Assembly (NCBI RefSeq): GCF_029223285.1
Contig: NZ_JARHUJ010000009.1
Coordinates: 1-64,000, forward strand
Direction: 5' to 3'
DNA from: Paraflavitalea sp. CAU 1676
GTDB taxonomy: Bacteria; Bacteroidota; Bacteroidia; Chitinophagales; Chitinophagaceae
DNA length: 64,000 nucleotides
Shown here one piece after another: positions 1 through 64,000 of the stretch (position 1 is the stretch's first letter; every line of letters begins with the position of its first letter). Under the pieces are notes generated by a model. That model did no database searches. It saw nothing but the letters and a program-made list of their open reading frames with translations, and was not told the origin of the DNA. The translations under genes and the position numbers were made by a program.

Positions 1-84
1 AGACTTGAGTTAGTGGTCACTCCACCTAAACTTCCGTCCCCCCCAAAGATCCCCACAGATAAACTCCACACAACGTCATAAAAG

Positions 85-117
85 GAAAAAGGGTGCCTCA
101 TAATTTTGAGACACCCT
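85..117 (-). terminator. intrinsic terminator after the small exported protein
   Basis: On the minus strand a GGGTGTCTC arm pairs with GAGGCACCC across an 8-nt AT-rich loop and is followed by TTTTTCCTTTT. It lies about 30 nt beyond the stop codon of the minus-strand gene at 147-557. Confidence 0.75.
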
Positions 118-146
118 CTTCCTTTTGTAGGTAAGCTGCCTGTAAA

Positions 147-557
147 TTACTTGATCTTGCTTACAACAGTTTCTTCAACATAACTGCGATTCCTGTTGAT
201 CTTGTACACTTCAGCCTGGCTGTTCTTCTTGGCCTTAACTTCTACATTCAACACGTTGTCGCCTATCTCTTCGGTGTTCAGCATAAACTTTTTAGAGATG
301 CTGGTACCTTTCACCTTTGTGCTGTACAACACGTTGCCAAAGTCATCGCGGAAGGTGATGGTATACTCGTCTTCTTCTTTCTTGTTCAGGTTCAGTTGGA
401 AAACAGGTTGGTTTTCGTAGTGACCAATGAACTTGAGTTCTATAGCTGTAGCAGATTTTTCTTTTTCGTTGTTAGCCAAAGTAGTGGTAGAAAAGGCTAA
501 AGTAAAAGCTACCAGGGCGATTGCCACAATGCCGTAATTTCTCATCATCGATTTCAT
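147..557 (-). CDS. small exported protein of unknown function
   Basis: 136 residues. The N-terminus (MKSMMRNYG, then a hydrophobic stretch to about residue 28, ending TTTLA before NNEKEK) is a typical Sec signal peptide, so the mature protein of about 108 residues is probably periplasmic or surface-exposed. The mature part is rich in charged residues and alternating hydrophobics (for example IELKFIGHY, FQLNLNKKEE, YTITFRDDFGNVLYSTKV), which suggests one small beta-sandwich domain. Bacteroidota genomes carry many short secreted proteins of this appearance. I do not recognise a named family and assign no function. It stands alone: its terminator lies just downstream and more than 1 kb without a convincing gene lies upstream. 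An opposite-strand ORF over the same bases is a shadow. Confidence 0.8.
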   Translation of the reverse strand: MKSMMRNYGIVAIALVAFTLAFSTTTLANNEKEKSATAIELKFIGHYENQPVFQLNLNKKEEDEYTITFRDDFGNVLYSTKVKGTSISKKFMLNTEEIGDNVLNVEVKAKKNSQAEVYKINRNRSYVEETVVSKIK

Positions 558-1665
558 AAAGTATTATTTAAAGTTTTTAAAAACAGTATTGAAAGCTTCG
601 TATGGATGGGCAACCGGGCATGCAATGTAGAAGAGAAAAAGGAGGGGGAAAACTCCTGAAGACCAACGCCAGACTGACGTTCTCTTTAATTCATGATGCA
701 AACATATAACCTCATTTCCCGCCGCCAAAACCAAAAAAAGGCCGGTTTCAGTATCGTAAAGCTCCGTAGTAAAAGTTGAAAGCGGCCATGGGGGCGGGTT
801 TTCAGGAAAAAGCACCATGATGCCCAACCTGTATTTGAGCCCTTAAAAAAGCCTGAAAACAACTGTTCTTTGCACATTTCTTAACAATTAGGACATATTA
901 CAAGCCCTTTCTTAGCAACTGCAACAGGCCCAACGATGAATAGGGAGAATCACCATATGTTTGATCGGCGAGGGCATGTTGAGGCATAAATGGGCAACCC
1001 CTTCGGGCGTTACGGGAAAAGTGTAGATACCGGAGCAAACTGGCGGGATCGATGCATCGTCTGCATCATTCCTGTTGTCAATTGTCGTGTATAGAAAAAC
1101 GTGAAGATTCGCGCGCAGGGATTGTTTTGATAATTCTCAACATTTCATTCCCAAAAAAGGACGCTACAGGCGCGGATTACACGTATTTATACCCAAACTG
1201 AAATAAATTCCCAAAACGATACAATTTATCGTCTTAATACAAGTTATAAGCTTATATATAGGGGAAATATGAATGTATCAACAGGTATTTTCTTATTTCA
1301 GAAACAAGTATAACTTTATGCGCAAAGCATTTTTAATATAATCCAATATCGATCCTAAAACCGTATAGTAAAATCATTTTAAAACCAATTCCATGAACCT
1401 AACCCCTACACAATTCAGGCCACTCAAGCCTATTATTTACCAGGTGTTATTGAACTGTCTCGAAGAGTGCACGCAGCACAACGGCGATCAACCCGTTGGT
1501 GACAAGGCGCGTCGTTGACAGGGTAGTATTTCACGCATCATTTTCCCTGTAATCAATAACCTAATCGTTACTTACCGGTACTGCCGGTAACGGATTCCGT
1601 AGCTCTTCCGCATTGGCTGGATGGGCTGGGTAACAGATTTTGATATTGACTAAACTCTATACCGT
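558..1665. other. long intergenic region, no convincing gene
   Basis: About 1.1 kb between two divergent genes. Two overlapping minus-strand ORFs (564-827 and 686-877) have low-complexity composition and no signal, motif or neighbour support. A 41-codon plus-strand ORF (1393-1518, starting MNLTPTQFRP) is the only other candidate and has no support beyond being open. The AT-rich stretch at about 1180-1380 is the likely promoter region for the downstream adhesin locus, but I could not identify a clear -33/-7 pair. No tRNA-like fold was recognised. Confidence 0.5.
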
Positions 1666-4600
1666 ATGGCTACTGCATCAGAACCCAACCACCCTCTATT
1701 TTCATTGAGGGAACCCCGTATCAGGCAACTACTAACGGGATTTCTTGCAATGCTTGTGTGTATGTTAGGCTTACACACAGGTGCTTCTGCATTTGAACCG
1801 GGCAAAGGTCGCCCGCCTGGTGTGCCGGATATCAACCATCCAGGCACAAAAATCATTGTAGTAAAGGATAGTTCGCTCGCCAACGGTATCGAGCAAAATA
1901 CAGTTACCGCCACTGTAGTGGATGAATTCGGTAATCCTGTTGCAGGTGCCTTCGTTGCCATCTTTGTTGGTACGGTGAGTGGAGGTGATTGGACAGGCCC
2001 CAGCGGCTCTTTTACTTATTCGTTCGGCTCAATTATTCCCGGTGACCGGCAAGTAGAAGCCAAAGTGAATGGTATTGCCTTTAAGAAAAAGGCTATGACC
2101 TATTTCAAAGCTCCCCCTCCCGATGTAACCGTCACCACCACCTACCTCGACGACATCATTACCGGCGCCAAGGCAAATAATACCGCCATAAACGAAGTAT
2201 ATGCACACATCACAGATAAGTATGGCAACCCGATAAAGGACGCAGAAGTTGATTTTACCATCGCATCAGGTGTTGCCACTAATAAAGGACCCCTCAAAAT
2301 CAAGACGGACGCCGCTGGCAATGCTTACCTGCAGTTGGTAAGTACAGTAGCTGGAACGGTAACGATCACGGCAAAGGTCAATGGCGTTGAGATCGTCAAT
2401 GGCAGGCCGGCCACCGTTCAGTTTGTCGCCGATGACCCTTCCACCTCCAATCCACTTACATTACTAACCGTTGTCGATAATAACAGGACGGCCAATGGTG
2501 TAGCAACCAATAGCGTAAAGGCCCATCTGGTGGATGCCAACGGAAACCCTGTTTCCGGGGCCAATGTTACATTTGAAATTGTAAGTGGTACTGCCACTTT
2601 TACCATACCCAATCCGGTAGCTACCGATGCTGCCGGTAATGCTATCATTACCCTTAGTAGTACCGTTGCCGGAAACGTTAAGATCAGAGCGCTGGTCAAT
2701 GGATCGGTGATTTCGGGAAGTCCTGTTGGAGTATCCTTCCTCGCCGATGTGCCGAGCGTCGCAAACCAATTCACAGGGTTGCTGGTGATGGCCAACGGAG
2801 CCATTGCCAACAATACAGCCAGTGATATCGTTACCGCCCGCATCAGAGACGCTAATGGTAATGCCGTTAACAATGCTTCAGTCGAGTTTTTCATTTATAG
2901 TGGTGTTGGATCATTTCTTGGAAGCTCCACAGTAATCACCAATCCGAGTGGATTGGCGGCCATCAGGATCGTCAGCACGGTTGCTGATACAGTATTGATC
3001 GTGGCCAAGGTTAATGGAGTGGATATTATTAATGGAAGTCCGGCCAAAATATGGTTCGTACCTGATGTACCCTCAACGTCCAACCCGTTGACGGCCCTGT
3101 TGCCCGATGACGCACAGGCAATTGCCAATAATACAGATCTCGCGGGCGTAAAGGCCCATGTGGTCGACGCCAATGGCAACCCGGTAAAAAATACAAAAGT
3201 AACCTTCAGTATCAGTGGTGGTACCGCCAGTGGCTCGGCTACCCTCACTTCGGTAAATGGCGAGGTGTATACCGATGCAAATGGCGATGCGATCATTAAG
3301 ATCAAGAGCCCGCTCATCGGTACCGTACAAATTATTGCCACTGTTAACGGCCAGCCTATTCTCACCGGCAGCCCCCAGGAAGTGGAATTCGTGGCCGATG
3401 TGCCTGCAGTGAATAATCCGGGGACTTATATTGTGGTTTCGCAGGATAATGCACTGGCAAACGGCGTGGCTGTTAATGTCATAAAAGTGCATGTGGTAGA
3501 TGCCCTGGGTAATCCGGTAAAAGATGCATTGATCAAGTTTACCCGCGTTAGCGGAACGGCTACTTTCACCAGTCCCCCCACACTCACAACAGATGATAAT
3601 GGAGAAGCTACAGTTACCCTGAATAGCACGGTAGCGGGCAAAGTAAATATCACTGCAACAGTCAATGGTGTGACTATTGTGAATGGAAGTCCGGCCATAG
3701 CCACTTTTGTGGCGGATGTGCCCAGCACCACCCATCCCCAAACAACCCTGCTGCCCGATGACCCACAGGCTGTTGCCAATAATATTGACCTGGCTAGTGT
3801 GAAAGCCCATGTAGTGGATGCCAATGGTAATCCTGTGAAGAATGCCAAAGTGGTATTTGTCATCGACGGTGGTACTGCCGCCGCTTCGGCAACACTTGTC
3901 CCCGTTACGGGTGAGGTTTTCACTGACGACAATGGTGACGCCTTCATCAAAATTAAAAGTCCGCTTATCGGGAAAGTAATGATCAAGGCCACCGTAGAAG
4001 GTCAACCGATCACCAATGGAAGTCCACAGGAAGTGGAGTTCATCGCCGATGTGCCAGCTGTTAATAATCCCGGAACTTATATCGTAGTTACGCAGGATCT
4101 TGCCCTGGCAAACGGCCTGGCCATCAATATAGTAAAAGTCCATGTGGTAGATGCCCTGGGTAATCCGGTAAAGGATGCACTGATAAAGTTCACCCGTGCA
4201 TCGGGTACCGCTACCTTTACCAGCCCGCCCACATTGACCACCGACGATAACGGCGATGTAACCGTCACCCTCAGCAGCACGGTAGCCGGTAAAGTAAATA
4301 TTACCGCCACCGTCAATGGAGTGGCCATCGTGAACGGCAGCCCCGCAATTGCTACGTTCGTATCCGATGTGCCGGAGCCGTCCAATCCGTTAACGACCCT
4401 GAGTGTCGTGATACCGGCCGCCCCCGCTAACGGAACTGCTGTAACCAGCGTAAAAGCACATATCGTCGATGCAAACGGAAATCCTGTAAAGGGAGCCAGT
4501 GTGGAATTCTTCCTATCGGGTGCAGCCAATATTGTAGAAACCAATCCAGTCATAACCGACGACAATGGCGACGCCATTATTACGCTCAACAGCACGGTGG

Positions 4601-6561
4601 TGGGCATCGTATCCGTTACCGCCAAAGTAAATGGGGTAGTGATACTCAATCCCGCTCCAGGCGGCAAAGTGGATGTAGAGTTTACGGTCGATAAACCGGC
4701 TACCACCAATCCCGCTACCCGTTTGATCGTAAAAGTGACGGGCGCGGAAGCTGATGGCGTAGCACTCAATGAAGTGCAGGCACACATTGAAGATGCACAG
4801 GGTAATCCCGTGCCGAATGCTACTGTAACCTTTGCCATCAACCGGGGTACTGCCACATTCAGTGGGCCGGTAACCCTAACCACCGATGCAAATGGGGATG
4901 TGGTCATTACACTCTTCAGCAACGTAGCCGGAGAAGTGGATGTAGTGGCAACAGTGGGAATAGACCCGATCGTGAACGGTAGTCCCGCTACGGTGATCTT
5001 TGTGTCAGGCAAACCAAGCAATACCAATCTCGCTACCCGTATAGATCCGGTGATCAAAAAGGCACCGGCCGATGATATCGCATTCACCAGTGTGAAAGCG
5101 CATGTGGCCGATATTAACGGAAACCCCGTTGTGGGGGCGCCCGTTCAGTTCTCGATACTGAATGGTACAGCTACCATCAAATTACCCAACCCGGTAGTGA
5201 CGGATGCCAATGGGGATGCTATCATAGAACTGCACAGTGCAGTGGTAGGCATCGTACAGGTGGAAGCCACGATCCTGGGCCCCAATCCGCTGAAGATTAA
5301 TTATGGCAGCCCGGCCGAGGTCGAGTTTGTGGTCGGTGATCCTTCCGTCGATAATGCGGCCACACTCCTGAGTGTGGTAACCGACAATGCCGAAGCCAAT
5401 GGTACGGCCTTGAACAGCGTGAAAGCACATATCGCAGACGCCGCCGGTCACCCGGTGAAGGACGCAGTCATCGTATTCTCGATCGAATCGGGCACAGCTA
5501 ATATCGTTGAGACCAACCCGATCCTTACGGACGCCAACGGCGATGCGGTGATCACACTGAACAGCACCGTAGCCGGTAAAGTGAAAATAATAGCCACCGT
5601 AAACGGAACGTCTATTAAGAACGGAAGTCCGGCCACCGTAACCTTTGTGGCCGGTAAACCCGAACCCACTAAAAAGGAAACAGAACTGATCGTAGTCACC
5701 AATAACGCCAGCGCCAATGGTGTTGCCACCAATAGCGTCAAAGCCCACGTGGTAGACTTTAATGATAACCCTGTTCCGGGCGCCGTAGTAACATTTGCGA
5801 TTGCCACCGGTTCCGCGACCATCGTGGAAACCGGTCCTTTCACCACCGATGCCAAAGGCGAGGTCGTCATTACCTTGACCAGTACCGTCGGTGGCGTCGT
5901 TGAGATCACTGCAAAAGTAGACGGAGCAGATATCGTAAACGGTAGCCCAGCGTCGGTAACATTCACCACCGATCCGGATGTGACAAATCCTGAAACCAAG
6001 CTGGTTGTTATCACCAACAATGCGATTGCAGATGGTAATGAGACCAACAGCGTCAAAGCACATGTGGTAGATGCCAATGGATCGCCGCTGGCGTTGAAGG
6101 AGGTATTCTTCCGCATAGAATCTGGCGATGCAACTGTTCTCACCGTACAGCCGGTGCTCACCGATGTCAATGGCGATGCTACCATCCTGTTGGCAAGTAA
6201 GACGGCCGGGTCTGTATCAGTGACAGCTAAAGTTGGTGATAAGCCGATAACGTTTGGCAGTCCCGCCAAGCTGCGCTTCGTACCTGTAGATATATACGTG
6301 CCGAAGGTGTTTACACCGAATAATGATGGTAATAATGATGTGGCTAAGCCCATTGTTGTGGGACTTACCACCTTCCATTATTTCAGCATCTACAACAGGT
6401 GGGGTAACCTCCTGTTCACGACCAAAGATCCCAACGCAGGATGGGACGGAAGGTTTAAAGGCGTACTGCAGCCCGTAGAGACTTACCTCTGGATCGCGGA
6501 AGGGGTCGACAGGGACAAGAAGAAGGTGGTGCGCAGGGGCATGATCTCCCTGGTACGATAA
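1666..6561 (+). CDS. giant T9SS-exported surface protein with 14 Ig-like (Big_1) repeats and a gliding-motility C-terminal domain
   Basis: 1631 residues. A basic N-terminus is followed by a hydrophobic segment (about 22-40) ending in an AxA-type site (GASA/F), so it is Sec-exported. Residues about 55-1540 hold 14 tandem domains of about 105 residues. Each opens with a variant of NNxxANGxAxNSVKAHVVDA-NGNPV and closes with VNGxxIxNGSPAxVxFVAD, as in the bacterial Ig-like domain group 1 (invasin/intimin family). The last ~88 residues (VPKVFTPNNDGNND, YNRWGNLLF, GWDGRFKG) match the gliding motility-associated C-terminal domain used as a type B T9SS sorting signal. Expected role: a long stalk-like adhesin anchored at the cell surface. 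Repeats 5-6 and 7-8 are a recent 651-bp tandem duplication. The next two genes encode its likely secretion and anchoring partners. The ligand is unknown. Confidence 0.9.
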   Translation: MATASEPNHPLFSLREPRIRQLLTGFLAMLVCMLGLHTGASAFEPGKGRPPGVPDINHPGTKIIVVKDSSLANGIEQNTVTATVVDEFGNPVAGAFVAIFVGTVSGGDWTGPSGSFTYSFGSIIPGDRQVEAKVNGIAFKKKAMTYFKAPPPDVTVTTTYLDDIITGAKANNTAINEVYAHITDKYGNPIKDAEVDFTIASGVATNKGPLKIKTDAAGNAYLQLVSTVAGTVTITAKVNGVEIVNGRPATVQFVADDPSTSNPLTLLTVVDNNRTANGVATNSVKAHLVDANGNPVSGANVTFEIVSGTATFTIPNPVATDAAGNAIITLSSTVAGNVKIRALVNGSVISGSPVGVSFLADVPSVANQFTGLLVMANGAIANNTASDIVTARIRDANGNAVNNASVEFFIYSGVGSFLGSSTVITNPSGLAAIRIVSTVADTVLIVAKVNGVDIINGSPAKIWFVPDVPSTSNPLTALLPDDAQAIANNTDLAGVKAHVVDANGNPVKNTKVTFSISGGTASGSATLTSVNGEVYTDANGDAIIKIKSPLIGTVQIIATVNGQPILTGSPQEVEFVADVPAVNNPGTYIVVSQDNALANGVAVNVIKVHVVDALGNPVKDALIKFTRVSGTATFTSPPTLTTDDNGEATVTLNSTVAGKVNITATVNGVTIVNGSPAIATFVADVPSTTHPQTTLLPDDPQAVANNIDLASVKAHVVDANGNPVKNAKVVFVIDGGTAAASATLVPVTGEVFTDDNGDAFIKIKSPLIGKVMIKATVEGQPITNGSPQEVEFIADVPAVNNPGTYIVVTQDLALANGLAINIVKVHVVDALGNPVKDALIKFTRASGTATFTSPPTLTTDDNGDVTVTLSSTVAGKVNITATVNGVAIVNGSPAIATFVSDVPEPSNPLTTLSVVIPAAPANGTAVTSVKAHIVDANGNPVKGASVEFFLSGAANIVETNPVITDDNGDAIITLNSTVVGIVSVTAKVNGVVILNPAPGGKVDVEFTVDKPATTNPATRLIVKVTGAEADGVALNEVQAHIEDAQGNPVPNATVTFAINRGTATFSGPVTLTTDANGDVVITLFSNVAGEVDVVATVGIDPIVNGSPATVIFVSGKPSNTNLATRIDPVIKKAPADDIAFTSVKAHVADINGNPVVGAPVQFSILNGTATIKLPNPVVTDANGDAIIELHSAVVGIVQVEATILGPNPLKINYGSPAEVEFVVGDPSVDNAATLLSVVTDNAEANGTALNSVKAHIADAAGHPVKDAVIVFSIESGTANIVETNPILTDANGDAVITLNSTVAGKVKIIATVNGTSIKNGSPATVTFVAGKPEPTKKETELIVVTNNASANGVATNSVKAHVVDFNDNPVPGAVVTFAIATGSATIVETGPFTTDAKGEVVITLTSTVGGVVEITAKVDGADIVNGSPASVTFTTDPDVTNPETKLVVITNNAIADGNETNSVKAHVVDANGSPLALKEVFFRIESGDATVLTVQPVLTDVNGDATILLASKTAGSVSVTAKVGDKPITFGSPAKLRFVPVDIYVPKVFTPNNDGNNDVAKPIVVGLTTFHYFSIYNRWGNLLFTTKDPNAGWDGRFKGVLQPVETYLWIAEGVDRDKKKVVRRGMISLVR
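3064..4365 (+). repeat. 651-bp in-frame tandem duplication inside the adhesin gene
   Basis: Bases 3064-3714 and 3715-4365 each encode the same pair of Ig-like domains. Both copies begin at a GAT-GTx-CCC codon trio and share long identical peptide stretches, such as VKAHVVDANGNPVKN, IKIKSPLIG and ADVPAVNNPGTYIVV. The unit is exactly 217 codons, so copy-number change by recombination would keep the frame. DNA identity is clearly higher than between other repeat pairs but was judged by eye. Confidence 0.85.
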
Positions 6562-6624
6562 CACCAGGAAAATAACGGTTATATGAAAGCTACTATCCGA
6601 TATACAATTTAAAACCACGGCCAA

Positions 6625-7596
6625 ATGAAATCAATTTGGTTACTAACATGCGGCGTTTTATTGGCAGGGATCGTTTCTGCACAGGAGATCAACTTCTCCC
6701 GTGTGCAGGACATGGCCATCTGGTACAACCAGTCCCTCAAGACCGATAAACAAAACGGCTTAAAGCTGAACTATCGAAACGTTCAGTACGGCGGGCAGAT
6801 CGCCTACAATAGTATCAGTGCCATGGTCGATATGCCTATCCTGTCGAGGGCCAAAAAAGAAGCCCCCAACAGCGGCGGATATTTCAGTGCCAGTGCAGGC
6901 GCTGCCTCCGATAAATCGAACCAGGGTATCCTCAACAACACCCTGGGATTACTCGGTGTTTCGTACGCGGTGCCTATTTCGAAGAACGAGACCTATGCCG
7001 CCATCGGTTTCCAGGGCGTTTACTACCGGAGTAACCTGAACATCAACGGTGGGTCCTTTTTTGGCGACCAGTACGACAAGTACGGGCCGGTCGATGGAAT
7101 GGCCAGTGCCGACCGGTTTGCCAGCGGATGGTCGTACGGCTATTTTAATCTGAACGCCGGCATCTCAGTTTTCAATAATTCTGCGTTTAATAAGTGGTAT
7201 GTGGGCGCATCGGTCATGCATATCAACAAACCCTTTACCGACCAGGCAAAATCGAAGGAGTTTCGCCTCCCGCAGGCCTGGGGTGTCCAGGGGGGGTATA
7301 AGTTCGCAACAGGTATCGATGATGACGAATGTGGATTCTATGCGGCAATGAACTGGCAGGGAAGGGCCTACAAGCACTTCTTCAACGGAACCTACTCAAC
7401 GCCCATCAAACAAATGCCCGGCACTGCGGTAGGGCTGGGGCTGGGTTATCGGTATGAAGACGCTCTGGTACCGAATATTGAATTAAGATATATGAAACTG
7501 ATACTTGGAATATGTTATGACATCAATATCTCAGGCATCAGTGCATCAGGCATAAAACGAAATGGATTGGAATTAGCTGTAAGACTCGATTTCTAA
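6625..7596 (+). CDS. PorP/SprF-family outer-membrane protein
   Basis: 323 residues with a clear signal peptide (MKSIWLLTCGVLLAGIVSAQ/E). The mature start (INFSRVQDMAIWYNQSLKTD) and the alternating amphipathic strands, ending in a C-terminal aromatic residue (VRLDF), match the PorP/SprF family of Bacteroidota beta-barrels. SprF in Flavobacterium is needed for secretion of the adhesin SprB, and paralogues usually sit directly downstream of a gene for a large protein with a gliding-motility-type C-terminal domain, as here. I therefore infer that it is the dedicated partner that carries or attaches the upstream adhesin. It is 63 bp downstream of the adhesin and 47 bp upstream of the OmpA-type gene, consistent with one transcript. 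Confidence 0.88.
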   Translation: MKSIWLLTCGVLLAGIVSAQEINFSRVQDMAIWYNQSLKTDKQNGLKLNYRNVQYGGQIAYNSISAMVDMPILSRAKKEAPNSGGYFSASAGAASDKSNQGILNNTLGLLGVSYAVPISKNETYAAIGFQGVYYRSNLNINGGSFFGDQYDKYGPVDGMASADRFASGWSYGYFNLNAGISVFNNSAFNKWYVGASVMHINKPFTDQAKSKEFRLPQAWGVQGGYKFATGIDDDECGFYAAMNWQGRAYKHFFNGTYSTPIKQMPGTAVGLGLGYRYEDALVPNIELRYMKLILGICYDINISGISASGIKRNGLELAVRLDF

Positions 7597-7643
7597 AACA
7601 TCTCCCGATACCTATGCAATAACCCTTGAAAAATCAATAACCA

Positions 7644-8990
7644 ATGAAAAAGGTATTAGTCTGTTTGGCGGTGTGCCTGCTGCTGGCTGCAAAAGGCATC
7701 CTGGCGCAGGAGGTCGCAAGAGAATGGGATAACAGATGGTTTATATCACCCCTCTGTAAATTCCAGGTGCAGGAGTTTGGTATGCTGGAAAAAAATAAGC
7801 TGGGGTTCCTCAGCAACGCCAATGAACTCCCGATCATGGATAAGATCAACGCATCTTTCGCAGCATCTGCCTATAAGAATATAGCCGGTCGCCTGTCATT
7901 CAGTGTCGATGTGGGGCTTGCTTATGGGCACGTTGCCAGCAAAGACCGCATGATCGGTACCACCGAAAAGCAGACCTATAACCTGCTCAACGCCACCTTG
8001 TATTATCACTTATTAAGTCACCGGTATCGCCTGCAGCCTTTTATATCCGCTGGTATCAATAACCTGATCAATGACTCCTCCTACACCAGTGTTCCGATGG
8101 GAGTGGGGTTGAAGTTCACCTCCAAAAAGATCATGGTGCTGGGCCAGGCGGCTTACGGCTACTCTGTAAGCAAGAATATCTCCAATACGATCATGTATTC
8201 GGTGGGTATGTACCTTGCCATTAATAATAAAAAGAAGAAGAAGTCGGATAAAGACAAAGCGGCATCCGAACAGGCAGCCCTCGATTCTATGAAGAAAGCG
8301 CAGGACAGCCTGCTGGCTAAAAAGTCTGATACCACAAAGACCAATGGACAATCGATCGTCAACAACTTCTATATTAATGTAAATGTCGACTCCCTGTTAA
8401 ATGCCCGTGCTGGCAATGCCAATGGAAATAATAATGGTAATAGCAACAATCCGAATGGCAACAATGCCAACGGTGACCAGGATGGATTTGCTAATGGAAA
8501 TCAAAACGGCTCCCCGAACGGTAACAACAGTAAGAACTGGGGCAAAGACCGGCAGAATGGGCAAAGCGACTTTGGCGACTCCATTGCCGGAGGCAAAACG
8601 CCCCAGGCATTTGACCTGATCGACTTCCAGGTCGATACCATCAATGGCAAGCCGGCCCTGAAGTTCATCATCTACTTCTACTATAAAGACTACTCGCTGA
8701 CCTCAAGGGCCTTTGCAACGGTCGATAAGGTGATTGCCCAGTTGAAACGAGATCCGAAGAAGGTAGTGGAAGTGAAGGGTTACACGGACAATGTGGGGTC
8801 AACCGAATACAACAATTACCTCTCGATGCGCCGTGCCCAAATGGCCTTCGACTATATGAACAGCAGAGGAGTGCCGGCCGAGCGGATGATTGTAAGCTAT
8901 TACGGAAAAGAATACCCGGTTGCTGAAAATACCCAGGCCAATGCATGGCTCAACCGAAGGGTGGAACTGATAGTGCACGACAAAGAATAA
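7644..8990 (+). CDS. OmpA-family outer-membrane/peptidoglycan anchor with N-terminal beta-barrel
   Basis: 448 residues. Signal peptide MKKVLVCLAVCLLLAAKGILAQ. Residues about 25-195 look like a small beta-barrel (repeated strands such as LSFSVDVGLAYGHV and IMVLGQAAYGYSV). A charged helical segment rich in Lys, Ala and Asp follows (about 195-230). Next comes a low-complexity linker of Asn and Gly (about 250-300), then an OmpA C-terminal domain (about 325-445) with the characteristic VKGYTDNVGSTEYNN, LSMRRAQ and LNRRVEL motifs that bind peptidoglycan. It is the third gene of the adhesin locus; such trios are common in Bacteroidota, and the OmpA member probably tethers the outer-membrane complex to the cell wall. 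The Asn/Gly linker is coded by near-repetitive AAT/GGT codons and may vary in length. Confidence 0.88.
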   Translation: MKKVLVCLAVCLLLAAKGILAQEVAREWDNRWFISPLCKFQVQEFGMLEKNKLGFLSNANELPIMDKINASFAASAYKNIAGRLSFSVDVGLAYGHVASKDRMIGTTEKQTYNLLNATLYYHLLSHRYRLQPFISAGINNLINDSSYTSVPMGVGLKFTSKKIMVLGQAAYGYSVSKNISNTIMYSVGMYLAINNKKKKKSDKDKAASEQAALDSMKKAQDSLLAKKSDTTKTNGQSIVNNFYINVNVDSLLNARAGNANGNNNGNSNNPNGNNANGDQDGFANGNQNGSPNGNNSKNWGKDRQNGQSDFGDSIAGGKTPQAFDLIDFQVDTINGKPALKFIIYFYYKDYSLTSRAFATVDKVIAQLKRDPKKVVEVKGYTDNVGSTEYNNYLSMRRAQMAFDYMNSRGVPAERMIVSYYGKEYPVAENTQANAWLNRRVELIVHDKE

Positions 8991-9014
8991 AGACACAGTT
9001 TAGGTTTAACATAG

Positions 9015-9048
9015 AAGGGGGATCTGCATGGATCCCTCTTTGTTTTTG
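9015..9048 (+). terminator. intrinsic terminator of the adhesin locus
   Basis: AGGGGGATC (9016-9024) pairs with GATCCCTCT (9031-9039) with one G-T pair, followed by TTTGTTTTT. It lies 25 nt after the OmpA gene. Confidence 0.8.
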
Positions 9049-9162
9049 TACCACCCGAAAAAAATTTTTAGACTTGGTTGCGCTTGCCGGCACCCACATA
9101 GATCCCTGCTGCCCACACAATGATCCCGCTGCCGACTGGTCCACCTTTCCGTATTTCGACCG

Positions 9163-10056
9163 CTAATCATGACTTAAGCTCCGCCACAGGTAAAAGACCA
9201 GGTAGCTTTCCCAGCCCTTGAACTTTTTGAACAAGGGGGCCATCTTGCTAAGGTCTTTTTTGTCATCGATCAACTGGTGGTTCAGCAGTGCGTTCAGTAA
9301 CCCAACATCGCCATGGGGAATGGCCTGCATTTGCTTGAGCGACTTCATGAGTGCATAGTTGGCGGTCCACACGCCAATGCCCCTGATGTTGGTGAGCAGG
9401 GCTACCTGTTCTTCATACGACTTGCATTGTTCAAGAGTTGACCGGCTCACCGATCCGTCGGCAAACAATTGGGAAAGGTGTATCAGGTACTCGGCCTTTC
9501 GGGTAGAGAATTGCAGGTTGCGGAGCTGCTCAACCGTAACGTGTTGCAATACTGCCGGTTTGGGGAAAATATGCAGTGTGTGCCGGCCCGATTCTAGCGT
9601 GGTGCCGAAATGTTCTACCAGCCTTCGTTTGAGGGTATAGGCGAAAGTAAGGTTGATCTGCTGGCCGATGATGCTCCAGCACAAGGCTTCGTAGAGATCA
9701 TGAATGCCGATGAGACGGAAGCCTGCATAATCTTGCACCATGTATGAGAGCCGTTTGTGTTTACCCAGCAATTGATAAAAGGGGCTGATGTCGCGTTCCA
9801 GATCGAACCACTCGATAATATATTGTTGCAAGGCTTGCTGAAGCGCCGGGCTGCCATTGTCCGATTCCATGGTCAGGATAAGATGGCTTTCATTGGCTTC
9901 CAGGCTGAAGCCAACGTTTTGCTCATTTATACAAATGGCTTTGGATAGTTTCCCGGGTTCAATAACATGCAGGCAATCGTCGTAGTTGCGGTTGAGGAAC
10001 CACAGGCATTCCTCAAAACTGAACAGGGATGGTTTCGGTATCAGCAAGGGATTCAT
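9163..10056 (-). CDS. DNA-3-methyladenine glycosylase II / AlkA-like DNA glycosylase
   Basis: About 297 residues. It belongs to the HhH-GPD superfamily of base-excision-repair glycosylases, which remove alkylated purines. The helix-hairpin-helix and GPD loop are visible as LLTNIRGIGVWTANYALM followed by AIPHGDVGLLNALL, where the Asp of HGD is the expected catalytic aspartate. The central motif CWSIIGQQINLTFAYTLKRRL is typical of AlkA-type enzymes. The N-terminal ~100 residues form the AlkA-like beta domain. I start at MNPLLIPKP rather than six codons earlier, because a -7-like box (TACTTTTG) ends only four bases before this ATG, which would make the longer start untranscribed. It is a stand-alone gene, convergent with the adhesin locus. 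Confidence 0.85.
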   Translation of the reverse strand: MNPLLIPKPSLFSFEECLWFLNRNYDDCLHVIEPGKLSKAICINEQNVGFSLEANESHLILTMESDNGSPALQQALQQYIIEWFDLERDISPFYQLLGKHKRLSYMVQDYAGFRLIGIHDLYEALCWSIIGQQINLTFAYTLKRRLVEHFGTTLESGRHTLHIFPKPAVLQHVTVEQLRNLQFSTRKAEYLIHLSQLFADGSVSRSTLEQCKSYEEQVALLTNIRGIGVWTANYALMKSLKQMQAIPHGDVGLLNALLNHQLIDDKKDLSKMAPLFKKFKGWESYLVFYLWRSLSHD

Positions 10057-10060
10057 CCGC

Positions 10061-10068
10061 CAAAAGTA
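10061..10068 (-). promoter_or_regulatory. candidate -7 box of the DNA glycosylase gene
   Basis: On the minus strand TACTTTTG fits TAnnTTTG and ends four bases before the preferred ATG at 10056, predicting a nearly leaderless mRNA. No good TTTG is found 19 nt upstream, so support is weak. Confidence 0.35.
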
Positions 10069-10475
10069 CGCCACGGGTCAACACCTGCCCACCCGATTCT
10101 TGCGGCCCGGTTGCAACACATTGGCAACTGCCAAGACATTGGGCTTTCCAGCACACATCCTTCGTCTCTTGTATAGTCTTACAGCACAACGCCATCCATG
10201 TTTGTAACTTCGCGCACAGGCTCGTATCCGATTTGCGTGGTTATCTTAGATCTTACTCATTCAACTTCCTTGCCGTGTATTTTTCTTTATGGTTTCTGCG
10301 CCCGCCCACCTGCCTCCAATGTTTGCCTGCCCACAAACATCTACAAAGCCAACGTTTGTAAGTATTCAGCTGCAGGCGACACCTGTTCGCATCAAAACGG
10401 CCGCCAGAGCTGGGTTTAAAGCACTTTAACAAAATTAGTCTACATCGCCTGTAGGAATTATCGGATAAATCCCTT
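10069..10475. other. intergenic region upstream of the cysteine leader
   Basis: About 400 bp between divergent transcription units. Several 60-110 codon ORFs are open on the plus strand (for example 10198-10419), but none shows a motif, signal peptide or sensible composition. No tRNA-like fold or repeat was recognised. The last bases lead into the cysteine operon promoter. Confidence 0.4.
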
Positions 10476-10483
10476 TATATTTG
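10476..10483 (+). promoter_or_regulatory. -7 box of the cysteine operon
   Basis: TATATTTG is a perfect match to the Bacteroidota -7 consensus TAnnTTTG. Transcription would start at about 10488, with the leader ATG 23 nt after the box. No matching TTTG lies at the usual 19-nt spacing upstream. Confidence 0.6.
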
Positions 10484-10506
10484 TACAGATAAATCGTTTA
10501 GACCAA

Positions 10507-10593
10507 ATGACATTCCATAACCCACATAAAAATTGTTGTTGCTGTTGTTGTCAACACACCAGGGTTATTGGGGTGGGCGATAGCCATTGGTAA
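10507..10593 (+). CDS. cysteine-rich leader peptide of the cysM operon
   Basis: 28 codons, ATG to TAA. The peptide begins MTFHNPHKN, then has six consecutive cysteines (codons TGT TGT TGC TGT TGT TGT at 10534-10551), then QHTRVIGVGDSHW. It ends 108 nt before the cysM ATG and is followed by an intrinsic terminator at 10625-10653. The layout is that of a transcription-attenuation leader. Scarcity of charged tRNA-Cys would stall the ribosome in the Cys run and leave GGTGGG (10572-10577, in the last third of the ORF) free to pair with TCCACC (10628-10633) in the left arm of the terminator. When cysteine is plentiful the ribosome reads on to 10593 and the terminator forms. The ORF and pairings are seen in the sequence; the mechanism is inferred by analogy with amino-acid operon leaders. 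Confidence 0.85.
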   Translation: MTFHNPHKNCCCCCCQHTRVIGVGDSHW

Positions 10594-10624
10594 CAGCTGA
10601 ATATTTAATATTCAACATATTATA

Positions 10625-10653
10625 GGCTCCACCGTCGTGTGGGGCTTTTTTTA
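10625..10653 (+). terminator. attenuator terminator in the cysM operon leader
   Basis: GCTCCAC (10626-10632) pairs with GTGGGGC (10639-10645, one T-G pair) around a CGTCGT loop, followed by seven T. Being upstream of cysM and sharing bases with an alternative pairing partner inside the leader ORF, it fits an attenuator rather than an end-of-operon terminator. Confidence 0.85.
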
Positions 10654-10701
10654 TTTTATACCGTTCAAGTCGCATTGAACACTAACCGTAATACTGAACC
10701 G

Positions 10702-11640
10702 ATGCAAATCCTAACATCAACTGTTATTGATGAAAGGTTACTGGAGGATGCCCGCTTGCTGGGTAATCAAATAGGCAATACACCTTTATACCGGATCACC
10801 AAACTCTTTGCCAAACCCAACGTAACTATATATGCCAAGCAGGAGTGGAAGCAGCTGTCGGGCAGTGTAAAAGCAAGGGCTGGATACAATATCTTCCGGT
10901 CGGCCATAGAGCTGGGGTTGCTTGGCCGCGATAAGATACTGCTCGATGCTACCAGCGGCAATACCGGCATCGCCTATGCAGCGGTGGGTCATAAGTTACA
11001 GGTGCCCGTTACCCTTTGCCTGCCCGAAAATGCTTCAAAAGAAAGAAAGGAGATACTGCAATCGCTGGGCGCCGAAATCATTTTCACTTCAAAATACGAA
11101 GGCACCGACGGCGCACAGGCCGTAGCAAAAGAACTGGCAGCCGCCAATCCCGATAAATATTTCTACGCCGACCAATACAAGAACGATAACAATTGGAAAG
11201 CTCATTATAATGGTACGGCATTCGAGATCGTCAAAGATCTGCCCGCCATCACGCATTTCGTGACCGGCCTGGGTACCAGCGGCACATTTGTTGGTACAGG
11301 CAGGCGACTCCGTGAGTTGATACCCGGCATACACCTTACCTCATTGCAGCCCGATAATCCACTGCATGGCATGGAAGGCTGGAAGCATATGGAAACAGCC
11401 GTAGTGCCCACTATTTACGACACCACCGTGGCCGATGAGAACCTCGAAGTAGGTACCGAAGAGGCCTATGAAATATTGAAGGCCGCTTACCAATATGAAG
11501 GTCTGCTGTTAAGTCCCTCGGCAGCGGCCAATCTCGCCGGCGCCATCAAGGTGGCTGAGCGAATCGATGCCGGCAACATCGTTACCGTATTCCCCGATAA
11601 TGCCGACAAATACAGTGAAGTAATTAAAAAACTACTTTGA
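10702..11640 (+). CDS. cysM: cysteine synthase, CysM type (sulfur-carrier dependent)
   Basis: 312 residues; PLP-dependent fold-type II enzyme. The PLP lysine is Lys57 in SGSVKARAG, and the phosphate-binding loop region reads DATSGNTGIAYAAVG. The glycine-rich GLGTSGTFVGTGRRL and the C-terminal SPSAAANLAGA are typical of the cysteine synthase family. The neighbours (a JAMM peptidase, a ubiquitin-like sulfur carrier and a MoeZ-type E1) indicate that it uses a protein thiocarboxylate as sulfur donor, like mycobacterial CysM, rather than free sulfide. Whether the amino-acid substrate is O-phosphoserine or O-acetylserine cannot be told from sequence alone. I start at the ATG giving MQILTSTVID; the in-frame GTG 21 codons earlier lies inside the terminator stem. 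Four-gene operon under a Cys-codon leader. Confidence 0.88.
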   Translation: MQILTSTVIDERLLEDARLLGNQIGNTPLYRITKLFAKPNVTIYAKQEWKQLSGSVKARAGYNIFRSAIELGLLGRDKILLDATSGNTGIAYAAVGHKLQVPVTLCLPENASKERKEILQSLGAEIIFTSKYEGTDGAQAVAKELAAANPDKYFYADQYKNDNNWKAHYNGTAFEIVKDLPAITHFVTGLGTSGTFVGTGRRLRELIPGIHLTSLQPDNPLHGMEGWKHMETAVVPTIYDTTVADENLEVGTEEAYEILKAAYQYEGLLLSPSAAANLAGAIKVAERIDAGNIVTVFPDNADKYSEVIKKLL

Positions 11641-11641
11641 G

Positions 11642-12079
11642 ATGATCACCATTCTACCTACAGCAAAGGAATTAATGTTACAGGATGCGGTACAGGCTTT
11701 TCCCGATGAATGCTGCGGTTTCTTATTCGGCGAAGAAGATGCGGCCGGCAACCGGACCATCAGCAACATACAGGTTGTCATCAACGCAAAGGAAGGTGAT
11801 AAACGCCGCCGCTTCGTGATCGCTCCATTGGATTATATGAAAGCCGAGCAATTTGCCGAAGAGCAAAACCTGCTGCTGTTGGGCGTATACCATTCGCATC
11901 CCAATCATCCGGCCATACCATCAGAACATGACCGGGTCGCCGCACAGCCGTTTTTTTCTTATGTCATTATCTCGGTATTGGAAGGTCGCGTTGGCCCCAT
12001 CAGGTCCTGGCGCCTTAATGACGATTCACAATTCGACGAAGAAACAGTAGGAGCCGCTGAACTGACCACCGGCGCCTGA
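11642..12079 (+). CDS. mec: JAMM/Mov34 metallopeptidase acting on the sulfur-carrier protein (Mec-like)
   Basis: 145 residues. A complete JAMM zinc site is present: Glu23 in PDECCGFLFG, and the HxHPx(n)SxxD signature as His84, His86, Ser94 and Asp97 in YHSHPNHPAIPSEHD. In Mycobacterium the Mec peptidase releases cysteine from the CysO-Cys adduct; in Pseudomonas, QbsD trims two residues from the carrier QbsE to expose Gly-Gly. Both jobs could apply here, because the carrier encoded next door ends in Gly-Gly-Ile-Ala. The ATG is one base after the cysM stop, so translation is probably coupled. The family is certain; the exact substrate is inferred from the operon. Confidence 0.87.
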   Translation: MITILPTAKELMLQDAVQAFPDECCGFLFGEEDAAGNRTISNIQVVINAKEGDKRRRFVIAPLDYMKAEQFAEEQNLLLLGVYHSHPNHPAIPSEHDRVAAQPFFSYVIISVLEGRVGPIRSWRLNDDSQFDEETVGAAELTTGA

Positions 12080-12127
12080 ACATACAGTAAAGAATCATTT
12101 CATCAACAATAAACAACATCAACGATC

Positions 12128-12406
12128 ATGGCAACAGTAATCATTCCCACACCATTACGAAAATTCACCAACAACACGGCACGTCTCAACATACAAGCCG
12201 ATACCATAGAAAATACCGTTAGCGAATTAACGCTTAACTTTCCGGAACTAAAGAAGCATCTGCTCGATGATAAAGGGCAGATCCGGTCATTCGTCAACAT
12301 CTTCGTCGGTAACGATGATATCCGTAACCTGCAACAAGAGAAAACACCTGTGCAGTCAGATACAGTGATCAGCATTGTGCCTGCTATCGCCGGTGGTATA
12401 GCCTGA
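12128..12406 (+). CDS. cysO: ubiquitin-like sulfur carrier protein (CysO/ThiS/MoaD family)
   Basis: 92 residues with a beta-grasp pattern: MATVIIPTPLRKFTNN, a central NTVSELTLNFPELKKHLLDD helix region, RSFVNIFVGNDDIRNL, and the C-terminal SIVPAIAGGIA. The MoaD/ThiS/CysO families end in Gly-Gly, which is adenylated and thiocarboxylated. Here two extra residues, Ile-Ala, follow the Gly-Gly, so a peptidase must remove them first; the adjacent JAMM enzyme is the natural candidate (compare QbsE, which ends Gly-Gly-Cys-Phe). Length and the RSFVN/GNDDIR region are closer to CysO than to ThiS. It would deliver sulfur to CysM. Confidence 0.87.
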   Translation: MATVIIPTPLRKFTNNTARLNIQADTIENTVSELTLNFPELKKHLLDDKGQIRSFVNIFVGNDDIRNLQQEKTPVQSDTVISIVPAIAGGIA

Positions 12407-12476
12407 GTGGCCTGCCATCCGCACCATTAACCCTATGGCTGCCGCATGCATACATTCATCATTCAATCATGAAACA

Positions 12477-13640
12477 ATGAGCACACATTCCACCATAACC
12501 TTTTCCAAAGAAGAACTGGCCCGTTACAACAGGCATATCATCATACCCGAATTTGGACTCGAAGCCCAGCAAAAACTTAAGGCCGCCAAAGTGTTGATCG
12601 TTGGCTCTGGCGGGTTGGGCAGTCCTGCCTTGTTGTACCTGGCAGCTGCCGGGGTAGGTACAATCGGTATCGTAGATTTCGATGTGGTCGACGACAGTAA
12701 TCTTCAGCGCCAGATATTGTTTGGTGTGGAATCCGTAGGGAAACCCAAAGTAGAAGCTGCCAAAGCGCGCCTGCTGGCACTCAATCCGCACATCAATATC
12801 ATCCTGCACAATACCCAGCTCACTTCGCAGAATGCGCTCGACATTCTGAAAGATTATGACCTGGTGGCAGATGGAACCGATAATTTCCCCACCCGTTACC
12901 TGGTCAATGATGCAGCTGTATTGCTGGGCAAGCCCAATATATACGCCTCCATCTTCCAGTTCGAAGGCCAGGTAGCCGTATTCAACTATACCAACAAAGA
13001 CGGTGTATTGGGTCCCAACTACCGTGATCTGTATCCCACACCGCCGCCACCAGGCCTGGTGCCCAGTTGCGCAGAAGGTGGTGTACTTGGCGTATTGCCC
13101 GGCATCATCGGCAGCCTGCAAGCACTCGAAGTGATCAAAGTGATCACCGGGGTAGGGGAGCCGCTGGCCGGCAGGTTCTATATCTTCGATGCGCTCACAT
13201 TCGAGAGCCGCACGTTCAACATCTCCCGCCGCGACGATAATCCGCTCAACGGAAAGAATCCGTCTATCACAGCGCTGATCGATTACGAACAGTTCTGCGG
13301 TGTGAAAGCAGTTGAGAAACCCATCAAAGAGATCACAGCCAAAGAACTCTACGACTGGCAGGTAAAAGGCGAAGCCTTTCAGCTCATCGATGTACGTGAG
13401 CCGCACGAATACGATATTGTGAACATTGGCGCCGAACTGATCCCGCTGGCTACTGTGGCCGACAATGCCGCTAAGTTCAATCGCGATACCAAAGTAGTGG
13501 TGCATTGTAAGATGGGTGGCCGTAGCGCCAAAGCTATTCGTGAATTGGAAGAGAAGTTTGGGTTTACCAATCTGTACAACCTCAAAGGAGGCATCCTGGG
13601 GTATATCGACGAGGTACAGCCCGAGCTAACGAAGTACTAA
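12477..13640 (+). CDS. moeZ: MoeZ-type E1 activating enzyme with C-terminal rhodanese domain
   Basis: 387 residues in two domains. Residues about 5-245 form a ThiF/MoeB adenylation domain with the nucleotide loop VGSGGLGSPALLYLAAAGVG, DNLQRQ-like DDSNLQRQ, and the catalytic-cysteine region PPPPGLVPSCAEGGVLG. Residues about 285-385 form a rhodanese domain whose active-site loop is CKMGGRSAK. The two CxxC zinc motifs of E. coli MoeB are absent, as in mycobacterial MoeZ, which also shares the DYEQFCGV linker. MoeZ activates CysO with ATP and supplies the thiocarboxylate sulfur via rhodanese persulfide. I start at MSTHSTITFSKEEL; the upstream in-frame ATG adds 14 residues of no family character. 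Last gene of the cysteine operon. Confidence 0.88.
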   Translation: MSTHSTITFSKEELARYNRHIIIPEFGLEAQQKLKAAKVLIVGSGGLGSPALLYLAAAGVGTIGIVDFDVVDDSNLQRQILFGVESVGKPKVEAAKARLLALNPHINIILHNTQLTSQNALDILKDYDLVADGTDNFPTRYLVNDAAVLLGKPNIYASIFQFEGQVAVFNYTNKDGVLGPNYRDLYPTPPPPGLVPSCAEGGVLGVLPGIIGSLQALEVIKVITGVGEPLAGRFYIFDALTFESRTFNISRRDDNPLNGKNPSITALIDYEQFCGVKAVEKPIKEITAKELYDWQVKGEAFQLIDVREPHEYDIVNIGAELIPLATVADNAAKFNRDTKVVVHCKMGGRSAKAIRELEEKFGFTNLYNLKGGILGYIDEVQPELTKY

Positions 13641-13779
13641 GAAAGAGGTGTCTGCCCCGAAGCCCGTGACCTGCCAAATCAACCTTGCTGGCAACCTGGT
13701 ACAATCGGTGGCTAACCACGGTTTTTCCGGAAAAGCCGTTCGCTTCAGCGACGAATAGTCTCACTAATAAATGATTATC

Positions 13780-13813
13780 AAAGCCTTGGGCATAACTGTC
13801 CAGGGCTTTTTTT
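13780..13813 (+). terminator. terminator of the cysteine operon
   Basis: AAAGCCTTGG (13780-13789) pairs with CCAGGGCTTT (13800-13809, one T-G pair) and runs into seven T. It lies 140 nt after moeZ. Confidence 0.85.
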
Positions 13814-13922
13814 GTCGATAATGGCACTGAGTTCAAGCGGCATTTATGTGCGATAGCCATGTAACTCACTGATACTGTACTGGATATACGCCCTCAACAG
13901 CACTGCGTTATAAGTCGAAAGG

Positions 13923-13985
13923 CACTGTTTAGTGAACCCCAGTGCGGTTTGTAGTGAATGTCAGTGCCGTTCTCAGTGAACTACA
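13923..13985. repeat. short imperfect tandem repeat, about 22 bp unit
   Basis: AGTGCGGTTTGTAGTGAATG is followed by AGTGCCGTTCTCAGTGAACT, with a shorter related copy (CACTGTTTAGTGAACCCC) just before. It lies in the 480-bp gap between the cysteine operon and the helical-repeat gene. The rest of that gap holds only terminators. Confidence 0.4.
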
Positions 13986-14062
13986 CGCCTATAAACCGCG
14001 ACTCCTGACCGGCTAAACCAGCGAGAATGCCCGGCCTCCGTTCAGCCTTAACTGTTCCAAAC

Positions 14063-14099
14063 GCCAAGGGGCTGCCGGTTCACCCGGCAGCCCCTTGGC
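14063..14099 (-). terminator. strong hairpin after the helical-repeat protein gene
   Basis: A perfect 16-bp stem, GCCAAGGGGCTGCCGG (14063-14078) with its complement at 14084-14099, and a 5-nt loop. The T-run on the minus strand is poor (GTTTGG), so it may stop transcripts less efficiently or protect mRNA ends. Confidence 0.6.
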
Positions 14100-14121
14100 T
14101 ATCTCTTAAGGCCCCTCGGCC

Positions 14122-15693
14122 TTATTCTCCTTTAAATTCTGTTGCCTTGTGTTTTACCGCATTGAGGTACTTCTGGCGGATCACGTTTTGCACCGGCGTA
14201 TTGTCCATCTTGCTTTCGAGCCAGGAAATGATGTCGAGGTACATGAAGGCACGTGTTTCAAAGCGGTTCCTTTCGTGCTGCTTCAGCTTGTTCAACAGTT
14301 TCTCAAACTCGCCTTTCAGCTGCTTGGGCGATACATGGAACGAGCGGCGCAAGAACCGGAAGATCTCTTCCTCTACCACACTCAGGTTCTCCATCTTGGC
14401 CATAAAGCGGTATACCGATTTGAACAGGTACTCGAGCAGGTCGAAATTACCCAGCTCATAATGCGCGATCAGGTGCAGCAGGCGCGAGTAACACTGCAGG
14501 TCGGTACGCAGGTCAACCTTCCAGTTGATGATCTTATTGAGGTAGTCGATAGCCTGCTCGTAATGGCCGCTGCCAAAGTACAGAGAGGCGATCTTGTAGT
14601 AGAACACCAGGATGCGGTGCCTGTCGAGGTAGAGATAGTATTCTTTGAGCTTTTCCTCTGTTTGCGGTACCAGGGTCAGCCCTTCGGTGAACGTGCCTTC
14701 CATGAAGTGCTTGTTCATCTTGGCGATCTGCAGGTATACAAAGGTCTGGATGCGGCTATTATCGTTGGCATTGGCCACATCGGAAGCAGCAAAGGCTTCG
14801 AACTTGGCCAAGGTATCATTGAATTTCTGGTAATTCTGCAGGTCGAAATGGGCGCTCAACAGGTTGTGCATGCCCTTGATGAAGTGAGCGGTCTCCACCT
14901 CCATCATAAAAGGTTCCTTTTCAAACAGCTCTACCCATTTCTGCGTGTACCGGTAATACTGCAGCAGGTCCTGGCGGATGAAAGCGTACCAGCAGTAACT
15001 CTGGTAGAGATACAGTTTCTCGTAAAATCCTTTAACGTCTTCACCGCCTGCAGGAAAATGCTCGTCGAAGAACTGCCGCAGCGCGATCTCGTCCTTCTCA
15101 TTGCGGGCATGCCCATTCTTGATGTACCAGCTATACAGCAACAGCGAAAGGTTGGATAGTTTGCCGGTATTCACCAGCTTCGTATTCACTTCATCTACCT
15201 CATTGGTAAGCCTTTCGGCACGGTCCTGCATACTGCGGGTAATGTGCAGGGCTTCGATCTTTTTTTCGAAAAACAGGACCTGCAACAAATAGGTAACCTG
15301 GTTATGGGCTTTGGCCGTTTCTTTCATTTTGTCCAGCACCTTCAGGCTTTGGAGATACAGCCCTTTGTTGTACAGGATGCGGGCATAGTCCATCTGTTCG
15401 TGGAGCTGGATATCGATATTGCTGTCGTCCTTCAGGAGGCGAAGACTGGATAAGATCTGTTTGTACAGGTGGGCCTTAATATTGGAAAGCTGCTGTTTCT
15501 TGATACTCTCATTTTTCCGCAGCAACAAAGCTTCGTCATACTCCTCCATCTTATCCAACGCATCAAACAACTGTACCACCTTCAGTTCCTCACTCGAGGA
15601 GTTGCGTTGTACATACAGCTTGAAATTCCTTTTTTCTGACTTTTCCAGGCTATGGATCAACTGAAAAAGAGCATCGGTTGAGCGATTGGGCAT
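14122..15693 (-). CDS. predicted cytosolic alpha-helical repeat (TPR-like) protein, function unknown
   Basis: 523 residues with no signal peptide or membrane segment. The sequence is almost entirely amphipathic helices rich in Leu, Tyr, Lys and Glu, with TPR-like spacing (for example YARILYNKGLYLQSLKVLDK, YYKIASLYFGSGHYEQAIDY, LLHLIAHYELGNFDLLEYLF). The N-terminus MPNRSTDALFQLIHSLEKSEKRNFKLYV recurs, as far as I recall, in uncharacterised Bacteroidota proteins of about 500 residues. I cannot assign a function; a scaffolding or protein-binding role is only a guess from the fold. It is transcribed divergently from leuA, with 139 bp between its start and the leucine leader ORF. Confidence 0.75.
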   Translation of the reverse strand: MPNRSTDALFQLIHSLEKSEKRNFKLYVQRNSSSEELKVVQLFDALDKMEEYDEALLLRKNESIKKQQLSNIKAHLYKQILSSLRLLKDDSNIDIQLHEQMDYARILYNKGLYLQSLKVLDKMKETAKAHNQVTYLLQVLFFEKKIEALHITRSMQDRAERLTNEVDEVNTKLVNTGKLSNLSLLLYSWYIKNGHARNEKDEIALRQFFDEHFPAGGEDVKGFYEKLYLYQSYCWYAFIRQDLLQYYRYTQKWVELFEKEPFMMEVETAHFIKGMHNLLSAHFDLQNYQKFNDTLAKFEAFAASDVANANDNSRIQTFVYLQIAKMNKHFMEGTFTEGLTLVPQTEEKLKEYYLYLDRHRILVFYYKIASLYFGSGHYEQAIDYLNKIINWKVDLRTDLQCYSRLLHLIAHYELGNFDLLEYLFKSVYRFMAKMENLSVVEEEIFRFLRRSFHVSPKQLKGEFEKLLNKLKQHERNRFETRAFMYLDIISWLESKMDNTPVQNVIRQKYLNAVKHKATEFKGE

Positions 15694-15807
15694 CGTATTT
15701 AATAAACGTTAAACCTGTTGATATTCAAATATTTATGTATTATCAGCCGAGGGTTAAGCAGTGTAAATTACTCACAATTTTGATTTCCCTTACTGGGGAA
15801 ACACAGA

Positions 15808-15815
15808 TAATTTCG
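15808..15815 (+). promoter_or_regulatory. candidate -7 box of the leu operon
   Basis: TAATTTCG differs at one position from TAnnTTTG. A TTTG occurs upstream but at 25 nt, longer than usual. The predicted start at about 15820 lies just ahead of the leucine-rich leader ORF. Confidence 0.4.
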
Positions 15816-15832
15816 GTAACGCAGGTTGTTTA

Positions 15833-15976
15833 ATGGATTTCTCAGCAAGCAACACAAAATTAGGCAGCCTGCTCCTTTATCTTATTACCCTTCTTCAAAA
15901 ATTATTATGCCAGGACAAAAGGTCTTCATTTTTGACACCACTTTACGCGATGGGGAACAAGTTCCCGGATGTAAGT
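15833..15976 (+). CDS. possible leucine-rich leader ORF overlapping leuA
   Basis: 47 codons, ATG to TGA, in a different frame from leuA and overlapping its first 73 bases. Residues 10-24 read [15 protein letters not shown], with eight Leu in 15 residues coded by TTA, CTG, CTC and CTT, all just before the leuA ATG at 15904. The start lies 17 nt after a -7-like box, as for the cysteine and Ile/Val leaders in this window. No terminator hairpin follows, so control would have to act on leuA translation. A chance Leu-rich reading of a CT-rich stretch is the alternative, so confidence is modest. Confidence 0.4.
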
Positions 15977-17079
15977 TGAATACTACGGAAAAGATTGAAA
16001 TAGCGTTGGCGCTCGAAGCACTGGGAGTTGATATCATCGAAGCTGGTTTTCCCATCTCATCACCTGGCGATTTCCAAAGTGTTAATGAGATTGGTAAGGT
16101 CATCAAGAATGCTGTCATCTGCGGATTGAGCCGTGCGGTGCAAAAAGACATCGAGGTCGCTGCCGAGGCTTTAAAAAGTGCCAAACGCAGGCGGATACAT
16201 ACTGGTATCGGCACCTCCGACTTTCATATTAAATCAAAGTTTAATTCTACCCGCGAGGAGATCCTCGAGCGTGCTGCGCAGGCCGTAAAATGGGCCCGCA
16301 ACTTCACCGACGACGTGGAGTTCTATGCAGAAGATGCAGGCCGCACCGAGAACTCCTACCTGGCAAGGGTGGTAGAAACGGTGATCGCAGCCGGTGCTAC
16401 AACAGTCAACATCCCGGATACTACCGGTTATTGCCTGCCGCACCAGTATGGCGAAAAGATCGCGTACCTGGTAAACAATGTTCCCAATATCGATAAGGCC
16501 GTGCTTTCCTGTCATTGCCACAACGACCTGGGTCTGGCTACTGCCAACTCCATCGCCGGTGTGATCGCAGGCGCCCGCCAGATCGAGTGTACCATCAATG
16601 GTCTCGGTGAAAGAGCTGGTAACACCTCGCTCGAAGAAGTGGTGATGGTGATCAAGCAGCACCAAAGCACCCTTGGTTTCTATACCGATATCCATGCAAA
16701 GCAACTCAACCCGCTTAGCCGCCTGGTATCAGATACCATGCGTATGCCGGTTCAGCCCAATAAAGCCATCGTGGGCGCCAACGCCTTCTCGCATTCGTCG
16801 GGCATTCACCAGGATGGATTCCTGAAAGATGCGCAGACCTACGAGATCATCAACCCCGAAGAAGTAGGGGCCGATGGCAGCAAGATCGTGTTGACGGCAC
16901 GTAGCGGACGCAGTGCCCTGGCGCACCGTTTCCAGAAACTGGGTTTCATGTATAACCGTAACGATATCGATGTTCTGTACGAACAATTCCTGAAAGTGGC
17001 CGATAAGAAGAAAGAAGTTGGAGATGAAGATCTGCAGGGCCTGGCTAACCAATACCAGGCAAAGGCCATTGTAGCATAG
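15904..17079 (+). CDS. leuA: 2-isopropylmalate synthase, short form
   Basis: 391 residues; first committed step of leucine synthesis (2-ketoisovalerate plus acetyl-CoA to 2-isopropylmalate). Visible signatures are [14 protein letters not shown] (HMGL-like start with metal-binding Asp), [14 protein letters not shown] (metal-binding His-x-His), [17 protein letters not shown], and [25 protein letters not shown] in the accessory domain. Most LeuA proteins have about 500 residues with a C-terminal leucine-binding regulatory domain; this one stops at the end of the accessory region, so allosteric feedback by that domain is not expected. Start chosen at MPGQKVFIF; the in-frame TTG 26 codons earlier lacks family similarity. 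First gene of leuACDB. Confidence 0.92.
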
Positions 17080-17118
17080 TGAGCAGTATTTTCTCATAAT
17101 CATGTAGTTTTTGTTTAC

Positions 17119-17140
17119 GCGTGGCGCTTCTGCGCCACGC
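17119..17140 (+). other. intergenic hairpin between leuA and leuC
   Basis: A perfect 9-bp stem, GCGTGGCGC-ttct-GCGCCACGC, followed by TTTCATT. It may slow transcription or stabilise the mRNA end; the T-run is too weak for a confident terminator. Confidence 0.6.
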
Positions 17141-17171
17141 TTTCATTCAAGCTGGAAAAGCACAAAAAGAA

Positions 17172-18569
17172 ATGGGAAAGACATTATTCGATAAGATCTG
17201 GGAGAAGCACGTCGTCAGGCAGATTGATGGCGGGCCTGCGGTGTTGTATATCGATAAGCATTTTATCCATGAAGTGACCAGCCCGCAAGCCTTCAAGGGA
17301 CTCGAGCAGCGAGGAATGAAAGTGCTCCGTCCGCAACAGGTAGTAGCCACCGCCGATCACAATGTGCCCACCCTCCAGCAGCACCTCCCCATCAAAGATG
17401 AACTCTCCCGCAACCAGGTGCAGCAACTCATCGAAAATTGTAAGAAACACGACATCGAATTATATGGCCTTGGACACCCGTTCCAGGGCATTGTGCATGT
17501 TATAGGGCCCGAACTGGGCATTACCCAACCCGGCATGACCATCGTGTGCGGCGATAGCCACACTTCTACCCACGGCGCCTTCGGTTCCATTGCCTTCGGC
17601 ATCGGCACCAGCGAAGTGGAAATGGTAATGGCTACCCAATGCCTGATGCAAAGCAAGCCAAAGCTCATGCGCATCAACGTGGAAGGGTCATTGAATAAAG
17701 GTGTAGTATCGAAAGACATCATACTCTATATCATCGCGCAGATATCTGCCAGCGGTGCTACCGGTTACTTTGTCGAGTTTGCCGGTTCGGCCATCCGCGC
17801 CCTCAGCATGGAAGCCCGCATGACCATTTGCAATATGAGTATAGAAATGGGCGCCCGTGGCGGTATGATCGCTCCCGACGACATCACCTTTGATTATATC
17901 AAAGGGCGTCTCTTTGCACCAGGTGCTGCCAAGTGGGAAAGAAAGCTCGCAGCCTGGAAAGAATTGTACTCCGATGCCGACGCCACCTTCGATAAAGAGA
18001 TCAACCTGAATGCCGCCGACATTGAGCCGATGATCACCTACGGCACCAATCCCGGCATGGGCATGGGCGTTACTGCACGCATCCCCGCCGAAAACGAAGT
18101 AGAAGAAAAAGAAAAGCCTTCCTTCCTGAAATCGCTCAACTATATGGGGCTGCAACCCGGCACCGTGATCAAGGGAAAGAAAGTGGATTATGTATTTATA
18201 GGCAGCTGTACCAACAGCCGCATCGAAGACCTTCGCCTGGTAGCCTCTTTCGTGAAAGGCCGTAAGAAAGCCGATGGCGTACAGGTATGGATCGTGCCCG
18301 GTTCCAAACAGGTCGAAAAGCAGGCGATCGCCGAAGGCATCGATAAAGTATTCGAAGAAGCAGGATTCCAGCTTCGTCAACCCGGCTGCTCGGCCTGCCT
18401 GGCGATGAACGAAGACAAGATACCTGCCGGTAAGTATTGCATCTCTACCTCCAACCGGAATTTTGAAGGCAGACAAGGGCAGAACGCGAGGACCCTGCTG
18501 GCCAGCCCGCTCACGGCAGCTGTGGCAGCCATCACCGGCGAAATAGCAGATGTAAGGGATTATTTATAA
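17172..18569 (+). CDS. leuC: 3-isopropylmalate dehydratase large subunit
   Basis: 465 residues; aconitase-family subunit holding the [4Fe-4S] cluster, which with LeuD isomerises 2- to 3-isopropylmalate. Cluster and active-site motifs are [14 protein letters not shown] and [16 protein letters not shown], and the substrate region has [14 protein letters not shown] and [14 protein letters not shown] start at [10 protein letters not shown]. The 17-codon extension to an upstream GTG would run through the intergenic hairpin and has no family similarity. It lies 92 bp after leuA. Confidence 0.94.
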
Positions 18570-18636
18570 AGCAGGCTGAGGGCTGTATCGCCGGGATAGT
18601 ATCCTGACGATGTAGCCCACAGCTCAAATGATAAAC

Positions 18637-19233
18637 ATGAGCAAGAGCATAAACATTATTAATTCAACGGTCGTTCCGGTCAATATCGAGAACATCGATA
18701 CCGATCAGATCATTCCTGCCCGCTTCCTCAAGGCTACCAGCCGTGATGGATTTGGCAAGAACCTCTTTCGCGACTGGCGCTTTAATAATGATGATGAACA
18801 GCAGCCCAAGGAAGATTTCGTGATGAACAACCCTGCTTACAAGGGTAAGATCATGGTTGCTGCCCGCAATTTCGGTTGTGGCTCCTCGCGCGAACATGCT
18901 GCCTGGGCCATTAAGGATGCAGGTTTTGATGTAGTGGTGAGCAGTTTCTTTGCCGACATCTTCCGCAACAACTCACTGAACAATTTTCTGTTGCCCGTAC
19001 AGGTAAGCGAAAGCTTCCTGGCGCAACTGTTCGAAGCAGTTGCCAGGGATCCGGAAACTGCCATCGAAGTGAACCTGGAGCAACAAACGATCACCATCGT
19101 TGCTACCGGCGCACAGGAATCTTTTGAGATCAACAGTTATAAAAAGACCTGCCTGCTGAATGGGTACGATGATATCGACTACCTGTTGAGCATGCGCAAT
19201 GAAATAGAGGCTTTTGAAACGGCCCGCCCTTAA
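18637..19233 (+). CDS. leuD: 3-isopropylmalate dehydratase small subunit
   Basis: 198 residues from [10 protein letters not shown]; an ATG three codons earlier is also possible. This is the swivelling domain partner of LeuC. Typical motifs are [16 protein letters not shown] near the N-terminus, and [20 protein letters not shown] with [17 protein letters not shown] in the middle, which form the substrate-specificity and dimer regions. Length is normal for the family. It lies in the leuACDB operon, 67 bp downstream of leuC. Confidence 0.93.
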
Positions 19234-19266
19234 ACAGTTATCCTAATCCCGAAAACAAAACACTAC

Positions 19267-20382
19267 ATGGAAAAAAATATTGTTGTAATTGAAGGTGATG
19301 GCATCGGACCGGAAGTTACCAGGCAGTCGGTCAAGGTGATGAATGCCATCGGAGAACAATTTGGTCATACCTTTCATTACAAGTACTGCCTCATGGGAGC
19401 CGATGCGATCGAAAAAACCGGCAATCCCTTACCGGATGAAACGATCGAAGCAGCCCTCAACAGCGACGCGATCCTGTTTGGCGCCATCGGTCATCCGAAA
19501 TACGACAACGATCCCTCGGCCAAAGTGCGGCCCGAGCAGGGATTACTGAAGATCCGCAAGTCGTTACAATTGTTTGCCAATATACGTCCCGTAACCACGT
19601 ATCCTGCCTTGCAGCACCTATCCCCCTTGAAAGCCAAGAATATTGAAGGGGTCGACTTTGTGATCTTCCGTGAACTTACCGGTGGTATCTACTTCGGTAA
19701 AAAAGAAGTGAACGAAGAAAAGACCCGAGCCTCTGACGATTGTGTGTATACCCGCGATGAGATCGAAAGGGTATCGCACCTTGCATTCAGGTCGGCTCAG
19801 CAACGCCGCAAAAAACTTACGTTGGTAGATAAGGCGAATGTATTGGAAACATCCAGGCTTTGGCGCAAAGTAGTTCAGGAATTAGCTGCCCAATATCCCG
19901 ACGTTGCTGTAGACTTCCTGTTTGTAGACAATGCTGCCATGCAGATCATCCTTAACCCCAAGCAATTCGATGTGATCCTCACGGAGAATATGTTTGGAGA
20001 TATCATCAGTGATGAGGCCAGTGTGATCAGCGGTTCGCTGGGTTTACTGCCTTCTGCATCGGTTGGTAACGGATCGGCGCTGTTCGAGCCCATCCATGGT
20101 TCTTATCCGCAGGCGGCTGGCAAGGATATTGCCAATCCATTGGGATCGATACTGTCTGCAGCCATGTTACTCGATTATCTAGGCATGACCAAAGAAGCGG
20201 CCCTGGTACGGGAAGCCGTTGAATGGACACTGCAGAACGGATTTGTTACCAAGGACATCGATCCTATTAATTTCTATTTCACTTCCACGATCGGTGAGTT
20301 GATCTGTGACTATGTAGCGAACAGAATACCGGATGGAGTGAACAAGGCCAATATCGAGTTGAGAAAGTCGACGATCATCTAG
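19267..20382 (+). CDS. leuB: 3-isopropylmalate dehydrogenase
   Basis: 371 residues; NAD-dependent oxidative decarboxylation of 3-isopropylmalate, the last Leu-specific step before transamination. Motifs of the isocitrate/isopropylmalate dehydrogenase family are present: GDGIGPEV at the N-terminus, the Arg-rich substrate loop FRELTGGIYFGKKE, the catalytic Lys in TLVDKANVLETSRLW, the metal-binding Asp in NMFGDIISDEASVISGSLGLLPSASVG, and the NAD loop EPIHGSYPQAAGKDIANP. Last gene of the leu operon; the Ile/Val leader begins 157 bp later. Confidence 0.95.
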   Translation: MEKNIVVIEGDGIGPEVTRQSVKVMNAIGEQFGHTFHYKYCLMGADAIEKTGNPLPDETIEAALNSDAILFGAIGHPKYDNDPSAKVRPEQGLLKIRKSLQLFANIRPVTTYPALQHLSPLKAKNIEGVDFVIFRELTGGIYFGKKEVNEEKTRASDDCVYTRDEIERVSHLAFRSAQQRRKKLTLVDKANVLETSRLWRKVVQELAAQYPDVAVDFLFVDNAAMQIILNPKQFDVILTENMFGDIISDEASVISGSLGLLPSASVGNGSALFEPIHGSYPQAAGKDIANPLGSILSAAMLLDYLGMTKEAALVREAVEWTLQNGFVTKDIDPINFYFTSTIGELICDYVANRIPDGVNKANIELRKSTII

Positions 20383-20513
20383 GAGAACTGCCTGGTGATC
20401 ATTCAATAAAGTGAAGTGTTGCAAAGCTGGTGCTGTATAATAATAATGAGTGCAGTAGCCAGGTACACAAAATAAAGTTGCTTGCTGTAGTTCTTTTTTT
20501 GAAACAGGGGGTG

Positions 20514-20521
20514 TATATTCG
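20514..20521 (+). promoter_or_regulatory. candidate -7 box of the ilv operon
   Basis: TATATTCG, one mismatch from TAnnTTTG, ends 18 nt before the ilv leader ATG. The only nearby TTTG is 12 nt upstream, too close for the usual -33 element. Confidence 0.45.
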
Positions 20522-20539
20522 CAGTGCATCATTCCTCAT

Positions 20540-20644
20540 ATGTTTAAAAGCAGAACAAGTAATGTCATCACTGTCGTAGCCGCAATAATTATTGTGGTGG
20601 TCGTGGTCATTATTATTCCTGCTGCAAACGGAGGTGGTGTTTAA
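20540..20644 (+). CDS. Ile/Val-rich leader peptide of the ilv operon
   Basis: 34 codons, ATG to TAA. Residues 16-26 are three Ile, five Val and three Ile in a row; nine Val and seven Ile occur in total and there is no Leu. The tail PAANGGGV resembles the end of enterobacterial ilv leader peptides in style. The GGA-GGT-GG bases at 20630-20637, inside the last codons, can pair with CCGCCTCC (20679-20686) with a single G-T pair, which would dissolve the terminator at 20677-20708. Stalling in the Ile/Val run would leave 20630-20637 free (antitermination); a ribosome reaching the stop codon would cover it (termination). The pairings are read from the sequence; the control is inferred. Confidence 0.9.
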   Translation: MFKSRTSNVITVVAAIIIVVVVVIIIPAANGGGV

Positions 20645-20676
20645 CGTATAATTTAATAAGTTAAAAATACTAAGCG

Positions 20677-20708
20677 ACCCGCCTCCCAAAGAGGCGGGTT
20701 TCTTTTTT
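20677..20708 (+). terminator. attenuator terminator in the ilv leader
   Basis: ACCCGCCTC (20677-20685), loop CCAAA, GAGGCGGGT (20691-20699), then TTTCTTTTTT. A perfect 9-bp GC-rich stem. It precedes ilvE by 37 nt and shares its left arm with the antiterminator pairing. Confidence 0.9.
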
Positions 20709-20745
20709 GTTTTAAACCCGCTGTCCTTACAAAAATTAATGAATT

Positions 20746-21687
20746 ATGGCATCCTATTACAATGAGAACACCATTGTCTATCTCAATGGGAAGTATGTAA
20801 AAGCATCAGAGGCAAAGGTTGACCTATACGGACAAACCTTGCATTACGGCTTAGGTGTATTTGAAGGCATCCGATCGTACAGAACGGTCGATGGCAACAC
20901 GAAGATCTTTAAAGCATGGGAGCATTATGACCGTCTTCGCAAATCGGCCGAAGCGCTCAATATGCCTTATTCCTGGCACGATGTGGACCTCATCAATGCT
21001 ACCTATGAGGTGTTGCAACGCAACAACCTCCAGGATGCATACATCAGGCCACTGGTGTACGGACCGGCAAACATGAGCTTCAACCTCAATGCCGAATCGC
21101 ATATCGTGATCGAAGTATGGGAGATGGGCAAGTTCCTGGGTGATAAGTTGCTGCGTGTAATGGTGTCGCCTTTTCAACGTCCCAACCCTGCGGGCTTTAA
21201 GATCGAAGCCAAAGCCTGCGGTCACTATGTGAACTCGATCCTGGCCAGTCAGGATGCCAAAGCAAAAGGATACGATGAAGCGCTGCTGACGGATATGAAC
21301 GGCTTCATAGCAGAAGGTCCCGGCGCCAATATGTTCTATGAAAAAGATGGCAAGCTGTATACTCCGGCACTCGGCAATATATTACCGGGTATCACCAGGG
21401 CAACGATCATCGAACTGTGTAAGGAATTGCACATTGCGGTAGAAGAAAAGCAGTCCACCATCGAAGACCTGAAACAAGCCGATTCCGCTTTCTTCTGTGG
21501 TACAGCTGCAGAAGTGATCGGATGGGAATCTATCGATGAGACGAAATTCCCGCTCGATTGGAACAAAAGCCTGGGTAAAGTTTTGCAACAGGCCTATAAG
21601 GACCGGGTAACTGAACAAGACCTGGCTCACGAACGACTCGATGGAGGCAAGGGATTGAAGAGCAGAGAGGCGATTGCAGGCAGATAA
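20746..21687 (+). CDS. ilvE: branched-chain amino-acid aminotransferase
   Basis: 313 residues; class IV PLP aminotransferase making Val, Leu and Ile from their keto acids. Family features are the N-terminal YLNGKYVKASEAKVDLYGQTLHYGLGVFEGIR, the PLP lysine region FKIEAKACGHYVNSILASQDAKAKGYDEALL, and the PLP-phosphate loop GNILPGITRATIIELC, followed by SAFFCGTAAEVIGWESID. First structural gene after the Ile/Val leader and attenuator, and 42 bp upstream of ilvD. Confidence 0.94.
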   Translation: MASYYNENTIVYLNGKYVKASEAKVDLYGQTLHYGLGVFEGIRSYRTVDGNTKIFKAWEHYDRLRKSAEALNMPYSWHDVDLINATYEVLQRNNLQDAYIRPLVYGPANMSFNLNAESHIVIEVWEMGKFLGDKLLRVMVSPFQRPNPAGFKIEAKACGHYVNSILASQDAKAKGYDEALLTDMNGFIAEGPGANMFYEKDGKLYTPALGNILPGITRATIIELCKELHIAVEEKQSTIEDLKQADSAFFCGTAAEVIGWESIDETKFPLDWNKSLGKVLQQAYKDRVTEQDLAHERLDGGKGLKSREAIAGR

Positions 21688-21729
21688 GAAGCACAAAACA
21701 ATTAAACTATAGTTCATTCAAGGATCAGT

Positions 21730-23412
21730 ATGAAAGAGTTAAACAAGTATTCGAAGACGATTACGCAGGATGTGACACAGCCTGCTGCACAGGCCATGCT
21801 ATACGGGATCGGGCTTACCGATGAAGACCTGAAAAAAGCACAGGTAGGTGTCGTGAGCATGGGATATGATGGTAACACCTGTAACATGCACCTCAACGAT
21901 CTGGCTAAGATCGTAAAGCAGGGTGTATGGGATAATGACCTCGTTGGACTGATCTTTAACACCATTGGCGTAAGCGACGGTATGAGCAATGGTACTGATG
22001 GTATGCGTTACTCGCTGGTAAGTCGCGATATCATCGCGGACTCTATCGAAGCCGTTTGTGGTGCACAATATTATGATGGCGTAATTGCCCTGCCCGGTTG
22101 CGATAAGAACATGCCCGGCTCGGTGATCGCTATGGGCCGCCTTAACCGTCCTGCGATCATGGTGTACGGTGGTACGATTGCCCCCGGTCACTACAAAGGA
22201 CAGGATCTGAACATCGTTTCTTCTTTTGAAGCACTCGGTCAGAAGATTGCCGGCAATCTTTCGGATGAAGACTTCAAAGGCATCGTAAAGCATTCCTGCC
22301 CCGGCGCTGGCGCCTGCGGTGGTATGTATACAGCCAACACTATGGCTTCTGCTATTGAAGCCTTGGGTATGAGCTTGCCGTACTCTTCTTCCAACCCCGC
22401 CCTCAGCGAAGAAAAACAAAAAGAATGTCTCGAAGCTGGCAGAGCGATCCGCCTGCTGCTCGAAAAAGATATCAAGCCGCGCGACATCATGACGAAGAAG
22501 GCATTTGAAAATGCCATCGTTACCATCATGATCCTCGGCGGAAGCACCAATGCGGTACTGCATCTCATCGCGATGGCGAAGAGTGTAGATGTACCGCTCA
22601 CGCAGGATGACTTCCAGGCCATCAGCAACAGGATACCTGTGCTGGCCGACTTCAAGCCCAGCGGTAAATACCTGATGCAGGACCTGCACCAGTATGGCGG
22701 CATCCCTGCTGTAATGAAATACCTGTTGAAGAAAGGATTGCTGCATGGCGATTGCCTTACCGTAACCGGTAAAACGCTGGCAGAAAACCTCGAAGCAGCG
22801 AAAGACCTCGACTTCGATCAGCAAAAGATCATCCTGCCCCTCGAAACACCGATCAAAGCTACCGGTCACCTGCAGATCCTGTATGGTAACCTCGCCGAAA
22901 AAGGCAGCGTAGCCAAGATCAGTGGTAAAGAAGGCGAACGTTTCGAAGGCCCCGCCCGTGTATTCGACGGAGAGTTCGAACTCATTGCAGGTATCAACTC
23001 CGGTAAGATCAAGGCCGGTGATGTAGTCGTGATCCGTAATGTAGGCCCCAAGGGAGCGCCCGGTATGCCCGAGATGCTGAAGCCAACCTCTGCCATCATC
23101 GGTGCTGGTTTGGGTAAAAGCATCGCGCTGATCACCGACGGTCGGTTCAGTGGCGGTACCCACGGTTTCGTCGTGGGGCATATTACTCCCGAAGCATACG
23201 AAGGCGGTTTGATCGCTCACGTGCAGGATGGTGACGTTATTGAACTGGATGCCACTAAAAACACCATTCAGTTGAAAGTGGCTGACAATATACTGGCAGA
23301 GCGCAAAGCCAAGTGGCAGCAACCAGCTCTGAAAGTAACCAAAGGGCTCCTGTACAAATACGCGAAGAGCGTAAAGGATGCTTCTGAAGGATGCGTAACC
23401 GATGAGAACTAA
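21730..23412 (+). CDS. ilvD: dihydroxy-acid dehydratase
   Basis: 560 residues; Fe-S enzyme dehydrating dihydroxy-isovalerate and dihydroxy-methylvalerate. Cluster and Mg ligands are seen in [40 protein letters not shown] and [20 protein letters not shown], and the C-terminal [20 protein letters not shown] and [14 protein letters not shown] carry the catalytic-serine region of the IlvD/Edd family. Normal length. It lies in the ilvEDBNC-ilvA gene order, 80 bp before ilvB. Confidence 0.95.
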
Positions 23413-23492
23413 ACTATAAACATCGTTTCGCCATAGCAATATAAAGCGGAACACACATTGACCATTATAACAAGAATCTTAAACGAACTTAT

Positions 23493-25235
23493 ATGAGCAG
23501 TACAATCGAAGTGGCGCCCAAAAAGATCCTGGCCCAGAGCAACGCAACCAACCTCAGTGGTTCTGAGGCGGTGCTGGAAGCTTTCCTGGCCGAGGGCGTG
23601 GAAACCATTTTTGGTTATCCCGGCGGCGCCATCATGCCGATCTATGATGCGTTGTATGATTACCAGACAAAACTGAAACACATACTGGTCCGTCATGAGC
23701 AGGGTGGTATTCATGCTGCGCAGGGATATGCCCGTACCTCGGGCCGCACGGGTGTGGTTTTCGCAACCAGCGGTCCTGGTGCTACCAACCTGGTGACCGG
23801 ACTGGCAGACGCCATGATTGATAGTACCCCACTCGTAGCCATCACTGGCCAGGTATTTGCTCATCTGCTGGGTACCGATGCCTTCCAGGAAACCGATGTG
23901 ATCAACATCACTACCCCGGTTACCAAATGGAACTACCAGGTAACGGATGCCACCGAGATACCGGCTGTGCTCGCGAAAGCTTTTTACATCGCCAGGAGCG
24001 GAAGGCCCGGCCCTGTATTGATCGATATTACCAAGAATGCCCAGCTGCAGAAGTTCGATTATTCCGGTTATGAGAAATGTAACCATATCCGCAGCTATCG
24101 CCCCAAGCCCAACGTGCGTAAAGAATACGTTGAGCAGGCTGCGAAGCTGATCAATGAAGCGGAAAAACCATTCGTGATCTTCGGTCAGGGCGTAATTCTC
24201 GGGAATGCAGAAAATGAGTTTAAGAAGTTCATTGAAAAAGCTGGTATCCCTACAGCCTGGACGATCATGGGCGAAAGTGCCCTTCAAACCGATCACCCCC
24301 TGGCGGTAGGTATGTTGGGTATGCATGGTAACTATGGACCGAACGTATTGACCAACGAATGTGATGTACTCATCGCTGTTGGTATGCGTTTCGATGACCG
24401 CGTTACCGGCAGGCTCGATAAATATGCTAAGCAGGCGAAGGTGATTCACCTCGATATCGACCCGGCTGAGATCGACAAGAACGTAAAGTCGGCCGTACCT
24501 GTTTGGGGCGATTGTAAGGACACCCTGCCTTTGCTCACCCAGCTGATCGAGCAGAAAGTATACCCGCAGTGGTTGCAGCGTTTCCGCGACTTCCAGCAAC
24601 AGGAAGAAGAGGCCTGTATACAACCAGAGCTCAACCCTTCGTCCGAGCAACTGACCATGGGTGAGGTGATCCGGGTGATCAATGAATACACCGGTGGCGA
24701 TCATGTTATCGTTACCGACGTAGGTCAGCACCAGATGGTAGCCTGCCGCTACGCGAAGTTCACCAAATCAAGAAGCAACATTACCTCCGGTGGTCTCGGT
24801 ACCATGGGCTTTGCATTGCCCGCTGCTATCGGCGCCAAATTCGGAGCTCCCGACCGTACTGTAATAGCCGTTATCGGCGATGGTGGTTTCCAGATGACCC
24901 TCCAGGAATTGGGTACCATCATGCAAAGTGAAGTAGATGTAAAGATCCTCATTCTCAACAACCAGTTCCTGGGCATGGTGCGTCAGTGGCAGCAGCTCTT
25001 CCACGACAAACGTTATTCGTTCGTTGACATTACCAGCCCCGATTTTGTACAGGTAGCCAAAGGATATGGCATTGCCGGCAACAGTGTTTCCGAAAGGAAA
25101 GACCTGCAGGCCGCTGTAAAGCAAATGCTCGATCACAAAGGAGCCTTCCTGCTCGAGGTGATGGTTGGAAAAGAAAACAACGTATTCCCGATGGTGCCCC
25201 AGGGTTCCAGCGTAGCAGAGATCAGGCTGAAATAA
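23493..25235 (+). CDS. ilvB: acetolactate synthase large subunit
   Basis: 580 residues; ThDP- and FAD-dependent condensation of pyruvate with pyruvate or 2-ketobutyrate. Three-domain ThDP fold: N-terminal FGYPGGAIMPIYDALY with the catalytic Glu in LVRHEQGGIHAAQGYARTSG, a middle FAD-associated domain, and the C-terminal ThDP motif GDGGFQMTLQELGTIMQSEVDVKILILNN. The region ATSGPGATNLVTGLADAMID is characteristic of acetohydroxyacid synthases. It is paired with the regulatory subunit gene 69 bp downstream. Confidence 0.95.
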   Translation: MSSTIEVAPKKILAQSNATNLSGSEAVLEAFLAEGVETIFGYPGGAIMPIYDALYDYQTKLKHILVRHEQGGIHAAQGYARTSGRTGVVFATSGPGATNLVTGLADAMIDSTPLVAITGQVFAHLLGTDAFQETDVINITTPVTKWNYQVTDATEIPAVLAKAFYIARSGRPGPVLIDITKNAQLQKFDYSGYEKCNHIRSYRPKPNVRKEYVEQAAKLINEAEKPFVIFGQGVILGNAENEFKKFIEKAGIPTAWTIMGESALQTDHPLAVGMLGMHGNYGPNVLTNECDVLIAVGMRFDDRVTGRLDKYAKQAKVIHLDIDPAEIDKNVKSAVPVWGDCKDTLPLLTQLIEQKVYPQWLQRFRDFQQQEEEACIQPELNPSSEQLTMGEVIRVINEYTGGDHVIVTDVGQHQMVACRYAKFTKSRSNITSGGLGTMGFALPAAIGAKFGAPDRTVIAVIGDGGFQMTLQELGTIMQSEVDVKILILNNQFLGMVRQWQQLFHDKRYSFVDITSPDFVQVAKGYGIAGNSVSERKDLQAAVKQMLDHKGAFLLEVMVGKENNVFPMVPQGSSVAEIRLK

Positions 25236-25304
25236 AATGGACAAACCGGATAACGGCCGTTATTTTAAGCCGTAGGTCCGCCACTCAATCAAAAACACAC
25301 AGTG

Positions 25305-25895
25305 ATGTCAAAACAGGAATTTACAGTAACGGTATATACGGAGAACCAGATCGGTTTGCTGAACCGCATCGCCATCATGTTCTCACGCCGCAAGATCAAT
25401 ATTGAAAGCCTGAATACTTCTCCCAGCGAAGTGGAAGGCATACACCGCTTCACCATCGTGATCCACGAAACGGAAGACGTTGTAAGGAAACTCGCCCGCC
25501 AGATCGAAAAGCAGGTGGAGGTGTTGAAAGCATATTACAATACCAACGAAGAGATCGTTTGGCAGGAACTGGCCATGTACAAAGTGCCTACTGATACCAT
25601 CGCCGAAAAGGTGAAGGTAGAAAGGTTGCTGCGTGAATATGGCGCCCGTGCGGTAGTGATCCGTAAAGATTACACCGTATTTGAAACAACTGGTCAGCGT
25701 GAAGAAACCGATAAGCTGATCGCGGTACTGGAGCCATATGGACTGATCGAGTTCGTTCGTAGCGGCCGGGTAGCGATCATCAAAGCGAGCAGTGGCTTTC
25801 ACGAAAAGCTGAAGGAGTTCGAGCAGGCCGAGCCCAGCGAAGAAGTGATCGAGAATGAATTCCTGGATAAGCAGGATGAAGTATTCACCATGTAG
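25305..25895 (+). CDS. ilvN: acetolactate synthase small (regulatory) subunit
   Basis: 196 residues from MSKQEFTVTVYTENQIGLLNRIAIMF. Two ACT-type regions: residues about 5-80 (with FSRRKINIESLNTSPSE and HRFTIVIHETEDVVRKLARQIEKQVEVLK), which bind valine in homologues, and a C-terminal half (about 95-165; VKVERLLREYGARAVVIRKDYTVFETTG). It is longer than E. coli IlvN and similar to IlvH-type subunits, with an acidic tail (EVIENEFLDKQDEVFTM). A GTG directly before the ATG is ignored. It confers valine feedback on IlvB. Confidence 0.92.
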   Translation: MSKQEFTVTVYTENQIGLLNRIAIMFSRRKINIESLNTSPSEVEGIHRFTIVIHETEDVVRKLARQIEKQVEVLKAYYNTNEEIVWQELAMYKVPTDTIAEKVKVERLLREYGARAVVIRKDYTVFETTGQREETDKLIAVLEPYGLIEFVRSGRVAIIKASSGFHEKLKEFEQAEPSEEVIENEFLDKQDEVFTM

Positions 25896-25975
25896 TCAAT
25901 CCTCAACAATCATATAGTAGAACCCGTTGGTCACCCAACAGCAAACAAAAAACTAAAAACCATAAACATTACAAG

Positions 25976-27058
25976 ATGGCAAAGTTAAATTTCGGCGGTG
26001 TGGAAGAAAACGTAGTAACCCGTGAAGAGTTCCCACTGGCCAAAGCGCAAGCTGTATTGAAAAACGAAACTGTAGCAGTAATCGGCTACGGCGTTCAAGG
26101 TCCTGGTCAGGCACTGAACCAAAAAGATAACGGTATCAACGTGATCGTTGGTCAGCGTAAGAACTCCAAGACCTGGGATAAAGCAGTACGCGACGGCTTC
26201 GTTCCCGGCGAAACTTTGTTCGAAATAGAAGAAGCGCTGCAACGCGGTACCATCATCTGTTACCTGCTGAGCGATGCTGCCCAGATCCAACTGTGGCCCA
26301 CTGTACAAAAACACCTGACACCTGGTAAAGCCCTGTATTTCTCTCATGGCTTTGGTATCACCTTCAACGAGCAAACTGGCATCGTTCCTCCAAAGGATGT
26401 GGACGTGTTCCTGGTTGCCCCCAAAGGTTCGGGTACTTCACTGCGCCGTATGTTCCTGCAAGGTCGTGGCCTGAACAGCAGCTACGCTATCTTCCAGGAT
26501 GCAACCGGTAAGGCAAAGGAAAGAGTTGTTGCCCTCGGTATTGCCGTAGGTAGCGGTTACCTGTTCGAAACCGATTTCAAGAAAGAAGTATACTCTGACC
26601 TCACTGGCGAAAGAGGAACTTTGATGGGTGCTATCCAGGGTATCTTCGCTGCTCAGTACGAAGTACTGCGCAAGAAAGGACATACTCCTTCTGAAGCATT
26701 CAACGAAACCGTAGAAGAGCTGACTCAGTCGCTGATGCCACTGGTAGCCGAAAACGGTATGGACTGGATGTATGCCAACTGTTCTACTACTGCCCAGCGC
26801 GGTGCGCTCGACTGGTGGAAGAAGTTCCGTGACGCTACATTGCCTGTATTCACAGAATTGTATGAAAGTGTTGCTACCGGTAAGGAAAGCCAACGTTCTA
26901 TCGATTCCAACAGCCAGGCCGATTACCGTGAGAAGCTGGAACTGGAGCTGAAAGAACTCCGCGAAAGCGAAATGTGGCAAGCTGGTAAGACTGTAAGAAG
27001 TCTGCGTCCTGAAAATCAGGCAGCACCTGCTAAGCAAGCCGCTGGCGCAGCCCACTAA
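25976..27058 (+). CDS. ilvC: ketol-acid reductoisomerase
   Basis: 360 residues; NADPH-dependent isomerisation and reduction of acetolactate and acetohydroxybutyrate. N-terminal Rossmann domain with AVIGYGVQGPGQALNQKDNG and the cofactor loop VGQRKNSKTWDKA, the conserved His in ALYFSHGFGITFNE, then the knotted C-terminal domain with metal ligands in YSDLTGERGTLMGAIQG and FNETVEELTQSLMPLV. The Ala/Gln-rich tail (AAPAKQAAGAAH) is unstructured. It fits a class I enzyme with a short extension. Confidence 0.94.
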   Translation: MAKLNFGGVEENVVTREEFPLAKAQAVLKNETVAVIGYGVQGPGQALNQKDNGINVIVGQRKNSKTWDKAVRDGFVPGETLFEIEEALQRGTIICYLLSDAAQIQLWPTVQKHLTPGKALYFSHGFGITFNEQTGIVPPKDVDVFLVAPKGSGTSLRRMFLQGRGLNSSYAIFQDATGKAKERVVALGIAVGSGYLFETDFKKEVYSDLTGERGTLMGAIQGIFAAQYEVLRKKGHTPSEAFNETVEELTQSLMPLVAENGMDWMYANCSTTAQRGALDWWKKFRDATLPVFTELYESVATGKESQRSIDSNSQADYREKLELELKELRESEMWQAGKTVRSLRPENQAAPAKQAAGAAH

Positions 27059-27068
27059 TATTACTGCA

Positions 27069-27118
27069 AGACACCGAAGGCGCAAAGTTCATCTGTTTCT
27101 CTTTGCGCCTTTGTGTCT
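27069..27118. repeat. inverted repeat between ilvC and ilvA
   Basis: AGACAC-cg-AAGGCGCAAAG is mirrored by CTTTGCGCCTT-t-GTGTCT, giving a 17-bp stem with one small internal bulge and a 13-nt loop. The right half resembles a CTTTGCGCCTTTGTGTCT-type dispersed sequence. It could stabilise the upstream mRNA or reduce ilvA expression; there is no T-run. Confidence 0.6.
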
Positions 27119-27149
27119 CTGCACACCTCTGCAAATCACCAAAAGTATC

Positions 27150-28406
27150 ATGAGTTTACCTGTGCCCCATACTACTGAACTGGAATTTCACAAAGCAGCC
27201 CTCCGGCTTAAGAAGGTGGTCAACAAGACCCCTTTAATGCTCAACGTCAACCTCTCCCGCAAATACCATTGTAATGTTTACCTCAAGCGGGAAGATCTTC
27301 AGGTGGTTCGTTCCTACAAATTGCGCGGCGCCTTTAATATGATGAGCAGTCTGCCCGTTGAGCAACTGCAGAAAGGCGTGGTGTGTGCGAGTGCCGGTAA
27401 CCATGCGCAGGGATTTGCCTATTCCTGCAAAAAGCTGGGGGTGAAAGGGGTGGTGTTTATGCCGATCATTACACCCAACCAGAAAGTAAAGCAGACAAAA
27501 ATGTTTGGTGATGACCTCATCGAAGTAGTACTCGTAGGAGATACCTTCGATGATTGTGCAGTTGCTGCCAAAGCATTCACCGAAAAAAATGGCATGACCT
27601 TTATCCCTCCGTTCGATGACCTCAAGATCATCGAAGGGCAGGCAACAGTGGCTGTAGAGATCCTCGAAGAGCAGTCCGACATTGACTACATATTTATTCC
27701 CGTAGGCGGCGGAGGTCTTTCTGCCGGTATCGGGTCTTATTTCAAAACTTATTCTCCCCGTACCAAGATCATTGGCCTGGAGCCCGAGGGCGCACCTTCT
27801 ATGAAGAAGGCACTCGAGGCGGGGCACCCCGTTACCCTCGATAATATTGAACGTTTTGTAGACGGCGCCGCTGTGAAAAGGGTAGGAGACATCACCTTCT
27901 CCATTTGTCGCGAAGTGCTGGATGATATGCAACTGGTTCCGGAAGGAAAGATCTGTTCAACGATCCTGAAATTATACAATGAGGATGCAATTGTTGTAGA
28001 GCCTGCGGGTGCGCTGTCTATTGCAGCCCTTGATCAATACGCCGAAGAGATCAAAGGCAAGACCGTTGTTTGCGTGGTAAGCGGCAGTAATAATGATATC
28101 GATCGTATGCAGGAGATCAAAGAACGCAGCCTGCAGTACGAAGGGTTAAAACATTATTTCCTGGTGCGCTTTGCACAAAGGCCGGGCGCCCTCAAAGAAT
28201 TTGTAAATCATGTACTGGGTCCCAATGATGATATCACCCGATTCGAGTACATGCAAAAGCACAACAAGGAAAAAGGCCCTGCACTGGTAGGGGTGGAGCT
28301 GCAGTCGCGGGAAGACTATGAGGTACTGATAACCAATATGAAGAATTACAACATCAATTATACAGAGCTCAATAAGGACGATAACCTGTTTGGGTACCTG
28401 GTGTAA
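27150..28406 (+). CDS. ilvA: threonine ammonia-lyase (biosynthetic threonine deaminase)
   Basis: 418 residues; PLP enzyme converting threonine to 2-ketobutyrate, the entry to isoleucine. PLP lysine in VVRSYKLRGAFNMMSSL, phosphate loop VGGGGLSAGIGSYF, serine-binding SAGNHAQGFAYSCKKLG. The C-terminal ~90 residues (HYFLVRFAQRPGALKEFVNHVLGPNDDITRFEYMQK) form one ACT-like regulatory domain, so it is the single-ACT short form rather than the E. coli double form. Start at MSLPVPHTTE; the 13-codon upstream extension has no support. Its substrate comes from the thrABC genes 18 kb away. Confidence 0.93.
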   Translation: MSLPVPHTTELEFHKAALRLKKVVNKTPLMLNVNLSRKYHCNVYLKREDLQVVRSYKLRGAFNMMSSLPVEQLQKGVVCASAGNHAQGFAYSCKKLGVKGVVFMPIITPNQKVKQTKMFGDDLIEVVLVGDTFDDCAVAAKAFTEKNGMTFIPPFDDLKIIEGQATVAVEILEEQSDIDYIFIPVGGGGLSAGIGSYFKTYSPRTKIIGLEPEGAPSMKKALEAGHPVTLDNIERFVDGAAVKRVGDITFSICREVLDDMQLVPEGKICSTILKLYNEDAIVVEPAGALSIAALDQYAEEIKGKTVVCVVSGSNNDIDRMQEIKERSLQYEGLKHYFLVRFAQRPGALKEFVNHVLGPNDDITRFEYMQKHNKEKGPALVGVELQSREDYEVLITNMKNYNINYTELNKDDNLFGYLV

Positions 28407-28465
28407 GAGTGTGCAGCTATAACCTGTTTGGCGGGTAAGCGCTCCCAACAGAAAAACTCCATAAA

Positions 28466-28505
28466 AAAAGTTGCCCGGTGCTTAAGAAGCCCGGGCATTT
28501 TCATT
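28466..28505. terminator. bidirectional terminator between ilvA and the transglutaminase gene
   Basis: TGCCCGG (28472-28478) and CCGGGCA (28491-28497) form the stem. TTTTCATTT follows on the plus strand and ACTTTTTTAT on the minus strand, serving two convergent operons. Confidence 0.8.
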
Positions 28506-28543
28506 TGTGCAAGCAGTTGAGTTGGTTGTTTTGTGTAATGTCG

Positions 28544-29518
28544 TTATTGCTGTTGTTGTTGCTGTTGTTGTATCATTTCCATATGCTGCCGCCAGCTATT
28601 TTGGGGCTGCCCATTGGTGGGGGCTGCAGGTTGCGGTGTAAGTATGGTGGCAGTATCGTTTTGGGTGATTCCGTCTTCGTACGAAACAGAAACTCCCACA
28701 TCGAGACGGTGGTTGGCAGTTCCCTTATAGGTTCCTTTTACCGGAGAACAATCGGAAAAGCTTCTTCCCACGGCCAGCCGAACGTGCAGTTCATTGGCGA
28801 TGCAATTGTTGGTGGGGTCAAAGCCCAGCCATCCATAAAAAGGGATATAGGCCTCTACCCAGGCATGGGTGGCGCCTTCACCGCGCATGCCATTTCTATT
28901 TGGGCAAACATAGCCGCTTACATAACGGGCGGGGATGTCGATCATGCGCAACATGGCCAGCAGGATATGGGCAAAGTCCTGGCAAACGCCGGCCTTCAGT
29001 TGCCAGATCTCATCGAGCGTTGTTTCTACAGAGGTAACGCCTTGTATGTACTTGAAATTCTTGTAGACATAATCATTCAATAGGTTGGCCGCTTCCAGTA
29101 CCGATACCTGCCTGCTTTCCGCCGCATTGGCTATAGCCTGCACTTCAGGCAGTGCATTGAATTTTTCCTGCTTCAGGAAATCGATATAGGGTATTTGATA
29201 GGTCAGTGACAACAGGTTGCTCCATTGCTCTTCCTTAGGAGTATTGTCGGCAGGCAGTTCCCGTTTATGGGTTACGATCTCCATCCTGGCATCGATCACC
29301 AGCTCTTTGTGAGAAGGTGTGTACATGAAAGAACCAACCTTGTTGCCATAATAATCCAGGTACAGGTCAATGACCGGCTCACCGGTGATGATCAGTTCAT
29401 GTCTCAATACATCCTGACAATCATCTTCAAGCGGGAATAACATGATCTGGTTGGCGCTGTCCACCACCGGCACTTCATAGCAGTACCGGGTTATATGATG
29501 AATCTTAAATTTTGGCAT
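28544..29518 (-). CDS. transglutaminase-like cysteine peptidase family protein with polyglutamine tail
   Basis: 324 residues, no signal peptide. N-terminal region of the bacterial transglutaminase-like type (KFKIHHITRYCYEVPV, LFPLEDDCQDVLRHELIITGEP). The papain-like core follows with the nucleophile in KAGVCQDFAHILLAMLRMIDIPARYVSGYV, the His in GATHAWVEAYIPFYGWLGFDPTNNC and the Asp in FDPT. The protein ends in eight glutamines after MEMI, coded by mixed CAA and CAG. It is encoded with the alpha-E and circularly permuted ATP-grasp proteins upstream; this trio is a known conserved cassette predicted (Aravind group work on amidoligases) to make or modify a peptide, but its product is unknown. 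Confidence 0.88.
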   Translation of the reverse strand: MPKFKIHHITRYCYEVPVVDSANQIMLFPLEDDCQDVLRHELIITGEPVIDLYLDYYGNKVGSFMYTPSHKELVIDARMEIVTHKRELPADNTPKEEQWSNLLSLTYQIPYIDFLKQEKFNALPEVQAIANAAESRQVSVLEAANLLNDYVYKNFKYIQGVTSVETTLDEIWQLKAGVCQDFAHILLAMLRMIDIPARYVSGYVCPNRNGMRGEGATHAWVEAYIPFYGWLGFDPTNNCIANELHVRLAVGRSFSDCSPVKGTYKGTANHRLDVGVSVSYEDGITQNDTATILTPQPAAPTNGQPQNSWRQHMEMIQQQQQQQQ

Positions 29519-29632
29519 GAACTACAAGCTGTTTTCTAAAGATGCGTGGGTCAAAAATAGCTGTTAAATAGGGGATAAAGTTCAAAAAGATTTGGAATGG
29601 GTCGCCTGTTAAATAGGGCTGCCTTGTGCTGA

Positions 29633-30568
29633 TCAGGTATACGCAAAATAGTGTTGACTGAGTGCTGTGCCGATGGCGTAAAGGTCGTTCTTCACGCCAG
29701 TCAGGAACTCGTGCAGCCCCTGTTGCATAATGGATTCGGGGGTAGAATAGCGCACCCGGCTTTTTACCCTGCCGATCATGAAATCGATACTATTATAGGC
29801 AGAAGTGGTTTGTTCGCTCTTAAGTCTTTCAAAGTAGCGGCTCATCTGGTCTATGGAGTACATGACCGACCGGGGAAAATGGTTGTTGAGTACAATCTGT
29901 TCAACCACCCGGCGGGCCTCAAATCCGCCCGAATAATTCCGGAGATAAAGTTCATAACCGGAGATGGACAGCAATAAGTATCTCCAGTAGGTCGTATCGG
30001 TCACGTTGGAGAAATCGAATTTGCTGTCGCTGAACTTTACATCGAGGATATCGGCGCTTTGGATGGCCCGTTCCAGGAAGCGGCCGATATTCATAAAGGA
30101 GTATCCTTCGCCCCTGGCCATCGTTATATCCGACGTGCCATAGAACAACAGGCCCTGCTTGATCAAAATATCGAGTGCGGTAATAGGGTCTTCCTTGTAA
30201 AGCCACTCAAGCAATTGCTCATCGCGTACGGTATGATAGAAGTCATTGAGACATTGCCAGAGCTCCTTGGTAGTATGATCCTGTACACTGCGCGCATTCT
30301 CCCGCGCCTGCGTTACAATGTTCAATACAGAATTTGGGTTCTCTTTATCCGACACCATATATTGTAGTACGGTTCGCCCCTGGCAGGCAATGGCTGCAGC
30401 TTCCTCTTCCGATAGATAGGTAAAGATCTTTAATACAGGCTGCCAGGAAAAATATTGAAGCTCGTCTTGTGAAAGGGCGTAATTGGTTTTAAGCATCCGT
30501 AATATGCCATCGGTCCTTTCCATATACCGGTTCATCCAGAATAAGCTATCGGCAACTCTACTAAGCAT
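29633..30568 (-). CDS. alpha-E domain (DUF403) protein
   Basis: 311 residues, all-helical, cytosolic. The N-terminus MLSRVADSLFWMNRYMERTDGILRML is the hallmark of the alpha-E family, and DITMARGEGYSFMNIGRFLERAIQSADILDVKF is the second conserved block, with its Glu and Arg residues. The biochemical role is unknown; the family is almost always encoded with a circularly permuted ATP-grasp enzyme and a transglutaminase-like protein, as here. It lies 69 bp after the ATP-grasp gene and 114 bp before the transglutaminase gene. Confidence 0.9.
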   Translation of the reverse strand: MLSRVADSLFWMNRYMERTDGILRMLKTNYALSQDELQYFSWQPVLKIFTYLSEEEAAAIACQGRTVLQYMVSDKENPNSVLNIVTQARENARSVQDHTTKELWQCLNDFYHTVRDEQLLEWLYKEDPITALDILIKQGLLFYGTSDITMARGEGYSFMNIGRFLERAIQSADILDVKFSDSKFDFSNVTDTTYWRYLLLSISGYELYLRNYSGGFEARRVVEQIVLNNHFPRSVMYSIDQMSRYFERLKSEQTTSAYNSIDFMIGRVKSRVRYSTPESIMQQGLHEFLTGVKNDLYAIGTALSQHYFAYT

Positions 30569-30637
30569 GAAAGTAAATTAGCGGTTAACAAAGATCATTA
30601 GCATTGGGTGGTACTACTTGTGGTGCAGGCGACCCAA

Positions 30638-32113
30638 CTATACAGCCAGTACCCAGGTATCTTTACTGCCCCCTCCCTGCGAGGAATTCACGACCAGGGA
30701 GCCTTCGCGCAGCGCTACCCGCGTCAATCCTCCCGGTACAATGCGAATGCCATTGGGGCCGCACAAAGCATAAGGCCGCAGATCGACCCGGCGTGGTTGG
30801 AGCTTGCCATTCATATAGCAAGGGGCGGAAGATAAACTGATGGTTGGCTGGGCGATGAACTGCCGTGGGTCTTTGAGGATGGCCGTCTGAAAATCATTGA
30901 TCTCCTTGTCGGATGCACTGTGACCCATCAGCATACCATAGCCGCCGCTTTCATTGGTCTTCTTAATAACCATCTTGTTCATATTCTTGAAGACATATTC
31001 CTGCTCTTCCACATTGCCCAGTTGGTAGGTAGGTACATTCTTTAAGAGTGGTTCCTCGTTTAGGTAGTACCTTATCATGGCCGGTACATAAGAATAGATC
31101 GCTTTGTCGTCGGCTACGCCGTTGCCAACTGCATTGACGATGGCCACATTGCCCTTGCGGTAGGCGCTCATGATGCCCGAAACGCCGAGGGCGCTGGTGG
31201 CATTGAAGACAAGCGGATCCAGGAATTCATCGTCCACGCGACGATAAATCACATCTACCTGCTGCAGGCCGGCTGTTGTTTTCATATACACCCGGTGGTT
31301 GTCGACTACGAGGTCGCGCCCTTCCACCAGTTCGATGCCCATCATACGGGCGAGTGTAGTATGTTCAAAGTAAGCAGAATTATAGATACCTGGCGACAGC
31401 AGCACCACGGTAGGGTTGCTGTTTTGCCGGGGCGCCAGTGATACGAGGTTCTTGTGGAGAATATTGGGATACTCCATCACGCTGCGTACGTTCATCAGCG
31501 GCAGCAGGTCGGGGAAGATCCGCTTGGTGATCTCGCGGTTCTCCAGCATATAACTTACCCCACTGGGCGTACGCAGGTTATCTTCCAACACATAAAAGGT
31601 GCCGTCATTGTCCCTGATCAAATCGATGCCGGCGATATGTACATATATATCATAGGGAACAGGAAAGCGCACCATTTCGCGCAGAAAGTGCGGGCAGCTA
31701 TATATAATGGAGAGCGGAACCAATCCGTCCTTGATGATGAACTGCTCGTGGTAAATATCCTTCAGGAACAGGTTGAGGGCTTTTAACCGTTGCTGGATGC
31801 CTTTTTCGATATAGCCCCATTCGGAAGCGGTGATAATGCGGGGAATGATATCGAAGGGGAAGATCTTTTCAATGCCTTCTCCACTATTATATACGGTGAA
31901 GGTGATGCCCTGGGTCATGAACAGTCGCTTGGCCTGTTCTTCTTTTTTGCCGAGCTCCTCCACGCTCAGGTGTTGGAGGAAGTCGACGACGCCGCTGTAT
32001 TGTTGGCGTACGGAGCCGGTTGCATACATTTCATCCCAGGTATTAGCATCGGGGCAATAGCCATTCAATAGCTCGTTCGTAAGCATAGCAGGGGCTTTGG
32101 TTAGGAATGGCAA
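30638..32113 (-). CDS. circularly permuted ATP-grasp (type 2) protein
   Basis: 491 residues (482 if the ATG at 32086, MLTNELLNGY, is used). Belongs to the circularly permuted ATP-grasp amidoligase-like family: FPFDIIPRIITASEWGYIEKGIQQRLKALNLFLKDIYHEQ, IDLIRDNDGTFYVLEDNLRTPSGVSYMLENRE and VVLLSPGIYNSAYFEHTTLARMMGIELVEGRDLVV are diagnostic. MNKMVIKKTNESGGYGMLMG and RRVDLRPYALCG carry the permuted ATP and Mg binding residues. It would ligate an amino group to a carboxylate, possibly on a peptide; the substrate is unknown. First gene of the three-gene cassette. Confidence 0.9.
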   Translation of the reverse strand: MPFLTKAPAMLTNELLNGYCPDANTWDEMYATGSVRQQYSGVVDFLQHLSVEELGKKEEQAKRLFMTQGITFTVYNSGEGIEKIFPFDIIPRIITASEWGYIEKGIQQRLKALNLFLKDIYHEQFIIKDGLVPLSIIYSCPHFLREMVRFPVPYDIYVHIAGIDLIRDNDGTFYVLEDNLRTPSGVSYMLENREITKRIFPDLLPLMNVRSVMEYPNILHKNLVSLAPRQNSNPTVVLLSPGIYNSAYFEHTTLARMMGIELVEGRDLVVDNHRVYMKTTAGLQQVDVIYRRVDDEFLDPLVFNATSALGVSGIMSAYRKGNVAIVNAVGNGVADDKAIYSYVPAMIRYYLNEEPLLKNVPTYQLGNVEEQEYVFKNMNKMVIKKTNESGGYGMLMGHSASDKEINDFQTAILKDPRQFIAQPTISLSSAPCYMNGKLQPRRVDLRPYALCGPNGIRIVPGGLTRVALREGSLVVNSSQGGGSKDTWVLAV

Positions 32114-32263
32114 GAAGATCGTAGCAGATTCGTTGACCTATTCCAAATATAAGGAAAACCGTTTACTCCTCACATGTTCATGTGGTTTTGATATCATGAC
32201 ACATTTCCTTAACAACGATTGGTCTTATTTCGCTGTCAACAGTCCATAATAAATAATATAGTC

Positions 32264-33094
32264 ATGAATGCAACAATTGGAACGGTAGTGACCGCCGGAA
32301 CTACCAGCCGCGGAAATGGTTTCTCCTATTTTAACGGGGTAAAGAATCTAATGATCGTAGGAATAATGCTTCTCGGTCTTATTGCCTGTAGGAAGGATAA
32401 GGACAAACCAGGTGAAGAAACGGGCGACAAAGAACTGGTGGTTTCGTTTGTTTCGGGGTCCATCGATCAAAGCCTTGTCGACTCGGCATTTGTAATATTG
32501 AAGAAGGCGGGCTCGGCGCAGCAGACCTTTAAACGTTTTGAGAAAAAGGCCGGCACACTAAGTTTTTATATAGAAGACCTGTCTGCCGGTAGCTGGACAG
32601 CCGAAATGTACGTCTTTGCCCGCTTCAATGCGAGTGGTGGCCGCCGTTACAAGCAGGAGAAAGCATTTGTTGTTCCAACGGGTGGTATCAAAAACAGCAT
32701 TACGCTCAATGCACCCACAGGATCTATTACCGATGCCTGGAAATCCTATGCTTTCTTTCGTTACGTTGCGGAGGGGATCTCGGTCAGTGTGCCCATCGAT
32801 GCATCCAATCCTCATTTTGATGTGGAGGTGGGCGAAGCAAAATGGAACCATTTCTATATTGAGCGGTATGCGAACAACCGGCTTACGGGGGGCGCCAATG
32901 CAAAAGTGGCCGAGCAGATCTGGGATTGCACCAGTGGCTGCTATACCTCCGACCGCTTTATTAATAACAGTACCGCATTTTTGCCTTTTGTGCAGGAAGT
33001 GGGTAATAAGGAGTGGAATAATGGTTTGATCATCGTGGTGGTGGGGGCTCCCGGCGGCCTGGCCGTTCAGTTTTCACATTCCTATAACAAGTAG
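32264..33094 (+). CDS. putative lipoprotein, function unknown
   Basis: 276 residues from the ATG giving MNATIGTVV. A hydrophobic segment NLMIVGIMLLGLIAC followed by RKDKDKP is a lipobox (LIAC), so the protein is probably lipidated at that Cys and exposed on the periplasmic or outer side. The N-region before the lipobox is unusually long (about 40 residues); translation from the internal Met of MIVGIMLLG is the alternative. The mature part has beta-rich strands (ELVVSFVSGSI, TAEMYVFARFNASGG, NGLIIVVVGAPGGLAVQFSHSY) and a Cys pair in IWDCTSGCYTSDR. No family recognised. A strong terminator follows. Confidence 0.72.
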   Translation: MNATIGTVVTAGTTSRGNGFSYFNGVKNLMIVGIMLLGLIACRKDKDKPGEETGDKELVVSFVSGSIDQSLVDSAFVILKKAGSAQQTFKRFEKKAGTLSFYIEDLSAGSWTAEMYVFARFNASGGRRYKQEKAFVVPTGGIKNSITLNAPTGSITDAWKSYAFFRYVAEGISVSVPIDASNPHFDVEVGEAKWNHFYIERYANNRLTGGANAKVAEQIWDCTSGCYTSDRFINNSTAFLPFVQEVGNKEWNNGLIIVVVGAPGGLAVQFSHSYNK

Positions 33095-33112
33095 AAGTAG
33101 AATTTAAGGATG

Positions 33113-33150
33113 AAAAGTCGCCACTTCGGATCGAAGTGGCGACTTTTTTT
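33113..33150 (+). terminator. terminator of the lipoprotein gene
   Basis: AAAAGTCGCCACTTC pairs with GAAGTGGCGACTTTT around a GGATC loop, followed by further T. A nearly perfect 15-bp stem. Confidence 0.88.
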
Positions 33151-33507
33151 AATGAATTGAAGGGGTAGCCTTAATTTTTTACCCTTACCTAGTCAAATTG
33201 TATTTATTTCAATGTATCTTGAAATGCCAAAAATGGTGTCGTTGTTTAGTAGCGTGAGCCAGCACATTCATATATTTCTCTTAGGAATTTGAAAGAATGT
33301 CCGGTATTTGCCCAAAATCATAAATATTTAAGATTTGGGTAACATTTTCTTAATGAACTTACACCTGTTAGTGTGGAAAATAATTGCATATATCTACGGT
33401 TTTTCCCTGTTTTTATTGTATTTTTAAAGCGTTGCTTGCTGCCATATTGAAAATTCCTATGAGAATAGTGGGTTTTATTGAAAATTTTCAAATCAAAGCT
33501 TCTTTTC
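33151..33507. other. AT-rich region upstream of gltB
   Basis: About 360 bp with no credible ORF. It is AT-rich and must contain the gltBD promoter. No leader peptide rich in a single amino acid, terminator hairpin or riboswitch-like block was seen, unlike the regions upstream of cys, ilv, thr and met. Confidence 0.45.
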
Positions 33508-38031
<4,524 letters not shown>

Positions 38032-38076
38032 TTGGACAGAAAAACTAAGACTAACAATACTAAACTATAAAATACA

Positions 38077-39582
38077 ATGGGTAAGCCATCGGGTTTTTTA
38101 GAGTTTACGAGAGAGTTACCCGGTAAATTGCCGGTGCAGGATCGTGTGAAGAACTACAACGAATTTGTAGAAAGATACAGCGAAGAAAAGCTGAACCAGC
38201 AAAGTGCCCGCTGCATGAATTGCGGTGTGCCTTTCTGCCACAGCGGATGCCCTCTGGGCAACGTTATTCCCGAGTTCAATGATGCGGTATACCGCAAGAG
38301 CTGGGAAGAAGCGTATGATATTCTTACATCAACCAATAACTTCCCGGAATTTACCGGTCGCATATGTCCTGCGCCTTGCGAAAGCGCTTGTGTGCTGGGT
38401 ATCAATCAGCCTGCAGTAGCTATTGAAGAGATCGAGAAGCATATCATTGAGATTGCCTTTGATAAAGGATTTGTACAACCAAGGCGCCCTAATGTACGTA
38501 GCGGTAAGAAAATAGCTGTGGTAGGATCGGGGCCTGCAGGATTGGCGGCGGCAGCGCAGCTGAACTATGCTGGCCACACTGTAACGGTATTTGAGAGAGA
38601 TGATGCTCCGGGTGGTTTGCTTCGTTATGGTATCCCCGATTTCAAGCTGGAAAAATGGGTGATCGATCGCCGTATCAAATTAATGGAAGAAGAAGGTATC
38701 ACTTTTAAGTGCAATGCCAACGTGGGTGTGAATGTGAGCATTAATGATCTGCTGCGCGAATACCATGCGATCGTATTGGCAGGTGGTTCAACCGTGCCAA
38801 GAGATCTGCCGGTTCCCGGCCGCGAATTGAAGGGAGTGCATTATGCGATGACCTTCCTCAAGCAACAGAATAAGCGTAATGCCGGATTAGACCCGCTGGC
38901 CAATGCAGCTATCGAAAGCAATATATTCTCCGAAGATATTCTGGCCAATGGCAAAAATGTGATCGTGATTGGTGGTGGTGATACCGGCAGCGACTGCGTA
39001 GGTACCTCCAACCGTCATGGTGCATTATCGGTAACTCAATTCGAGTTGCTGCCCAAACCACCGGAAGGCAGAACCACCTTCATGCCCTGGCCTACATACC
39101 CCATGACCCTTAAGGTATCTTCCTCTCACGAAGAAGGCGCACAACGTCACTGGGCGATTGCAACAAAGTCATTCATCGGTGACAAAAACGGGAATCTGAA
39201 AGCCCTGAAGGTAGTTGACCTGGAGTGGAAGATCACCGAAGATGGCCGTCCAGCCCAATTTGTGGAAGTGGAAGGCAGCGAGCGGGAACTCCCTTGCGAA
39301 CTGGCGCTCCTGGCGATGGGCTTCGTTCATCCGCAACATGACGGCTTGATCAACGAGCTGGGTGTTGAACTGGACGAACGGGGCAATGTGCGGGCCGCTG
39401 AAAGGTCGTACCAAACCAATATCCAGAAGATCTTTGCGGCCGGCGACGTGCGCCGCGGTCAAAGCCTGGTAGTTTGGGCCATCAGTGAAGGACGCGAATG
39501 TGCCCGAAAAGTCGATGAATTCCTTTCCGGCGGGGTTTCGCTTCTGGAAAGCAAAGACCAGAACATTATCATGGCTGTTTAA
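38077..39582 (+). CDS. gltD: glutamate synthase small subunit
   Basis: 501 residues; transfers electrons from NAD(P)H to GltB. The N-terminal Fe-S region has Cys clusters in ARCMNCGVPFCHSGCPLGNVIPEFND and GRICPAPCESACVLGIN. The FAD loop is KIAVVGSGPAGLAAAAQLNYAGHTVTVFERDD with GGLLRYGIPDFKLEK, the NAD(P)H loop is VIVIGGGDTGSDCVGTSNRHG, and the C-terminal FAD contact is KIFAAGDVRRGQSLVVWAISEGRECA. Standard length and order for the beta subunit. Confidence 0.96.
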   Translation: MGKPSGFLEFTRELPGKLPVQDRVKNYNEFVERYSEEKLNQQSARCMNCGVPFCHSGCPLGNVIPEFNDAVYRKSWEEAYDILTSTNNFPEFTGRICPAPCESACVLGINQPAVAIEEIEKHIIEIAFDKGFVQPRRPNVRSGKKIAVVGSGPAGLAAAAQLNYAGHTVTVFERDDAPGGLLRYGIPDFKLEKWVIDRRIKLMEEEGITFKCNANVGVNVSINDLLREYHAIVLAGGSTVPRDLPVPGRELKGVHYAMTFLKQQNKRNAGLDPLANAAIESNIFSEDILANGKNVIVIGGGDTGSDCVGTSNRHGALSVTQFELLPKPPEGRTTFMPWPTYPMTLKVSSSHEEGAQRHWAIATKSFIGDKNGNLKALKVVDLEWKITEDGRPAQFVEVEGSERELPCELALLAMGFVHPQHDGLINELGVELDERGNVRAAERSYQTNIQKIFAAGDVRRGQSLVVWAISEGRECARKVDEFLSGGVSLLESKDQNIIMAV

Positions 39583-39621
39583 GAAAACAGTTCATCGTTC
39601 TAAAGACTGTATAAAGTGCCG

Positions 39622-39654
39622 AAAAGCCACGCTCCGAATGGAGGTGGCTTTTTT
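39622..39654 (+). terminator. terminator of gltBD
   Basis: AAAAGCCAC and GTGGCTTTT arms with an inner CTCC/GGAG extension, then TT and GTTAT. It lies 40 nt after gltD. Confidence 0.88.
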
Positions 39655-39802
39655 GTTATATGTATATTTTTTAGCAAAAAGCCAATGGTTGGTTGCAAAA
39701 ACAAGCAGGGTGCTGGAAATTTAATTAAACATGCGTAGTTTTTTGCCCATTTCTCCAATGAAAACGCATTCTTGATACACTGTTGAAAAAAATAATTTTT
39801 AG

Positions 39803-39830
39803 AAGCTGTCCAAAATGGGCAGCTTTTTTC
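39803..39830 (+). terminator. second terminator-like hairpin, upstream of amt
   Basis: AAGCTGTCC (39803-39811) pairs with GGGCAGCTT (39817-39825, one T-G) and is followed by TTTTTT. It is either a back-up gltBD terminator or an attenuator in the amt leader. The remaining 39583-40018 gap holds no credible ORF. Confidence 0.7.
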
Positions 39831-40018
39831 TTTCCAGATTTGATATTCTCTATGATACAGGTGTGTTAATTGTTTCGGCACCAAAACTTCACCGAAATAT
39901 AAATATTGTAATTAATCGTATATGTGACGAGTGAACAAAAACAGGCAAAAAAATGCTAATTTAGATTTAGAATAACACATACAACTCATTCTTAATTTAA
40001 CAACTAAAATCAACTGGT

Positions 40019-41422
40019 ATGAAATTGAGCCTTAAGACGGTCGCTCCGTTTCTTGTCCTTCTCGTCGTGGCCCTCGTAGCCATGTTCGTTACTCCCGAAG
40101 CCGATTACGTTCCCGGCCCCACAGAAACCCAATACAGTACAGCAGACATCGCCTGGGTGCTCGTTTCAGCAGCCCTGGTCTTCCTGATGACGCCTGGCCT
40201 GGCTTTCTTCTATGGTGGCATGGTGCATCGCAAAAACGTGATCTCTACCATGATCAAGAGCGTGGTAGCTGCCGGAGTAGTAGGTGTGCTGTGGATCGCA
40301 GTCGGTTTCAGTTTAAGCTTTGGTGAATCCATCGGTGGATTCATCGGAAACCCTTCCACTTACTTGTTCTTTAAAGGGGTAAAAGGCGGACCCGCCTGGC
40401 CATTAGCCACTTCTATTCCCCTTTCATTGTTTGCCTTGTTTCAGCTCATGTTCGCTATCATCACCCCAGGTCTCGTAGTGGGTGCGGTAGCAGAACGTAT
40501 TCGCTTCACTTCTTATATTCTGTTCATTGTACTTTTCAGCCTGCTCGTGTATGCTCCTGTAGCACACTGGTCCTGGCATCCAGAAGGTTTCCTGGCTAAA
40601 ATGGGAGCATGGGATTTTGCCGGTGGTACCGTGGTACACATTACAGCTGGTTGTGCTGCCCTTGCAGGTGCATTGGTGCTGAAGCGCCGTAAAGTACACC
40701 AGGACAATAAAGAAATTCCACCAGCAAACGTACCTTATGTATTGATTGGTACTGGTTTACTCTGGTTCGGTTGGTTCGGTTTCAATGCTGGTTCTGCAGT
40801 TGGCGCCTCTCCGCTCGCAGTAAACGCCCTCGGTACAACCAACACTGCTGCTGCAGCTGCTGGTTTGGCCTGGATGTTCTTTGATGTGCTGAAAGGAAAG
40901 AAACCTTCTGTACTTGGTTTCTGTATCGGAGCTGTAGTAGGTTTAGTGGCTATCACGCCTGCTGCCGGTTTCGTAGGTATCCCTCAAAGTATCATCATCG
41001 GTGTAGTAGGTGCGCTCATTTCCAACATCGCTGTAGGAATCAAGCAAAAATCTACCCTCGATGATACCCTCGACGTATTCCCTTGCCACGGTATCGGTGG
41101 TATGGTAGGTATGTTGATGACTGGTATTTTTGCCAACCAACTGGCACACGGTATCAAAGACGGTCCTCAGGGTCTGTTCTACGGTAACCCCGCTTTCTTC
41201 CTGACACAATTGAAAGCCATGGCGATCGTAGTAGCTTACAGCTTTACCGTATCATTCGTGATCTTCAAATTCATCAATTTCATACTCCCACTGCGTGTTT
41301 CATCTGAAGAAGAAGAGCTTGGACTGGATGCAACTCAACACAACGAGAAGTATCTGCAAGGTACCCTGCTGGTGCATGACAATGGAAAAATGGAAGATAA
41401 ACTCGTGGAGCACGGTTTATAA
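40019..41422 (+). CDS. amt: ammonium transporter
   Basis: 467 residues; Amt/MEP/Rh channel of the inner membrane with an N-terminal signal-like helix and 11 core helices. Diagnostic segments are VLVSAALVFLMTPGLAFFYGGMVHRKNVISTM, PVAHWSWHPEGFLAKMGAWDFAGGTVVHITAGCAALAGALVLKRRK (first pore His) and DDTLDVFPCHGIGGMVGMLMTGIFA (second pore His). The cytosolic tail is charged. No glnK/glnB gene is adjacent; instead a porin gene follows 82 bp downstream. Its place next to gltBD fits nitrogen assimilation. Confidence 0.95.
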   Translation: MKLSLKTVAPFLVLLVVALVAMFVTPEADYVPGPTETQYSTADIAWVLVSAALVFLMTPGLAFFYGGMVHRKNVISTMIKSVVAAGVVGVLWIAVGFSLSFGESIGGFIGNPSTYLFFKGVKGGPAWPLATSIPLSLFALFQLMFAIITPGLVVGAVAERIRFTSYILFIVLFSLLVYAPVAHWSWHPEGFLAKMGAWDFAGGTVVHITAGCAALAGALVLKRRKVHQDNKEIPPANVPYVLIGTGLLWFGWFGFNAGSAVGASPLAVNALGTTNTAAAAAGLAWMFFDVLKGKKPSVLGFCIGAVVGLVAITPAAGFVGIPQSIIIGVVGALISNIAVGIKQKSTLDDTLDVFPCHGIGGMVGMLMTGIFANQLAHGIKDGPQGLFYGNPAFFLTQLKAMAIVVAYSFTVSFVIFKFINFILPLRVSSEEEELGLDATQHNEKYLQGTLLVHDNGKMEDKLVEHGL

Positions 41423-41504
41423 GAAAAGGTACAGCATCTAAATAAGCTTCTGACACAAGCTCATTCCGCCGTACCCTTCCTTTTAACACTTAAAATCTTT
41501 AGCA

Positions 41505-42605
41505 ATGTTAAGAAAAATCTCTGTATTGGCCATAGGAGTGGCCTGCTCAACGTGTGCGCTCGCTCAAGACTCAACTAAAAAATCAAATTTTTCCCTGACT
41601 GGCTCTGCTGATGTGTATTATCGCTATGGATTCAATAATTATAAAGAATCTCCATATAATAATAAAACCAGCTTCACCAACTCACACAATTCCTTCGAAC
41701 TGGGCATGGCCACTATCAAGGCCGAGCACAGTATCGGGAAAGTAGGCATGGTAGCCGATATCGGCTTTGGAAAGAGGGCCCAGGAGTTCTCTTACAACGA
41801 ACAAGCCAGCGCCGACGATAAATCGACAGTATTGATCAAGCAGTTGTACCTAACTTACGCGGTTTCCGATAAGGTAAAATTCACAGTTGGTAGCTGGGGC
41901 ACCCACGTTGGTTACGAAGTGCTCGATGCCTACCTCAACAGGAACTACAGCATGAGTTACCTGTTCTCGTACGGACCCTTCTTCCACACAGGCGTAAAGG
42001 CCGACATCAGCCTCGGTGGTACCAGCGCCTTCATGGTAGGTATCACGAATCCCACCGATTTCAAGAGTGCCAGTGCTGCACCCAAAATGTTCATCGGTCA
42101 ATTCTCTACTGGTACTAAAGACGGCAAGTTGAAAGCATTCTTCAACTACCAGGGCGGAAAGTATACGGATGAAGCCCGTCTGAATCAGTATGATGTAGTG
42201 GCTACCTATGCTGCAACCGATAAATTCAGCCTCGGTGTAAACGGCAGCCTTCAATCAAGAAGCGCTAAAGGTGGAGATGGTAAATGGGGCGATTCTGAAA
42301 GCTGGAAAGGTGCAGCGCTTTACCTGAATTATGATCCTGCCACCTGGGCTGGTCTTACTCTGCGCACCGAATACTTCGATAACAAGAAAAATGTGCTGGG
42401 TGTAGATGGTCTGGGAACAAGCTTTGTAGTGCCGACAATCTCTGCGAATTTCCGTATCGACAACCTGACCATCATTCCAGAGTTCAGGTTCGATAATGCA
42501 AAGGATGATGTTGATGGTACCGGCACTCCCGTGTTTTACAAAAAAGACGGAGCTGCCACCAAGTCTTCAGGAAGCTTCCTGTTGGCACTCACTTATCATT
42601 TCTAA
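41505..42605 (+). CDS. outer-membrane porin-like beta-barrel (amt partner)
   Basis: 366 residues with signal peptide MLRKISVLAIGVACSTCALAQ/D. The mature chain is a series of amphipathic strands (SLTGSADVYYRYGFNNY, KVKFTVGSWGTHVGYEVLDAYLNRNYSMSYLFSYGPFFHTGVK) ending LALTYHF with a terminal Phe, typical of outer-membrane barrels of the putative porin-2 (OmpL-like) group. In several Bacteroidota such a gene lies next to amt, which suggests that it admits ammonium or small nitrogen compounds through the outer membrane; this role is inference. Confidence 0.85.
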   Translation: MLRKISVLAIGVACSTCALAQDSTKKSNFSLTGSADVYYRYGFNNYKESPYNNKTSFTNSHNSFELGMATIKAEHSIGKVGMVADIGFGKRAQEFSYNEQASADDKSTVLIKQLYLTYAVSDKVKFTVGSWGTHVGYEVLDAYLNRNYSMSYLFSYGPFFHTGVKADISLGGTSAFMVGITNPTDFKSASAAPKMFIGQFSTGTKDGKLKAFFNYQGGKYTDEARLNQYDVVATYAATDKFSLGVNGSLQSRSAKGGDGKWGDSESWKGAALYLNYDPATWAGLTLRTEYFDNKKNVLGVDGLGTSFVVPTISANFRIDNLTIIPEFRFDNAKDDVDGTGTPVFYKKDGAATKSSGSFLLALTYHF

Positions 42606-42755
42606 GTTAACATAGCGTATAAAAGCCTGGTACTTTCATTGCTTTTATTCAAGATACAGCAACACAGAACTGTAGGAAACATCATCAACGATCACTTGTT
42701 TACTACAATTTCAATTTACAGTCACATAGGAGTTTAGTGTTGTTTTGTTAAGAAT

Positions 42756-42787
42756 GAGGGGCACCGGGCAACCGGTGTCTCGCTTTT
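42756..42787 (+). terminator. terminator of the amt-porin transcript
   Basis: CACCGG-gcaa-CCGGTG, extended by GAG/CTC, then GC and TTTTTT. Confidence 0.75.
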
Positions 42788-42804
42788 TTGCAAAGGACGA
42801 CACT

Positions 42805-42837
42805 CTAAAATAGCAGGGCTGACCATATGGTCGGCCC
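42805..42837. repeat. palindromic element, copy 1
   Basis: CTAAAATA (42805-42812), then a near-perfect palindrome GGGCTGACC-atat-GGTCGGCCC (42816-42837). A related copy occurs at 43143-43181. Confidence 0.65.
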
Positions 42838-42928
42838 TTCCTGTTTTATCGGGCTTTCTGGTTGGCCAGCAGCAGGGAATTTCGAGCCTGGATAGACTGC
42901 CCGGGTCCGCTGGTCCCAGGGGCAACTT

Positions 42929-42975
42929 AGGGTCATTATAGGGTGTTGCCAGGGATTTAACCCTATCATGACCCT
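42929..42975. repeat. 16-bp inverted repeat
   Basis: AGGGTCATTATAGGGT (42929-42944) is complementary, with one mismatch, to ACCCTATCATGACCCT (42960-42975); 15-nt loop. The right arm is the first part of the 11-bp tandem array, and the left arm is two array units in reverse orientation. Confidence 0.8.
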
Positions 42976-43025
42976 GGGATAACCCTAAGAAAACCCTAGG
43001 ATGACCCTAGGATGACCCTAAAATG
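42960..43025 (+). repeat. six tandem 11-bp units, consensus ACCCTAggATG
   Basis: Consecutive 11-mers with no gaps: ACCCTATCATG, ACCCTGGGATA, ACCCTAAGAAA, ACCCTAGGATG, ACCCTAGGATG, ACCCTAAAATG. The ACCCT core is invariant. The period is close to one helical turn, so each core would face the same side of the DNA. Confidence 0.9.
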
Positions 43026-43078
43026 GCAGGTTTTTAAGAGGCGAATCAAGGCGTGTACGCCGCCGGTTCCTGCCGAAG

Positions 43079-43123
43079 CCCAAAAAGGAATAGCCCGCTT
43101 CCGGCGGGCTATTCCTTTTTGGG
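43079..43123. terminator. 20-bp perfect hairpin, bidirectional terminator between the porin and ppc
   Basis: CCCAAAAAGGAATAGCCCGC (43079-43098) and its exact complement at 43104-43123 enclose a TTCCG loop. The arms contain A5 and T5 runs, so RNA from either strand ends in a GC stem plus U-run. Confidence 0.85.
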
Positions 43124-43142
43124 GAAACTGACCATTGCAGTC

Positions 43143-43181
43143 CTAAAATACTCCGGGCCGACCATTTTTTGGTCGGCCCGG
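43143..43181. repeat. palindromic element, copy 2
   Basis: CTAAAATA (43143-43150) followed by CCGGGCCGACCA-ttttt-TGGTCGGCCCGG (43153-43181), a perfect 12-bp stem. Same layout as the element at 42805. Confidence 0.7.
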
Positions 43182-43230
43182 GTTGTATTCAATGAATTGT
43201 GAAGTTAATAATTGCGTGAGAGAGCCGGTA

Positions 43231-45810
43231 TTACGCCGAGTTCCGGCCGGCATTGATGATGCCAAACGAACAACGGATCACCAGCTTTTCGAAGATATCT
43301 TTATGGCCGGCTGGGGCTTGTTGCTCCTCCAGTTCGCGGATGCGCGCCATTGCATATTGCTGGATCGTGGTCAATGGTAATACGATGCGCTCACGAACCT
43401 GGATCGACAATTGCTCAACGGGGTAATCGAACATCAGTTCGTTTTTGCCCGAAAGCTGGAAGATATACTTCTTGGTGAGTTCATATTCCTGGAAGATCAT
43501 GTTCCATATCTCGCCATAGCGTGCATCATTGGCCAGGTACTCTGTAAGGGGGAAGAAACATTTCCGCATCGCCATCTCGCAGTTGTCGATCAGGGTCTTG
43601 AAGAACTGCGACTGTCTATACAGTTGCTTGATGGCGGGCAGTTTACCTTTTCTGTCCAATGCCTGCAGTGCCATACCCACCCCATAATAGCCGGTCACGT
43701 TTTGCTTCAACTGGCTCCAGGCGCCTACGAAGGGGATCGCCCGCAGGTCTTTCAGGGCCAGTTTCGACGAGCTGCCGCGTTTGGCGGGCCGGCTGCCGAT
43801 ATTGGTTTCGCTGTAAAACTTCAGCGGACTGATATGCGATAAGTAATTCAGGAAATCGGGATGGTTTTTAAGCGTTGTATAGGCTTTAAGGCTTTCATCG
43901 GCCAATTCCATCAGCAGCGCTTCATCATCTCCCTCCAGGGTCTTCTCCTTCGCCGAAAGAACAGAGTTGGATATGCCGGCATTCAACAATTGTTCGATGT
44001 TGAACTGAGCGGAATCGATGGTGCCAAAATTGGAGCTCACTGTTTGCCCCTGGATGGTCAGTTGAATTTCCTTGTTCGAGATATTGTTGCCCATCGAGGC
44101 GTAGAACTTATGGGTTTTGCCACCGCCACGAGCGGGAGGACCACCACGGCCGTCAAAGAACACCACATCGATCTCGTAATTGCGCGATATCCTGGTCAGC
44201 TCTTCTTTGGCTTTGTAGATGCTCCAGTTGGCCATCAGGTAGCCACCATCTTTGGTGCCGTCCGAGAAGCCGAGCATGATCGTTTGACGTTTGTTACGGC
44301 GCTTCAGGTGGTCACGGTAAATTTCATTCTTGTACAACGATTCCATAACACCCGCAGCATTTTTCAGGTCGTCGATGGTCTCGAACAACGGCACAATGTC
44401 GATGTTCATGGATTCCTTCGTCCAGCCATTCAGCAGGAACAGACCAAATACCTCCATTATATTCAGGGCGCTGTTGCACTGGCTGATGATATACCTGTTC
44501 GATCCTTCGGGGCCGTTATATTCCTGGATATTCCGGATGGTCGTAATGCTTTGCAGGGTATCCCGTATCACTCCTTCTTCGTACAGCTCAGGATGAGTAG
44601 TTTTCTTGATAGAAGTGAGTACTTTGATCTTCTCTTCTTCAGAAAGTGAGTCGTAATTATCAGGTAACAGCTTTTCCTTGCTGCCAACAGCATCCAGCAC
44701 GGTTTTGTGGACCGAGCTATCCTGTCTTACATCCAGCGAAGCGAAGTGGAGACCGAATACCTGTATCTTATTGATGAGGTTTTCCACCAGGTGCTGGAAC
44801 AGTCCGTTATGCTGATAGGTAAGTATCTCCCTGATCTTGTATAGCTCAGTCAGGATGCCTTCTTTCGAAAGGGCCGTTTTTTGGCCTGGGATGAAGATGT
44901 TATCGTACAGCTGTTTTTCCAGGTCGGCCAGGATGGTGTCGATGCCTTTAAAAGTGAGTCGGCGCTTCAAACGCCGCACATCCAGGTAGTAGCATTTAAT
45001 AATGCTGCCACGGAGCAGGTCGGCCACTTTTAAAGTGGTATCCGCAGTTACAAATGGATTGCCGTCGCGGTCGCCGCCGGGCCAGAAGCCCATGGTAATA
45101 ATAGGGTTGTTGTCGGGCACCGCCTGCGGAAACTGGTTCTTCAGGAAACTTACGATGCGGCCTGCCGCAGGGTAAAATACGTTCTCGAGGTACCATACCA
45201 GGCTCACCGCCTCATCATACGGAGTGGGCTTCTGCTTTTTGAAGAAGGGCGTTTTGCCCAACTGCTGCAAGTACATATTAATCTGGCTGGTATTGTTGTC
45301 GGCCAGGGCCTTCGCCAGGTCGTTGATGATACCCAATACCGAACCGGGATAAAATTGAGTAGGGTGGGCGGTAAGTACCAGCCGTATAGAGAAGTCTTTC
45401 AGCTTCTCGGCCAGTTGTTCCTGGGCATTCTCCTGGATCACAGCCGATTCGAGGTATTTCAACGTGCCGATGCCGTTCATGTCCTGTACTTCGCGGAACG
45501 AAGCATCTTCGAGGGCATCGAACAAAACCACCTGGCGCTCTACATATTGAATAAAGCGGAACAGGAGGTCGCACCGGTCCTGGTCTTTTTGGTAAGGCGT
45601 ATGCTTCTCGAAAAACTCCTCGATGATCTGGGTGGGGCTCAGCTTATGTTTATACCCTTCTTCACAATTATTTAATAGCAGGGATAACAGGATACCTGTT
45701 TTCTCGATACGATGAAATGGAAGGGAAGTAAAAAGGCTGTTGTAAAGTTGGAACTTGATACCTACAAAGTTCTTGAATTGCTGCAGTCCTCTCGTCGACT
45801 GGTGGTCCAT
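43231..45810 (-). CDS. ppc: phosphoenolpyruvate carboxylase
   Basis: 859 residues; forms oxaloacetate from PEP and bicarbonate, feeding aspartate-family synthesis. Active-site segments are LTAHPTQFYPGS, GFWPGGDRDGNPFVTADTTLK and VVFFDGRGGPPARGGGKTHKFYASM. The equivalent of the LGYSDSxKDAG loop reads LGFSDGTKDGGYLMANWSIYKAKEEL. The extreme C-terminus, which usually ends (Q/R)NTG, reads GRNSA. I start at MDHQSTRGLQQF; the 50-codon open extension upstream is hydrophobic and unlike the family. It is divergent from thrA, which uses its product indirectly. Confidence 0.93.
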   Translation of the reverse strand: MDHQSTRGLQQFKNFVGIKFQLYNSLFTSLPFHRIEKTGILLSLLLNNCEEGYKHKLSPTQIIEEFFEKHTPYQKDQDRCDLLFRFIQYVERQVVLFDALEDASFREVQDMNGIGTLKYLESAVIQENAQEQLAEKLKDFSIRLVLTAHPTQFYPGSVLGIINDLAKALADNNTSQINMYLQQLGKTPFFKKQKPTPYDEAVSLVWYLENVFYPAAGRIVSFLKNQFPQAVPDNNPIITMGFWPGGDRDGNPFVTADTTLKVADLLRGSIIKCYYLDVRRLKRRLTFKGIDTILADLEKQLYDNIFIPGQKTALSKEGILTELYKIREILTYQHNGLFQHLVENLINKIQVFGLHFASLDVRQDSSVHKTVLDAVGSKEKLLPDNYDSLSEEEKIKVLTSIKKTTHPELYEEGVIRDTLQSITTIRNIQEYNGPEGSNRYIISQCNSALNIMEVFGLFLLNGWTKESMNIDIVPLFETIDDLKNAAGVMESLYKNEIYRDHLKRRNKRQTIMLGFSDGTKDGGYLMANWSIYKAKEELTRISRNYEIDVVFFDGRGGPPARGGGKTHKFYASMGNNISNKEIQLTIQGQTVSSNFGTIDSAQFNIEQLLNAGISNSVLSAKEKTLEGDDEALLMELADESLKAYTTLKNHPDFLNYLSHISPLKFYSETNIGSRPAKRGSSSKLALKDLRAIPFVGAWSQLKQNVTGYYGVGMALQALDRKGKLPAIKQLYRQSQFFKTLIDNCEMAMRKCFFPLTEYLANDARYGEIWNMIFQEYELTKKYIFQLSGKNELMFDYPVEQLSIQVRERIVLPLTTIQQYAMARIRELEEQQAPAGHKDIFEKLVIRCSFGIINAGRNSA

Positions 45811-46017
45811 ATGGAATGTATTTTTGGCAATAATCAATTGATTACATATAACAAGCAGCAACACAAATGGGGAATGAAAGTACGATGAAAAATCAAGAAG
45901 ACAAAAACAGAACAATACAGGATGCATTAAGAGACCTGCAAAATCGTGTAGCACCGCCATTCCGGGCTGGTTGCATTACTCTACATAGTCAATAGACATT
46001 TTTTAATAAACTAACAC

Positions 46018-46044
46018 TTGTTTTCGATTTCTTTTGTATATTTG
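46018..46044 (+). promoter_or_regulatory. promoter of the thr operon
   Basis: TTG (46018-46020), a 16-nt spacer and TATATTTG (46037-46044), a perfect -7 box. The spacer is about three bases shorter than the usual 19. The leader ORF begins 14 nt after the box. Confidence 0.65.
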
Positions 46045-46058
46045 ACCATCCTAAAGTA

Positions 46059-46148
46059 GTGGTACTTCAACAACACCATATTATTTCATCTTCCTCCGCT
46101 GTAGCTTCCACGGCTACAACAACAACCACTATTACGACAACCCGCTAA
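46059..46148 (+). CDS. threonine/isoleucine-rich leader peptide of the thr operon
   Basis: 29 codons starting with GTG, the only possible start in this frame, and ending TAA. The peptide runs VLQQHHIISSSSAVAST, then A and TTTTTITTTR, so eight of residues 20-28 are Thr and one is Ile, using ACA, ACC, ACT and ACG. Enterobacterial thrL has the same Thr/Ile theme. Alternative RNA pairings are visible: TGTAGC/GCTACA (46100-46118), TACAAC (46115-46120) with GTTGTA (46151-46156), and ACAACCC/GGGTTGT (46137-46155). I do not see an intrinsic terminator before thrA at 46252, so the output may be translational or factor-dependent. Confidence 0.72.
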   Translation: MVLQQHHIISSSSAVASTATTTTTITTTR

Positions 46149-46155
46149 GGGTTGT
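46137..46155 (+). promoter_or_regulatory. hairpin overlapping the thr leader stop codon
   Basis: ACAACCC-gctaa-GGGTTGT, a perfect 7-bp stem spanning the leader TAA. It is mutually exclusive with the 46115-46120/46151-46156 pairing. No T-run follows. Confidence 0.6.
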
Positions 46156-46251
46156 ACATTTCCATATTACCAATTGGGCTTTTAGCTGATCTTACCCGGG
46201 AGGGATATTGTCTATCTATCAATTACTTACACACAACTAATCATACACGAT

Positions 46252-48696
46252 ATGCAGGTCTTAAAGTTCGGTGGAACCTCAGTAGCCAACGCCGACAACA
46301 TCAATAAAGTAGTAGCCATTCTTCAACAAGCTATACAGCGCGATAGAACGGCTGTTGTGGTCTCCGCCTTCGGTGGCGTTACTGACCTACTGCTGAAAGC
46401 CGGCGCCCTGGCCGCTGCGGCCGATGAATCTTATAAAGATGTGCTGGCAGCCATCGAGCAACGCCATATAGAAGCTGTAAAAGTATTGGTGCCGGTAGCC
46501 AAACAAAGCAGCATCCTGAGCTGGGTAAAACAACGCTGCAACGAGATAGAAGATATTTGCAACGGGGTATTCCTCCTCGGCGAACTGTCGGACCGGACCC
46601 GCGATAGGGTCGTAAGTTTCGGTGAACTGATCTCCTCACAGATCGTTGCCGCCAGGTTGAAGGCAGCAGGTGTAGAGGCAGTATGGAAAGATGCACGGGA
46701 GCTGATCATCACCGACGATAACCATGGGTATGCGGCTGTGGATTTTTCGGTTACCGATTTCAATATCCGGACCTACTTCGCTGAAACAAAAGAAAACCTC
46801 CTGGTATTTCCGGGTTTCATTGCCTCCAATGCGGCCGGCCTTACTACTACCCTTGGACGCGGTGGCTCTGACTATACTGCCGCCATCCTCGCCGGTGCCC
46901 TCGATGCCAAAGTACTCGAGATCTGGACTGATGTAAGCGGTATGATGACTGCCGATCCACGGCTCGTAGCCAACGCCAAAGTATTACCCCATATCTCCTA
47001 CCAGGAAGCTATGGAGCTTTCTCACTTCGGCGCCAAAGTGATCTACCCACCCACCGTGCAACCGGTCATGAAGAAAAGTATTCCTGTATGGATCAAGAAT
47101 ACCTTTGAGCCCGAAGCTCATGGAACCGTCATAGAAAATGATGTAACCAAAAGAAATGGCAATAATATCCGCGGTATCACCAGCATTAACAAGATCGCGC
47201 TGTTAAGCCTTGAAGGGAGCGGTATGGTCGGTATCCCCGGCTTTTCCAGGCGTTTGTTTGAAGCGCTTGCCGGCGAACAGATCAACGTGATCCTCATTAC
47301 CCAGGGCTCATCGGAGCATTCCATTTGTGTGGGTATCGATGAGGCCTACGCAAAAGACGCAAAAGTGGTTGTCGATAACGCTTTCTCGTACGAGATCGAA
47401 ACCGGGAAAGTAGATCCCCTCGTAGTTGAATCAGGCCTTTCGATCGTAGCGCTGGTGGGTGACAATATGAAGAGCCACCCGGGCGTGAGTGGAAAAATGT
47501 TTGGTGCCATCGGTCGCAATGGTGTCAACATACGGGCTATTGCACAAGGATCATCAGAACGCAATATCTCGGCAGTGATTGCCGCTGCCGATGTGAAAAA
47601 GGCGATCAACGTATTGCACGAAGAATTCTTTGAAACTACCTATAAGCAGGTGAACCTGTTCATTGCCGGTGCAGGTAATGTGGGAAGCAAGCTATTATCG
47701 CAATTGCAGCAGCAGCAGGCTTACCTGCAAGAGCAGTTGCGGTTGCAGGTAAGGATCGTGGGTATCGCGAACAGCCGTAAAATGGTGTTCAATGATGAAG
47801 GGATCAACCTGGCGAACTGGAAAAAATTGCTGGAACAGGGCGATGCTATGGAGCTCGATAAATTCATCGATATCATCCGGTCAAAAAACCTCCGCAATGC
47901 TGTATTTGTCGATGTTACCGCCAACGACCAGGTGGCACAGGTCTATGCACGCCTCCTTGAAAAGAGCATATCGGTAGTGGCTTGTAATAAAGTAGCTTGT
48001 TCATCTGCCTATTCCTACTACAAAAAGCTGAAAGACCTGGCCCGCGAGTTCAACGCCTCTTTCCTGTTCGAGACCAATGTAGGCGCCGGCCTTCCTGTAA
48101 TAGGTACCCTGAATGACCTGATGCGCAGCGGTGATGTAGTGAACAGGATAGAAGCAGTACTCAGCGGAACCCTCAACTTTGTGTTCAATAACTATAATGG
48201 CGAAAAGAGCTTTGCCGATGTTGTAAAGCAGGCGCAGGATGAAGGATATACCGAACCTGATCCCCGCCTGGATCTCAGTGGTACCGATGTGATGCGTAAG
48301 ATCATGATCCTGGCCCGGGAAAGCGGCGAACGTCTTGAAATGGACGACATCACCAATAATTCTTTTATGCCGCCTTCCTGTATGACAGGTAGCGTGAATG
48401 ACTTTTATGCGGAAATGGCAAAGCAGGAAGAGCATTTTGCAGCACTTTATCAGCAGGCGGTAAAAGCAGGCAAGAAGCTAAAGTTTGTTGCCAAATACGA
48501 AAACGGTAAAGCGGCAGTTGGCTTACAGCACATCGATCCCCAGCACGATTTATATCACTTATATGGAAAAGACAACGTGGTATTGTTCTATACCAACCGG
48601 TATGCCGAACAACCCCTGGTGGTAAAGGGCGCTGGAGCAGGAGCCGAAGTAACCGCCTCTGGCGTATTTGCCGATATCCTCCGGGCGGCACATTAA
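46252..48696 (+). CDS. thrA: bifunctional aspartokinase / homoserine dehydrogenase
   Basis: 814 residues. Aspartokinase domain (about 1-290): MQVLKFGGTSVANADNINKVV, DRVVSFGELISSQIVAARL, TTLGRGGSDYTAAILAGAL. Two ACT domains follow (about 310-460; LSLEGSGMVGIPGFSRRLFEALAGEQINVILITQGSSEHSICVG and ALVGDNMKSHPGVSGKMFGAIGRNGVNIRAIAQGSSERNISAVI), which bind threonine in homologues. The homoserine dehydrogenase domain (about 465-814) contains LFIAGAGNVGSKLL, FLFETNVGAGLPVIGTLNDLMRSGD, GTLNFVFNNY and the catalytic-Lys region EPDPRLDLSGTDVMRKIMILARESG. Matches E. coli ThrA in order and size. First gene of thrABC, behind the Thr/Ile leader. Confidence 0.96.
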   Translation: MQVLKFGGTSVANADNINKVVAILQQAIQRDRTAVVVSAFGGVTDLLLKAGALAAAADESYKDVLAAIEQRHIEAVKVLVPVAKQSSILSWVKQRCNEIEDICNGVFLLGELSDRTRDRVVSFGELISSQIVAARLKAAGVEAVWKDARELIITDDNHGYAAVDFSVTDFNIRTYFAETKENLLVFPGFIASNAAGLTTTLGRGGSDYTAAILAGALDAKVLEIWTDVSGMMTADPRLVANAKVLPHISYQEAMELSHFGAKVIYPPTVQPVMKKSIPVWIKNTFEPEAHGTVIENDVTKRNGNNIRGITSINKIALLSLEGSGMVGIPGFSRRLFEALAGEQINVILITQGSSEHSICVGIDEAYAKDAKVVVDNAFSYEIETGKVDPLVVESGLSIVALVGDNMKSHPGVSGKMFGAIGRNGVNIRAIAQGSSERNISAVIAAADVKKAINVLHEEFFETTYKQVNLFIAGAGNVGSKLLSQLQQQQAYLQEQLRLQVRIVGIANSRKMVFNDEGINLANWKKLLEQGDAMELDKFIDIIRSKNLRNAVFVDVTANDQVAQVYARLLEKSISVVACNKVACSSAYSYYKKLKDLAREFNASFLFETNVGAGLPVIGTLNDLMRSGDVVNRIEAVLSGTLNFVFNNYNGEKSFADVVKQAQDEGYTEPDPRLDLSGTDVMRKIMILARESGERLEMDDITNNSFMPPSCMTGSVNDFYAEMAKQEEHFAALYQQAVKAGKKLKFVAKYENGKAAVGLQHIDPQHDLYHLYGKDNVVLFYTNRYAEQPLVVKGAGAGAEVTASGVFADILRAAH

Positions 48697-48772
48697 AGTT
48701 CCGCCCCCGACACTAAATCAAATCAGCGTAGCAGGAACTGTGAGCAGGCGTTCACGATAATAAACCGAAAAG

Positions 48773-49738
48773 ATGAAAGCACAATTGATCAAAGATCATA
48801 AAGTGGAAGCAGGAAAAGCCGTCAAGGTATTTGCTCCCGCCACCGTGGCCAACCTCGTGTGTGGTTTCGATGTACTGGGCATGGCCCTGCACAAACCACA
48901 GGACTTGATGGGGGTTAAGCTGCGGGAAGAGCCGGGCATCACCATTCAGCATAGTGATGGCTATCAACTGCCGGTAGAGCCGGAAAAGAACGTGGCCGGC
49001 GCGGCATTGCTGGCCCTGCTGGAAGAGGCGAATACCCCATTTGGTTTCGATATCACCATCGACAAGCGCATTAAGCCCGGATCGGGGCTCGGCTCCAGCG
49101 CTGCCAGTTCGGCCGGCGTAGTGGTGGCGGCCAACCATTTATTGGGAAATCCTTTCAGTAATGAAGACCTGGTGCGGTTTGCGATGAACGGTGAAAAGGT
49201 CGCCAGTGGGGTAAAACATGCCGATAACATTGCGCCTGCTATTTACGGAGGCATCACCCTCATCCGGTCCATCTTTCCCCTCGATATCGTTCAGCTCACC
49301 GCGCCGCCTTTATATGTAACCGTGGTGCATCCGCAAATTGAAGTGCGTACCTCCGATGCACGGCAGATCTTGCGCAAGGAAGTACAGCTTAAAAATGCTA
49401 TCAAGCAATGGGGTAATATCGCCGGGTTGGTGACCGGCTTCCTCAAGAACGATTATGGGCTTATTGGCCGCTCGCTCGAAGATGTGATCATTGAACCCGT
49501 GCGCAGTATGCTCATACCAGGCTTTGATGAAGTGAAGAAGTATAGTAAAGAAGCGGGTGCACTGGGTGGAGGCATATCCGGATCGGGCCCTTCCATATTC
49601 ATGCTCAGCAGGGAAGAAAGTACCGCACAGCAGGTAGAATATGTAATGACCGAAGTGTATGTCAAATTGGGCATCGACTTCAAGACCTATGTAACCACCA
49701 TCAGTTACGATGGAGTAAAAGTTATGGACGCGGAGTAA
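48773..49738 (+). CDS. thrB: homoserine kinase
   Basis: 321 residues; GHMP kinase phosphorylating homoserine. Motifs are FAPATVANLVCGFDVLGMAL at the N-terminus, the ATP loop IKPGSGLGSSAASSAGVVVAAN, HADNIAPAIYGGITLI in the substrate region, and the GHMP C-terminal AGALGGGISGSGPSIFMLS. It lies 76 bp after thrA and 38 bp before thrC. Confidence 0.95.
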   Translation: MKAQLIKDHKVEAGKAVKVFAPATVANLVCGFDVLGMALHKPQDLMGVKLREEPGITIQHSDGYQLPVEPEKNVAGAALLALLEEANTPFGFDITIDKRIKPGSGLGSSAASSAGVVVAANHLLGNPFSNEDLVRFAMNGEKVASGVKHADNIAPAIYGGITLIRSIFPLDIVQLTAPPLYVTVVHPQIEVRTSDARQILRKEVQLKNAIKQWGNIAGLVTGFLKNDYGLIGRSLEDVIIEPVRSMLIPGFDEVKKYSKEAGALGGGISGSGPSIFMLSREESTAQQVEYVMTEVYVKLGIDFKTYVTTISYDGVKVMDAE

Positions 49739-49776
49739 TCCGGATCAATTAACCAACGCAACAACACAGGAACGAC

Positions 49777-51078
49777 ATGCGCTATTACAGCTTGAACAGA
49801 CAATCGCCCGACGTTGATTTCAAGGAAGCAACTATTCGCGGACAGGCGCCCGATAAAGGACTCTATTTCCCGGAACAGATCCCAGTCATAGACCCTGCCT
49901 TCTTTAAAAATATTGATCAGTTCAGCAATGAAGAGATCGCTTTCAGGTTCATCAATCCCTATGTAGCAGGCGCCATGCCCGATGATGAATTGCAGCGAAT
50001 CGTTGCCGAAACCATCAATTTCCACATACCCCTGGTGCAGGTGAAGGATGATACTTACTCACTTGAATTGTTTCATGGACCTACCCTTGCTTTCAAAGAT
50101 GTGGGTGCCAGGTTCATGAGCCGGTGCCTGGGGTATTTTGCCCGTGAGCGAAGCGAGCGGGTAGTGGTGCTGGTGGCCACCTCGGGCGATACGGGCGGGG
50201 CAGTGGCCCATGGATTTTACAATGTGCCGGGCGTGGAGGTGGTTATTTTATATCCATCCGGAAAAGTAAGTTCGGTACAGGAAAAACAGCTCACCACTCT
50301 CGGTAAAAACATACATGCCCTGGAAGTAAAAGGAAGTTTCGACGATTGCCAGCAAATGGTTAAGCAGGCCTTTGTCGATGAGTCGCTTACCTCCAGGATA
50401 TTTCTCACTTCTGCAAACTCCATCAACGTTGCACGTTGGTTGCCGCAGCAGTTCTATTATGCACTGGCCTGGAAGCAATGGAAGGATAAGGAAAATCCAC
50501 CGGTCATCTGTGTGCCCAGCGGCAATTTTGGAAATATCTGTGCCGGTTTGCTGGCCCACCGCAGCGGACTTCCGGTAAGCCATTTTGTAGCAGCCTGCAA
50601 TGTCAACGATGTGGTAACACAGTACCTGCATTCGGGGCAATACCAGGCGCAGAAAGCGGTGCCGACTTTGTCAAACGCTATGGACGTTGGCAATCCCAGC
50701 AATTTCGTACGCATATTGGAGTTGTTCAACCACGAATTTGGCAACCTTACCAATGTACTCAGCAGTTTTAGCATTTCCGACGAAGAAACCAGGACGACCA
50801 TTAAGGAGGTCTATGATCGATACCGCTACCTGGCCGATCCGCACGGAGCTGTAGGTTACCTTGGCTTGCAGCGATACCTGGACAGCCACCCGGGTCAAAA
50901 GGGCATGTTCCTCGAAACGGCCCACCCCGTGAAGTTCTACGATGTCGTGGAACCTGTAATCGGAGCGCCCGTGCCGTTACCCGAAGCCGTACAGGCCATT
51001 GTGCACAAGGTTAAACAGAGCCGGATAATTGAGTCTGATTATGAGGCATTAAGAGCGTATTTGCAGGAGAGGTATTAG
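49777..51078 (+). CDS. thrC: threonine synthase
   Basis: 433 residues; PLP enzyme converting O-phosphohomoserine to threonine. The N-terminus MRYYSLNRQSPDVDFKEATIRGQAPDKGLYFPE and the PLP-lysine motif ELFHGPTLAFKDVGARFMSRC are characteristic. ATSGDTGGAVAHGFYNVPGVEVVILYPSGKVS binds the phosphate, and ICVPSGNFGNICAGLLA and the C-terminal TAHPVKFYDVVEP follow. Last gene of the thr operon; the next gene starts 95 bp later and is unrelated. Confidence 0.96.
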   Translation: MRYYSLNRQSPDVDFKEATIRGQAPDKGLYFPEQIPVIDPAFFKNIDQFSNEEIAFRFINPYVAGAMPDDELQRIVAETINFHIPLVQVKDDTYSLELFHGPTLAFKDVGARFMSRCLGYFARERSERVVVLVATSGDTGGAVAHGFYNVPGVEVVILYPSGKVSSVQEKQLTTLGKNIHALEVKGSFDDCQQMVKQAFVDESLTSRIFLTSANSINVARWLPQQFYYALAWKQWKDKENPPVICVPSGNFGNICAGLLAHRSGLPVSHFVAACNVNDVVTQYLHSGQYQAQKAVPTLSNAMDVGNPSNFVRILELFNHEFGNLTNVLSSFSISDEETRTTIKEVYDRYRYLADPHGAVGYLGLQRYLDSHPGQKGMFLETAHPVKFYDVVEPVIGAPVPLPEAVQAIVHKVKQSRIIESDYEALRAYLQERY

Positions 51079-51173
51079 TACCGGTAACGGATATTCCCTA
51101 AGATGGGCATCTAAAAGTTTTCTTGTTCGGGGAAAAAATGGTTATTTGTGCCCATAAACCCCAACTCTCCAAC

Positions 51174-52133
51174 ATGAAAAAGTACCTTTTATTAGTGTTC
51201 GCCATGATGGCGATCCATGTGCTCTATGCCGGTGATGAAGATTCACTCAAACTGATGCGTGAGAAGTATCAGCAGTTTGCCGATTCGATCAATTCGACCC
51301 TTAAGTATGAAACAGGAGTTATTACGCTGCCCAATGGAGTAGCAAAACTCAATGTGCCGAAAGGGTTTAAATACCTCAATGCCGCTCAAAGCAAATTTAT
51401 TATTTCGGATATCTGGGGCAATCCCCCCAGGGAGGGCATCGATGGAATGATCTTCCCGGAAAATGGCGATCCATTCAGTGATAGCAGCTATGCGTTTGTA
51501 GTTACCTACGATGCCATGGGTTTCGTTAAGGATGAAGATGCCGATGAGATCGACTATGATGATATGTTAAAGGGATTCCAGGAAGGTGAAGTAGAGGAAA
51601 ACAAAGAAAGGGTGAAGGAAGGCTATGAACCCATTCATATGGTGGGCTGGGCGCAAAAGCCATTTTACGATAAGGATAACAAAGTATTGCATTGGGCCAA
51701 AGAATTAAGGTTTGGAGCAGATGCTGCAGTGAATACCCTAAACTACGACGTGCGCATACTGGGTCGCAAAGGCGTACTCTCGCTCAATGCCGTAGCTTCC
51801 ATGGGCGAACTGTCAATTGTTAAGAAAGACATCGACCAGGTGATGCATATGGCGACCTTCACCGAAGGAAATGCTTACAAGGATTTCGATCCCAAGATTG
51901 ACCAGGTGGCGGCCTGGACCATCGGCGGCCTCGTGGCCGGTAAGGTGCTCGCCAAAGTAGGAGTGGCTGCTTTCTTCCTCAAGTTCTGGAAATTGATCGC
52001 TTTGGGGTTTGTAGCAGCCGGCGGCTTTATCGTAAAATTATTCAAGCGTAAAAAGAATACAGAAACGGAGCCGGAACCGGAGCCTATTTCTGTGGAGAAT
52101 ACCGAAAAGCCTGAAGAAAACAACAACGCATAA
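51174..52133 (+). CDS. DUF2167 family membrane-anchored protein
   Basis: 319 residues from MKKYLLLVFAMMAIHVLYAG, a signal peptide. The body matches the DUF2167 family: TGVITLPNGVAKLNVPKGFKYLNAAQSKFIISDIWGNPP, GMIFPENGDPFSDSSYAFVVTYDAMGFVKDEDADEIDYDDMLKGFQE, and VLHWAKELRFG. A C-terminal hydrophobic region (about 245-290; GGLVAGKVLAKVGVAAFFLKFWKLIALGFVAAGGFIVKLF) gives one or two membrane helices, followed by a Lys-rich stop and a Glu/Pro-rich tail. The function of the family is unknown. It may be co-transcribed with thrABC, but the link is only positional. Confidence 0.87.
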   Translation: MKKYLLLVFAMMAIHVLYAGDEDSLKLMREKYQQFADSINSTLKYETGVITLPNGVAKLNVPKGFKYLNAAQSKFIISDIWGNPPREGIDGMIFPENGDPFSDSSYAFVVTYDAMGFVKDEDADEIDYDDMLKGFQEGEVEENKERVKEGYEPIHMVGWAQKPFYDKDNKVLHWAKELRFGADAAVNTLNYDVRILGRKGVLSLNAVASMGELSIVKKDIDQVMHMATFTEGNAYKDFDPKIDQVAAWTIGGLVAGKVLAKVGVAAFFLKFWKLIALGFVAAGGFIVKLFKRKKNTETEPEPEPISVENTEKPEENNNA

Positions 52134-52156
52134 GCCTTCACCGGCAACAAATAAAG

Positions 52157-52190
52157 AAGCCCTCTTGCTAAAGTAAGAGGGCTTTGTATT
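52157..52190. terminator. bidirectional terminator between the DUF2167 gene and hom
   Basis: AAGCCCTCTT (52157-52166) and AAGAGGGCTT (52175-52184), a perfect 10-bp stem. TGTATTT follows on the plus strand and CTTTATTTG on the minus strand. Confidence 0.82.
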
Positions 52191-52237
52191 TCATGCAAAT
52201 ACAACAACAAAAAACAGACGAACAAAAGACTTTATGC

Positions 52238-53494
52238 TTAGATGATACCCGCCAGTTCAAGACTTTTCTTCTTCAACTTACGGATCTCTACATCTTCAAT
52301 GATCGCTTCGGGAGAGAGAATGAGTGAGGTATTGTTTTCCTTCCACCAGCTGGTATCGCGTAATTCTTTGAAAGGCAAAACGCCTACCAGGTACTTCCTG
52401 TCGGTTTCGGCATGCCATTCCTCGATCCACTCAAACCTATCCTTGGGGATGTACTTCCAGTCGTCGAAACTCACATACGCCCGTACATAGAAGTCGGTCG
52501 TGAGTTCCTGGGGAACGTGGTGATACAATTTTTTGTATTCGTACTTGTATTGATAGCGGAGGGCCGAAAGGTCGCTCAACACAGCAGAAGCCGTGGGGAA
52601 GCTGCCGGCGCCTTTTCCATAAAAGAATTGCTTGTCGGCAAACCCGCTTTCAATCACCACACCATTGTATTCATTCTTGACGAATGCCAGGTGGTCGTCG
52701 TGTTTAATGAACTGGGGTAGTACAAAGGCAGCTACCTTGCCATTCTGCAGCTTTTTCGCCTGAGCTACCAGCTTGATGTCGAAGTGCTTTTCTGCGGCAA
52801 CAGAGGCATCGCTGCCCTGAATATTTTGAATACCATTGAAAACGATATTGTCCGTGCTTTCTACAATACCATAAGCATGCGTAAGCAGGAAGGCCCATTT
52901 GTTCACCGCATCGTATCCTTCAACATCCAGCGAAGGGTCGGTTTCTGCAAAACCCAATTGTTGAGCCAGTAATACCGCTTCCTGGTAACCAAGCTTATCT
53001 TCGAACATTTTCGTAAGAATAAAGTTCGTCGATCCGTTAACGATCGCTTTGATCGAGTGCAGCAGATCGTTATCGTAATATTCCTCGAGATTACGGATCA
53101 CCGGGATAGAAGCGCAGGCTGCGGCTTCATAAAGCAGAGAGCGGCCGGTTTTCTGTTGAAGGCCCAGCAGCTCGGGCAGGTTTTCTGCGATCATCTTTTT
53201 GCTCGCACTCACCACGTCCTTCCCATTTTTCAAGGCGGTAGAGACGATATCAAAAGCGGGCACTGATTCATTGATCACCTCAACGATCACGTTGATCTCG
53301 GGATCATTCAGTAGCAGATCCTTATCCGTGGTGAACAGATCAGCTGGCGCTTCTCTTTTCTTGCCGGGGTTTTTGATACACACTTTCTTGATGGTGGCCT
53401 TCAGTGAAGGAGTTTGTTGCAACACCTTGTACAAACCTTCACCCACTACGCCAAATCCGAATAATCCGATTGTCAACTGTTTGTGAGCTTCCAT
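52238..53494 (-). CDS. hom: monofunctional homoserine dehydrogenase
   Basis: 418 residues; NAD(P)-dependent reduction of aspartate semialdehyde. Rossmann loop TIGLFGFGVVGEGLYKVL, the central SLLYEAAACASIPVIRNLEEYY and NGSTNFILTKMFED, and the catalytic-Lys/Glu region AETDPSLDVEGYDAVNKWAFL. The C-terminal ~90 residues (YEYKKLYHHVPQELTTDFYVRAYVSFDD) replace the usual ACT domain with a divergent one. This is the second homoserine dehydrogenase in the window (the first is fused in ThrA). Being in the SAM-riboswitch operon with the cystathionine synthase gene, it probably supplies homoserine for methionine independently of threonine control. Confidence 0.93.
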   Translation of the reverse strand: MEAHKQLTIGLFGFGVVGEGLYKVLQQTPSLKATIKKVCIKNPGKKREAPADLFTTDKDLLLNDPEINVIVEVINESVPAFDIVSTALKNGKDVVSASKKMIAENLPELLGLQQKTGRSLLYEAAACASIPVIRNLEEYYDNDLLHSIKAIVNGSTNFILTKMFEDKLGYQEAVLLAQQLGFAETDPSLDVEGYDAVNKWAFLLTHAYGIVESTDNIVFNGIQNIQGSDASVAAEKHFDIKLVAQAKKLQNGKVAAFVLPQFIKHDDHLAFVKNEYNGVVIESGFADKQFFYGKGAGSFPTASAVLSDLSALRYQYKYEYKKLYHHVPQELTTDFYVRAYVSFDDWKYIPKDRFEWIEEWHAETDRKYLVGVLPFKELRDTSWWKENNTSLILSPEAIIEDVEIRKLKKKSLELAGII

Positions 53495-53581
53495 TTACTA
53501 TTGCGATTTTTTTTATGTTCCTGAACTGTTAATTGTTGTTGTTGTTGTCTTTATTGCACCGGCAATCGCCCGTATTTCGTG

Positions 53582-54034
53582 TTACATAGAAACTGACCAT
53601 TCATCCTCGATGCTTTGCCAGTCATTGAACTTTTCCTGGCCGCCCCGGCTCTTCCAGTCCGAATCGATGGTGAGCTTGGAGCTGATGCCACCGCGTGGGT
53701 TACAGATCATTACCAGCCTGAGCCGCTCGGGATCGTATACCTTTAACAGATCATCATAAATAATGTTTATGAGGCGTTCATAAGACACTACGATGTTGCG
53801 CAACTGAAATACATAATGTTTGAAAGATTTCAGTTCGATGATCTTGTCCTTAGGGTAGAATGTAAGGTATATGACCGCGAAATCCGGCTGCTCCTTTACA
53901 CCAAGAAAAGTAAATTCCGGGATCTTTATCTTGATCTCATATGCCTGCCTGGTAGGATTCGGGATCGCTACCAGTAGTTTGCTGTCGATGTCTTTATAAG
54001 TCTTTACAGGTTCTTTAACAGTTTCGGTGGCCAT
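53582..54034 (-). CDS. QueF-family (preQ0 reductase-like) protein lacking the catalytic cysteine
   Basis: 150 residues from MATETVKEPVKTYKD; a longer open frame reaches back into the preceding gene but is not needed. The fold is clearly unimodular QueF: IPEFTFLGVKEQPDFAVIYL, KIIELKSFKHYVFQLRN and NPRGGIS align with the B. subtilis enzyme. However, the QueF nucleophile (Cys in SLCPKTGQPDF) is replaced by Gly in FLGVKEQPDF with one residue deleted, and the active-site His of FHED is Tyr in SYER. The Asp, the Glu and the ExKS substrate motif are kept. It may bind a pterin- or deazaguanine-like ligand without reducing it, or do other chemistry. It lies between the metB-like gene (31 bp upstream) and hom (87 bp downstream), under the SAM riboswitch. 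Confidence 0.82.
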   Translation of the reverse strand: MATETVKEPVKTYKDIDSKLLVAIPNPTRQAYEIKIKIPEFTFLGVKEQPDFAVIYLTFYPKDKIIELKSFKHYVFQLRNIVVSYERLINIIYDDLLKVYDPERLRLVMICNPRGGISSKLTIDSDWKSRGGQEKFNDWQSIEDEWSVSM

Positions 54035-54065
54035 AGTTGGTTTTATTGAAATATTCCTAAGAGTG

Positions 54066-55247
54066 TTATGCCAGGGTTTTATCCAAAGTGATAGATGCGT
54101 GTTGCAGGCTTTTGTCCAGAGCAGTTTGAAGGTCCTGGATAAGGTCTTCAGCTTCCTCCAGGCCAATGCTTAAACGGAGCAGGCTGTCCGATACGCCTGC
54201 TGCCCTGCGTTTCTCCGCGGGAATAGATTTGTGGGTCATGGTCGCCGGATGGCTGATCAAACTCTTAATGCCGCCCAGGCTTTCTGCCAGCTTGAACAGA
54301 TCGGTAGAAGTGGCAAAAGCACTTGCCGCTTCTGCCGTGTCGTTTTTGAGACTAAAGGAAACAATTCCACCAAAACCTTTGGACTGCTTTTTAGCAATCT
54401 CATGGTTTGGATGAGTAGAAAGACCGGGATAGTAAACCTTGTCTACTGCGGGATGATCTTCCAGGAATTTTGCCACTTCCAAAGCGGTTGCGCAATGTTG
54501 GCGTAAACGCAGGTGAAGGGTCTCTATTCCACGTATCACCAGCCAGCTGTCGAAGGGGCCGAGGATGGCGCCACAGGCATTCTGGATGAATTTAAGGCGG
54601 TCGCCAACAGCTTTGTCTTTCGCTACGATCGCACCGGCGATCAGGTCGCTATGGCCTCCCAGGTATTTGGTCACGGAATGCACCACTATGTCTGCACCGA
54701 GCAGCAATGGCTTTTGCAGGGCGGGGGTAGCGAAGGTATTGTCTACGCAAAGCAGGCAATTGTGTGCTTTGGCGATCCTGGCAATAGCTTCAATATCCGA
54801 GATCTTCAGGGTAGGGTTGGTCGGTGTTTCGAGCCAGATCAGCTTTGTTTGAGGAGTAATAGCGTTGAAGACATTCTCGGGGTTCGAAGTATCGACAAAG
54901 TTGATCTTGATCCCAAATTGCTGATATACCTGCGTAAACAAACGGTAGGCGCCTCCGTAAATGTCATCAACGGCAATGATCTCGTCACCGGCTTTCAATA
55001 ACTTGGCAACGGCATCGATGGCGGCCAGACCGCTACTGAATGCTAATCCAACTTCTCCGCCTTCCAGTTTCGCCAGCAGGCTTTCCAGCGTAGCACGTGT
55101 GGGATTGCCACTGCGGGCATAGTCATAACCCTTGTTAACGCCCGGGGCTTCCTGGACAAAGGTGGAGGTTTGATAAATGGGTACAGAAATAGCGCCTGTT
55201 AATGGATCTACCGGAATGCTGTGAATGAGTTGTGTTGTCGCTTGCAT
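54066..55247 (-). CDS. metB: cystathionine gamma-synthase (or gamma-lyase) family enzyme
   Basis: 393 residues; PLP enzyme of the Cys/Met metabolism family. KGYDYARSGNPTRATLESLLAKLEGGE is the N-terminal signature, GGAYRLFTQVYQQFG contacts PLP, and the PLP lysine is in DIVVHSVTKYLGGHSDLIAGAIVAK. QSKGFGGIVSFSL and the C-terminal SLGGIKSLISHPATMTHKSIPAEKRRAAGVSDSLLRLSIGLE complete the fold. Its first position downstream of a SAM-I riboswitch and next to hom argues for a biosynthetic gamma-synthase acting on an activated homoserine. Gamma-lyase activity cannot be excluded from sequence. Confidence 0.88.
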   Translation of the reverse strand: MQATTQLIHSIPVDPLTGAISVPIYQTSTFVQEAPGVNKGYDYARSGNPTRATLESLLAKLEGGEVGLAFSSGLAAIDAVAKLLKAGDEIIAVDDIYGGAYRLFTQVYQQFGIKINFVDTSNPENVFNAITPQTKLIWLETPTNPTLKISDIEAIARIAKAHNCLLCVDNTFATPALQKPLLLGADIVVHSVTKYLGGHSDLIAGAIVAKDKAVGDRLKFIQNACGAILGPFDSWLVIRGIETLHLRLRQHCATALEVAKFLEDHPAVDKVYYPGLSTHPNHEIAKKQSKGFGGIVSFSLKNDTAEAASAFATSTDLFKLAESLGGIKSLISHPATMTHKSIPAEKRRAAGVSDSLLRLSIGLEEAEDLIQDLQTALDKSLQHASITLDKTLA

Positions 55248-55454
55248 GATAAACAGTTTTTTTTTCCTTCCGTCTCGGCAGAGATCGTACGAACGATGTT
55301 AAATGTGTTGAATAGACAGTGTTCTGCGACAGCACTTATCAAGAGAAAGTTCTTCGGAAGAGATTTTGCGGAGTGGTTCCTTAACCGGTAGGCCGGTGCG
55401 TTGCCTGCTGATCGTGCAGGTGTTGCAGGCCAACCCCTTTGGGTAAGTACCAAA

Positions 55455-55490
55455 ACAAAAAAGCTCTTCCGATGAGTCAGAAGAGCTTTT
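55455..55490 (-). terminator. riboswitch-controlled terminator
   Basis: On the minus strand AAAAGCTCTTC and GAAGAGCTTTT arms, then TTGTTTT. The bases TCTGACTCATC (55481-55471 on the minus strand) that form its left arm end and loop can instead pair, with one mismatch, with GATAAGTCAGA (55536-55526), which includes the 3' strand of riboswitch helix P1. This gives an antiterminator when P1 is open. Confidence 0.9.
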
Positions 55491-55530
55491 CAAATATGTT
55501 GTAACAGTATTATAGAAGCTATTGATCTGA

Positions 55531-55645
55531 CTTATCTGTCTCCAATTTGCATTGGAGCTGGACGTGGCACCTTATCTCGCTTGCGCGCAGACAGGTTGTC
55601 AAGGCTTCATCGGGCCATTTCCCTCAGCCTTTCTTGATAAGAGAT
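55531..55645 (-). promoter_or_regulatory. SAM-I (S-box) riboswitch
   Basis: On the minus strand the 5' core reads CTCTTATCAAG, GCTGAGGGA, TGGCCCGATGAAGCC and GACAACC, followed by AAGGTGCCACGTCCAGC, the classical S-box signature. CTTATC and GATAAG close helix P1. A terminator 40 nt beyond makes it an OFF switch: SAM stabilises P1, frees the terminator and stops transcription of the metB-queF-like-hom genes. Confidence 0.95.
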
Positions 55646-55661
55646 GTTTAAAGAACTGGTG

Positions 55662-55692
55662 CAAAGATATAACGGGCGAATAAATTTCCAAA
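55662..55692 (-). promoter_or_regulatory. promoter of the methionine operon
   Basis: On the minus strand TTTG (55692-55689), exactly 19 nt, then TATCTTTG (55669-55662): the best Bacteroidota -33/-7 match in the window. Transcription would start about a dozen bases before the riboswitch. Confidence 0.85.
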
Positions 55693-55821
55693 TTTCTTTT
55701 CGAAAAGAACGGGTTTATGTCTGCCGGACGAATTGAATGCCAGGCCCAAAAGCTTAAGTATGATTTGGTTAGCAAGATTTATGGCCAGTGCAAATGATCG
55801 TCTCACCGCCTACGGTACTTT

Positions 55822-55851
55822 AAAAGAAAAGGCTGCCCATACGGGCAGCCT
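55822..55851 (-). terminator. terminator after the outer-membrane barrel gene
   Basis: On the minus strand AGGCTGCCC-gtat-GGGCAGCCT, followed by TTTCTTTTA. Confidence 0.85.
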
Positions 55852-55877
55852 GCTATATAAGATGGTCGAAGATGAAA

Positions 55878-56543
55878 TCAGAACCTGTAGCCCAGAGAAA
55901 TACCGAAGCCGGTATTTTGGGTATGGTTATCTTTCTTATCTACACCATCAATTTTAGGATTGATGTTGGCCAGGCCTAACTGGGCATTGAGTTGAGCAGA
56001 GAGCTTGCTGCTGAATTCGTAGCCTACCAATAGGTTGCCACCAAAATCGAATCTGCGGACGGTGTACGGCGCTTTAAGAATTTCTGCTCCGGTTAGCTCA
56101 CTGTCAAATTCCAGGTCAATGTCGCCGTCATCTGACTTGATTTTACCTCCAAGGGCGTATCCAAGATATGGACCGGCGCCCAATAACAGATTGCCGTTTC
56201 CCAAAATCGGCTTAAACACGAAATTGATTGGAAGTTCAAGGTAGTTGATATTCCATTTTGTGTTGTCATTGTCATCTGCCTTTGCTCCTTTTGAGGTGAA
56301 CAACAGGCCCGGTTGAAGGTAGAACTCGTCGGCCAATGGCACTTCTACATTAATGCCAGCATTAAACCCTGTCTTGATCTTGTTATTCAGGTCCCTGCCG
56401 GCAGCTTCACCATTCAGGTTTTGAAAATTCACACCAGCGCGGATACCGAAAGTAGAACCGCCTGCGGCTTTCTTCGATTGGGCATGAGTAATAAAACTTC
56501 CTAACAGACAAGCAGAGATAAGTGCGATAAGCTTAGTTTTCAT
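55878..56543 (-). CDS. outer-membrane beta-barrel protein (PorT-like/OMP_b-brl family)
   Basis: 221 residues. Signal peptide MKTKLIALISACLLGSFITHAQ/S. The mature N-terminus GSTFGIRAGVNFQNLNGEAAG, followed by strands such as FNAGINVEVPLADEFYLQPGLLFTSKG, NINYLELPINFVFKP and NLLLGAGPYLGYALGGK, and the closing GFGISLGYRF are typical of the small 8-stranded barrel family often annotated as porin family or PorT. A specific role is unknown; it is not PorT itself on this evidence. It lies 49 bp downstream of the OmpA lipoprotein gene on the same strand, so probably co-transcribed. Confidence 0.86.
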   Translation of the reverse strand: MKTKLIALISACLLGSFITHAQSKKAAGGSTFGIRAGVNFQNLNGEAAGRDLNNKIKTGFNAGINVEVPLADEFYLQPGLLFTSKGAKADDNDNTKWNINYLELPINFVFKPILGNGNLLLGAGPYLGYALGGKIKSDDGDIDLEFDSELTGAEILKAPYTVRRFDFGGNLLVGYEFSSKLSAQLNAQLGLANINPKIDGVDKKDNHTQNTGFGISLGYRF

Positions 56544-56592
56544 TTGCTATTGATTTTGTTAAAAATGCTCTTCATCGGTAAAATGAGGAGTA

Positions 56593-57264
56593 TTAGTTGC
56601 CGGCTTCTTTTTTAGCCTCTTGTTTCATTTTATCGTTGGCGGTGATCAGGAAGTTTACGCGTCGGTTTTGTGCACGTCCTTCTTCGGTATCATTCGAGGC
56701 TACGGGGGCAGTTTCACCATATCCCTTGGTGGTGACCCTTGAAGAAGCGACACCACGTCCGCGCAAATAAGCAGCCACAGCAGAAGCCCTTCTGTCCGAC
56801 AATCCCTGGTTATATGCATCAGCGCCTTTGCTGTCGGTATGTCCCTGGATCTCGATATTGGTATCGGGATATTCCTTCAACACCTGTACCAGCTTATCAA
56901 GATTGGTTTCAGCACTTGCCGAGAGATCAGATTTGTCAAAGCCAAACAGGATCTTGTCGCTGAATTCCACTACAATTCCTTCACCTACACGCTCCACCTT
57001 GGCACCAGGAACCCTGTTCTCGATCTCCCGCGCCTGTTTGTCCATTTTCTTACCAATAAGGGTGCCACTTACGCCACCAACGGCGGCGCCAATAATGGCT
57101 CCCAATGCTGTATTACCTGCTACCTTTCCTACAACGGCTCCAACCGCTGCTCCGCCTGCAGTACCGATGACGGCTCCTTTTTGTGATTTGTTCATACTCT
57201 TACATCCGCCCAATAACATAGCGGCGGCTACGATTGCTGTGAGGGTGTTCTGAAGTGGTTTCAT
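56593..57264 (-). CDS. OmpA-family lipoprotein with glycine-zipper domain
   Basis: 223 residues from MKPLQNTLTAIVAAAMLLGGCKS, a lipoprotein signal with lipobox LGGC. Residues about 30-75 are a glycine zipper (GAVIGTAGGAAVGAVVGKVAGNTALGAIIGAAVGGVSGTLIG), which inserts in or associates with membrane. Residues about 95-210 are an OmpA peptidoglycan-binding domain (LFGFDKSDLSASAETNLDKLVQVL, IEIQGHTDSKGADAYNQGLSDRRASAVAAYL, RAQNRRVNFLI). Like E. coli YiaD, it would link the outer membrane to peptidoglycan. The 14-codon upstream extension is rejected because it would place a long non-signal segment before the lipobox. Confidence 0.9.
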   Translation of the reverse strand: MKPLQNTLTAIVAAAMLLGGCKSMNKSQKGAVIGTAGGAAVGAVVGKVAGNTALGAIIGAAVGGVSGTLIGKKMDKQAREIENRVPGAKVERVGEGIVVEFSDKILFGFDKSDLSASAETNLDKLVQVLKEYPDTNIEIQGHTDSKGADAYNQGLSDRRASAVAAYLRGRGVASSRVTTKGYGETAPVASNDTEEGRAQNRRVNFLITANDKMKQEAKKEAGN

Positions 57265-57402
57265 AACTAGATTTTTATTTAAAGTAATCCAGATCACCCC
57301 TTTCAAACTTTATACCACAATGCCCAAAACTGCCATATCTGCCTGAAAATGAGAAAGAAAATCCTCAATTGCGGGTCAACCATTCGGTCTGGCATTTGTT
57401 CT

Positions 57403-57410
57403 TATCTTTG
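57403..57410 (+). promoter_or_regulatory. -7 box of uvrA
   Basis: TATCTTTG is a perfect TAnnTTTG, 19 nt before the uvrA ATG. No good -33 TTTG at the expected distance. Confidence 0.55.
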
Positions 57411-57429
57411 ACCCTTCCCAAAAATTAAT

Positions 57430-60315
57430 ATGGCGAAAGTTAAAAAGGCAGTGCCGGTAGACAACGGACAATCCGGCAGCAAAGCATCTAACGATGCGAT
57501 AGAAGTGTATGGAGCCCGGGTACATAATCTCAAGAATATTGACATTAGTATTCCCAAAAATAAGCTGGTGGTAATTACGGGTATCAGTGGCAGTGGTAAA
57601 TCATCACTCGCCTTCGATACCATTTATGCCGAAGGGCAGCGAAGGTATATGGAAAGCTTCGGAGCCTACGCCCGCCAGTTTATTGGCGATATGGAAAGAC
57701 CCGAAGTCGATAAGATCACCGGTTTGTCACCCGTAATTTCCATCGAGCAGAAGACCACCAACAAAAACCCCCGTTCAACAGTAGGGACGATTACGGAGGT
57801 GTACGACTTCATGCGCCTGTTGTATGCAAGGGTAGGGGAGGCCTATAGTTTCAACACGGGCAAAAAAATGGTGAAGTTCAGTGAAGAAGAGATCGTCGAT
57901 AATGTCTATAAAAAATACAGGGCGAAGAAGATCACCGTATTGGCGCCGCTGATACGTGGGCGTAAAGGTCATTACCGGGAGCTCTTCGAAGACATCCGCA
58001 AAAAAGGGTACCTCAAAGCCAGGATCGATGGAGAGATCAAAGACCTCGTACCCAAAATGCAGGTCGACCGGTATAAGATCCATGACATCGAAGTGGTCAT
58101 CGACCGGTTACCCGTTACCGATGATATGCGGGTACGCCTCGCCCAAAGTGTACAGAAGGCCCTGCAGGTGGGTAAAGACCTCATGTTCCTGCAGGTGAAT
58201 GACGATAAAGTTATACAATACTCCAAGTTGTTGATGTGTGAAGACAGTGGTATCAGCTACGAAGAGCCATCTCCGAATACCTTCTCTTTTAATAGTCCGT
58301 ATGGTGCTTGTCCGGTTTGTAAAGGGCTCGGCAACGTGTACCAGATCAGCCTGGAAGCGATCATGCCCGATAAGAACCTCTCGATCAATGAAGGCGCCAT
58401 CGCGCCACTGGGAGCCGAACGCGATGCGCATGTATTCAAGCAGGTACAGCAACTGGCAAAAAAGAATAAGTTTAGCCTCGATGCACCAATAAAAGACCTG
58501 CCGAAGAAGTCATTGAACCTGGTATTGTATGGTGCCGAAACACCCCCTGAAGAAGAGGAGCAAGTCGATTTTGATGAAACGGCCACGGGCGGCCCTCTGT
58601 ACCAAACTGAATACGAAGGTGTGATACCACAGCTTAAACGCTGGTTTGCCGGAGGCAATACCGATGCTCTAAGAGATTGGGTGGAGCAGTTCATGGAACT
58701 CAGGGTTTGTAGCTCCTGCGATGGAGCCCGCCTTAAAAAGGAAAGCCTCTGGTTCAAGGTCGATGAAAAGAATATCTCCGAGTTGAGCGAGCTCAACCTC
58801 GATAAATTGATGAAATGGTTCACCGGCATTGAAAGTCGCCTGAGTACTAAACAGAATGCCATTGCCAAAGATGTGTTGAAAGAGATCCGTGAGCGGCTGC
58901 AATTTCTGCTCGATGTGGGTCTCAATTACCTTACGCTCAACCGGGCATCCCGTACGCTGAGTGGCGGTGAGTCTCAGCGCATCAGGCTGGCCACGCAGAT
59001 CGGTTCACAGTTACAAGGTATTACCTATATATTGGATGAGCCGAGTATCGGTTTGCACCAACGCGATAACCAGCGGCTCATCGAGGCGTTGAAGAATCTG
59101 CGCAATATCGGTAACAGCGTATTGGTCGTGGAGCACGATAAAGATATTATGCTCGCCGCCGATCACCTGGTCGATATAGGCCCTAAAGCAGGTTTTCATG
59201 GTGGCAGGGTAGTGGCACAAGGTGATCCTACTGCCTTGCTGAAGCTGGATACGCTCACCTCTTCCTATATCAATGGGCACCGTGCCATCGTTGTTCCCAA
59301 AGAGCGTCGCAAAGGCAATGGGAAGTTTCTGGAGATCAAGGGAGCTAAAGGCAACAACCTGAAAAATGTAGATACCAAATTCCCGCTCGGTAAGTTCATT
59401 GTCGTTACAGGCGTCAGCGGCAGCGGAAAATCAACCCTGATCAACGAAACCCTGTATCCGATTTTGAGTAAACATGCTTACAACTCCAAAATGAACCCGC
59501 TGGAGTATAAAAGCATTAAAGGCCTCGAACATATCGATAAGGTGATCGAGATCGATCAGTCGCCCATTGGCCGTACCCCGCGGAGCAACCCGGCCACTTA
59601 CTGCGGCTTTTTTACCGATATACGAACATTGTTTGCATCTGTTCCGGAAGCAAAGATCAGGGGCTACAATGCAGGCCGCTTCTCCTTCAATGTTAAAAGC
59701 GGTCGTTGCGATGTTTGCGAAGGGGGCGGTATGCGTGTTATTGAAATGAACTTCCTGCCCGATGTATATGTGCATTGCGAAAAATGCCAGGGCAAACGAT
59801 ATAACCGGGAAACCCTCGAGATCCGTTACAAAGGGAAGTCGATCAGTGATGTATTGGATATGACCGTCGAGGATGCGGTAGAGTTCTTTCAGAACGTACC
59901 CTACATATACCGTAAGATAAAGGTGCTGGAAGAAGTGGGTCTTGGATATATTACACTTGGTCAAAGTGCAGTAACGCTCAGCGGGGGTGAGGCGCAACGG
60001 GTGAAGCTGGCAACAGAACTGTCCAAGAAGGATACCGGTAAAACCTTTTATATACTGGATGAGCCTACTACAGGACTCCATTTTGAAGATATACAGCACC
60101 TGCTGGATGTTCTTTATAAACTGGTCGACCGGGGTAATACAGTACTCGTGATAGAGCACAATATGGATGTGATCAAGGTTGCCGACCATTTGATCGACCT
60201 GGGTCCCGAAGGAGGTGATGGGGGTGGAAAAATCCTATTCGAAGGAACACCGGAGGATCTTTTGAAAGTAAAGGAAAGTCATACCGGGAAATTCCTGAAA
60301 GAAGAATTGAAATAA
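57430..60315 (+). CDS. uvrA: excinuclease ABC subunit A
   Basis: 961 residues; DNA-damage recognition ATPase of nucleotide excision repair. Two ABC modules: Walker A loops GISGSGKSSLAF and GVSGSGKSTLINETL, signature motifs TLSGGESQRIRLATQIGSQL and TLSGGEAQRVKLATEL, Walker B ILDEPSIGLHQRD and ILDEPTTGLHFED. Zinc sites are CPVCKGLG with CSSCDGARL in the first half and CDVCEGGGM with CEKCQGKRY in the second. Normal length and order. Single gene, with the nucleotidase gene 93 bp downstream. Confidence 0.97.
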   Translation: MAKVKKAVPVDNGQSGSKASNDAIEVYGARVHNLKNIDISIPKNKLVVITGISGSGKSSLAFDTIYAEGQRRYMESFGAYARQFIGDMERPEVDKITGLSPVISIEQKTTNKNPRSTVGTITEVYDFMRLLYARVGEAYSFNTGKKMVKFSEEEIVDNVYKKYRAKKITVLAPLIRGRKGHYRELFEDIRKKGYLKARIDGEIKDLVPKMQVDRYKIHDIEVVIDRLPVTDDMRVRLAQSVQKALQVGKDLMFLQVNDDKVIQYSKLLMCEDSGISYEEPSPNTFSFNSPYGACPVCKGLGNVYQISLEAIMPDKNLSINEGAIAPLGAERDAHVFKQVQQLAKKNKFSLDAPIKDLPKKSLNLVLYGAETPPEEEEQVDFDETATGGPLYQTEYEGVIPQLKRWFAGGNTDALRDWVEQFMELRVCSSCDGARLKKESLWFKVDEKNISELSELNLDKLMKWFTGIESRLSTKQNAIAKDVLKEIRERLQFLLDVGLNYLTLNRASRTLSGGESQRIRLATQIGSQLQGITYILDEPSIGLHQRDNQRLIEALKNLRNIGNSVLVVEHDKDIMLAADHLVDIGPKAGFHGGRVVAQGDPTALLKLDTLTSSYINGHRAIVVPKERRKGNGKFLEIKGAKGNNLKNVDTKFPLGKFIVVTGVSGSGKSTLINETLYPILSKHAYNSKMNPLEYKSIKGLEHIDKVIEIDQSPIGRTPRSNPATYCGFFTDIRTLFASVPEAKIRGYNAGRFSFNVKSGRCDVCEGGGMRVIEMNFLPDVYVHCEKCQGKRYNRETLEIRYKGKSISDVLDMTVEDAVEFFQNVPYIYRKIKVLEEVGLGYITLGQSAVTLSGGEAQRVKLATELSKKDTGKTFYILDEPTTGLHFEDIQHLLDVLYKLVDRGNTVLVIEHNMDVIKVADHLIDLGPEGGDGGGKILFEGTPEDLLKVKESHTGKFLKEELK

Positions 60316-60408
60316 TCAATAAGTGTTGCGGGCTGCAGGCACTGGTAAAAGTCATCGATATACTTTTAACGGTATCTGCAGCTCGTGGCGTTAAAAAATA
60401 ATACTGCA

Positions 60409-60933
60409 ATGGAAAGAGTAATTATCGACATGGATGAAGTGATCGCCGATCCAATGGGTGATATGATCACTTGGTACGAAAGTCAATACGGAAACAAAGT
60501 GGATTACAGCAAGATGGCCGGTTCCTGGATTAAAGGATTTCCCGAAGAGCATCACCAACTGGTGTGGGACAGGTTGAAGGCGCCCGGCTTTTTCAGGAAC
60601 CTGCCGGTGATGAAGGATAGCGTGGAAGTGCTGAAAGAAATGAACCAGAAATATGAAATATTCATTGTTTCGGCCGCGATGGAGTTTCCCAATTCCTTAA
60701 AAGATAAGTACGACTGGCTTCAGGAGCATTTTCCCTTCTTCAGCTGGAGGCAGATCACATTGTGCGGCGATAAACGACTGGTTTACGGCGATTATATGAT
60801 CGATGACCATACACGCAACCTTGTTCATTTTCCGGGCAAGAAACTGCTTTATACGACGCCTCACAATCTTTTAGAAACAGAATATGAACGCCTGGGCAGT
60901 TGGGCCGATGCCGAAAAATTATTCCTTAAATAG
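60409..60933 (+). CDS. HAD-superfamily 5'(3')-deoxyribonucleotidase
   Basis: 174 residues from MERVIIDMDEVIADPMGDMI. The catalytic DxDxV motif (DMDEVIAD) near the N-terminus, the motif II region EIFIVSAAMEFPNSLKDKYDWL, and motif III/IV LCGDKRLVYGDYMIDDHTRNLVHFPGKKLLYTTPHN match the NT5C family of small nucleotidases that dephosphorylate nucleoside monophosphates. Cytosolic. An 8-codon upstream extension is rejected. Probably read with uvrA, though the 93-bp gap leaves this open. Confidence 0.87.
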   Translation: MERVIIDMDEVIADPMGDMITWYESQYGNKVDYSKMAGSWIKGFPEEHHQLVWDRLKAPGFFRNLPVMKDSVEVLKEMNQKYEIFIVSAAMEFPNSLKDKYDWLQEHFPFFSWRQITLCGDKRLVYGDYMIDDHTRNLVHFPGKKLLYTTPHNLLETEYERLGSWADAEKLFLK

Positions 60934-60943
60934 GATAAATACA

Positions 60944-60974
60944 GACCGCCGGCCATTACTCATAGCCGGCGGTC
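60944..60974. terminator. hairpin after the nucleotidase gene
   Basis: GACCGCCGGC and GCCGGCGGTC arms, a perfect 10-bp stem with an 11-nt loop, but followed by GGAGG rather than T. Probably an mRNA 3'-end structure or a weak terminator. Confidence 0.5.
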
Positions 60975-61182
60975 GGAGGATACTGGGTTGACCAGCATTA
61001 ATTCGTGTGTTCCAATAAGCGGGTGCAGGGAGTGATCAATAAAATCTTTTTTATCAGGGTACTTGGGAACTTATAGGGAACGGATCGGTTTTTTGACTCA
61101 ACCGGATATTTGGATCTTACTAATTTCCCTGCTGCTTATTGGTGATTATTTCGGAAAAACAATTTGCCATTTTGTAGCGGGG

Positions 61183-61593
61183 CTATCGAATGAAAACCTG
61201 TCCATTCTCGATGCGCTCGTCTTCACTGAATATTTCATACAGGTAACTCCCTTTTCCCATATTGTTAAGAACGGTGGTTTCTTTGTTTCGGATGTTTATA
61301 CGCTTCACCAACTTTCCTTCTACATCAAATAAGTATAACTGATACAGCCTGCCGTCTTCACCGTTGACGCTGAAGAACAGCACCTGGTTGTTAACGCTCG
61401 GCGTCAATTTGATCTTATGTTTTCTGGTATTCAGTAGCTTTTGAACCAGGATGGTGTCTGCCGGCTGCGAGACTCGTGTATGGGGTGATGCAACAGTAGC
61501 TGCATTACTACCAAAGCACAAAGCAAACATTCCAATGGCCAGTAAGGACATGGAATATCCACGTAGATTGCTCTCTGGATTAGTTCTCAACAT
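61183..61593 (-). CDS. small exported protein resembling a free-standing T9SS C-terminal domain
   Basis: 136 residues. The hydrophobic segment SMSLLAIGMFALCFGSNAA is a signal peptide; the true start may be the internal Met of MSLLAIGMF. After a short linker, residues about 60-136 (LTPSVNNQVLFFSVNGEDGRLYQLYLFDVEGKLVKRI, VLNNMGKGSYLYEIFSEDERIENGQVFIR) have the shape of a type A T9SS sorting domain: an LYDxxGKLV strand, an LxxGxYLY strand and a basic end. Such domains normally follow a large passenger, but here almost the whole protein is the domain. Role unknown. Confidence 0.7.
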   Translation of the reverse strand: MLRTNPESNLRGYSMSLLAIGMFALCFGSNAATVASPHTRVSQPADTILVQKLLNTRKHKIKLTPSVNNQVLFFSVNGEDGRLYQLYLFDVEGKLVKRINIRNKETTVLNNMGKGSYLYEIFSEDERIENGQVFIR

Positions 61594-61684
61594 AGGGTGA
61601 CCTTTGGTTAAAAAGGCGGATAGTTTTCAAAAAAGGGGTACGGATCAACAAATGCTATATAACGGAACAACTACATCAGTTTCA

Positions 61685-62629
61685 TTAGAACCTGATCGGG
61701 CAACGTGTCGACGTGCCGTAACGGTCACCATTACCTAAACGAAAGCCAACCTTGATGTTGAAGGTATAGTAGGCGTCGTTGTTGGTTTTTGTACCGCGTT
61801 TGTCACCGGGCTTATAGATTCCGCCAATCGACTTATTGGCCATGGCGGTGGCAGTTCCGATAAGCTTCGGATCGAGATTTCCTTGAAAATCTGCTGGGTT
61901 TATGTATTCCGTGCTAACGTCATCAAGATAGTCGGTCCTTAAGATCCTGTGCAATACTTCAAGGGATACGTGCGTATTTTCCGTGATGAAATATTTTACA
62001 CCGGCACCTACGGGAAGATTGATCTGGGTGAGCTTGTAAGGCTTTCTGTCGGCATACTGGGGAAAGCCCTGGCCTTCTGTATGCAGTGGTTGCAGGTCTA
62101 CCCAGGTATTGGCGTTTAGCTGTCCCTGAGGATTAAACTTGAACACACCGATACCAGCTACCACATAAGGCCTCAGTTTCAACCAGGTATCTTCAGGATC
62201 ATTTTCAATTAAAGTAGTGGGGTATATTTCCGCCAGCAACATCAATTCTTTTATCTTGGTGCGGAAGTTGGAGTTACGATTTTTCCTTGTGTCTTCCATT
62301 CCACCCTTCGATTTGATCTTGGCATCGTCTGCTTCCAGGGTGCCGAAGTTGAAGGCCAAACGAAAGTTTACATAAGGTTTGGGTGAATAGCCAAGGTAAC
62401 CACCCCACATAAATTTCGTCTGCTTGAAATTGTTGTCTTTAAGAAAGGTTTGCCCTTTACCCTGTGCACCTTGAACGTCGGTGAGGGCATTTCCGGGCCC
62501 CATTGTCATGCCTATTTCCCAATAGGAAGTGCTTTCACTAATTTGGCTAAACGAAGTGTAGTTTGCCGAAAGGACAATAAGCGTTAGTGCACAACACTTC
62601 CGCACAGAAGCGTGTAGATACTGTTTCAT
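61685..62629 (-). CDS. outer-membrane beta-barrel protein, unknown function
   Basis: 314 residues with signal peptide MKQYLHASVRKCCALTLIVLSANYTSFSQ. Mature strands include YWEIGMTMGPGNALTDVQG, FMWGGYLGYSPKPYVNFRLAFNFGTLEADD, LRPYVVAGIGVFKFNPQGQ and INLPVGAGVKYFITENTHVSLEVLHRILRTDYLDDVS. This pattern resembles Chitinophagaceae barrels annotated as DUF6089 or OmpA-like N-terminal barrels. It lacks an OmpA peptidoglycan domain. It lies on the same strand as the small secreted protein 91 bp downstream. Confidence 0.8.
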   Translation of the reverse strand: MKQYLHASVRKCCALTLIVLSANYTSFSQISESTSYWEIGMTMGPGNALTDVQGAQGKGQTFLKDNNFKQTKFMWGGYLGYSPKPYVNFRLAFNFGTLEADDAKIKSKGGMEDTRKNRNSNFRTKIKELMLLAEIYPTTLIENDPEDTWLKLRPYVVAGIGVFKFNPQGQLNANTWVDLQPLHTEGQGFPQYADRKPYKLTQINLPVGAGVKYFITENTHVSLEVLHRILRTDYLDDVSTEYINPADFQGNLDPKLIGTATAMANKSIGGIYKPGDKRGTKTNNDAYYTFNIKVGFRLGNGDRYGTSTRCPIRF

Positions 62630-62778
62630 GGAATATCAGATTTAGTTTTCAGATGGTCTGGGATCCGGCGTCTAAAATAATAGGCGCTGAATTTCCTTAC
62701 AAGGAAACGAAGAAATATTTCTTTTTTGTGTGCGGCGTGGAAAAAATATATGAGTATAGGGGAATTCCTATAGCGGGA

Positions 62779-63240
62779 TTAACGTGATTCAACTAGTAAC
62801 ATTTCGATATGCTCGATGCCATCTTCCAGATAAACTTCGCTGGATTGTTGAAAACCAAAGGATTCATAAAACCTCTGAAGGTACAGTTGTGCTCCGATGC
62901 GAATGGGCCCCTGGCCAAAAAGCTGGTAGCAGCTTTCGATGGATTTTTGCATCAACTGGCGGCCGGCGCCCGATTTTCTCATTTTGGGAGAGGTTACCAC
63001 CCGGCCAATGGACATTTCTTCGTAGGATACGCCGGCCGGAACCAGTCGCGTGTAAGCAGCCAGCAGGTCGTTTTGCCATCCCATCAGGTGCATGGACTTT
63101 TGATCCTTATTGTCCATATCCTGGAAAGCACAGTTTTGCTCTACTACAAAAACTTCGCTCCGCAATTGTAGCAACACATAAAGTTCTTGTGTGGTTAATT
63201 CATTAAAAGACTTGCAGGTCCAGTTGATAGAGCTATTCAT
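62779..63240 (-). CDS. GNAT-family N-acetyltransferase, ElaA-like
   Basis: 153 residues. The N-terminal WTCKSFNELTTQELYVLLQLRSEVFVVEQNCAFQDMDNKD and HLMGWQNDLLAAYTRLVPAG are characteristic of the ElaA group. The acetyl-CoA loop is seen in IGRVVTSPKMRKSGAGRQLMQKSIE (Q/RxxGxG/A type), and the C-terminal QLYLQRFYESFGFQQSSEVYLEDGIEHIEML completes the fold. Substrate unknown. It lies 38 bp downstream of rarA on the same strand. Confidence 0.9.
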   Translation of the reverse strand: MNSSINWTCKSFNELTTQELYVLLQLRSEVFVVEQNCAFQDMDNKDQKSMHLMGWQNDLLAAYTRLVPAGVSYEEMSIGRVVTSPKMRKSGAGRQLMQKSIESCYQLFGQGPIRIGAQLYLQRFYESFGFQQSSEVYLEDGIEHIEMLLVESR

Positions 63241-63278
63241 AGTAACACTTAGAAAAAGAGATGATTGATTGTTTGCTG

Positions 63279-64000
63279 TTAATATCCATATTTATCCTTC
63301 CACAATCCTTTTAGGTAGCGGCGTAATTCCTCTTCCCTTGCATTACGGCCCGGATCATAGAATTTAGTGCCGGCCAGCGCAGCAGGAAGGTATTCCTGAC
63401 TGGAGAAGTTATTGTCATAGCTGTGCGAATACTGGTAGTCTTTGCCGTAACCAAGGTTCTTCATCAGCCTGGTAGGGGCGTTACGGATATGAAGAGGAAC
63501 AGGAAGATCACCATGCTGTTTTACAGCAGCAAGGGCCGCATTGATCGCCGCATAGGATGCGTTGCTCTTCGCCGATGATGCCAGGTACACAGCACATTGT
63601 GATAAGATGATCCTCGATTCGGGGTAGCCGATCTTCGTGACGGCGTCAAAAGTGGTATTAGCCATCACCAAAGCAGTAGGGTTGGCATTGCCTATGTCTT
63701 CACTGGCGAGTATTACCAAACGGCGTGCAATGAATTTTACATCTTCACCGCCTTCAATCATCCTGGCCAGCCAATATACAGCCGCATTAGGGTCGCTGCC
63801 TCTGATAGACTTGATGAAGGCTGAAATGATATCATAATGCTGTTCGCCACTTTTATCATAGATAGCAATTCGCTGTTGGGCAATGCTCATCACAGTCTCG
63901 TCTGTGATCCGGATAGGGGCGCTTTCTGTTTTTGAACTGAGCGTGTCAACCACCAGTTCGAACAGGTTCAATAACTTACGAGCGTCGCCACCTGAAATAT
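63279..64000 (-). CDS. rarA: replication-associated recombination protein A (RarA/MgsA), 5' part outside the window
   Basis: Partial: the frame is open to the window edge, where ISGGDARKLLNLFELV (the AAA+ C-terminal lid) is read. The visible ~240 residues contain the tetramerisation and MgsA C-terminal domain: YDKSGEQHYDIISAFIKSIRGSDPNAAVYWLARMIEGGEDVKFIARRLVILASEDIGNANP, VYLASSAKSNASYAAINAAL, VPLHIRNAPTRLMKNLGYGKDYQYSHSYDN and the terminal YLKGLWKDKYGY. This identifies the AAA+ ATPase acting at stalled replication forks. The Walker motifs lie beyond the window. Confidence 0.93.
   Translation of the reverse strand, partial: ISGGDARKLLNLFELVVDTLSSKTESAPIRITDETVMSIAQQRIAIYDKSGEQHYDIISAFIKSIRGSDPNAAVYWLARMIEGGEDVKFIARRLVILASEDIGNANPTALVMANTTFDAVTKIGYPESRIILSQCAVYLASSAKSNASYAAINAALAAVKQHGDLPVPLHIRNAPTRLMKNLGYGKDYQYSHSYDNNFSSQEYLPAALAGTKFYDPGRNAREEELRRYLKGLWKDKYGY

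What the first reader, a model, noticed from the sequence alone, without database searches (positions are those of the whole stretch)
10476..13640. Cysteine-codon leader and attenuator in front of a CysO-type (protein thiocarboxylate) cysteine operon
A 28-codon ORF with six consecutive Cys codons lies between a perfect -7 box and an intrinsic terminator upstream of cysM-mec-cysO-moeZ. Bases 10572-10577 inside the ORF can pair with 10628-10633 of the terminator left arm, giving a classical antiterminator/terminator choice set by where the ribosome stops. Amino-acid attenuation is well known for trp, his, thr, ilv and leu, but I know of no described Cys-tRNA-sensing attenuator for the CysM/CysO/Mec/MoeZ pathway in Bacteroidota. 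It would link sulfur-carrier-based cysteine synthesis directly to tRNA-Cys charging.
Basis: partly seen in the sequence, partly recalled or inferred. Interest (0 to 1): 0.9.

Follow-up and report, generated by a model that had tools for sequence, protein, structure and literature searches.

The report
Cysteine-sensing switch before cysteine genes
A short gene with six cysteine codons in a row, followed by a transcription stop signal, sits before a cysteine-making operon and very probably lets the cell switch that operon on when cysteine runs short; the same device stands before the same genes in many families of the phylum.

Summary
Window 10507-10593 encodes MTFHNPHKNCCCCCCQHTRVIGVGDSHW; a TATATTTG box lies upstream and an intrinsic terminator (10624-10652) lies between this ORF and cysM-mec-cysO-moeZ.

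Of 44 non-redundant Bacteroidota cysM loci with readable upstream DNA, 41 have a Cys-run ORF followed by a terminator. In a phylum sample, 13 of the 16 families with an orthologue have a Cys leader (12 with an intrinsic terminator). The terminator covaries (0 of 500 shuffles). The segment that pairs with its left arm is rewritten between lineages yet fits its own arm (1 of 20,000 stratified permutations as good).

Best explanation: classical ribosome-mediated transcription attenuation at Cys codons, controlling sulfur-carrier cysteine synthesis. In the window alone the antiterminator pairing is no better than chance; only conservation makes it credible. There are no expression data.

Prior art: poly-Cys leaders in Actinobacteria and a predicted Cys attenuator before cysS in Rhodobacterales. 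The kind is known; this phylum and pathway were not found described in the library searched. Some relatives also carry Trp, Phe/Tyr and Ile/Val leaders, and Cys leaders before siroheme synthase.

The parts
10476..10483 (+). promoter -7 box TATATTTG (Bacteroidota-type TAnnTTTG; consensus recalled)
   Evidence: Sequence; TAnnTTTG within 60 nt upstream of the leader ATG in 27 of 35 aligned leaders, 1.3 expected from mononucleotide shuffles
10507..10593 (+). leader ORF, MTFHNPHKNCCCCCCQHTRVIGVGDSHW
   Evidence: homologous leaders
10534..10551 (+). six consecutive Cys codons (sensor)
   Evidence: relatives; among 66 leaders the Cys frame is strictly richest in 29 and tied in 36
10572..10585 (+). 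antiterminator 5' strand: GGTGG (10572-10576) and AGCC (10582-10585)
   Evidence: Fold of the transcript cut before the terminator right arm; GGTGG nearly invariant in the family; cross-lineage complementarity
10625..10633 (+). GGCTCCACC: antiterminator 3' strand, shared with the terminator left arm
10624..10652 (+). intrinsic terminator (hairpin 10624-10647 plus U-run)
   Evidence: nine pairs in the family alignment, five with changes on both sides, 0 of 500 shuffles reach the covariation score
10702..11640 (+). cysM (PLP-dependent cysteine synthase, CysM/CysK family)
11642..12079 (+). mec (JAMM metallopeptidase)
12128..12406 (+). cysO (ThiS-like sulfur carrier, ends ..PAIAGGIA)
12477..13640 (+). 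moeZ (ThiF domain plus rhodanese)
13780..13809 (+). terminator-like hairpin after the operon
   Evidence: consensus scan only

Best explanation
A ribosome-mediated transcription attenuator that senses cysteinyl-tRNA. RNA polymerase starts just after the -7 box and a ribosome translates the leader ORF. With enough Cys-tRNA the ribosome reaches the stop codon, 14 nt past GGUGG (region 2), covers it, the terminator hairpin forms and transcription ends before cysM. When Cys-tRNA is short the ribosome stalls on the Cys run, whose last codon ends 20 nt before region 2; region 2 is free and pairs with the terminator's left arm, the terminator cannot form and cysM-mec-cysO-moeZ is transcribed. Shown here by comparison: the ORF, its Cys run, the terminator, their order and spacing, and the kept complementarity across lineages. 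Inferred: translation of the ORF, stalling on uncharged tRNA-Cys, read-through, and the identity of the signal.
For: (1) Cys-run ORF plus terminator before cysM in 41 of 44 Bacteroidota loci, background rate far lower. (2) Phylum sample: of 43 genomes with an orthologue, 22 have leader plus terminator directly before cysM, 6 a Cys leader without a conserved intrinsic terminator, 15 none directly upstream. In 14 of these 15 another ORF ends 0-108 nt before cysM, in 9 of them a mec homologue, and 2 of the 15 carry Cys leader plus terminator at the first gene of the operon. (3) Terminator covaries: 97.8% of cells paired, 5 pairs changed on both sides, 0 of 500 shuffles reach the score. (4) Region 2 to left arm, 29 representatives that I chose: own pairs average -14.7 kcal/mol against -12.7 when arms are swapped within GC strata, 1 of 20,000 permutations as good (unstratified 0 of 20,000); 13 of 29 singly below z -1.64, Stouffer -7.8. 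Examples: GGGGGGGCAA:UUGCCCCUCC (L129), GGGGUA:UACCCC (L136), GAAGGGC:GCCCUUC (L128), CCGGAGG:CCUUCGG (L030). (5) Snapshot folding with a ribosome on the last Cys codon: left arm held by upstream RNA 0.63 on average against 0.51 for shuffles (40 shuffle-set means 0.47-0.55), 51 of 66 above their own shuffled median. (6) Spacing in the family: GGTGG starts 18-26 nt after the last Cys codon in 31 of 33 leaders measured and ends 3-26 nt before the stop in 32 of 33. (7) The family's model also finds Trp, Phe/Tyr and Ile/Val leaders with terminators before trpE, prephenate dehydratase and ilvD genes.
Against: In the window alone the antiterminator pairing is within shuffled expectation. Singly only 18 of 66 leaders reach p<=0.05. 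Inside the family region 2 hardly varies and gives no covariation (159 of 500 shuffles reach the score), and in the low-GC stratum that holds the window the swap test is weak (4,292 of 20,000). A protector (1:2) hairpin is not supported by the alignment (57% of cells paired), and with no ribosome the left arm is still held at 0.46, so termination without translation is not explained. At equilibrium the full leader prefers the terminator, so the antiterminator must win kinetically. Some leaders pair poorly (L140, L072, L073). In most distant GC-rich leaders the stop lies 15-43 nt past region 2, so a ribosome at the stop need not cover it there. No transcript, ribosome or growth data.
Confidence: 0.86

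Rival explanations
1. Cys-run leader controlling Rho-dependent termination or translation start rather than an intrinsic terminator, as proposed for actinobacterial leaders.
For: Six phylum orthologues of one family (L120-L125) have the Cys run just before the stop codon, no conserved intrinsic terminator, and RNA after it with C over G (C/G 1.4-3.2 against a median of 1.25, range 0.7-2.4, for terminator-type leaders). The detector gave single hairpins in L123 and L124 only.
Against: The window and most relatives have a covarying intrinsic terminator with a U-run between leader and cysM, and the strand complementary to its arm is the one that is kept fitting.
Confidence: 0.06
2. The poly-Cys peptide itself senses metal or redox state, and the terminator responds to the peptide rather than to charged tRNA.
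For: Poly-Cys peptides can bind metals (general knowledge); a peroxiredoxin gene is the first gene of one such operon.
Against: The residues after the run change freely between lineages while region 2 complementarity is kept; the controlled genes make cysteine; leaders of like build for other amino acids stand in the same family.
Confidence: 0.04
3. Chance ORF over a TGT-rich repeat plus a constitutive terminator; no regulation.
For: Other five-Cys-codon sites exist in the genome, mostly under opposite reading frames; window pairing alone is within chance.
Against: Recurrence before orthologous operons in 41 of 44 loci and 13 of 16 families, with interrupted runs that keep Cys codons (CCCTCCC, CACCCACTC, CRCWCRCC) and not the DNA repeat.
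Confidence: 0.02

Closest known systems
trp/his/thr-type ribosome-mediated transcription attenuators
   Same: Leader ORF with a run of regulatory codons, antiterminator strand overlapping the ORF, intrinsic terminator before the biosynthetic operon.
   Different: Regulatory codon is Cys; protector hairpin not supported in this family.
uORFC-8-2 motif (Rhodobacterales, cysS; PMC8632094, passages read)
   Same: Predicted Cys-codon attenuator with an intrinsic terminator.
   Different: Stands before cysteinyl-tRNA synthetase, two Cys codons, other phylum; predicted only, as here.
Actinobacterial poly-Cys leader ORFs (PMC1262725 and PMC4633059, passages read; Canestrari 2020 Mol Microbiol not held, seen only as cited in PMC13236596, PMC9094748 and PMC9031893)
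   Same: Short ORFs with Cys runs before cysteine or sulfur genes; cysteine-responsive control reported in M. smegmatis.
   Different: No conserved terminator hairpin, leaderless and described as translational by the citing papers; here an intrinsic terminator and a CysM/Mec/CysO/MoeZ operon.
SAM (S-box) riboswitch
   Same: RNA control of sulfur genes; one is in this window at 55529-55643.
   Different: Ligand-binding aptamer; no match at the leader.

Membership tests
Ribosome-mediated transcription attenuator (trp/his type) | Short leader ORF with a cluster of codons for the pathway's product | tested here: met
   product assignment by homology
Ribosome-mediated transcription attenuator (trp/his type) | Intrinsic terminator between leader ORF and first gene | tested here: met
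Ribosome-mediated transcription attenuator (trp/his type) | Alternative antiterminator that competes for the terminator left arm | tested here: met
   Met for the set across lineages; within chance for the window alone and weak in the low-GC stratum
Ribosome-mediated transcription attenuator (trp/his type) | Protector (1:2) hairpin that favours termination without translation | tested here: inconclusive
   Predicted in the window and in L129, but 57% of cells paired in the family and no covariation
Ribosome-mediated transcription attenuator (trp/his type) | Read-through rises when the cognate tRNA is uncharged | not testable with these tools
   Needs RNA or reporter data
Mycobacterial poly-Cys leaderless sORF attenuators | Leader ORF starts at the transcript 5' end | tested here: inconclusive
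   The -7 box starts 22-36 nt before the ATG in 26 of the 27 leaders that have it, 12 nt in one, which suggests a short 5' UTR; start sites were not measured
Mycobacterial poly-Cys leaderless sORF attenuators | No conserved terminator hairpin (as stated in PMC1262725) | tested here: not met
   Conserved intrinsic terminator; L120-L125 lack a conserved one
uORFC-8-2 motif | Located upstream of cysS with two tandem Cys codons | tested here: not met
   Upstream of cysM, six Cys codons
Rfam riboswitch, T-box or leader families | Covariance-model match at the leader | tested here: not met
   None at gathering score; below it only isrJ (E 0.079) and ncS54 (E 0.77)

The most novel reading that the evidence does not exclude
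This is an ancient cysteine attenuator of sulfur-carrier (CysO) cysteine synthesis, older than the split of most families sampled from the GTDB phylum, in which the Cys-codon sensor has been kept while terminator and antiterminator sequences were rewritten together many times, units were doubled in tandem (L072, L073, L158, L119, L237), one family exchanged the intrinsic terminator for another exit (L120-L125), and Cys leaders were placed before other sulfur genes: siroheme synthase in four genera of the family, a rhodanese gene and a peroxiredoxin gene at operon starts.
Probability: 0.4. Interest if true: 0.75.

Novelty: new member of a known kind. Interest (0 to 1): 0.6.

Why it matters
If right, charging of tRNA-Cys directly sets expression of the protein-thiocarboxylate route to cysteine in many families of Bacteroidota, a phylum for which the papers I could search say little about amino-acid attenuation. 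It gives a specific, cheap test (3' ends at 10648-10653 against cysteine supply) and a phylogenetically deep set of leaders for studying how terminator and antiterminator co-evolve. With the leaders of Actinobacteria and Rhodobacterales it suggests, as inference, that Cys-run leaders arose more than once.

Tried and rejected
Protector hairpin (region 1, 10517-10523, with GGGTTAT 10562-10568): predicted in the window, not supported by the alignment. Within-family covariation of the antiterminator: none, because it is nearly invariant. Duplex energy against shuffles for each of 66 leaders: 18 at p<=0.05 and 9 at p<=0.01, so I used arm-swapping instead. A fixed pattern (four Cys codons, GGTGG, CYCCAC) over 395 phylum genomes matched only 5; the matches in G663 (inside a long Gly-rich frame) and G408 (no leader-like ORF or terminator seen) are not leaders, so the pattern is too narrow to show distribution. 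Model R1 over 294 family genomes: 192 have a match at E<=0.01, but only the 21 above 55 bits are strong, and these all lie before cysM; I read 18 of the weaker ones (L180-L197), which are other amino-acid leaders, L180, the cysM leader of G267 (L185), or plain hairpins; only 10 candidates per genome were scored, so absence means little. Siroheme synthase: 31 loci read (L180 and the 30 best of the places; the other places were not fetched). Cys-rich ORFs in the 300 nt upstream that look like leaders: L180, L198, L199, L200, L201, L203, L204, that is 7 of 31; the detector put a terminator behind L180, L198, L199 and L203 only. Further formal hits (L208, L211, L214, L218, L223, L226) I took for coding sequence or chance. 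An earlier reading of L203 and L204 as coding was wrong and was mended. Non-Bacteroidota orthologues: of 16 (L033, L035-L037, L039, L040, L042-L051) none has a convincing leader; formal hits in L036, L043 and L047, and L036 and L037 end in RRCPSCRC, which is unclear. L041, recorded as a Gammaproteobacteria MAG, does have one. Paralogous cysK control L077-L081: none convincing; one formal hit in L077 inside a long frame. L154 and L156 gave formal hits that fall in the upstream mec gene. Riboswitch or T-box at the leader: no match. Literature: searches showed no Cys attenuator in Bacteroidota; most subscription papers are not held, and PMC9723704 (passages) mentions leader-peptide candidates without naming them in the text I saw.

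Rows dropped: 13 ids that repeat a genome held under another id; L034, L038, L076 and the G142 place (contig ends at the gene). Alignment A1 (35 rows) leaves out L068 (script did not find its U-run), L022 and L032 (no leader), L027, L029, L030, L041, L072, L073 (divergent or double), uses L067 for L019, and was made before the phylum sample.
Full report
What is there. The nearest long ORF upstream runs the other way (9163-10074, minus strand), so the terminator does not serve an upstream gene: it lies between a promoter-like box and cysM. CysO is nearest to M. tuberculosis CysO among solved structures, and CysM nearly so to M. tuberculosis CysM.

Conservation near by. cysM orthologues were collected from named contigs (51 loci of several phyla) and from 294 genomes of the family (loci for the best places only, the rest being paralogues near 35% identity). 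After removing duplicate records and loci cut at the gene, 44 Bacteroidota loci with upstream DNA remained (one genome, G284, gives two); 41 have an ORF with at least 3 Cys in 7 codons followed by a terminator before cysM. The three exceptions are L011 (a degenerate CC..C leader that keeps GGTGG and the terminator), and L022 and L032, where another ORF ends within 22 nt of cysM. The peptides vary (MNQAFAHSTCCCCCCKQAMVIMVEDDLL, MHCCCTCCCKQQTTAAIVVDNRQR, MLLNVNHIITCCCCCCTAKGYLLGGHSNE), so this is not simple DNA identity. A TAnnTTTG box precedes 27 of 35 aligned leaders (1.3 expected).

Conservation far away. In 395 genomes of the phylum, 43 have an orthologue at E <= 1e-75. Of these, 22 carry leader plus terminator directly before cysM (three of them, L134, L140 and L143, with short or broken Cys runs), 6 (one family, L120-L125) a Cys leader without a conserved intrinsic terminator, and 15 none directly upstream. 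In 14 of those 15 another ORF ends 0-108 nt upstream, in 9 of them a mec homologue. I read up to 5 kb upstream of all 15: 2 have leader and terminator at the first gene of the operon, tandem units before a peroxiredoxin gene in L237 and one unit before a rhodanese gene in L242; the other 13 have none that I recognised. Counted by family, 13 of 16 have a Cys leader, 12 with an intrinsic terminator. Genome names are withheld; the Mec of L144 is very close to PDB 2kcq (E 7e-80), which I recall as Salinibacter ruber. The detector gives 31 hits in 450-nt cysM upstream regions of 49 loci and 8 rows elsewhere in 935 kb.

Structure. The terminator covaries strongly within the family. The antiterminator strand GGUGG is nearly invariant there, so the alignment cannot test it. 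Across lineages it changes together with the terminator arm: with 29 representatives, swapping arms inside GC strata reaches the observed mean energy in 1 of 20,000 permutations; the effect is clear in the high- and mid-GC strata (13 and 48 of 20,000) and weak in the low-GC stratum that holds the window (4,292 of 20,000). A snapshot of the RNA with a ribosome on the last Cys codon and the right arm not yet made shows the left arm held by upstream RNA more than in shuffles (0.63 against 0.51; 30 of 42 above their shuffled median in the window's family, 21 of 24 outside, as I grouped them). With a ribosome at the stop codon the value is 0.13, part of which is built in because the covered RNA is removed; with no ribosome it is 0.46.

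Geometry. In 33 family leaders with GGTGG, it starts 18-26 nt after the last Cys codon in 31 (8 and 13 nt in the others) and ends 3-26 nt before the stop in 32, most often 14 nt, so a stalled ribosome leaves it free and a finishing one covers it (ribosome footprint recalled). In most GC-rich distant leaders the strand starts 0-10 nt after the run and the stop lies 15-43 nt past it; there a long hairpin holding the Cys codons is predicted (L129), and re-forming of that hairpin behind the ribosome may replace covering. This is inference.

Cys codons and not a DNA repeat. Among 66 leaders the Cys frame is strictly richest in 29, tied in 36 and lower in 1. Interrupted runs such as CACCCACTC, CRCWCRCC and CCAACC keep Cys codons where the repeat is broken.

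Setting. The family's model also picked up leaders for Trp, Phe/Tyr and Ile/Val; one downstream gene of each sort was checked and is trpE-like, prephenate dehydratase-like and ilvD. Cys leaders also stand before siroheme synthase in 7 of 31 loci read, from four genera, 4 of them with a terminator. So the Cys leader belongs to a set of attenuators in these bacteria.

What is known. PMC1262725 (passages) describes Cys-run leader ORFs in Actinobacteria without terminators. PMC4633059 (passages) reports ribosome occupancy of one in M. smegmatis. Canestrari 2020 (not held; cited in PMC13236596, PMC9094748 and PMC9031893) reports cysteine-responsive control. PMC8632094 (passages) predicts a terminator-type Cys attenuator before cysS in Rhodobacterales. 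PMC9723704 (passages) notes leader-peptide attenuation candidates in Flavobacterium without naming cysteine. Searches showed no Cys attenuator in Bacteroidota and none for a CysO operon there. The kind is known; the member, pathway and spread appear new within that library.

Verdict. The mechanism is the ordinary trp-type one, very probably right, with cysteine as the signal. The breadth and the co-rewriting of the two hairpins make it more than a single curiosity. What is missing is any measurement.

Noticed in passing
window 12128-12406; L009, L011, L012, L015, L016, L018, L019, L020, L023, L034: Many CysO homologues here carry extra residues after PAIAGG (own: IA), unlike M. tuberculosis CysO, whose solved chain ends in GG; in at least ten loci the CysO reading frame runs on into MoeZ (junction read in six of them), so a protease, perhaps Mec, would have to cut after AGG.
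   Followed up: partly
L120-L125 upstream of cysM: One family has the Cys run directly before the leader stop codon, no conserved intrinsic terminator, and G-poor RNA after it, in four of the six with a TTACCG..CGGTA inverted repeat: a possible Rho-type or translational variant.
   Followed up: partly
L180, L198, L199, L200, L201, L203, L204: Cys-rich leader ORFs before uroporphyrinogen-III methyltransferase (siroheme) in four genera of the family, several ending in a Cys run at the stop codon (e.g. ..CKRCCLCCC); in L180 a flavodoxin-like frame follows, which I read as sulfite reductase flavoprotein.
   Followed up: partly
L186, L189, L190, L191, L192, L194, L187, L195: Leader ORFs rich in Phe/Tyr, Trp or Ile/Val followed by terminators before matching biosynthetic genes in the same family.
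   Followed up: partly
L072, L073, L158, L119, L237: Two Cys leader-terminator units in tandem before the operon.
   Followed up: partly
window 55529-55643, minus strand: SAM riboswitch, a second sulfur-related RNA control in the same window.
   Followed up: no
L041:2485-2637: A contig recorded as Gammaproteobacteria carries the cysM gene with a Cys leader and terminator; transfer or mis-binning.
   Followed up: no
L030:1469-1740: Similarity to Mec residues 1-34 runs straight into CysO residues 33-90, an apparent deletion or assembly error.
   Followed up: no
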